DNA of 23,230 bases, from IMG/VR virus record IMGVR_UViG_3300030109_001961, positions 289-23,518 of that record; one strand, 5' to 3'. Numbering within the stretch: the first letter of the stretch is position 1; each line of letters opens with the position of its first letter. The DNA comes from a virus. Below the pieces are notes generated by a model. That model did no database searches. It saw only the letters and a program-made list of their open reading frames with translations, and was not told the DNA's origin. The translations under genes and the position numbers were made by a program. This document shows, piece after piece, positions 1 through 23,230 of the stretch.

Positions 1-276
1 TCGTTCTTTATACCAATGGTCAAAGTAAGTTGATTTACGTTTTGCTGTTTCAAAAACTGCTACAGTTATAACTATTCCAAATATAAGAACAGTATGTATG
101 ATGGCAGTAAATCCAAATATCCACATGCCACCAAACCACATTGAAAATATAATACACCACATGTATGCTAATACTTGCATAACCATGTGTCTAACATGTA
201 AGTCTTGTATGTTACTTAATGGATTGCGTTCATAATTCATAACGACATTCCAACAATCATATATAAATTTACTCAT
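1..276 (-). CDS. Membrane protein, C-terminus beyond window edge
   Basis: Reading frame open from an ATG at 276 to the left edge with no stop, so the gene is partial (at least 92 codons). The protein begins MSKFIYDCWNVVMNYERNPL, followed by two closely spaced hydrophobic segments at about residues 33-50 and 53-70, then a charged stretch. It looks like an inner-membrane protein with two helices. Its ATG overlaps the stop of the upstream cell-wall hydrolase gene in an ATGAGTAA arrangement, so translation is probably coupled. Its place directly after a hydrolase suggests a holin or lysis accessory, but no family is recognised and this is inference from context only. Confidence 0.7.
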   Translation of the reverse strand, partial: MSKFIYDCWNVVMNYERNPLSNIQDLHVRHMVMQVLAYMWCIIFSMWFGGMWIFGFTAIIHTVLIFGIVITVAVFETAKRKSTYFDHWYKER

Positions 277-700
277 AATTAATATCCCATCTATAAAATA
301 TGTGGTCATCAATTCGTGTAATATATGTTTTAGTTTCTGCCCAACTTGGATTAACATAGTGAGCATGATAGTGTGTTGCACCCTCTACAAAGTCATCAAG
401 ATTACCATAATACACACCATGTGCAACTAACATAGCTTTATCCCATGCATGTTCATCTCTAGGTTTATCACTTTTACCATCACAATACCAACTGAATTGA
501 CATTTATTTCTAATCGGTATATCAGGATTCCATTTATATGTCAAGCCTTGTTTTACAACATCACACACATTGTCAGGATATCTTTCATCTCTAACCCTAT
601 TCATGGTTACTTGTGCTACTGCTATCTGTCCTATCAAAGATTGGTTTTTAGATTCGTGATAGACATTGAGTGCTAGGCACGTTAACATTTCAGCTATCAT
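269..700 (-). CDS. SleB-like cell wall hydrolase (Hydrolase_2 family)
   Basis: A 143-residue protein covering essentially one catalytic domain of the SleB/CwlJ family, which are lytic transglycosylases that cut peptidoglycan glycan strands. Visible hallmarks are the helix with YHES (catalytic Glu16 expected), GQIAVAQVTMNRV at 24-36, CQFSWYCDG at 67-75 and ATHYHA at 108-113. There is no obvious signal peptide, so export would need a holin or another route. The start overlaps the upstream gene by 11 bases, and its stop overlaps the start of the next membrane protein. It is probably a lysis or entry enzyme. It is notable because a second, unrelated muramidase lies on the other strand at 12140-12595. 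Confidence 0.9.
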   Translation of the reverse strand: MIAEMLTCLALNVYHESKNQSLIGQIAVAQVTMNRVRDERYPDNVCDVVKQGLTYKWNPDIPIRNKCQFSWYCDGKSDKPRDEHAWDKAMLVAHGVYYGNLDDFVEGATHYHAHYVNPSWAETKTYITRIDDHIFYRWDINYE

Positions 701-884
701 TGTCTTGCACCTCTACGGATACTTCTAGATTCCAACTCCAACTCATTAAGTTATCATCATCTATATAACCTAATTCATTTAATGCATCATACACTATATC
801 TGATATAGTTTCTGCATCTCGTTTGCCTATGTTATCATGTATCTTTTGTACATCTACATCTATAAATTTTGTTTTCATACTCAT
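690..884 (-). CDS. Small acidic hypothetical protein
   Basis: A 64-residue protein starting MSMKTKFIDVDVQ and ending VSVEVQDNDS. The ATG at 884 is chosen because an AGGAGAAG ribosome binding site lies six bases upstream; an ATG at 902 in the same frame would lie inside the previous gene and has no such site. The protein is acidic, with no membrane segment and no recognisable motif apart from a possible helical stretch ETISDIVYDALNELGYID. It overlaps the hydrolase gene by 11 bases and follows the previous stop by one base, so it belongs to the leftward operon. Function unknown. Confidence 0.7.
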   Translation of the reverse strand: MSMKTKFIDVDVQKIHDNIGKRDAETISDIVYDALNELGYIDDDNLMSWSWNLEVSVEVQDNDS

Positions 885-885
885 A

Positions 886-1059
886 TTACTTCTCCTCTTC
901 ATCTTCTAGTTGTTCGTTGTATAAGTAAAGACCAAAGTCATAGCCTTGTTTGTAGGCATCAGATACTCTACTACTATTGAAAGTTTTTTTAACACCCTCT
1001 AGCAAACCATCTGCAACACCATCTTTAAAATCTTGTAGATTTATTACTGTATCATTCAT
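886..1059 (-). CDS. Small hypothetical protein, 57 residues
   Basis: This frame runs from an ATG at 1059 to a TAA at 886. The protein starts MNDTVINLQDFKDGVADGLL and ends LEDEEEK. Its ATG directly follows the TAA of the upstream gene, and AGGAGAAGTAAATG provides a good ribosome binding site inside the end of that gene. The composition is mixed and acidic, with a helical look and a stretch SDAYKQGYDFGLYLYNEQ that resembles short phage proteins of unknown role. No membrane segment or catalytic motif is visible. Its position between well-supported operon genes with tight stop-start junctions makes it likely to be real. Confidence 0.7.
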   Translation of the reverse strand: MNDTVINLQDFKDGVADGLLEGVKKTFNSSRVSDAYKQGYDFGLYLYNEQLEDEEEK

Positions 1060-1554
1060 TTACTTCTCCTCTATGTAAACTCGTAAGTGTGTTGATTCGT
1101 CAATGCTCTGTCCATAAGATGTCAAGCCTTTGCCTTTTAGTTCTTCTTTAATGTGTTGACCTCTGACTCGCATCTTATACTTGTTAGTGTTGAGATATTT
1201 CTTTACGTTGTCTACAAACTCTTGACCTTCACTATCGTTAGGTACTTCAGAAAAATCATATTTAGGATATGCTTTTATAGGTATCAGTTCCTCTATACGT
1301 TCTTTAAGATAACCATTCTTTTCTCTTAATCGTGATACCTCTTGCTCTAGTTTAAGTATCTGATTAGTCTGTGATACAGAGTGTTGCAATCCTACATCAT
1401 AATCTAAATCGCCTGTTAGATATACTTCGTCATAATCTGCATCATAGGATTGGTCAACATTGAGTATGTCCTCAATGCAAGTAGATGTATATAATTTGAC
1501 ACTACGATTTTTATTAAACTGTTTTAGTTTCTTAATTAATTTTTTTATTTTCAT
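1060..1554 (-). CDS. Coiled-coil hypothetical protein
   Basis: A 164-residue protein beginning MKIKKLIKKLKQFNKNRSVK. This start has AGGAG about seven bases upstream and is preferred over the ATG five codons earlier. The N-terminus is strongly basic. The middle (about residues 60-92) has heptad-like spacing, including LKLEQEVSRLREKNGYLKER, and predicts a coiled coil that could mediate dimerisation. The C-terminus, with KYKMRVRGQHIKEELKGKGL, is basic and might bind nucleic acid or protein. It overlaps the end of the HNH gene by 23 bases. No known family is recognised. Confidence 0.75.
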   Translation of the reverse strand: MKIKKLIKKLKQFNKNRSVKLYTSTCIEDILNVDQSYDADYDEVYLTGDLDYDVGLQHSVSQTNQILKLEQEVSRLREKNGYLKERIEELIPIKAYPKYDFSEVPNDSEGQEFVDNVKKYLNTNKYKMRVRGQHIKEELKGKGLTSYGQSIDESTHLRVYIEEK

Positions 1555-1888
1555 TTTCTTGCTCCTCAATTAATCTACGTTGTTCAGTTCTTATTGAATG
1601 ACAATTAGCACATACTAATTCACATTTGTCAATCTCTTTTTTTACTGTTTCTATTGCATGATTACTCATTCTAGAAATATTGTTTTTCTTTTCACCTTTT
1701 TCTTTGATGTGGTCAAAATGTAAAGCTACAGGTGGCATATCTCCTTGCCATCTACATGGTTCAGTTAAAGTTCCACCACAACCATGCTCTTTAAACATTT
1801 GTAATTTAATATCTCTTTTGTATTCTCTATTACGTTTTCTACACTTTCGTTTACATTCTTTATTCTTTTCATTATCTGCATAAGGCAT
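1532..1888 (-). CDS. HNH endonuclease-like protein
   Basis: A 118-residue protein with a C-terminal HNH nuclease core: HFDHIKEKGEKKNNIS supplies the first His and Asp-His pair, and CELVCANCHSIRTEQRR supplies the CxxC zinc ligands and final His typical of small phage HNH proteins. An extra pair of cysteines lies near the N-terminus in KECKRKCRKRNREYKRD, a very basic region likely to contact DNA. The start MPYADNEK is chosen because AGGAG lies nine bases before it; the upstream ATG lies directly on that site. It overlaps genes on both sides. It could be a free-standing homing-type nuclease or take part in host DNA degradation or packaging; the sequence does not decide. Confidence 0.8.
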   Translation of the reverse strand: MPYADNEKNKECKRKCRKRNREYKRDIKLQMFKEHGCGGTLTEPCRWQGDMPPVALHFDHIKEKGEKKNNISRMSNHAIETVKKEIDKCELVCANCHSIRTEQRRLIEEQENENKKIN

Positions 1889-2078
1889 AATAATCATCTC
1901 CTAGTATATCTCTTTCTAGTGTTTCGCATTCTAGGCTTTGATAATCGTCATCACACATTCGACTTTTCCCATCACATATAGGGCAAATGTATATACCACC
2001 ATCATCAAACATTTTTTCTGCTTTTCTAACTTTATCAGCTAATTTCTGCACATAGTCAAGTTTTATATTATTTGTCAT
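1872..2078 (-). CDS. Small zinc-ribbon-like protein
   Basis: A 68-residue protein starting MTNNIKLDYVQKLADKVRKA if the inner ATG at 2078 is used; an ATG at 2090 would add four residues. After a helical N-terminal half it contains YICPICDGKSRMCDDDYQSLEC, with four or five cysteines in a CxxC...C...C pattern that could bind one zinc. The stop lies inside the start of the HNH gene, and its own start lies inside the end of the nucleotidase gene, so expression is translationally coupled. The upstream binding site is weak, consistent with coupling. Function unknown; the zinc-binding call is inferred from cysteine spacing only. Confidence 0.65.
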   Translation of the reverse strand: MTNNIKLDYVQKLADKVRKAEKMFDDGGIYICPICDGKSRMCDDDYQSLECETLERDILGDDYYALCR

Positions 2079-2622
2079 GATATAATCCATCTAGTAGGTA
2101 GTGATAATGTATTTCATTTATGAGTAGATGTAAGTCATTTTCATTCGCTTGGTATTGTATGCCTATACCACCTTTTTCTCGCCATCTCTTGATGTTTTCA
2201 GGCTTGTCATCTATAAGAATGTTTGATGTATTATATGTAACATTATCTTCGTTTGTTGGAGTAGTAGCATATTTTTCTTTTCTACCTGTAAAGATACTTT
2301 CTGTAGGTTTATAGTTATGTTTGGTTAGCCAATGTCGTTTCCAAAAGGATGAGTTTTGATGGTCATCTCTTAATGGTGAAGAAAGTATATTCCAATCTCC
2401 ATATGTTAGTCTATCGACATATTCTATGAGTTTGTCTGATGTTTCAAACTTTGGTATGTTTCCAAAGAAGTCAGTACCTTTTAAGTCTTTGAGTGTTTGC
2501 TCTATGTTTGGTAAGTCTTTCCAATGTTCTACTTTGTAGTGTTTTTCTAATGCTCCAAAGAAGTCAGCTATAACTCCATCCATATCTAGGTATATCTTTG
2601 GTTTTATGTAGTTTTTTGTCAT
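2068..2622 (-). CDS. 5'(3')-deoxyribonucleotidase-like HAD hydrolase
   Basis: A 184-residue HAD-superfamily protein. The N-terminal YLDMDGVIADF motif carries the nucleophile Asp13 and acid/base Asp15; ILSSP around residue 80 is the Thr/Ser motif II, and ILIDDKPENI around residue 137 supplies the metal-binding Asp pair. This matches the NT5C family, which dephosphorylates deoxynucleoside monophosphates. In phages such enzymes adjust nucleotide pools during DNA replication. Length is as expected for a complete small member. It is the first gene after the promoter at 2652-2684 and heads the distal part of the leftward operon, with AAAGG ahead of the ATG. Confidence 0.85.
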   Translation of the reverse strand: MTKNYIKPKIYLDMDGVIADFFGALEKHYKVEHWKDLPNIEQTLKDLKGTDFFGNIPKFETSDKLIEYVDRLTYGDWNILSSPLRDDHQNSSFWKRHWLTKHNYKPTESIFTGRKEKYATTPTNEDNVTYNTSNILIDDKPENIKRWREKGGIGIQYQANENDLHLLINEIHYHYLLDGLYHDK

Positions 2623-2651
2623 ATTGTTTAACCTTTCTTTTGTTTGTTTTT

Positions 2652-2684
2652 ATTATAATTACTACACTATTTAACTATTGTCAA
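2652..2684 (-). promoter_or_regulatory. Leftward sigma70-type promoter for the nucleotidase operon
   Basis: On the minus strand a perfect TTGACA lies at 2684-2679. Seventeen bases later is TAATTA (2661-2656), overlapping a perfect TATAAT at 2657-2652 that would need a 21-base spacer. The sequence after TTGACA (ATAGTTAAATAG) resembles the promoters at 3454 and 6245. It sits in the only gap between genes here and would drive 2622 leftward. Which -10 is used cannot be told. Confidence 0.55.
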
Positions 2685-2692
2685 GTGTTATT

Positions 2693-2839
2693 TTAACTTT
2701 TCATGTGCATTATTTTTAATGCTTGTTTTATTCCCCTATCATTTCTAACAACAACTTGAAAATGTTTTTTTGTAGTTTTACTTGGTCTAATTGTCCTCAC
2801 TTTTAGAGTTCCGTATTTGTAAACTATTTTCTTTGACAT
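2693..2839 (-). CDS. Small basic hypothetical protein
   Basis: A 48-residue basic protein, MSKKIVYKYGTLKVRTIRPS through KQALKIMHMKS, with alternating beta-like residues. The ATG at 2839 is the plausible start; an in-frame ATG at 2911 would extend it far into the ArfA-like gene. Its first 53 bases overlap the 3' end of that gene in another frame and no strong ribosome binding site is visible, so it may depend on coupling or may not be translated. No family recognised. Confidence 0.45.
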   Translation of the reverse strand: MSKKIVYKYGTLKVRTIRPSKTTKKHFQVVVRNDRGIKQALKIMHMKS

Positions 2840-2942
2840 TTTTCTGTCGCTCTTTCTTTTTATTATATTTCTTTTTGTTAGGTTTAACCCTATTCCTAAA
2901 GAGTGTAGCATTTAAAACTTTAGCAATAGGGTTAATTTTCAT
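2787..2942 (-). CDS. ArfA-like alternative ribosome-rescue factor
   Basis: A 51-residue very basic protein starting at the ATG at 2942, two bases after the upstream stop. It begins MKINPIAKVLNATLFRNRV and continues with PNKKKYNKKKERQ. This aligns with the core of E. coli ArfA, which reads [20 protein letters not shown] and then a Lys/Gly-rich tail. Shared features are the N-x-I start, the LFRxRV motif, NKK and the basic tail. ArfA recruits release factor RF2 to ribosomes stalled on messages lacking a stop codon, its basic tail entering the empty mRNA channel. Residues after about 35 look unrelated and overlap the next small reading frame. The family call rests on motif similarity recalled from memory, so it needs a profile search. 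Confidence 0.6.
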   Translation of the reverse strand: MKINPIAKVLNATLFRNRVKPNKKKYNKKKERQKNVKENSLQIRNSKSEDN

Positions 2943-2944
2943 GG

Positions 2945-3313
2945 TTAAGCTACTAACTTTTGGAATAGCTTACTCTTGAATGGAACGTACCAAGTGTTTG
3001 ATACTCTAGGCTTACCTTTTCTATTGTAAGCATGGAAAGAGGAAAACCTAGAACCAAAGTTAAACCTAACTAATGGCTCACCACTAATGCCACCATAACC
3101 TTTGCGAATAAACCAACCTTTTTCTTTTATTTTGTTGGCATCACCTTGATAACGAAATGGCTTGTAGCCTTTGTGAAATAGAGATAGAAATTTGAAAACA
3201 ACTAAAGTCAAAACTATTTTGATTGGTGTCAATCCACCTCTTAACTCTAAACCTTTTTCAGTAGGAATAAAACCATTGTTTTCTTCTATCTTATCAAAAT
3301 TAAATATAATCAT
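2945..3313 (-). CDS. Hypothetical protein with one membrane segment
   Basis: A 122-residue protein starting MIIFNFDKIEENNGFIPTEK, with GGAG nine bases before the ATG. One hydrophobic segment, PIKIVLTLVVFKFLSLF (about residues 30-46), is probably a membrane helix, though lysines border it. The C-terminal half is basic and aromatic (KGWFIRKGYGGISGE, then SNTWYVPFKSKLFQKLVA). It is the first full gene after the promoter at 3426-3454, and its ATG overlaps the stop of a 15-codon reading frame in the leader. No family recognised. Confidence 0.75.
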   Translation of the reverse strand: MIIFNFDKIEENNGFIPTEKGLELRGGLTPIKIVLTLVVFKFLSLFHKGYKPFRYQGDANKIKEKGWFIRKGYGGISGEPLVRFNFGSRFSSFHAYNRKGKPRVSNTWYVPFKSKLFQKLVA

Positions 3314-3357
3314 ATTAAATCTCCATTAGTTAATTGTTGGTAACTAGGTAAGTTCAT
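3310..3357 (-). other. Possible leader peptide (15 codons) coupled to the downstream gene
   Basis: An ATG at 3357 opens MNLPSYQQLTNGDLI and stops in a TGA that overlaps the ATG of the 2945-3313 gene (ATGA). The start codon lies exactly in the three-base loop of a hairpin TAAGTT-ATG-AACTTA. No Shine-Dalgarno is obvious. Position and overlap suggest a translated leader controlling the next gene; a chance frame of this length cannot be excluded. Confidence 0.35.
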
Positions 3358-3418
3358 AACTTAATTGTTAGACACTTTTCGTCAATGTAACCACATTGCT
3401 TATCGTTGCACCTAGTTA
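3341..3418 (-). ncRNA. Predicted structured 5' leader RNA (three-way junction)
   Basis: The minus-strand transcript should begin at about 3419. A perfect nine-base-pair outer stem joins 3418-3410 (UAACUAGGU) to 3349-3341 (ACCUAGUUA). Inside are two perfect hairpins: CAAUGU-GGUU-ACAUUG (3398-3383) and UAAGUU-AUG-AACUUA (3363-3349, sharing one base with the outer stem). The stretch between them includes ACGAAAAGUGUC. The fold ends just before the ribosome binding site of the 2945-3313 gene. I do not recognise a known riboswitch class; the hammerhead core CUGAUGA is absent. It may be a cis-regulatory leader or a 5' stabiliser. Confidence 0.5.
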
Positions 3419-3425
3419 TATATAT

Positions 3426-3454
3426 TTTGTATCATACTTTTAAAACATTGTCAA
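3426..3454 (-). promoter_or_regulatory. Leftward sigma70-type promoter of the left arm
   Basis: Perfect TTGACA at 3454-3449, a 17-base spacer, then TACAAA at 3431-3426 (four of six consensus bases), followed by an AT-rich discriminator. The first bases TTGACAATGTTTT match the promoter at 6245. Transcription would begin right at the outer stem of the structured leader and run left through 3313. Confidence 0.65.
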
Positions 3455-3497
3455 CTACTATTTTTTTAATCAATAAAATCAATGGGTTAGTGTCCGT

Positions 3498-3661
3498 CAG
3501 TATCAGTCTTCGTCATACATTTTTTTGTTCCTGTTTCGTTCTCTTGGGTAAGTGTGACATTTTTGCAACAGTATCAGTCTTCGTCAGTATCCGTCCTCGT
3601 CTGACCGTATGTTCACGTTTTGTTCTTTGCCTTATTCTGTTCACGTTTTGTTCTTTTCATA
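3498..3661. repeat. Cluster of repeated boxes upstream of the leftward promoter
   Basis: This gene-free region holds three kinds of box. Box C (CAGTATCAGTCTTCGTCA) occurs exactly at 3498-3515 and 3569-3586, with a diverged copy at 3585-3602, so the last two are in tandem with a 16-base step. Box B (TGTTCACGTTTTGTTCT) occurs exactly at 3610-3626 and 3638-3654, with a 14/17 copy at 3526-3542; on the minus strand it contains GAAC twice, 11 bases apart. Box A is the 21 bases at 3550-3570. Boxes A and B recur in inverted orientation at 6448-6506. They look like binding sites of a regulator or replication protein. Confidence 0.7.
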
Positions 3662-3694
3662 AATAAAAAAAAGCTATCAAATAAATGATAGCTT
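3661..3694 (-). terminator. Intrinsic terminator of the AT-rich cassette
   Basis: On the minus strand AAGCTATCA, a six-base loop and TGATAGCTT form a perfect nine-pair stem (3694-3671), followed at once by a run of T residues ending near 3661. It lies 25 bases after the stop of the last cassette gene (3719) and should end the leftward transcript that begins near 6210, separating it from the 3454 promoter. Confidence 0.85.
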
Positions 3695-3718
3695 ATAAAG
3701 TTTAAGGATTTAAAAAGT

Positions 3719-3898
3719 TTAATTATTTTGAATTAATGTAGCTATTGTATTTCTTAATTCAATTAAATTAACTAATTCATTTTTATTAATTTCTAATTTC
3801 ATTAATTCACTATTTTCTAAATTAGTTATTTCTTTATTTAAAGAATAAAATATTAATTTAGCTTTATATTCATTTAGTTTTAAATTTAAATCTTTCAT
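3719..3898 (-). CDS. Small hypothetical protein of the AT-rich cassette
   Basis: A 59-residue protein, MKDLNLKLNEYKAKLIFYSL through IATLIQNN, starting at the ATG at 3898 after AAAGGATTAAATAAA, the start signal shared by the cassette genes. It is rich in Leu, Asn, Lys, Glu and Ile and almost free of Gly and Pro, consistent with an all-helical, possibly coiled-coil protein. It is the last cassette gene before the terminator. Function unknown. Confidence 0.65.
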   Translation of the reverse strand: MKDLNLKLNEYKAKLIFYSLNKEITNLENSELMKLEINKNELVNLIELRNTIATLIQNN

Positions 3899-3911
3899 TT
3901 TATTTAATCCT

Positions 3912-4769
3912 TTATAAGTTAATTACAAATTTGTTATTATTTAAATCTTTATTATTGCCTTTATAACGCAAACCAACAATAACATTTTTATCATCTAAAA
4001 ATCTTAAATCATGTAAATCGCCATCTATTACTTTTTTATTGTCATAATATTTAGGCAATTTGTCATTACGTTTTACATTAAAAACATATGCTTTATTATT
4101 AGATATATTTTTTATAACATCTTTATTCAATTCATTTCTAGAAATAGTTAAATGATAATTGCCCATATGTTTTATATTTCTATTTAATATTTTAGTATAA
4201 TCATAAAATTGAATATCATTAAACATATTTAAAATATCTTTATTAATCTTTTCGTGTTTAATATCTGATAAAACATTTAATCTAATACATAATTTTACGT
4301 TATCTAATTTATTAACTTTATTTTTATGTAAATTAATTTCTTGAATTAATCTATTTTTAAATTGAGTTCTATATTCAAAATATAAAATAGTTCTTATTAT
4401 TCTAGCTTTTAATACCATATGAATATTATTTTTATTAAGCATATGTTTTGCCCCATGTCCTGTAAAATTTAAACATGACATGCCACATTCTATACTTGCA
4501 TTGGGGCAAGTGTTAAATCCTGATATATAAGATGGGGCAAGTTGTAATCCAATATTATAATATTCATATTTATTGCCCTTTTCTAATTTTGCATTTTTAG
4601 TCAATAGCTTGGGCAATTTGCCCCATATTAAAAAACCTTGTTTATTTGTAGCATTTTTAATTTGTTCATATGCCAATTTTCTATGGTATAAAATAAAGCT
4701 ATCATTATTAAAATGATTTTTTAAATAATTGTTTGCGTGTTTCTGATCTTCTAAATATTGCTTATTCAT
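3912..4769 (-). CDS. Gp88-like conserved phage protein with CxC cluster
   Basis: A 285-residue protein, by far the largest gene of the cassette. Conserved-looking blocks in order are FNTCPNASIECGMSCLNFTG (Cys88, Cys95, Cys99; C-x6-C-x3-C), RLNVLSDI at 163-170, FYDYTK at 188-193, NYHLTISRNE at 204-213, VIDGDLHDLRFLD at 247-259 and IVGLRYKG at 264-271. I recognise this order from a widespread phage family often listed as gene product 88 (first named in mycobacteriophages), of unknown function. The cysteines suggest a metal site. The sequence is unusually AT-rich, with Asn/Lys/Ile replacing residues elsewhere. GGATTTATAAAAATG precedes the start. Confidence 0.7.
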   Translation of the reverse strand: MNKQYLEDQKHANNYLKNHFNNDSFILYHRKLAYEQIKNATNKQGFLIWGKLPKLLTKNAKLEKGNKYEYYNIGLQLAPSYISGFNTCPNASIECGMSCLNFTGHGAKHMLNKNNIHMVLKARIIRTILYFEYRTQFKNRLIQEINLHKNKVNKLDNVKLCIRLNVLSDIKHEKINKDILNMFNDIQFYDYTKILNRNIKHMGNYHLTISRNELNKDVIKNISNNKAYVFNVKRNDKLPKYYDNKKVIDGDLHDLRFLDDKNVIVGLRYKGNNKDLNNNKFVINL

Positions 4770-4785
4770 TTTTATAAATCCTTTT

Positions 4786-4971
4786 CTATTTTTTAACTAG
4801 TTTTAATTTACTTTTCATTAAACTTTTAAATGCATTATCTAATAAAACATCTAAATCTTTTTTATGAATTAATATTTTACCATGTTTAATGTCTTTATCT
4901 ATTGCCATTATAAATTCATGTTTATTACTATGATTAATTTTATAATTTTTATTGTATACACTATAATTCAT
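4786..4971 (-). CDS. Small hypothetical protein of the AT-rich cassette
   Basis: A 61-residue basic protein beginning MNYSVYNKNYKINHSNKHEF and ending LMKSKLKLVKK. It has no membrane segment; the second half looks helical. The ATG at 4971 overlaps the TGA of the upstream gene (ATGA) and follows GGATTTAATAAA, the shared cassette start signal. Not related to any family I know. Confidence 0.65.
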   Translation of the reverse strand: MNYSVYNKNYKINHSNKHEFIMAIDKDIKHGKILIHKKDLDVLLDNAFKSLMKSKLKLVKK

Positions 4972-5174
4972 TTTATTAAATCCTTTTCTAGTTTATTGTT
5001 AAATTCATTTATTAATATTTCATTTTCTATATTATCTAATTCAATTAAATTGTCAATGCCATTTAATATATTATTTTCTTCACTAGGTTTATTAAATATT
5101 TCTATTAAATGATTTACGTTTTTAATAGGTTTATTATTATATTTTATTTCTTTATTGTTATATGTTAAATTCAT
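4968..5174 (-). CDS. Small hypothetical protein of the AT-rich cassette
   Basis: A 68-residue acidic protein, MNLTYNNKEIKYNNKPIKNV to FNNKLEKDLIK. Its last codons (EKDLIK) are themselves the AGAAAAGGATTTAATAAA start signal of the next gene, and its TGA overlaps that gene's ATG. The middle, LIELDNIENEILINEF, is likely helical. No known family; its position in a uniform array of start signals supports translation. Confidence 0.65.
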   Translation of the reverse strand: MNLTYNNKEIKYNNKPIKNVNHLIEIFNKPSEENNILNGIDNLIELDNIENEILINEFNNKLEKDLIK

Positions 5175-5176
5175 TT

Positions 5177-5488
5177 TTATAAATCCTTTTCTAATCTATT
5201 TTTTAAATTATCTATTAGTTTATTTAAATATTCATTTACTAAACTAAACTTATATTTTGCTATCTTTTCAAATTCTTCAACTTCATAATCATATGAAATT
5301 TTTAAATAACTGCATTGTACTTTAAAACTATTATTATAATAATCTGATAAAGACAAACTTTTATTAAACATTTTATCAAAATTCTTTTCATTAAAATAGA
5401 TTTTAAATATATCTTCAAATTCTTTTTGAATGTAATTAAAATTATCATTTACTTTTTTAAATTGTTCTATTTCATATTTATAATTCAT
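5177..5488 (-). CDS. Helical hypothetical protein of the AT-rich cassette
   Basis: A 103-residue protein, MNYKYEIEQFKKVNDNFNYI to LKNRLEKDL, rich in Phe, Tyr, Lys and Glu with a regular helical pattern. It shares the MNY start residues with the 4786-4971 product and the LEKDL tail with the product of 5697-5948. The tail is explained by the overlap with the AGAAAAGGATTTATAA start signal of the next gene. Single cysteine in VQCSYLK. Function unknown. Confidence 0.7.
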   Translation of the reverse strand: MNYKYEIEQFKKVNDNFNYIQKEFEDIFKIYFNEKNFDKMFNKSLSLSDYYNNSFKVQCSYLKISYDYEVEEFEKIAKYKFSLVNEYLNKLIDNLKNRLEKDL

Positions 5489-5502
5489 TTTATTAAATCC
5501 TT

Positions 5503-5694
5503 TTATTTTTTATCTAAATTAGTTATTGTTTGTAAAATTACAATTACTGAAAATAAAATAAATATTGTTGCTGTTGTTGCGATTAACTTTTCATTTAATG
5601 TCATTAAATTAATTGTTGTTGTATTACATAATCTAAATAAATTAAAACCTGTTATTAAATAAATTGTTGCTATTGTTAATTTTAAATATGCCAT
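5503..5694 (-). CDS. Small membrane protein with two helices
   Basis: A 63-residue protein with two hydrophobic segments: LTIATIYLITGFNLFRLC (about 6-23) and LIATTATIFILFSVIVILQT (about 37-56), joined by a short polar loop TTTINLMTLNEK and ending NLDKK. A hairpin in the inner membrane is likely. It is the only membrane protein of the cassette. Two-helix holins or superinfection-exclusion proteins have this architecture, but nothing specific supports either. Starts after GGATTTATAAAAATG. Confidence 0.65.
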   Translation of the reverse strand: MAYLKLTIATIYLITGFNLFRLCNTTTINLMTLNEKLIATTATIFILFSVIVILQTITNLDKK

Positions 5695-5696
5695 TT

Positions 5697-5948
5697 TTAT
5701 AAATCCTTTTCTAAATTGTTAATTGTTGTTGTTAAACTTAAATAATAATATAATATATCTAATTCTTTTTTAATACCATTATTAGATAAATAATTATAAT
5801 CTATTTTCTTTTTTAATTCATTTACAGTTTCAATTAAACTGTTTTCATTTAATTCTATTAACTTTTTTAAACTATCATTAATTCTTAATAATCTTTCATT
5901 TTCTATTATTAATTCTTTTTTACTTAATTTATTTTCTATTACTAACAT
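5697..5948 (-). CDS. Coiled-coil-like protein of the AT-rich cassette
   Basis: An 83-residue protein starting MLVIENKLSKKELIIENERL at the ATG at 5948, which follows AGAAAAGGATTTAATATA; an upstream ATG at 6029 lacks this signal and overlaps the preceding gene. Heptad-like Leu/Ile spacing through about residue 50 (RINDSLKKLIELNE) suggests a coiled coil. The C-terminal NNLEKDL is encoded by the next gene's start signal. Function unknown. Confidence 0.65.
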   Translation of the reverse strand: MLVIENKLSKKELIIENERLLRINDSLKKLIELNENSLIETVNELKKKIDYNYLSNNGIKKELDILYYYLSLTTTINNLEKDL

Positions 5949-5976
5949 TATATTAAATCCTTTTCTATGTTTAAAA

Positions 5977-6180
5977 TTAAAATTCAAAATCAATAAATAC
6001 TTTTTTACTAGGTTTAACAAATCTTTCACTATTCATGTCATGCCATTTAGAAATAGAATATTCATTATAACCTTTTAAATAATGATTAATATAATAAACT
6101 GTATTGCTATTTTCATTTAATTTGAAATATTTAATATTAAGTTTATTTATATTTCTTATTTCAGTATATTGATTATTCAT
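5977..6180 (-). CDS. Small hypothetical protein, first gene of the AT-rich cassette
   Basis: A 67-residue protein, MNNQYTEIRNINKLNIKYFK to SKKVFIDFEF, with the aromatic stretch TVYYINHYLKGYNEYSISKW. It begins after AAGGATTTAATAAA, about 30 bases from the predicted start of transcription, so its leader is very short. It ends 28 bases before the next gene, the widest gap inside the cassette apart from the gp88-like region. No family recognised. Confidence 0.65.
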   Translation of the reverse strand: MNNQYTEIRNINKLNIKYFKLNENSNTVYYINHYLKGYNEYSISKWHDMNSERFVKPSKKVFIDFEF

Positions 6181-6216
6181 TTTATTAAATCCTTAATTTG
6201 TTAATTTTATAATTAT

Positions 6217-6245
6217 AAATTACTATGTATAAAAAACATTGTCAA
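6217..6245 (-). promoter_or_regulatory. Leftward promoter of the AT-rich cassette
   Basis: Perfect TTGACA at 6245-6240 with TAATTT 17 bases on (6222-6217); a perfect TATAAT at 6217-6212 would need a 22-base spacer. The start TTGTTGACAATGTTTT is almost identical to the promoter at 3454. It lies 37 bases upstream of the first cassette gene. Confidence 0.55.
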
Positions 6246-6371
6246 CAAGTTTTTTTATATGGTTATAGTTTTTTTATGTAAATAAATATAGATATATATT
6301 TCATACATAATCTTTTACTCTATAAACATTTTTATATTAACCTAGTTTAATGAATACATATTAATCTATTT

Positions 6372-6388
6372 ACTGTTATGATAACAGT
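6372..6388. promoter_or_regulatory. 17-base perfect palindrome, operator-like
   Basis: ACTGTTAT-G-ATAACAGT is a perfect inverted repeat with one central base, in an otherwise AT-rich gene-free stretch about 130 bases upstream of the cassette promoter. The size and symmetry suit a dimeric repressor or activator. No second copy was found in the window by eye. Bases 6181-6448 contain no other gene that I can see. Confidence 0.45.
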
Positions 6389-6447
6389 TTATATAATTCT
6401 TTTAATCCTTATTATACAACAAATAATCTTAAAAATGTTACAAACTG

Positions 6448-6506
6448 TATGAGAAGAACAAACCATGAACAAATTCTGACCGAAGTGTTGCAAAAATGTC
6501 ACACTT
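6448..6506. repeat. Inverted copy of boxes A and B upstream of the rightward promoter
   Basis: Bases 6486-6506 are the exact reverse complement of 3550-3570 (21 of 21, box A). Bases 6448-6470 match the reverse complement of 3639-3661 at 20 of 23 positions and contain a box B copy (6455-6471, 15/17 to the left consensus). A short TGACCGAAG between them resembles a fragment of box C. The two regions therefore form an inverted pair around the AT-rich cassette, each facing its own outward promoter. Confidence 0.75.
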
Positions 6507-6538
6507 TATTTTGCCTACACGCCACAGCCACTAGGGGG

Positions 6539-6594
6539 GTATACGTATACGTGTATGGACTATGCAACAGATGGGATAATAGGGTGGTAACCAC
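6539..6594. promoter_or_regulatory. Two short palindromes upstream of the rightward promoter
   Basis: GTATACGTATAC (6539-6550) is a perfect 12-base palindrome directly after a run of six G. GTGGT-A-ACCAC (6584-6594) is a second inverted repeat. Both lie 70-130 bases upstream of the TTGACA at 6666 and are more GC-rich than their surroundings, which suits protein-binding sites. No function is proven. A weak 53-codon frame (6449-6610, plus) crosses this stretch. Confidence 0.35.
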
Positions 6595-6665
6595 AGGTAT
6601 GAACAGTTAAATGCTTAAAAACAGTGACATATATACAACACTAGTAATATATTTTTATTAGGGGG

Positions 6666-6694
6666 TTGACAAGGCACATAAAACCGGGTATAAT
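6666..6694 (+). promoter_or_regulatory. Perfect-consensus rightward promoter of the right arm
   Basis: TTGACA (6666-6671), a 17-base spacer and TATAAT (6689-6694) match the sigma70 consensus at every position and in spacing. It is the only gap promoter ahead of the long rightward gene array beginning near 6813. Such a strong promoter would need regulation to be timed, and the boxes upstream and repeats downstream are candidate sites. Confidence 0.85.
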
Positions 6695-6705
6695 TACATA
6701 TATTA

Positions 6706-6763
6706 ACCATTTAGATGTTACACTTAAATATATAATAACACTTAAATACTACATTTAAATGGT
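6706..6763 (+). repeat. CACTTAAATA repeats inside an inverted repeat in the leader
   Basis: ACACTTAAATA occurs exactly at 6720-6730 and 6738-6748 (18-base step), with diverged versions at 6750-6760 (TACATTTAAAT) and near 6798. They are enclosed by ACCATTTA (6706-6713) and TAAATGGT (6756-6763), a perfect eight-base inverted repeat. They lie just downstream of the predicted transcription start and could be operators or an RNA structure in the leader. Confidence 0.5.
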
Positions 6764-6821
6764 AAAAATAAGGTAGTTAATATAAATATACCTATTCGTA
6801 TTTAAATAAGACTTGACTTTC

Positions 6822-7028
6822 GTGAAAAAATCAGTAAAACTAATAGCATCGGAAAATGCAACGAAAGATGTATATCAATCGCTGCACAGATATGGGGATA
6901 TTCGTAATGTCCACATACCCCATTCGGCTGTGTACTATGTTCGTTCCCTTATTTATAGGGATACAGGTGTAAAATACACTCTAGACCATGTAGAAAAGGC
7001 TATGAAAGAAGAAGGATGGACAGATTAA
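6822..7028 (+). CDS. Hypothetical protein, first gene of the right arm
   Basis: A protein of 68 residues if GTG at 6822 starts it (VKKSVKLIASENATKDVYQS); a TTG at 6813 would add three residues, and neither has a clear binding site. The end reads TGVKYTLDHVEKAMKEEGWT. The Lys-rich N-terminus and helical C-terminus (YTLDHVEKAMKEEGW) could form a small DNA-binding fold, but no family is recognised. Located directly after the strong promoter and its repeat-rich leader, so it may be an early or regulatory protein. Confidence 0.6.
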   Translation: MKKSVKLIASENATKDVYQSLHRYGDIRNVHIPHSAVYYVRSLIYRDTGVKYTLDHVEKAMKEEGWTD

Positions 7029-7038
7029 AGGTATAACA

Positions 7039-7257
7039 ATGGCTAAAAAAGATAAAATAGGTATTATGATAGCTGTAGGTAAGCTAAAAGACAGCAAAAA
7101 AACTAAAATGGCTTATGGTGGCATGGCAAATGGTAAAAAACACATGTATTTATCCGAGGGTAGCTTTGTAAAAGATAATCCCGGACTAGAAGCACTTAGA
7201 AAAAGTGGACCTAAAGGACTAAAAGCATATAATACTATTACAGGCAAAACAGACTAG
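7039..7257 (+). CDS. Small basic hypothetical protein
   Basis: A 72-residue protein, MAKKDKIGIMIAVGKLKDSK to AYNTITGKTD, after AAAGG. The stretch MAYGGMANGKKHMYLSEGSF resembles the short Gly/Lys motifs found in many small proteins of marine phages. It is positively charged with no membrane segment. The stop TAG shares a base with the next GTG start. Possibly a virion or DNA-associated protein; that is inference from charge and context. Confidence 0.7.
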   Translation: MAKKDKIGIMIAVGKLKDSKKTKMAYGGMANGKKHMYLSEGSFVKDNPGLEALRKSGPKGLKAYNTITGKTD

Positions 7258-7514
7258 TGGCATATAAGCGTAACTATGCAAAAGAACGCAAGTATGACTC
7301 ACAACCCCACGTAAAAAGAAAACGTGCTAACAGAAATGCAGCACGAAGAAAGGCAATGAAATTAGGATTAGTACGTAAAGGTGATAAAAAAGACGTACAT
7401 CATGTTGGGGGTAATGCCCTGAATAGAGCAAGTAAGTTAAAGGTGGTAAGTGCATCTAAAAATAGGTCATTCCCACGAACACGAAATGCTCGTAAGTTAA
7501 ATAGAACATCGTAA
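7257..7514 (+). CDS. Small basic protein with HNH-like signature
   Basis: An 85-residue protein starting from GTG (TAGTG overlap with the previous stop). The first half is highly basic (KRKRANRNAARRKAMKLGLV). The second half contains KKDVHHVGGNALNRASKLKV followed by SKNRSFPRT, which resembles the D-H-H...G-N...N core of HNH nucleases but without the usual zinc cysteines and at minimal length. I know this as a recurrent small phage protein of unproven function; it may be a reduced HNH fold used for DNA binding rather than cutting. Confidence 0.75.
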   Translation: MAYKRNYAKERKYDSQPHVKRKRANRNAARRKAMKLGLVRKGDKKDVHHVGGNALNRASKLKVVSASKNRSFPRTRNARKLNRTS

Positions 7515-7526
7515 GGAGAATGTAAT

Positions 7527-7667
7527 ATGCCGATGCACGGAATGAAAAAGAAAAAAGGAATGGCACGAGGTGGTGCTAAGATGAAAATGAAAGGTGGAGG
7601 AATGGGTATGACAAAAAAGAAAAAGACATACTCAAGAGGTGGTGCTACTGGGAGCAGACGTAGATAA
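7527..7667 (+). CDS. Gly/Lys/Met-rich small protein
   Basis: A 46-residue protein from the ATG at 7527, with AAGGAG nine bases upstream. It reads MPMHGMKKKKGMARGGAKMK and ends SRGGATGSRRR. It consists almost entirely of Gly, Lys, Met and Arg with repeated ARGG/RGG units, so it is unstructured and strongly positive. Similar GG-plus-Lys tails occur in the large virion protein at 17690-20932 (AKGGIAS, KRGGLASK). It may bind nucleic acid or decorate the capsid interior; no evidence decides. Confidence 0.7.
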   Translation: MPMHGMKKKKGMARGGAKMKMKGGGMGMTKKKKTYSRGGATGSRRR

Positions 7668-7670
7668 TAA

Positions 7671-8381
7671 ATGCCGTATCTCATAAGTAACGTACCCCAT
7701 TTTCATTGTTGGGTACGGAAAGAGTTTACGTCTAATCATTTAAAATATCATGGTGAGTTTATACACGCAATGGTATTCGCAGTTAATACTATACCTGACA
7801 GGTCGTTAAGTTTTCAACTTGTATTTACAGGTTGTGAAGCTGACTTTGAAGATGGACCTGAAACAAACATACATGGTGGAGCAATGTGGGCTAGGATGCC
7901 GATACAAGCACTCGTAGCCGACATTCCACTAGATGAATGGTCAGACCCTATGGAAGACCATTTAGCACAACCTTGGGATTGTGAGTCAAGAAATCACAGT
8001 GTAGTCGTAATGGACAGAGTAAGTTCTAGCCCTTGGCTTTGTAAGATTGGTGGAGATTTTTACAAAGGAAAATATTTATTTACAGTTGACTACACTGATA
8101 GCGACATAGCAGATGACCCTGCTCAACATAAACAGTCGCATGTTTTATATCTGCTAGATGCAGGGAAATGGACAGGAAATCTTGTTGCCCTACCTAATAA
8201 TCGAGTCCGTGCGACAAGCCCTGCATTGTGGGCTACTGGGGAAGGTGCTCCGGATTTTACGCCATCTCAGTGGACACACTCAGCAGAAAGCCACGAAAGC
8301 TATCTAGACCCTAGTACAACATTTGATAACTTATATAATGACAACAAAGAAAAAAAGAGACCCAAAAGTAGGAACAGGTAA
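7671..8381 (+). CDS. Conserved-type phage hypothetical protein
   Basis: A 236-residue protein starting three bases after the previous stop. It begins MPYLISNVPHFHCWVRKEFT, continues with HGEFIHAMVFAVNTI and HGGAMWARMPIQALVADIPL and is rich in Trp, His and Asp in the middle. The C-terminus (NDNKEKKRPKSRNR) is basic. The folded, mixed composition differs from the small basic neighbours and suggests a globular protein, perhaps an enzyme or virion component. I recall similar sequences only as hypothetical proteins of marine phages. Its last 44 bases overlap the next gene. Confidence 0.8.
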   Translation: MPYLISNVPHFHCWVRKEFTSNHLKYHGEFIHAMVFAVNTIPDRSLSFQLVFTGCEADFEDGPETNIHGGAMWARMPIQALVADIPLDEWSDPMEDHLAQPWDCESRNHSVVVMDRVSSSPWLCKIGGDFYKGKYLFTVDYTDSDIADDPAQHKQSHVLYLLDAGKWTGNLVALPNNRVRATSPALWATGEGAPDFTPSQWTHSAESHESYLDPSTTFDNLYNDNKEKKRPKSRNR

Positions 8382-8664
8382 AAAGCCTAAAGGTTCGGAT
8401 AGAAGACTTTATACGGATGAAAATCCAAAAGATACAGTTCGTATAAAGTTTGCTACACCTGCAGATGCACGAGCAACTGTGGCTAAAGTAAAAAAACTAA
8501 ATAAACCTTATGCACGGAAAATACAAATACTAACTGTGGGCGAACAAAGAGCAAAGGTTATGGGTAAGACAGAAGTCGTTGCCATATTTAAAAAAGCAAA
8601 AGAAAGTTTAAAAAGAGAAAATGACAGAAAAAGCAAAAAAGACAATAAAAAAAGTAGCAAGTAA
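8338..8664 (+). CDS. Basic hypothetical protein
   Basis: A 108-residue Lys-rich protein starting MTTKKKRDPKVGTGKKPKGS at the ATG at 8338, inside the end of the preceding gene; an in-frame TTG at 8323 is a less likely start. The central part, IKFATPADARATVAKVKKLN then ARKIQILTVGEQRAKVMG, looks like a small alpha/beta fold. The tail is KKDNKKSSK. No family recognised; the charge suggests contact with nucleic acid. Confidence 0.7.
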   Translation: MTTKKKRDPKVGTGKKPKGSDRRLYTDENPKDTVRIKFATPADARATVAKVKKLNKPYARKIQILTVGEQRAKVMGKTEVVAIFKKAKESLKRENDRKSKKDNKKSSK

Positions 8665-8899
8665 ATTAAAGAAAGCTAGTAAAGCACACGCAGGTCAAGC
8701 GAAATCTTTATCTGCACTTAAATTAAATAAAGGTAGTTCTGTTAATAAAGCAGGTAACTATACTAAACCTACTATGCGTAAAAGTCTTTTTAATAGAATA
8801 AAAGCAGGTGGTAAAGGTGGTAATCCCGGACAATGGTCAGCACGTAAGGCACAGATGTTAGCAAAACAATATAAAGCCAAAGGTGGAGGATATAGATAA
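8621..8899 (+). CDS. DUF5872-like basic protein
   Basis: A 92-residue basic protein. Its C-terminal half, RIKAGGKGGNPGQWSARKAQ then KQYKAKGGGY, is the hallmark of DUF5872, a short module common in phages and large viruses, whose function is unknown but probably involves DNA or RNA contact. The N-terminal half is a Lys/Ala/Ser-rich linker. It overlaps the previous gene by 44 bases and shares the TAATG junction with the next. The family call is from memory of the motif. Confidence 0.8.
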   Translation: MTEKAKKTIKKVASKLKKASKAHAGQAKSLSALKLNKGSSVNKAGNYTKPTMRKSLFNRIKAGGKGGNPGQWSARKAQMLAKQYKAKGGGYR

Positions 8900-9063
8900 T
8901 GAATGACTATATGCCAGAAGAAATACAAGAGATAGAAGATTTACAAAAAATAAATGTAGCAGTTGAAGAACCAAAACAACCACTTAAAACATTCTACGAC
9001 TGGTTAGAAAACATAACTTCAAAGGAGAAGGGGAAGAGTTTTTTTGACTGGTTATTAAAATAA
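8899..9063 (+). CDS. Small acidic hypothetical protein
   Basis: A 54-residue protein, MNDYMPEEIQEIEDLQKINV to KSFFDWLLK, starting within the stop of the previous gene (TAATG). It contains a repeated aromatic motif, TFYDWLENI at about 31-39 and SFFDWLLK at the C-terminus, which may be paired short linear motifs for binding a partner. It is acidic, unlike its basic neighbours. Function unknown. Confidence 0.7.
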   Translation: MNDYMPEEIQEIEDLQKINVAVEEPKQPLKTFYDWLENITSKEKGKSFFDWLLK

Positions 9064-9082
9064 ACTTTAGAAAGACCCCAAC

Positions 9083-9562
9083 ATGATAGACCCCATTACC
9101 CTTTCTGCAGCTGTAACAGGTGCAACGACAGCCTATAATGCTATTAAAAAAGCTATAATGGTAGGCAAAGAAATTGAGGACATGTCATCTGAATTAAGTA
9201 GATGGATGTCAGCCGTTAGTGATGTAGATAATGTACATAAGAATGCAAATAGCCCATCGACATTGGATAAATTATTTAATGGGTCTATAGAGCAAGTAGC
9301 GATAGAAAGTTTTTCAGCTAAGAAAAAGTTAGGTAAACAAAGAGAAGAGTTAAGAAATTTTTTAGTTGGTAATTATGGCTTACAGGCTTGGGATGATTTA
9401 ATAAAAGAAGAAGGTAAGATACGTAAAGCTAGACAAGAAGCCATTTATGCTAGAGAAGAAAAAAACAGACAGATAAGAGATTATACAATTATAGGAATTG
9501 CATCTTTAGTAGGATGTAGTGCATTAGGTTGGATGATATGGTTAATCAGCGTTTCTGTTTAA
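9083..9562 (+). CDS. C-terminally membrane-anchored hypothetical protein
   Basis: A 159-residue protein, MIDPITLSAAVTGATTAYNA at the start, a long charged helical middle (KKKLGKQREELRNFLV, then KIRKARQEAIYAREEKNRQI) and a C-terminal membrane helix IIGIASLVGCSALGWMIWLI. I recognise this layout (MIDPIT.. start, WDDLIKEEGKIRKARQE-like segment, final helix) from marine phage and cyanophage proteins without assigned function. It may be an internal virion or lysis-associated protein. No strong ribosome binding site. Confidence 0.75.
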   Translation: MIDPITLSAAVTGATTAYNAIKKAIMVGKEIEDMSSELSRWMSAVSDVDNVHKNANSPSTLDKLFNGSIEQVAIESFSAKKKLGKQREELRNFLVGNYGLQAWDDLIKEEGKIRKARQEAIYAREEKNRQIRDYTIIGIASLVGCSALGWMIWLISVSV

Positions 9563-9852
9563 TCGTTTTAATTATTATAGTTTTTAGCATATTGTTTTCA
9601 ATAGTTGCATTTGCTGAAACAGAAGATGATAGTACATCTGTAAAGATGACAACTTGTAGATTAGCAAGTCAAATACTAGGCAATAATCAAAGAGTATGTG
9701 TTTTTGTAGGTGCAAACAATACACAGTATAGAGAATATGTACCATACGATGCAGGTCCTTGTCCTAGACAATATCAATGTCCTTATAGACCAAATGAAAA
9801 GCCATTTGATATTAAACGTGTAATTAAAAATATAAAGGAACAATTTAAATAA
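9538..9852 (+). CDS. Exported cysteine-containing protein with signal peptide
   Basis: A 104-residue protein starting at the ATG at 9538 (an in-frame TTG lies nine bases before). Residues 6-26 form a signal peptide, FCLIVLIIIVFSILFSIVAFA, cleaved probably before ETEDD. The mature part has four cysteines (TTCR, RVCVF, GPCPRQYQCPY), suggesting two disulfides in the periplasm. No lipobox. Overlaps the previous gene by 25 bases. Exported proteins are uncommon in the late region of a phage; roles in superinfection exclusion, envelope change or lysis are possible but unproven. Confidence 0.75.
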   Translation: MVNQRFCLIVLIIIVFSILFSIVAFAETEDDSTSVKMTTCRLASQILGNNQRVCVFVGANNTQYREYVPYDAGPCPRQYQCPYRPNEKPFDIKRVIKNIKEQFK

Positions 9853-10100
9853 TGGCACTGCAGAAATCACAAAGGTCGTTAAAAGCATGGGGCAAACAAA
9901 AGTGGCGAACAAAGTCTGGGAAGCCCTCAAAGCAAACAGGCGAAAGATACTTACCTACAGCGGCAATAAAGTCACTCACATCTGCAGAGTATGCAGCAAC
10001 GACAAGAGAGAAAAGAAAAGGTAAGAAAGCAGGTAAACAATTTACCAAACAACCTAAAGGTATTGCAAAAAAGACTGCAAGATTTAGGAAATTTGCTTGA
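9852..10100 (+). CDS. Conserved small basic phage protein
   Basis: An 82-residue basic protein, MALQKSQRSLKAWGKQKWRT, SGKPSKQTGERYLPTAAIKS and a tail KKTARFRKFA. I recognise this as a recurrent small protein in marine phages and some large-virus genomes, always basic and of unknown role; the GERYLPTAAIK and EYAATTREKR segments are its most typical parts. Shares the TAATG junction with the previous gene. DNA binding is a reasonable guess from charge. Confidence 0.75.
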   Translation: MALQKSQRSLKAWGKQKWRTKSGKPSKQTGERYLPTAAIKSLTSAEYAATTREKRKGKKAGKQFTKQPKGIAKKTARFRKFA

Positions 10101-10252
10101 CAGATAAAATAATATATGGTATTATAACTTATATAATATATTTTACAACAGTGTTTGTAATATTTGTATTATTATATGCAATAGCAATGGGAACATTAAA
10201 TACCATCTGTGGTTGTGCTAATGATTATGCATTAACAAATTTATGGAATTAA
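10097..10252 (+). CDS. Small membrane protein
   Basis: A 51-residue protein from a TTG start that overlaps the previous stop (TTGA). The sequence (M)TDKIIYGIITYIIYFTTVF runs into one long hydrophobic segment to about residue 32, followed by NTICGCANDYALTNLWN with a CxC pair. A single-helix inner-membrane protein is likely. The short length and TTG start lower confidence, but the frame fills the gap exactly between two tight junctions. Confidence 0.5.
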   Translation: MTDKIIYGIITYIIYFTTVFVIFVLLYAIAMGTLNTICGCANDYALTNLWN

Positions 10253-10253
10253 A

Positions 10254-10433
10254 ATGTTATGGATGATGTTAGTAATACTACAAGGAACGGATATAAAAGA
10301 AAATGTCTACTTCAATGATTTGGATACGTGCCTTGAGTATGCACGAAAAATGCAACAACAAGACTTACATCAAAGACAAGCAGGAGACAAAATCTTTCTC
10401 AAGGTTTATTGCATACCTAAAGAAAGTGAGTAA
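10254..10433 (+). CDS. Short hydrophobic-start protein with two cysteines (paralogue 1)
   Basis: A 59-residue protein, MLWMMLVILQGTDIKENVYF then DLDTCLEYARKMQQQ and FLKVYCIPKESE. A short hydrophobic N-terminus is followed by a small domain with two cysteines about 30 residues apart. The layout matches the next gene product (CYTYIEHARNK ... STCVYMGE), so the two look like diverged tandem copies. The N-terminus is short for a cleavable signal, so export is uncertain. Lies one base after the previous stop. Confidence 0.65.
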   Translation: MLWMMLVILQGTDIKENVYFNDLDTCLEYARKMQQQDLHQRQAGDKIFLKVYCIPKESE

Positions 10434-10436
10434 AAA

Positions 10437-10652
10437 ATGTGGATTCCAGTAATAACAATATTATGGGCACTCGGTGATAGTGCTACTTGGGTAAATTTTC
10501 CGATGGTTAATTTTCCTTTTTCATCATCAGATAAATGTTATACATACATAGAACATGCAAGAAATAAAATAATACAAGACCCTCAATATTTAAATGGTTA
10601 TAGTACCTGTGTTTATATGGGTGAACCTACAGGTAAAGGAGAAAATACATGA
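10437..10652 (+). CDS. Short hydrophobic-start protein with two cysteines (paralogue 2)
   Basis: A 71-residue protein, MWIPVITILWALGDSATWVN followed by SDKCYTYIEHARNKIIQD and STCVYMGEPTGKGENT. The same pattern as the preceding gene: hydrophobic start, Cys-x2-Tyr helix, a spacer of about 25 residues, then a strand with Cys and Val. A disulfide in the periplasm is plausible. Starts three bases after the previous stop and ends within the next ATG (ATGA). Function unknown. Confidence 0.7.
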   Translation: MWIPVITILWALGDSATWVNFPMVNFPFSSSDKCYTYIEHARNKIIQDPQYLNGYSTCVYMGEPTGKGENT

Positions 10653-10780
10653 TTGATTGGGATAAAATTAAATTTGAAGTATGGAATAAAAGATTTGGCG
10701 AAGGAACAAACTTCGACCTAGACTATGGTAAATTACTTATCATTGGTCTATTAGTTTATCATATATTTTTTCAAGGTTAA
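10649..10780 (+). CDS. Small C-terminally anchored membrane protein
   Basis: A 43-residue protein, MIDWDKIKFEVWNKRFGEGT then LDYGKLLIIGLLVYHIFFQG, with a hydrophobic C-terminal helix of about 17 residues ending at the terminus. The ATG overlaps the previous TGA and AAAGGAG lies about ten bases upstream. It resembles other tiny tail-anchored proteins of phage lysis or morphogenesis regions, without specific identity. Confidence 0.65.
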   Translation: MIDWDKIKFEVWNKRFGEGTNFDLDYGKLLIIGLLVYHIFFQG

Positions 10781-10782
10781 AT

Positions 10783-11079
10783 ATGGTTCGCAAGGTATTT
10801 CAAAATCCTAGTGGTGGTTTAAATCAAAAAGGTAGAGACCATTTTAAAAAAACAGAAGGCAGTAATTTAAAGCCACCTGTAAAACGAGGTATTAACCCAC
10901 GTAGGATTTCGTTTGCTGCAAGATTTTCAGGTATGAGAGGTCCTATGAAAAAGCCTGATGGCTCTCCGACAAGGAAGGCATTAGCATTAAGAGCATGGGG
11001 TTTTCGTAGTGAAGAGTCAGCTAGAAATTTTGCAAATAGACACAAGAAGAAAAAGAAATCAACAACAAGGAAAGCATAA
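10783..11079 (+). CDS. DUF6321-like basic protein
   Basis: A 98-residue basic protein. GGLNQKGRDHFKKTEGSNLK at residues 11-30, then PPVKRGINPRRISFAARFSG and GPMKKPDGSPTRKALALRAW form the recognisable DUF6321 pattern, followed by a Lys-rich tail. Members occur in phages and in a few bacterial genomes; the function is not known, and the conserved Arg/Lys content suggests nucleic-acid contact. It ends directly against the ATG of the holin-like gene. The family call is from memory of the motif. Confidence 0.75.
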   Translation: MVRKVFQNPSGGLNQKGRDHFKKTEGSNLKPPVKRGINPRRISFAARFSGMRGPMKKPDGSPTRKALALRAWGFRSEESARNFANRHKKKKKSTTRKA

Positions 11080-11478
11080 ATGTTTCAAGCACTCATAAGT
11101 CCTATAGCATCTCTAGCAGGTACATGGCTAGAAGGTAAGGTAAGTAAAGCAAAAGCAGAGACAGAAGTTAAAGTTGCTCGTGCTAAAGCTGAAGCTAAAG
11201 TTTATGAAACAGAAGCTACATCTAGTATGCTTAATGAGCAATCATTAACAAGTCAGATGGGTGAAAGTTGGAAAGATGAATTTTGGTCACTTATTTTTGG
11301 AGCAATATTAATCTGTTGTTTCTTGCCTTGGACACAACCATATGTAAAAGAAGGATTTGTATTTTTACAAGAGTCCACACCAAATTGGTTTTCTAATATG
11401 TTATATATTATTATAGGTTCTAGTTTTGGTTATAGATTTGGTAAACAAGGTTTACAAATGATAAATAAGAAAAAGTGA
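11080..11478 (+). CDS. Three-TM holin-like protein (GTA holin type)
   Basis: A 132-residue protein. The first 60 residues form an amphipathic, Ala/Lys/Glu-rich helix (GTWLEGKVSKAKAETEVKVA). SWKDEFWSLIFGAILICCFL and MLYIIIGSSFGYRFGKQGLQ are membrane segments, with WTQPYVKEGFVFLQ between them. This arrangement with the SWKDE(F/W)W signature matches the holin family of gene transfer agents and marine phages. Holins permeabilise the inner membrane so that endolysin can reach peptidoglycan; the lysozyme gene lies four genes downstream, supporting the call. Confidence 0.7.
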   Translation: MFQALISPIASLAGTWLEGKVSKAKAETEVKVARAKAEAKVYETEATSSMLNEQSLTSQMGESWKDEFWSLIFGAILICCFLPWTQPYVKEGFVFLQESTPNWFSNMLYIIIGSSFGYRFGKQGLQMINKKK

Positions 11479-11726
11479 AGATAACACCACAACACGATTT
11501 ATCGTGGTATATTAAATGGACAGCAAGTATTTTATTATTAATAGCAATGTCCTTAACATCAGTAGGTAATTCAGAACCTTGGAATTTGTTATTGCATTTA
11601 ATAGGTGTTTTAGGATGGTTATATGTTGGTATACTTTGGCATGATAGAGCATTAATATTTATTAATAGTATAGCATCATTTATATTTTTATCAGGGTTAT
11701 TAAGGTGGTATTTTAATGTCATGTGA
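11475..11726 (+). CDS. DUF6552-like membrane protein
   Basis: An 83-residue protein starting from GTG, overlapping the holin-like stop (GTGA). It has three hydrophobic segments: WTASILLLIAMSLTSVG, NLLLHLIGVLGWLYVGILW and ALIFINSIASFIFLSGLL. The pattern KWxAS...LTS, ..NL..H..G..GW..VG.LWxDRAL matches DUF6552 as I recall it. Found among phage lysis-region membrane proteins; function unproven, possibly a holin partner or antiholin. Confidence 0.7.
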   Translation: MKITPQHDLSWYIKWTASILLLIAMSLTSVGNSEPWNLLLHLIGVLGWLYVGILWHDRALIFINSIASFIFLSGLLRWYFNVM

Positions 11727-11970
11727 ATGTGGCGAAAACGAGAGTTGTAAATGTAGTAATGATTTGATACCTGATAAACATGCGTATCAATCAAACAAAA
11801 GGAGAATGGCATGGGTTTTAATTATTCTTATGGGTATTACCACTATCCTAACTTTGGCATTCCCAGACAGACTCGCAGAAGCAGAAAGTATACTTATGAC
11901 ACAATATATTTCAATGTGTGGATTGGTTGGAGCATACTTCGGTTTTAGTGCACTAGGTGGTAAGAAATGA
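11716..11970 (+). CDS. Membrane protein with Cys-rich N-terminus
   Basis: An 84-residue protein. MSCECGENESCKCSND carries four cysteines in CxC...CxC order, an unusual possible metal-binding tip in the cytoplasm. Two membrane helices follow: MAWVLIILMGITTILTLAF and a segment around YISMCGLVGAYFGFSALG. Overlaps the previous gene by 11 bases and the next by three. Likely part of the lysis cluster; an antiholin role is a guess. Confidence 0.65.
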   Translation: MSCECGENESCKCSNDLIPDKHAYQSNKRRMAWVLIILMGITTILTLAFPDRLAEAESILMTQYISMCGLVGAYFGFSALGGKK

Positions 11971-12140
11971 TTCAAACAAATGGGTGGGATAATCACGAAG
12001 ATACATTTGAAGAAGCATTACGAAGAGAACTACTTGCTGCTAGAAAAACTATATTTACATTACAAGATGATTTAAAAGAATTAACTAAAGCATACTATAC
12101 TGTACTAAAAGAAAATGAAAAATTAAAAAGGACACATTAA
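11967..12140 (+). CDS. Small coiled-coil protein
   Basis: A 57-residue protein, MIQTNGWDNHEDTFEEALRR then LAARKTIFTLQDDLKELTKA and VLKENEKLKRTH. Leu/Ile spacing from residue 15 onward predicts a single long coiled coil. No membrane anchor, so it is not an evident spanin. The ATG overlaps the previous TGA and the TAA overlaps the lysozyme ATG, so expression is tied to the lysis genes. Confidence 0.65.
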   Translation: MIQTNGWDNHEDTFEEALRRELLAARKTIFTLQDDLKELTKAYYTVLKENEKLKRTH

Positions 12141-12595
12141 TGGAAACATTTACGGATAGATTAAGAGAGGAACTTAAAATAGATGAAGGATGTAAATACG
12201 AAGTATATCTGGACCACCTTGGATTACCTACATTTGGTATCGGACATCTTATTACTGAAAAAGACCCTGAGTACCAAATGGGGATGGGCACACCTGTTGA
12301 TGAAATACGAGTCAACGAAGCATTTGAACAAGACATACATATCACGTTAGGTGAGTGTAAAAAACTATTTAATGATTGGGATAGCCTTCCTGAAGAAGTT
12401 AGGTTAATTTTAGCTAATATGATGTTTAATATGGGTAGACCTAGATTATCTAAATTTAAAAAAATGATACAAGCTATACACGATGGTAATTGGTTAGAAG
12501 CAGGGTATCAAATGAAGGATTCAAGATGGTACAAACAAGTAACAAATCGAGCAGACAGACTTATATCACGAATGCAGGGAGTAGGCTTGAGTTAA
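12140..12595 (+). CDS. T4-type lysozyme endolysin (GH24)
   Basis: A 151-residue phage muramidase that cleaves the MurNAc-GlcNAc bond. The catalytic triad aligns with T4 lysozyme at identical spacing: Glu16 (LKIDEG), Asp25 (VYLDHLG) and Thr31 (PTFGIGHLIT). NMMFNMGRPRLSKF, SRWYKQVTNRADRL and the final helix are further family features. No signal peptide or anchor, so it relies on a holin, in keeping with the upstream holin-like gene. Complete domain, close to the 164 residues of T4 lysozyme. Confidence 0.95.
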   Translation: METFTDRLREELKIDEGCKYEVYLDHLGLPTFGIGHLITEKDPEYQMGMGTPVDEIRVNEAFEQDIHITLGECKKLFNDWDSLPEEVRLILANMMFNMGRPRLSKFKKMIQAIHDGNWLEAGYQMKDSRWYKQVTNRADRLISRMQGVGLS

Positions 12596-12678
12596 AAAGA
12601 CAAAAGCAAAGAGCAAAACACAAAAAAGTTTTGCATGAATTTTTTAAACCAAGAGTTATACAGTTTATAAAAACATAA
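12526..12678 (+). CDS. Small basic protein overlapping the lysozyme gene
   Basis: A 50-residue basic frame, MVQTSNKSSRQTYITNAGSR then LELKRQKQRAKHKKVLHEFF, ending RVIQFIKT. The first 70 bases overlap the lysozyme gene. The non-overlapping 83 bases are open in this frame and have protein-like composition, ending just before the binding site of the next gene. No convincing start signal, so the true start is uncertain. Confidence 0.4.
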   Translation: MVQTSNKSSRQTYITNAGSRLELKRQKQRAKHKKVLHEFFKPRVIQFIKT

Positions 12679-12689
12679 GGAGAGAATAA

Positions 12690-13214
12690 ATGGTAGCACC
12701 CATAGTAGGAGCAGGACTTGTTCTAGTTAGACTAGTTGGAGGTCAAATAGTAAAATATACATCTAAAAAAGCCGCACAAAATGCAATAGCAGGTGGTGGT
12801 AAATTAATACAGAAACCAACACAGAAAATGGTTGAAAAGGCAGTAACACCTAGTAAACTAAAAAACAACCCTACTTTTATAGAAAAATTAAAAGCACAAT
12901 TTGGTATTGCACCTAAACAAACTAAAACAATGCCAAGACCCGGAACAATAGACCAAAAGAAAGGTATCGCTGTTGGTAAATTATCACAAACAGCTTATAA
13001 AAGGCAAAAACAAATAAAAGCATTAGTGTCTGCAGGTTTAATATCCTCACCTGCTATGTTACAAAGTTCTGGTGTTAGTAGGTCGGAATCTGATAGACTG
13101 TCTCCTTTTGAAAAAGCATTTGCTAACGCAAGAAAAAAGAAACTAAAAACATTTCCATTTAAGGGTAAAATGTATAATACTAAAACAAAAGAAGAGGTTA
13201 AAGCTAAAAAATAA
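12690..13214 (+). CDS. Putative head-associated basic protein
   Basis: A 174-residue basic protein, MVAPIVGAGLVLVRLVGGQI at the start and a Lys/Gln-rich middle. The C-terminus, PFEKAFANARKKKLKTFPFK followed by GKMYNTKTKEEVK, is a short motif (F-x-x-AF-x-x-AR...F.(W/F).GK.Y.T) that I know from the ends of many unrelated phage virion proteins. AAGGAG ten bases before the ATG is strong. It probably joins the virion or its assembly; its position directly before the terminase genes fits. Confidence 0.7.
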   Translation: MVAPIVGAGLVLVRLVGGQIVKYTSKKAAQNAIAGGGKLIQKPTQKMVEKAVTPSKLKNNPTFIEKLKAQFGIAPKQTKTMPRPGTIDQKKGIAVGKLSQTAYKRQKQIKALVSAGLISSPAMLQSSGVSRSESDRLSPFEKAFANARKKKLKTFPFKGKMYNTKTKEEVKAKK

Positions 13215-13585
13215 TGGCTAGAAAATTAACAGAACGACAACAAAAATTTATTGATGCCTTATTTGGTGATGCAAACGGCAGTATTAAAGATGCTAAAATT
13301 ATAGCAGGATACTCCCCCAACACAAACAATCACGAGATAATAAAAGCAATGAAGGAAGAGATACTTGAAGCTACACAGTTGTATATGGCAAGTAATGCAC
13401 CTCGTGCAGCAATGGCTATGGTAGAAGGTTTAGTAGACCCTACAGAGTTAGGTATACGAGATAAAATGTCTGCAGCTAAAGAGTTGTTAGATAGAACAGG
13501 TTTAATAAAAACCGAAAAAGTTCAGGTAGAAGCATCAGGTGGTGTTATGCTTATGCCTAAAAAACAAACACAGGATGATGAATAG
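13214..13585 (+). CDS. Terminase small subunit
   Basis: A 123-residue protein starting MARKLTERQQKFIDALFGDA, the typical opening of Terminase_2-type small subunits (LT.RQ..F...), followed by an N-terminal helix-turn-helix region (SIKDAKIIAGYSPNTNNHEI) and a helical oligomerisation part (RDKMSAAKELLDRTGLIK). The protein recognises viral DNA and presents it to the large subunit. Located one gene upstream of the large terminase, sharing the TAATG junction with the previous gene. Confidence 0.85.
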   Translation: MARKLTERQQKFIDALFGDANGSIKDAKIIAGYSPNTNNHEIIKAMKEEILEATQLYMASNAPRAAMAMVEGLVDPTELGIRDKMSAAKELLDRTGLIKTEKVQVEASGGVMLMPKKQTQDDE

Positions 13586-13973
13586 AGACACCGGAAGTTG
13601 GGAATTACCTCAACCACTTGATATAAAAGAAGAAAATGAATGGCAACCTATACCAAGGATTGCACGTACAATACCTTTTGGTTACAATCTTGACCCTGAT
13701 AATGAACATATACTACGACCTATACCTCGTGAGTTAGATGCCCTTGAAAAGGCAAAGAAACACCTAAAACAATATTCTTATAGAGAAGTAGCGAATTGGC
13801 TATCAAAGTTTACAGAGAGGTCTATATCTCATATAGGATTAATGAAAAGAGTAAAACGTGAGCAAAGACGTAAGAACAAAGCTAGAGCTATCCGTGTCTG
13901 GGCAAAATATGCAGAAAAAGCGATACAAGCCGCACAAAAACTTGAAGAAGAAAGAACAAGTAGTAAAGCCTAA
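13575..13973 (+). CDS. Helix-turn-helix protein between terminase subunits
   Basis: A 132-residue protein starting MMNRDTGSWELPQPLDIKEE (ATG at 13575 or 13578). The C-terminal half, SYREVANWLSKFTERSISHI then GLMKRVKREQRRKNKARAI, is a helix-turn-helix of the kind seen in resolvases and DNA-packaging proteins, followed by a basic helix. The N-terminal half is Pro-rich with IPRIARTIPFGYNLDPDNEH. Lying between the small and large subunits it may be a second DNA-recognition factor for packaging. It overlaps both neighbours. Confidence 0.75.
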   Translation: MMNRDTGSWELPQPLDIKEENEWQPIPRIARTIPFGYNLDPDNEHILRPIPRELDALEKAKKHLKQYSYREVANWLSKFTERSISHIGLMKRVKREQRRKNKARAIRVWAKYAEKAIQAAQKLEEERTSSKA

Positions 13974-15417
13974 AAAGCAAGAGCCTATATACAACGAGAT
14001 AGAAAAACTACCTGAAGTAGAACAAAATATTGTTTTTAAACCTAATGAAGGACCTCAAACAGAGTTTCTTGCAGCTAGTGAAAGAGAAGTTTTATATGGG
14101 GGTAGTGCAGGTGGTGGCAAGTCATTTGCCATGTTAGCAGACCCTTTAAGATATATGGGTCATCCACAGTTTAGTGGATTGCTATTAAGACATACAACAG
14201 AAGAGTTACGAGAACTTATATTTAAATCTCAAGAACTGTATCCTAAAATATGGAAGGGTATAAAATGGTATGAAAGAAAGATGCAATGGGTAGCACCATC
14301 AGGTGCAAGATTGTGGATGTCATATCTTGATAGAGATGAAGATGTAATGCGTTATCAAGGTTTAGCATTTAGTTGGATAGGATTTGATGAATTAACACAA
14401 TGGTCAAGTCCTTTTGCTTGGAATTATATGCGTTCACGTTTACGTTCTACAGCATCTGACTTACCAATATTTATGAGGGCTACAACAAACCCCGGAGGGG
14501 TTGGGCATATGTGGGTTAAGAAAATGTTTATTGACCCTGCTCCTTACGGAAAAACATTTAATGCAACAGACATTGAAACAGGAGAAGACCTTAAATATCC
14601 ATCAGGACATCCTAAAGCAGGAAAATCTTTATTCAAGAGGAGATTTATTCCTGCAAGATTATCTGATAATCCATACCTCGCAGAAAGTGGTGACTATGAA
14701 GCAATGCTACTTTCCCTTCCTGAACAACAAAGAAAACAACTCTTGGAAGGTGACTGGGATATTAAAGAAGGTGCTGCGTTTACCGAGTTTAATAGGAATA
14801 TACATGTTGTTGAACCCTATACTATTCCTAATAATTGGGTTAAGTTCCGTGCTTGTGACTATGGTTACGGCAGTTATTCAGGGGTTATTTGGTTTGCTGT
14901 TTCACCTGCTGAACAACTTGTGGTATATCGTGAGTTATATGTATCAAAAGTTCTTGCGACAGATTTAGCAGATATGGTTTTAGATTTAGAATCAGGCGAT
15001 GGTAATATTAAATATGGTGTATTAGACTCTAGCTTATGGCATAAAAGAGGAGATACAGGACCTTCACTTGCAGAACAAATGATTATACGTGGATGTAGAT
15101 GGAGACCTTCAGATAGAAGTAAAGGCTCTCGTGTTTCAGGTAAAAATGAAATACATAGAAGATTACAGGTAGATGAATTTACAGAAGAACCAAGATTAGT
15201 GTTTTTTAATACATGTACAAATATAGTATCACAACTACCTGCAATACCCCTAGATAAAAAAAATCCAGAAGATGTGGACACAAATGCAGAAGACCACTTG
15301 TATGATGCATTAAGATATGGTATAATGTCAAGACCAAGGTTTAGTATATTTGACTATGACCCAAAAGGTAAGCCATCAAGTTACATGCCTGTAGCAGATG
15401 CAACATTTGGATATTAA
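13909..15417 (+). CDS. Terminase large subunit (packaging ATPase/nuclease)
   Basis: A 502-residue motor protein from the ATG at 13909; a GTG at 13858 would add 17 residues. Walker A GGSAGGGKS at 64-72, Walker B SWIGFDEL with Asp160-Glu161, coupling motif TTN at 192-194. The C-terminal nuclease shows acidic positions in ACDYGYGS (Asp317), VLDSSLW (Asp373) and EDHLYDALRYG (Asp462, Asp466). It translocates DNA into the prohead at the portal and cuts it. The first 65 bases overlap the HTH gene. Confidence 0.95.
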   Translation: MQKKRYKPHKNLKKKEQVVKPKKQEPIYNEIEKLPEVEQNIVFKPNEGPQTEFLAASEREVLYGGSAGGGKSFAMLADPLRYMGHPQFSGLLLRHTTEELRELIFKSQELYPKIWKGIKWYERKMQWVAPSGARLWMSYLDRDEDVMRYQGLAFSWIGFDELTQWSSPFAWNYMRSRLRSTASDLPIFMRATTNPGGVGHMWVKKMFIDPAPYGKTFNATDIETGEDLKYPSGHPKAGKSLFKRRFIPARLSDNPYLAESGDYEAMLLSLPEQQRKQLLEGDWDIKEGAAFTEFNRNIHVVEPYTIPNNWVKFRACDYGYGSYSGVIWFAVSPAEQLVVYRELYVSKVLATDLADMVLDLESGDGNIKYGVLDSSLWHKRGDTGPSLAEQMIIRGCRWRPSDRSKGSRVSGKNEIHRRLQVDEFTEEPRLVFFNTCTNIVSQLPAIPLDKKNPEDVDTNAEDHLYDALRYGIMSRPRFSIFDYDPKGKPSSYMPVADATFGY

Positions 15418-15427
15418 AGGATAAAAT

Positions 15428-17536
15428 ATGGCAGAAGATATTAATATAGAAGACGATGCAATAGCATTAGAAGACATCGAAGGAGAGTCAGAAGATGTTA
15501 ATGTATCAGGTCTAGTAGATTATGTTTATGAAAAATATAAAAGAGCAGAAAACTATAGAGAGAATGATGAAGATAGATGGTTAAGAGCATATAGAAATTA
15601 TAGAGGATTATATGGTCCTGATGTTCAGTTTACAGAAGCAGAAAAATCTAGAGTATTTGTTAAAACAACTAAAACAAAAACACTAGCTGCCTATTCACAA
15701 ATAGTAGATGTATTGTTTGCAGGTAATAAATTTCCTATAAGTGTTGAGCCAACACAATTACCTGAAGGTGTATCAGAAAGTGTACATGCTGATTTGCAAC
15801 CTACACCACCTACACAACCAAGCATGGAAAGCCCATATGGTTTTGTAGGAGATGGTAAAGATTTACCTGCAGGATTTAGAGGTAATGTAGAATTAGGACC
15901 TTTGCAAGAAAAACTAGGTGAAGTAGAAAACTTAAAAGAAGGTGCAGGTACAACACCTAGCACAGTTACTTTTAGCCCTGCCATGATTGCTGCTAAAAAT
16001 ATGGAAAAGAAAATACTTGACCAATTAGAAGAGTCAGGGGCTACAAAACATTTAAGAAATATAGCATTTGAAATGGCACTTTTTGGTACAGGTGTAATGA
16101 AAGGTCCTTTTGCTATAGATAAAGAATATCCTAGTTGGGATGATGATGGTGAATATGAACCAACTTTTAAAACAGTTCCACAAGTAAGCCATGTTTCTGT
16201 ATGGAATTTTTATCCTGACCCTGATTCTAATAATATGGATGAAGCACAGTATGTTGTAGAGAGACATAAACTATCTCGTAATCAATTACGTAGTTTAAAG
16301 AAAAGACCTTATTTTAGAAATAGTGTAATTGATTCTTGTATAGATATGGGCGAAACATATACTAAAAAAGATTGGGAAGATGACCTTACTGACTATGCAA
16401 CAGGTGAAACTTATGTTGATAGATTTGAAGTAATAGAGTATTGGGGTTCTGTAGATACAACTACTTTAGCAGAAAATGAAGTTGAGATACCTAAAGAGTT
16501 ACAAGCTTTTGATGAATTACAAGCAAATATTTGGATATGCAATAAAAAACTAATTAGAGTTGTACTAAACCCATTTAAACCTGCTAAGATACCATATATG
16601 GCTGCACCTTATGAATTAAATCCTTATTCATTTTTTGGTGTTGGTATAGCAGAAAACATGGATGATACACAAACATTAATGAATGGTTTTATGAGAATGG
16701 CTGTAGACAATTCTGTATTATCAGGAAATTTACTTATAGAGGTAGATGAAACTAACTTAGTTCCGGGACAAGATTTATCTGTATATCCGGGAAAAATATT
16801 TAGAAGACAAGGTGGTGCTCCGGGACAAGCTATATTTGGTACAAAGTTTCCAAATGTTGCAGGAGAAAATATGCAACTATTTGATAAAGCTAGGCAACTA
16901 GCAGATGAGTCAACAGGGCTTCCATCATTTGCACATGGACAAACAGGTGTTACAGGTATAGGAAGAACAGCATCAGGTATATCTATGTTGATGAATGCTG
17001 CAAGTAGTGGTATCAAAGCTGTTATAAAAAATGTAGATGATTATTTATTAAAACCTTTAGGTGAAAATCTATTTAGTTTTAACATGCAATTTAATTATGA
17101 TGAAAAAACTAAAGGTGACTTAGAAGTTAAAGCAAGAGGAACAGAAAGTCTGATGGCTAACGAAGTGCGTAGCCAAAGACTTATGCAGTTTCTTGGTATA
17201 GCAAGTAATCCTGCCCTTGCCCCATTTGCAAAGTTTCAATATATTATTCGTGAGATTGCAAAGTCTATGGACTTAGACCCTGAAAAAGTTACTAATAATA
17301 TGGAAGAAGCTGCATTACAAGCTAAGATGATGCAAGATATGCAACCCCAACAACCACCCTTACCTGCAGGAACAGACCCAAATGACCCAACAGGAGCAGG
17401 TGGTGGTACTATTGGAACAGGTGTAGCCCCAACACCTAATGAACAAGGATTTACTGGAAATGAACAAGCTACAGCACAACAAGCAAATACTGCACCACCT
17501 CAAGCCCCTCGTGGAGAACAAGAAACTATTAGATAG
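15428..17536 (+). CDS. Portal protein
   Basis: A 702-residue protein, close to the 725 residues of the P22 portal. The start region (YEKYKRAENYRENDEDRWLR) and the block around residues 470-560, with ARQLADESTGLPSFAHGQTG and RTASGISMLMNAASSGIKAV, are typical of podovirus-type portals. It forms the dodecameric ring at the capsid vertex through which DNA passes. The C-terminal 90 residues are Gln/Pro/Gly/Thr-rich and probably disordered, as in barrel-tail portals. AAAGGATAAAATATG precedes the start; terminase lies directly upstream. Confidence 0.9.
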   Translation: MAEDINIEDDAIALEDIEGESEDVNVSGLVDYVYEKYKRAENYRENDEDRWLRAYRNYRGLYGPDVQFTEAEKSRVFVKTTKTKTLAAYSQIVDVLFAGNKFPISVEPTQLPEGVSESVHADLQPTPPTQPSMESPYGFVGDGKDLPAGFRGNVELGPLQEKLGEVENLKEGAGTTPSTVTFSPAMIAAKNMEKKILDQLEESGATKHLRNIAFEMALFGTGVMKGPFAIDKEYPSWDDDGEYEPTFKTVPQVSHVSVWNFYPDPDSNNMDEAQYVVERHKLSRNQLRSLKKRPYFRNSVIDSCIDMGETYTKKDWEDDLTDYATGETYVDRFEVIEYWGSVDTTTLAENEVEIPKELQAFDELQANIWICNKKLIRVVLNPFKPAKIPYMAAPYELNPYSFFGVGIAENMDDTQTLMNGFMRMAVDNSVLSGNLLIEVDETNLVPGQDLSVYPGKIFRRQGGAPGQAIFGTKFPNVAGENMQLFDKARQLADESTGLPSFAHGQTGVTGIGRTASGISMLMNAASSGIKAVIKNVDDYLLKPLGENLFSFNMQFNYDEKTKGDLEVKARGTESLMANEVRSQRLMQFLGIASNPALAPFAKFQYIIREIAKSMDLDPEKVTNNMEEAALQAKMMQDMQPQQPPLPAGTDPNDPTGAGGGTIGTGVAPTPNEQGFTGNEQATAQQANTAPPQAPRGEQETIR

Positions 17537-17690
17537 CTTTTATAACTATCTTGATTTTTTGATTAATAGACAGCATCAAGTTATGGAACAAACAGACAAT
17601 AATATTATGATGCACAGGTCACAGGGTGCTGTGGCTACGCTAAGAAGATTAAAATTTTTAAGACAAGAAGTTTTAGGAGAAGATAAATAG
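17511..17690 (+). CDS. Small helical protein after the portal
   Basis: A 59-residue protein if GTG at 17511 is used, overlapping the portal end by 26 bases; an in-frame ATG at 17439 would overlap more. LLDSFYNYLDFLINRQHQVM, then MMHRSQGAVATLRRLKFLRQ, form two helices. This tiny helical protein at exactly this place (between portal and a large head protein) is familiar from marine phages, function unknown. The start is uncertain; the stop shares a base with the next GTG. Confidence 0.65.
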   Translation: MENKKLLDSFYNYLDFLINRQHQVMEQTDNNIMMHRSQGAVATLRRLKFLRQEVLGEDK

Positions 17691-20600
17691 TGACAGAATT
17701 GGTTGGCGAAAAAACAGGTAGAAAAACAACTGCAGGAAAAGACTTATACAAAACATCTGATGGAGATTTAGTTTCTGAAAAGTCTGTTACCTTTGAACTA
17801 TTTGGTATGTATGTTAATGCACCTAGTATTATAAAAGGTAAAGAATATACAGAAAAAGAAATAAAACAGATGGTTAAAGATGGTCAGCTAAAGCCAACAA
17901 GTATGCATAAAACTTTAAAGGAAGCAGTAAGTGCTGCAAAAGAAAGAAGTAACTCTTTATTAGATACAGATGAACAAACTAAAAGAACATTTAAACTAGG
18001 TGGTTTAGGAAAAACAGATTCTGCTAAAAAACAATTAGATGCACCTGAAAAAACAAAAAGTACAACTATAGGTGGTTTTCTAGATAAATATGTTCTAGGT
18101 CCTAAATTACAAGGTAAGGTTAATCCTACAGTTGGACAGGTTGCAGATGTAGCAACAGACTTTATTCCGGGAGTAAGTGAAGCAAAGGATGTTACTAGCC
18201 TAGCTAAAAATGTTGCTAGTGGTAATTTATTAGGAGCAGGTATAGATGCTGCATCTTTAGCTTTAGGTGTAATACCTATTGGTGGAGATGCACTAAGAAG
18301 AGCACTTAAAGCATCTGTACAGCCAACTAAAACAAAAAAAGCATATAAATTATTTGTAGAAAGAGAAGGTAAGTTATATCCTTTATTTGTTGATGCTAAA
18401 ACAGAAGTACCTCAAGGTCAATATATTAGAGCAGTTTTTCCTGAAGAAGCGTTTACTGCACCTAATGGTAAAAAATATGTACCTAGTAAAGGTGCTGAAC
18501 GAACTAAAGGCGAGAAAGCAAAAGGTACAGGAGAAAGAATAGCTATTCCTGACCAAGAAACTAGAGATAAATTAATAAAAGCAGGATATATAACAGAGAA
18601 AACAAAGGGGGTAAAAGATGCTCCTTTTGGATATGTTACAGCAGTGGCTGCTAGACCCGGATTTCATGCAAGTCAGTTGCCTGTTGCAACGCATATAGGT
18701 CCTCAGGATATTAAGGTTACTAAAAAAGAAGCTGACAAGTTAATAAAATCAGGTATAACAAAAGAATCTATTAAAAAAAGAGGTAAACAATTATATGTAA
18801 AAAGAAGAGCCGAAGACCATGTGTTTGCTGAAGTAGAAATGCCTGATGATGTAGACTATCAAAGTTATTTACAAGAAATAGGAAAAACAGATATAAATGA
18901 CCATGTGCCTGTAGGTGGCAGTTACAAATATGTAGATGGACAAGCAGATAGTGATAAGTGGGTTGTAGGTGGTAGCTTAAAAGTAAACAAAGTTCTTACT
19001 AGACAAGAAGCTAAAAATATGCAAGAATTAGAAGGTGTAAAAGATTTACCTTATAGAGATGAAGTAGAAGCCATACTAGGTAGAAAACTATCAGAAGGTG
19101 GTTTATTAAAGGAGAAAGATATGCAAAGTGGAATAGATGATTATGTTATAGCAAAAACAAATCCTGCAGAAATGAATGAAGGAGGTATGGCTAAACAAAT
19201 GTCATTATTCCAAGAAGGTGGACTAGAACAAGATGGTGGTACAGTTGACCCTGTATCAGGTAACGAAGTTCCTGTAGGCTCTTCGCAAGAAGAAGTAAGA
19301 GATGATATAGATGCTAAACTATCAGAAGGTGAGTTTGTATTTCCTGCAGATGTAGTTAGGTTTATTGGTTTAGAAAAATTAATGCAACTGCGACAGGAAG
19401 CTAAAGCAGGTTTAAAAAAGATGGAAGCTATGGGTCAGATGGGTAATTCAGAAAAAGCTACACTACCTGATGATATACCTTTTAGCCCTGAAGATATTAT
19501 GGTAGAAGATGATGATGGCAATGAAGGTGAATTAGAAATGCAAGTTGGTGGACTAGCATATCAACAATCCCAAGTAGGCTCACAGTTTAATATAGCACCA
19601 CGACAACAAGACCCTAGTGGTACTATGGGATATGGTTATGTACCCCCTGTTCAACAAACAGGCTATGGTCCTTCTTTTACAGGTATGCCACAAACACAAC
19701 AAGATTATACTGGATTTGATACTTTTGTACCAGAACTAGATGATTATAAAAGTAAAACTTATATAAATAAAGAAACAGGTGAAATAAGAGTTATACCACA
19801 TTTGAATGGTAAACCTATATATCCTATACCTGCAGGATTTGTATTACAAACCGAAGAAGACGAAGTTAAACCAGAAGAACCTGTTACACAAACACCTACA
19901 ACACAGGTAACACAAGATGATGATGATGATGCTAGAAATGAAAATGCAAATAGATTACAAAGCACTAAATCATTATTAGGTGTTACATCAACATTAGATT
20001 TAGGTGAAGGTCTTAAAACATTAGGTTCAAATAAATTTGCACAAGCAGGTTTAGCTTTATTAACAGGTGGTATTCCAGCTGCTATATTAGCATTAACAGG
20101 CATACCTCAAAAGGTAGCTAATACAATATTAGGCAAAGTTAATAGTGGTCAAGAATTAACAGAGGATGAACAAGCCCAAGCTGATGCCTTGGCTAATGAA
20201 ATAGCTTTATCTAAAAGAGAAAAGTATTTTGAATCAAGACCTGCTGCAACAAGTCTATCAAGAAAGTTAGGTGGTATGACAGTGACAGGTAGAGTTGGTT
20301 TAGAAGTTGGTGATATAGACCCTGTAACAGGTGGTATATTTAACAAAGCAGGACAAGCTGTTGACCCAAGAACAAATGAAAACTTAACATCATATCGCTC
20401 ATTTAAAGATGCTAAAGTATCCATGAAAGCAGGTGCAAAAGCAGGATGGTTTGGTGGTGAAATATCTAATAGAACCTATATGGGTTTAGGTGAAGAAGGT
20501 AAAAAACGATATTCCAATTATGTAAAAAATATGGCAGAAGAAGGTGTTGATATTGCTTCACAAGGTAGAGGAGGTTCAGGAACAGGTAGTGATAAATTTA

Positions 20601-20932
20601 GAATCCTTACAGAAAAAACAGAAGATGGCAAATCTCGAATAGTTACAAAACCAGCAGATACAGGCGAATCTCGAATAGTAGAAGATGTGGGTAATAAATT
20701 TAATGCAAGTTTTAATCCAGCAGGTCAAGCTGCAATAGACCAAGCAAACCAAGAAGCACAAGATAATGATGATGGTGGTAGTGGTAGTGTTGGTAGTGGA
20801 ACATCTGCATCTAATGCAGGATTTACTAGTAGTGATGACGATGATTATGAAGAAAGTGGTAGAGCAAAAGGTGGTATAGCATCTAAACCAAAGAAGAAGA
20901 AAATGAAGCGTGGTGGACTAGCTTCTAAATAA
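17690..20932 (+). CDS. Large multi-domain virion-type protein
   Basis: A 1080-residue protein starting from GTG, with AGGAGAAG ahead. Residues about 127-207 are hydrophobic and helical (VADVATDFIPGVSEAKDVTS, GVIPIGGDALRRALK), like a membrane-active or pre-toxin segment. About 320-470 hold FGYVTAVAARPGFHASQLPV, RAEDHVFAEVEMPDDVDYQS and WVVGGSLKVNKVLT, a module I know from polyvalent phage and plasmid proteins. About 515-590, with VDPVSGNEVPVGSSQEEVRD and LSEGEFVFPADVVRF, recurs in marine phage head proteins. A second hydrophobic stretch lies near 775-812; the tail is KRGGLASK. Probably packaged in the virion; enzymatic activity is not established. Confidence 0.8.
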   Translation: MTELVGEKTGRKTTAGKDLYKTSDGDLVSEKSVTFELFGMYVNAPSIIKGKEYTEKEIKQMVKDGQLKPTSMHKTLKEAVSAAKERSNSLLDTDEQTKRTFKLGGLGKTDSAKKQLDAPEKTKSTTIGGFLDKYVLGPKLQGKVNPTVGQVADVATDFIPGVSEAKDVTSLAKNVASGNLLGAGIDAASLALGVIPIGGDALRRALKASVQPTKTKKAYKLFVEREGKLYPLFVDAKTEVPQGQYIRAVFPEEAFTAPNGKKYVPSKGAERTKGEKAKGTGERIAIPDQETRDKLIKAGYITEKTKGVKDAPFGYVTAVAARPGFHASQLPVATHIGPQDIKVTKKEADKLIKSGITKESIKKRGKQLYVKRRAEDHVFAEVEMPDDVDYQSYLQEIGKTDINDHVPVGGSYKYVDGQADSDKWVVGGSLKVNKVLTRQEAKNMQELEGVKDLPYRDEVEAILGRKLSEGGLLKEKDMQSGIDDYVIAKTNPAEMNEGGMAKQMSLFQEGGLEQDGGTVDPVSGNEVPVGSSQEEVRDDIDAKLSEGEFVFPADVVRFIGLEKLMQLRQEAKAGLKKMEAMGQMGNSEKATLPDDIPFSPEDIMVEDDDGNEGELEMQVGGLAYQQSQVGSQFNIAPRQQDPSGTMGYGYVPPVQQTGYGPSFTGMPQTQQDYTGFDTFVPELDDYKSKTYINKETGEIRVIPHLNGKPIYPIPAGFVLQTEEDEVKPEEPVTQTPTTQVTQDDDDDARNENANRLQSTKSLLGVTSTLDLGEGLKTLGSNKFAQAGLALLTGGIPAAILALTGIPQKVANTILGKVNSGQELTEDEQAQADALANEIALSKREKYFESRPAATSLSRKLGGMTVTGRVGLEVGDIDPVTGGIFNKAGQAVDPRTNENLTSYRSFKDAKVSMKAGAKAGWFGGEISNRTYMGLGEEGKKRYSNYVKNMAEEGVDIASQGRGGSGTGSDKFRILTEKTEDGKSRIVTKPADTGESRIVEDVGNKFNASFNPAGQAAIDQANQEAQDNDDGGSGSVGSGTSASNAGFTSSDDDDYEESGRAKGGIASKPKKKKMKRGGLASK

Positions 20933-20945
20933 CAGACCACATTGT

Positions 20946-20981
20946 TGGCTACTTATACCCCCTAGTGGCTACTATAACCCC
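20946..20981 (+). repeat. Short tandem repeat in the gap before the scaffold gene
   Basis: TGGCTACTTATACCCC (20946-20961) and TGGCTACTATAACCCC (20966-20981) are near-identical with a 20-base step. They occupy the only gap (66 bases) between the large virion protein and the scaffold. They may be regulatory or a small duplication; no clear -35/-10 pair spans them. Confidence 0.5.
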
Positions 20982-20998
20982 AACAAGGAGAAAAGAAA

Positions 20999-21871
20999 AT
21001 GGCAGAAGCTATTGTACAGGAAGCAACACCTAAAAAAGTTGCATTTATGAGTAAACCTTCTAATGTAGAAGAAAGAATAAAAAAAGATGAAGAAGAACTA
21101 AAGAAGTTATTAGATAAACAAAAAGATGATTCTAAAGAAAGTGTAGAATCTAAAAGTGAAACTAATGATATTGTAGAGCCTGAAAGTGCTGAAGAACGTA
21201 GTTTTAAAAAGCGTTATGGTGATTTAAGAAAACATCAACAAAAACAACAAAAAGATTTTGAAGATAAGATTATAAATCTTGAGAGACAATTAGGTGAAGC
21301 TACTAAAAAAGAAATTAAATTACCTAAGACAGAACAAGAATTAGAAACTTGGGCAAAAGAATATCCTGATGTTGCTGCGATTGTAGAATCAATAGCAATT
21401 AAAAAAGCAAGAGAGCAGTCAAAAGGTATCGAAGATAAAATAAAACAATACGAGGATTTACGTGTTGAAGCATCTAAAGAAAAAGCTGAAGCAGAATTAT
21501 TGTCTATACATCCTGATTTTGAACAGATTAGAGAAACAGATGATTTTCATGAGTGGGCTGAAAAACAACCTAAATGGGTACAGAACGCACTATATGAAAA
21601 TGACAATGATGCTAAATCCGCTGCAAGAGCAATAGACTTATATAAAGCTGATAATAACATTACTAAATCTAAACCGAGTAGTAATGCAGCTAAAGCTGTA
21701 AATACTAAAGGTCAGAGGTCTGAACCTCAAGGAGACGAAAGTAAAAGTTTTATAAGAGAGTCTGACGTTCAAAAAATGTCTGCAACAGAGTATGAGAAAA
21801 AAGCAGACACTATAATGGAAGCAATTAGAAGTGGTAAATTTATATATGATTTATCAGGTTCAGCAAGATAA
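20999..21871 (+). CDS. Capsid scaffolding protein
   Basis: A 290-residue, highly charged protein (MAEAIVQEATPKKVAFMSKP) that is mostly coiled coil: RIKKDEEELKKLLDKQKDDS, RYGDLRKHQQKQQKDFEDKI, NLERQLGEATKKEIKLP. It sits directly before the major capsid gene, the standard place for a scaffold, and its Glu/Lys/Gln-rich helices with a folded C-terminal helix (YEKKADTIMEAIRSGKFIYD) fit. Scaffolds guide coat protein assembly and leave or are lost before packaging. AAGGAG precedes the ATG. Confidence 0.85.
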   Translation: MAEAIVQEATPKKVAFMSKPSNVEERIKKDEEELKKLLDKQKDDSKESVESKSETNDIVEPESAEERSFKKRYGDLRKHQQKQQKDFEDKIINLERQLGEATKKEIKLPKTEQELETWAKEYPDVAAIVESIAIKKAREQSKGIEDKIKQYEDLRVEASKEKAEAELLSIHPDFEQIRETDDFHEWAEKQPKWVQNALYENDNDAKSAARAIDLYKADNNITKSKPSSNAAKAVNTKGQRSEPQGDESKSFIRESDVQKMSATEYEKKADTIMEAIRSGKFIYDLSGSAR

Positions 21872-21874
21872 TAG

Positions 21875-21902
21875 TTGACAAACAATATTTTGTGTGTATA
21901 AC
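21875..21902 (+). promoter_or_regulatory. Promoter of the major capsid gene
   Basis: TTGACA (21875-21880), a 16-base spacer and TATAAC (21897-21902) lie immediately after the scaffold stop. It would give the capsid gene its own, stronger transcription, which suits the need for many copies of coat protein. Confidence 0.65.
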
Positions 21903-22102
21903 TATATGTAGTAGTTACTATTATCCCCATTTATGGCAACATAATGGTAACTCATAGCAAGTATAAAGAATATTAGACCTACTCTGTCAAGTAAAAGCCC
22001 AAATTTACAAAGTACAAGTACATTTGCACCTTTGAACAATAGACCCCTAAATAAACTAAATATTTTGCATTTGTAAGTAGTATAATATTAAGGAGAAATA
22101 CT
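21903..22102 (+). promoter_or_regulatory. Long leader upstream of the major capsid gene
   Basis: About 190 bases separate the predicted transcription start (~21909) from the capsid ATG. I find no reading frame of note. The stretch contains GTACAAGTAC (22012-22021) near TTTGCACCTTTG and a TATAATATTA directly before AAGGAG (22090-22095), the capsid ribosome binding site. It may stabilise the message or bind a regulator. No convincing terminator hairpin is seen. Confidence 0.4.
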
Positions 22103-23176
22103 ATGGCGTTTAAACAAGCTGCTGGGTATGGTAATCTTCCTAATGGTAACTTCTCACCTATAATATATTCTAAGCAGGTTCAACTAGCATTTAGAAAAAG
22201 TTCTGTCGTAGAAAGCATTACTAATTCTGATTACTTTGGTGAAATTGCTGCAATGGGTGATACTGTTAAGATTATCAAAGAACCAGAAATTACAGTCAAG
22301 GAATACGCTCGTGGTACAATGATTCAACCACAAGACCTTGATGACGAAGACTTCAGCTTAACTGTCGATCAAGCAAATTATTTTGCATTTAAAATCGATG
22401 ATATAGAGGAAGCACATAGTCACGTAAACTTCTCTCAACTCGCAAGTGACAGAGCAGGGTACAGACTTAAAGATAACTTTGACCAAGAGGTTTTAGGTTA
22501 TCTATCAGGTTTCAAGCAATCATCAATTAATTCTGTTGCAGGAACTGCAAATGATGTCGTAAGTGGCACAAAAGCAGTATCAACAGCAGGTTCTGATGAA
22601 CTATTGACCTCTATGAAACTAAGAAAAGATAGTTTCAGTAACATCACAACTTCTAGTGCAGGAGACCATTCAATACCTCTAGCACCTAGACTAGGTGGTG
22701 CAACTGCACAAGCAACTGCTACAGCAACACCTCTACAGGTTATTGCTAGAATGGGTAGATTGCTTGATACACAATTCGTAGATACAGACGGAAGATGGTT
22801 AGTTTTACATCCAACATTCGTTGAAGTACTCAAAGATGAAGACTCAAGACTTCTCAATGCAGACTTCGGTGAATCAGGTGGATTAAGGTCTGGCTTATCA
22901 ATCGGCAAAATCCACGGATTTGATGTATATATGTCAAACAACTTACCTGCTGTTGGAACAGGTCCGGGAACTTCAGGTTCTGCGAACCAAAATTCTAACT
23001 ATGGCGTTATTGTTGCAGGACATAGTTCATCTGTAGCTACTGCAGAACAAATCAATAAAACAGAGTCTTATAGAGACCCTGATTCTTTTGCTGACATTGT
23101 TCGTGGTATGCATTTGTATGGCAGAAAGATACTTCGACCTGAAGCTATCGCAACTGCTAAATATAACGTAGCGTAA
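22103..23176 (+). CDS. Major capsid protein
   Basis: A 357-residue protein starting MAFKQAAGYGNLPNGNFSPI, with AAGGAG well placed. The N-terminal part (SVVESITNSDYFGEIAAMGD, then VKIIKEPEITVKEY), the acidic block FSLTVDQANYFAFKIDDIEE and C-terminal KILRPEAIATAKYNV match HK97-fold major capsid proteins common in marine phages. The position after the scaffold and own promoter support the role as the main shell protein. Codon choice is richer in C and G than in nearby genes, in keeping with high expression. Confidence 0.9.
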   Translation: MAFKQAAGYGNLPNGNFSPIIYSKQVQLAFRKSSVVESITNSDYFGEIAAMGDTVKIIKEPEITVKEYARGTMIQPQDLDDEDFSLTVDQANYFAFKIDDIEEAHSHVNFSQLASDRAGYRLKDNFDQEVLGYLSGFKQSSINSVAGTANDVVSGTKAVSTAGSDELLTSMKLRKDSFSNITTSSAGDHSIPLAPRLGGATAQATATATPLQVIARMGRLLDTQFVDTDGRWLVLHPTFVEVLKDEDSRLLNADFGESGGLRSGLSIGKIHGFDVYMSNNLPAVGTGPGTSGSANQNSNYGVIVAGHSSSVATAEQINKTESYRDPDSFADIVRGMHLYGRKILRPEAIATAKYNVA

Positions 23177-23187
23177 GGGAGATATAA

Positions 23188-23230
23188 ATGGCAACTTTTG
23201 ATTTAACCTCTAAAGATACCACAGGTGTAT
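23188..23230 (+). CDS. Start of a further structural gene, cut by window edge
   Basis: ATG at 23188 with GGGAG upstream opens MATFDLTSKDTTGV and continues beyond the window. It is 11 bases after the capsid stop, so it belongs to the same late transcript and is probably a head or head-tail connector protein. Too short to identify. Confidence 0.6.
   Translation, partial: MATFDLTSKDTTGV

Follow-up and report, generated by a model that had tools for sequence, protein, structure and literature searches.

Organization of the left arm

The window, by which we mean the whole 23,230-nucleotide stretch of DNA analysed here, corresponds to positions 289-23518 of a viral record 23,518 bases long. Its terminase shares 81.5% identity with the enzyme of Puniceispirillum phage HMO-2011 and 80-81% with those of Roseobacter phages CRP-1 and CRP-345, so that the phage is, judged from sequence, a marine podophage of the HMO-2011 type. 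Its left arm is transcribed from the minus strand, on which all the features listed next are read. An A+T-rich block of genes (6180-3912) ends at an intrinsic-terminator-like hairpin (3671-3694) that divides it from the transcript of interest. Beyond the hairpin lie a control region (about 3420-3670), a promoter-like site TTGACA-17-TACAAA (3426-3454), a leader element of 78 nt (3341-3418), the GGAG ribosome-binding site at 3321-3324 and a 122-amino-acid open reading frame, ORF122 (2945-3313), with its ATG at 3313. An earlier note on this DNA had taken the gene behind the leader to be the first of the left arm, which is incorrect given the upstream block at 6180-3912; it is first only after the terminator at 3694-3671. 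ORF122 has no family in Pfam or PHROGs. It has one clear relative in L037 (41% over 77 amino acids) and a doubtful one in L133, the early ORF of which gave a BLASTP E value of 0.004 for one pair and may be a remote relative of ORF122, an assignment that is not firm.

The related locus L009 lies with L041 on one 110,914-base contig, which seems to join two phage genomes because it carries two different HMO-2011-type hydrolase genes and two control regions. The terminator and control region of the window are alike in L009 at about 79% identity, and the terminator stem is conserved there. There are three GTTC-N7-GTTC boxes in the left control region (3527-3541, 3611-3625 and 3639-3653, together spanning 3527-3653), against 0.03 expected in 3400-3700, and all three are kept in L009. 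A further box at 6456-6470 means that both control regions have this sequence, which we take to be the alphaproteobacterial LexA (SOS) site; the boxes suggest that both arms are under SOS or LexA-like control. The left (3550-3570) and right (6486-6506) control regions also share the 21-base sequence AAGTGTGACATTTTTGCAACA, identical but in opposite orientation, and a similar sequence is present in L178, another phage of the group. Three copies of an iteron- or operator-like 26-nt repeat around CAGTATCAGTCTTCGTC occupy 3489-3601, and a perfect sigma-70 consensus promoter, TTGACA-17-TATAAT, stands ahead of the right-arm genes at 6666-6694.

Closing stem and predicted fold of the leader

On the minus strand, 5'-UAACUAGGU (3418-3410) and ACCUAGUUA-3' (3349-3341) form a perfect nine-pair inverted repeat, P1, around an interior of 60 nt. 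Fold prediction gives its pairs probabilities of 0.8-1.0, so that the perfect nine-pair closing stem described previously at 3341-3418 is borne out. The two perfect hairpins said to lie within it fared differently from one another. P2, CAAUGU-GGUU-ACAUUG (3398-3383), does have six perfect pairs, with probabilities of 0.7-0.8. P3 (3350-3377), which adjoins the 3' arm of P1 and stacks on it, takes the form AAGUgUCUAAC-AAUUAA-GUUAuGAACUU in the minimum-energy fold, with ten pairs, two bulges and probabilities of 0.35-0.81; the alternative UAAGUU-AUG-AACUUA has six perfect pairs but is not the minimum-energy choice. The modelled three-way junction is thus partly a matter of choice. From the 3' end of P1 it is 16 nt to the GGAG (3324-3321) and 28 nt to the ATG, and a separate A+U-rich hairpin (about 3285-3322, minus strand) is predicted to take in the GGAG together with the start codon and first codons of ORF122.

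The leader was also said to begin exactly at the transcription start. A promoter-like site at 3454-3426 does adjoin it, with a predicted start at about 3419, but the exactness is a matter of prediction: because the -10 sequence TACAAA is poor, the start can only be guessed to within about 13 nt of P1, which we regard as a fair guess from sequence. The consensus promoter scan did not list the site; the aligned site in L009 reads TTGACG-17-TAGAAA. A 24-nt match to the promoter in the record of L016 proved to be coding sequence.

All comparisons with chance have to be read with the knowledge that the leader was picked by a reader who had the whole window in view. The 78 nt fold with z = -2.0 (5 of 200 shuffles), the opposite strand of the same 78 nt folds alike with z = -2.8, and the full 125-nt UTR gives z = -0.5. 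By itself the 60-nt interior is no better than its shuffles (z = -0.18), and P2 likewise does not go beyond chance. Among Markov versions of the UTR plus promoter (147 nt), 1% contained a stem of at least nine pairs with at least three G-C pairs, and 4.6% a nine-pair stem of any composition. Given these values for the UTR, the interior and the stem, only the closing stem stands out.

One alternative is that P1 is a chance inverted repeat that arose because the intergenic DNA is rich in A+T, that it serves no function, and that the hairpins it encloses are ordinary ones. The window contains fifteen nine-pair repeats at P1-like spacing, which together with the z values for interior and UTR, the absence of P1 from L009 and the failure to find a homologue in the searches described below favours such an explanation. 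On the other hand, stems with at least three G-C pairs are rare (in 2700-6800, 3 seen against 0.09 expected, besides the 1% in the UTR simulations), P1 is placed exactly in the leader, and related phages have, in their early leaders, a covarying RNA that is closed by these very nine-base arms. We consider chance rather unlikely, while giving it real weight.

P1 could also act as DNA, if TAACTAGGT and its inverse were two sites for a phage repressor or activator, one of them over the transcription start, with the RNA fold as a by-product. In its favour, the arms are close to being palindromes (AACTAGGT/ACCTAGTT), the two strands give similar folds, and operator-like repeats abound upstream. AACTAGGT occurs five times in the window against 1.0 expected, and a third intergenic copy (6340-6347) lies in the other control region. 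However, two of the five copies are in coding sequence, there is no excess at one mismatch (11 against 9.3), and L009 retains the control region without the arm. The outer P1 pairs of the covarying RNA moreover change in concert, one position having C-G, G-C and U-A, and a site read as DNA would have no need of such changes. We judge a DNA dyad to be improbable.

Relatives of the leader

The L009 homology stops at window position 3416, which is within the first bases of the leader; beyond it L009 has a short UTR and then a different small ORF, and the leader is absent. Because the homology breaks there, with another UTR and ORF beyond, the leader and ORF122 appear to be a swapped cassette. In searches of viral contigs, phages and related loci, no homologue of the leader was found by DNA, through the protein relatives of ORF122, by junction pattern in viral contigs, or with a single-sequence covariance model run on 61 sources (0.73 Mb of related loci); the next match of that model, at CRP-1 1293-1347 (E 0.76), is inside coding sequence. 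In the searches run, the interior was conserved nowhere. A general scan for closed leaders gave mostly chance matches in coding DNA, together with one tRNA (L015) that served as a positive control.

The leader had been said to belong to no recognised RNA class, and this holds against the covariance models of Rfam, none of which matched at the curated threshold or at a permissive one. PMC6918029 reports that CRP-3, a member of the same phage group, integrates into tRNA-Met; ARAGORN found no tRNA in the leader, which is thus not recognised as a tRNA or a tRNA-derived attP site.

When 2.9 million viral contigs were scanned for the arms themselves, as TAACTAGGT-N45..75-ACCTAGTTA, 12 matches came up, of which about seven to eight are independent. 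Those in L124, L126, L128, L129, L131, L132, L134 and L135 are repeats, coding or unrelated. The remaining group, L133, L125, L127 and L130, is from an HMO-2011-like phage, where an early ORF has the repeat in its 5' UTR.

A probable RNA element with the same closing stem

Relatives of that early ORF and a search with the core pattern yielded further copies of what we call element E, in seven distinct sequences: L133 (4328-4402), L155 (6484-6556), L149, L148, L152, L153 and L157. In all seven, E is on the sense strand of the early gene that follows, the start of which is 100-190 nt away (L152 left out). The element is 75 nt long in L133, and the commonest form of its P1 is AACUAGGU/ACCUAGUU. 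Its architecture comprises P1, an inner stem (GCAGaUAY/RUACUGC) set flush on the 3' arm of P1, and an H-type pseudoknot (ACUYC/GGAGU) in which the loop of the inner stem pairs with the bases that follow P1, with an invariant 26-nt core, CAGUUGAAAUACUAUAAYAGACAAGG. In a gap-free alignment, 5 of the 20 pairs, distributed over all three helices, are changed on both sides, and 95% of cells pair, whereas versions slid against each other pair at 19-43%. Pseudoknot pairs vary as C-G, U-G and U-A. The covariation score exceeded that of all 500 shuffles, a control that overstates significance because the seven sequences are related. The leaders of L137 and L140 contain E; those of L138, L139 and L143, otherwise alike, do not, and in L142 a different closed module sits in its place. 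The E of L133 lies about 120 nt downstream of a likely promoter, TTGACT-17-TATACT, so a 5'-terminal place is not general.

An open frame (VLQLKYYNRQGRYSGVKGTAPS) in which the differences between two copies fell mostly in third positions had suggested that E might be a coding or attP fragment. This idea was rejected: L133 has a stop codon where the frame would begin, L148 and L157 have non-synonymous changes, the double changes track the pairing, and neither the peptide nor the DNA of E was found in 84,980 genomes. Against Rfam at E <= 1, E had no match, the only hits being chance microRNA matches elsewhere. We do not count as a copy an E-like sequence in HMO-2011 itself (L003 10219-10293; 19 bits, E 1.6 over 0.71 Mb), whose inner stem contains mismatches. 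We consider it likely that element E is a real RNA, hitherto undescribed. It was found through the stem of the window and is better supported than the leader of the window.

Several other modules were seen in these early leaders. Directly after E, L152 (about 8493-8565) and L153 (about 7841-7915) have a module F (GTGTGGTTAAG...CTTAACCACAC), and in L142 (about 3865-3945) a module G (ATGTGG...CCACAT) replaces E; both have a pseudoknot layout. Module D, an H-type pseudoknot of AGGC/GCCU with GARCAGU/ACUGYUC (L137, 3944-3980, and at the same place in L138-L144, L157 and L148), adjoins the ribosome-binding site of the early ORF and is kept also where E is missing; as an RNA it is weakly supported, by covariation at one pair only. 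Further along, an intergenic stretch ...LPNNEMYGLLDDYKSAHTAVDRQGKDRWLCCCWRSW is identical in the diverged phages L148, L160, L149 and L151 (about +963 to +987 from E) and L133 (+1085), and may be a tiny protein or another RNA module.

The leader of the window and element E

The P1 of the window is letter for letter the commonest P1 of E, an identity that we infer is unlikely to be pure chance (by a rough estimate, below 1%). Identity of P1 alone does not make the leader a member of E. With default filters the covariance model of E found nothing in the window at E <= 10, and the 11.5 bits that it does obtain there come through P1 alone and are equal on both strands. The 26-nt core is absent. 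The pseudoknot layout fits the interior of the window no better than it fits shuffles (54 of 200); in the same comparison copies of E gave 0 to 1 of 200, module F gave 0 and module G gave 5.

The leader might nevertheless be a diverged or chimeric E in which the interior was replaced and P1 kept as a shared recognition part. Apart from P1, the two are of similar length (78 nt against 75 nt in L133) and both occupy an early 5' UTR in HMO-2011-like phages; E was discovered solely by searching with the P1 of the window, and such arms at such spacing are rare in 2.9 million viral contigs. The match of the E model by P1 only, the missing core and the poor pseudoknot fit all stand against a chimera, which we regard as very unlikely. 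A broader possibility, of a new class of P1-closed cis-acting leader RNAs that are exchanged as cassettes (E, F and G) and of which the leader of the window would be a variant with another interior, is to us doubtful. That E by itself is real and undescribed is much likelier than that the leader of the window belongs with it.

Proposed role of the leader

Our tentative proposal, which we hold with somewhat less than even confidence, is that 3341-3418 is a cis-acting 5' leader of the left-arm (early) mRNA, a modular 5'-terminal structure that is probably a stabiliser or a modulator of translation. RppH and RNase E, or RNase J, need an unpaired 5' end. The RNA would begin at or within about 13 nt of P1, and P1 would close the 5' end into a compact structure ending 16 nt before the ribosome-binding site, which could protect that end from end-dependent decay and prevent leader sequence from base-pairing with the start region of the gene. 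A protein may also bind it. The leader would then be one of several unrelated structured modules that are gained and lost at the same place in phages of the HMO-2011 type. The transcription start, the action at the level of RNA and the stabilising function all enter this proposal as predictions.

In its favour, a stem of a kind found in about 1% of simulated sequences sits 16 nt before the GGAG, and modules are exchanged at this place, as seen in L009, which is without the leader of the window, and in the presence or absence of E among L137-L143. The alike folding of the 78 nt on both strands and the z values of the interior and the UTR count against it, as does the fact that L009 and six of the ten cultured relatives examined manage without such a structure. 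Also against it are that the searches gave no homologue in which covariation might show, and that in L133 element E sits well inside its likely transcript. The claim that a structured leader lies here is accordingly plausible, with closed leaders in four cultured relatives and a covarying RNA with the same P1 in related phages on its side and those six relatives on the other.

Closed leaders that stop shortly ahead of an early gene's ribosome-binding site were found in HMO-2011 (z = -5.6), CRP-1 (-4.8), CRP-345 (-4.4) and CRP-9 (-3.1), whereas CRP-603, CRP-2, CRP-207, HTVC033P, HTVC104P and CRP-235 had no structure below z = -2 (z = -1.6 to 0.8). Between CRP-1 and CRP-345 the leader stem has one double change that keeps the pairing. 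Because the antisense strand folds equally well or better in several cultured relatives, a DNA or bidirectional role is possible for their leaders. Searched for the words promoter, noncoding and hairpin, PMC9038755 and PMC6918029 do not describe these leaders as RNA elements, and on the phages of this type the two papers say nothing of promoters or non-coding RNA.

A regulatory RNA proper, either a ligand riboswitch or a polymerase-binding antitermination RNA like HK022 put, is a further alternative. The leader is located at the predicted start of an early transcript, and a switch would be possible through pairing of the 3' arm of P1 with a UAACUA that precedes the ribosome-binding site. In the simplest form of the riboswitch that the earlier note had listed among its suggestions, P1 would control the ribosome-binding site, and this fails in silico: in the models the GGAG is equally paired whether the leader is intact or truncated by 9 to 68 nt, which gives a simple riboswitch no support. 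Downstream, no terminator that could act as an expression platform was found, Rfam gave no match, and the interior is nowhere conserved. We think a regulatory RNA of either kind hardly probable.

For the window alone the claim is a modest one, of one good stem rightly placed. Phages of the HMO-2011 type are among the most abundant in the ocean. If folded modules that can be exchanged do stand at the head of their early mRNAs, then mRNA stability or RNA-binding factors may set the level of early expression in slow-growing marine hosts. Element E would be a new RNA class for Rfam, with a partner protein or ligand to look for.

Comparison with known systems

Our preferred reading, a stabilising or translation-modulating leader, has a general model in the 5' stem-loops of the ompA type that stabilise mRNAs. 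These likewise place a structure at or near the 5' end and then a ribosome-binding site; their fold and sequence differ from those of the leader of the window. HK022 put is likewise a structured RNA of about 70-80 nt that opens an early phage transcript, but it consists of two hairpins without an enclosing stem, unlike the leader of the window. Among phages of the same type, the leaders before HMO-2011 gp74, CRP-1 gp01 and CRP-345 gp01 and that of CRP-9 share with the window a closing stem that ends before the ribosome-binding site of an early gene. They are much longer and stabler (about -37 to -40 kcal/mol), mostly one long hairpin, and no sequence similarity to the window was noticed. Element E is like the leader of the window in the letters of P1, in length and in its place in the early 5' UTR of an HMO-2011-like phage, and differs from it in having the pseudoknot, the inner stem and the 26-nt core.

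Follow-up and report, generated by a model that had tools for sequence, protein, structure and literature searches.

A probable bidirectional early/late control region with LexA-type boxes and a widely shared dyad operator around an AT-rich cassette in an HMO-2011-type phage

The window, the whole stretch of 23,230 nucleotides analysed here, belongs to a 23.5-kb linear virus fragment whose portal gene is 74–76% identical in DNA to those of two phages of marine Alphaproteobacteria, HMO-2011 and CRP-1, and by this portal comparison its portal/terminase block is homologous to that of HMO-2011-type phages. Genes left of 3313 are read leftward and form the early arm, which includes a cell-wall hydrolase and nucleotide genes, and genes right of 6813 are read rightward and form the structural (late) arm. 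Both outward promoters that an earlier note on this DNA had placed at 3454 and 6666 are present as sequence matches, a leftward one for the early arm (TTGACA-N17-TACAAA, 3426–3454, minus strand) and a perfect one, kept in almost every relative, for the late operon (TTGACA-N17-TATAAT, 6666–6694, plus strand). The first gene of the rightward operon (6813–7028, plus strand) gave a structure prediction of poor quality.

Between the arms sits a leftward AT-rich cassette (3719–6180, minus strand, from ORFs and composition; GC 0.15–0.24), which consists of small ORFs, all leftward, and a GP88-family gene (3912–4769, minus strand; Pfam E 9e-31), the only recognisable gene in it. A predicted intrinsic terminator (3671–3694, minus strand), absent from the earlier note, closes the cassette, and a similar stem-loop is found in the closest relative (L030), whose GP88 is 92% identical. 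The GP88 model has a pLDDT of 88, and no fold match to it was found in the PDB; its conserved motifs are YDYTK, NYHLTxS, DGDxxDLRFLD and a cysteine cluster. Most cassette ORFs (4764–6192) share a near-identical start leader of the AAAGGATTTATAAAATG/AGAAAAGGATTTATAAAAATG type. No known repressor family, including CI/Cro-like proteins, was recognised among the cassette ORFs, some of which are small and unassigned.

Repeated boxes flank the cassette. Positions 3550–3570 and 6486–6506 are exact reverse complements over 21 nt, the longest inverted repeat of the window and longer than any in first-order shuffles (18 nt, mean 14, for 3000–7200; 17 nt for the whole window), and the repeat is conserved; the earlier note was right about this pair and about the 20 of 23 matches between 3639–3661 and 6448–6470. 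It had also described two further boxes on the left in three copies each. One of these, with GAAC at an 11-base step, is real and corresponds to GTTC-N7-GTTC at 3527, 3611 and 3639, but it is the same element as the 3639/6448 pair and hence no additional type. The other is indeed present as CAGTATCAGTCTTCGTC at 3498, 3569 and 3586, the last with two mismatches, in the repeat CAGTATCAGTCTTCGTCA (copy 1 at 3498–3515, plus strand; copies 2 and 3 at 3569–3586 and 3586–3601). In the closest relative the corresponding positions are taken by another repeat, GAGGAGTACT, as would be expected of a site for a phage-specific protein.

The 21-mer is part of a 22-base near-dyad, AGTGTTGCA-N4-TGTCACACT, which we call B. 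By dyad match, the left copy (3551–3572, minus strand; core 3554–3569) has one mismatch and the right copy (6484–6505, plus strand) none. A third, weaker B (6621–6642, minus strand; three mismatches), absent from the earlier note, was equalled in none of 40 shuffles, coincides with B sites in relatives and lies 45 nt before the −35 element of the late promoter. The 21-mer has 27 exact matches in other IMG/VR contigs (reversed control, 0), most of them with unrelated flanks and a few closely related to each other, and the dyad pattern AGTGTKRCA-N4-TGYMACACT matched at least 120 stretches (reversed pattern, 3). Since symmetric B variants are partly hairpin terminators, subsequent counting was restricted to GTTGCA-N4-TGTCAC, the asymmetric core; 59 secondary sites give the consensus A[G/C]TGTTGCA[A/T]AAATGTCACA[C/G]T. 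Only 12 of 83 distinct core sites fall inside ORFs of at least 90 aa, compared with 60% of random points, and the 47 with classifiable neighbours lie between divergent (22), co-directional (23) or convergent (2) genes. B is probably an operator to which a dimeric regulatory protein would bind.

Among cultured phages, B occurs in Ruegeria phages DSS3P8 and V10 and in Roseobacter phage CRP-6, where about ten tandem cores at 16–17-nt steps occupy one intergenic region that separates the late genes, read leftward, from the end of the record; a search of phages found no second cultured phage with such an array. Several relatives lack B, among them HMO-2011 and CRP-1, which carry no core site, so B does not characterise the HMO-2011-type group as a whole. 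In 289 alphaproteobacterial genomes we counted six cores with an AT-rich spacer, near chance (control, 0), and a 19-mer had six matches in 257 Gb of genomes. B therefore occurs in bacterial genomes at about chance level, and a general host regulon box was rejected. A Pho box (TGTTGCA-N4-TGTCACA direct repeat) was also rejected, because the conserved feature is the pair of inverted half-sites and because L030 has B in inverted orientation with respect to its LexA boxes; a CRP/FNR operator (TGTGA-N6-TCACA or TTGAT-N4-ATCAA) does not fit either, B being at best TGTGA-N8-TCACA. Literature searches on the B sequence found no published description; it occurs in many unrelated phages. Separately, a 285-kb virus record carries twelve identical GTGGCAGAAATGTCAC sites across 14 kb (G319:C1:139490-153750).

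The second kind of box, GAAC/GTTC pairs with an 11-base step, equals GTTC-N7-GTTC, the already published LexA (SOS) motif of Alphaproteobacteria (PMC8565304, PMC3323433). Four copies lie around the cassette where 0.02 are expected in 4.2 kb: GTTCCTGTTTCGTTC (3527–3541, plus strand), GTTCACGTTTTGTTC (3611–3625, plus strand), which L030 carries as an identical inverted 15-mer, a second copy of GTTCACGTTTTGTTC (3639–3653, plus strand) and GAACAAACCATGAAC (6456–6470, minus strand), all by sequence match. In a search of 41 alphaproteobacterial genomes with GTTCNYGTTTTGTTC, the neighbours of the LexA-box 15-mer included, as named only from our reading of the ORF translations, lexA (L262), dnaE2 (L260, L271), imuA (L267) and a splB-like gene (L264, L265, L273). 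Thus both sequence features of an alphaproteobacterial LexA box, the direct repeat and copies beside SOS genes, were found. Around B in other phages we counted 57 boxes with the N7 spacing, compared with 2, 0, 3, 0 and 0 for N5, N6, N8, N9 and N10; because overlapping intervals count some boxes repeatedly, the evidence is this contrast and not the N7 count. Two points weigh against the control-region reading given below: only some B sites (11 loci) have LexA boxes beside them, and those of the window overlap no recognisable promoter. We infer that host LexA binds the phage GTTC-N7-GTTC boxes.

B sites are placed at preferred distances from promoters. When relatives were compared by anchoring on the first late gene, a perfect TTGACA-N16/17-TATAAT promoter preceded it in 20 of 30 upstream regions and a B-like site in 19 of the 30, with the start of B 56–59 nt from the −35 element in nine, 45–49 nt in three (including the 6621–6642 site of the window), 68 nt in one and 77 nt in one. 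An unanchored scan of all core sites gave distances of 54, 56, 58, 58, 58, 59, 68, 69 and 112 nt, drawn from relatives of the window and three other families (L020, L145, L123), and nine promoters were found within 22–130 nt of core sites where 1.7 were expected. Tested for a 10.5-bp period (Rayleigh test), the 13 lineage values, which are not fully independent, gave R 0.66 (p ~0.003). The centre of B lies near −82 and the remaining spacings differ by one turn, an arrangement known from class I activators, and the clusters at 54–59 and 68–69 nt point to helical phasing like that of an activator site. Against an activator role, the perfect consensus late promoter should need no activator. At the leftward early promoter, the distance from B to −35 is kept in L030 (119 nt, 118 nt in the window). 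The late promoter is also preceded by another conserved element, GTTAACCAC..TAACTG (L049, L052, L056, L057, L059; window ~6591–6606), and GTTAACCAC resembles a CtrA half-site.

In an unrelated phage (L258), a single divergent gap holds, in order, a leftward terminase gene, a leftward-facing B, five LexA boxes, a rightward-facing B and a rightward early gene; the window repeats this order and these orientations around a central cassette. L030 retains the cassette end, the terminator, the LexA boxes and B, and in three relatives (L051, L056, L029) B sites stand at either end of AT-rich cassettes that differ from this one. Where relatives have no AT-rich cassette, B is retained only ahead of the late operon, and L052 and L058 have no B. 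The contig carrying L030, L184 and L251 (3300029448_000003, 110.9 kb) seems to contain two related HMO-2011-like genomes end to end and is perhaps an assembly chimera. From these layouts, we read the 6621 site of the window as belonging to the late promoter, the 6484 site to the cassette and the 3551 site to the early arm.

What the sequences show directly is what the boxes are, that they are conserved and that they are phased to promoters; we consider it probable that they are the operators of a phage bidirectional early/late control region with LexA boxes, B and a lodged cassette. Each outward half would comprise GTTC-N7-GTTC boxes for the host LexA repressor and the near-dyad B for a dimeric regulator, upstream of the promoter leading out. 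The GP88 cassette would be an extra leftward transcription unit lodged between both halves, which is why the operators would now look like an inverted pair 2.9 kb apart. LexA boxes and B could then jointly time both arms, by DNA damage and a second signal. The suggestion in the earlier note that a divergent control region had been split by the cassette gains support from the cassette-free B-LexA-B gap of L258, from the boxes beside the cassette in L030 and from the other cassettes between B sites in three relatives. Its proposal of sites for one regulator of both arms is supported as to control of both arms, but there are two kinds of site and not one, host LexA boxes and B. The search in related phages that it called for found the boxes again, including in the cassette-bearing L030.

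An alternative, also raised in the earlier note, is that an initiator binds the B sites as iterons of a replication origin, which the inverted pair would mark. The tandem array of CRP-6 speaks for this, and in the Bealeia plasmid pBealeia1 (L274, 5500–6450) B (6001–6022) forms the axis of an imperfect inverted repeat of about 1 kb; that repeat lies in a long stretch devoid of genes, close to a PriCT-2 gene, and is possibly an origin. On account of these two cases we leave the origin reading a low probability, but promoter phasing is the better fit: one to three well-separated B sites are the rule in most phages, these are phased to promoters, just 2 of the 47 classifiable sites lie between convergent genes, and clustering of ORFs from 14 B-bearing genomes and records returned only replication, nucleotide and structural genes and no shared regulator or initiator gene. 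Even less probable is a mobile or invertible cassette with the B sites as its ends or targets, as the different genes between B sites in the window, L051, L056 and L029 might suggest. Here the earlier note finds no support, since the cassette is read in the same direction, away from the late operon, in five lineages (window, L030, L029, L051, L056). Most B sites have no cassette and occur singly or in arrays in many phages, no recombinase is present among the cassette ORFs, and 80 GP88 loci are essentially without B, which also led us to reject GP88 as the partner of B. The cassette-free layout of L258 and the other cassettes of the relatives argue for a bidirectional control region and not an invertible segment.

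We regard a packaging (cos/pac) element near terminase genes as very improbable; B lies directly upstream of a likely terminase small-subunit gene in L125, L226, L230 and L240, but in the window the terminase is 7 kb away, unrelated phages use one sequence, genomes hold several copies and B is phased to promoters. Least credible of all is an RNA hairpin or terminator, for although folding is possible in the palindromic variants (GTTGCA-N4-TGCAAC), some of which have T runs after them, the dominant form, GTTGCA opposite TGTCAC, has mismatches within the stem and makes up 61 of 128 among the matches listed (16 expected if variants were equal, loci fetched with the 21-mer adding to the excess), and only 2 of 47 sites have convergent neighbours.

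Returning to the control-region reading, unrelated phages of Alphaproteobacteria may share the operator AGTGTTGCA-N4-TGTCACACT, read by a single putative regulator that together with LexA sets the early/late programme, the regulator being either a host product or a phage protein that has moved from lineage to lineage; we put this forward tentatively, at slightly below even chances. Pfam searches of two sets of smaller phage proteins for a B-binding protein found no shared classical repressor. A protein of about 200 aa adjoins B in L014, L022, L023, L025, L027, L162 and L196 and is absent from the window; its copy in L280 (L022 group) has weak ParB-like similarity (E 0.06).

HMO-2011-type phages are abundant in the sea and their regulation is almost unstudied; the text of the main comparative paper on them contains neither 'LexA' nor 'promoter'. 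The operator pair, the published motif of a host stress repressor plus B, makes damage sensing by these phages directly testable and lets a second signal be asked about, with B as bait for its regulator.

In the lambda immunity region, a leftward gene block set between two outward promoters has inverted operators, OL and OR, on either side. The window likewise has inverted operators around a leftward block and outward promoters; unlike in lambda, no CI/Cro-like gene is recognised in the cassette, and B is common to unrelated phages and not phage-specific. As in class I CRP-type activation, B is a 22-bp dyad whose centre lies near −82 and whose other spacings differ by one helical turn, whereas its TGTGA half-sites are 8 bp apart and not 6. 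CtrA-box clusters occupy divergent gaps in phages of Alphaproteobacteria (PMC9437464), so that boxes for a host regulator are grouped between divergent phage arms in both cases; the window, however, has LexA boxes and B, with only the CtrA half-site-like GTTAACCAC. The Bacillus GIL01, Vibrio CTX and SPC32H phages have host LexA operators in phage gene promoter regions (PMC9437464), and LexA-type boxes in such regions are common to them and the window, whose boxes differ in being of the alphaproteobacterial GTTC-N7-GTTC type and in being accompanied by a second operator, B.
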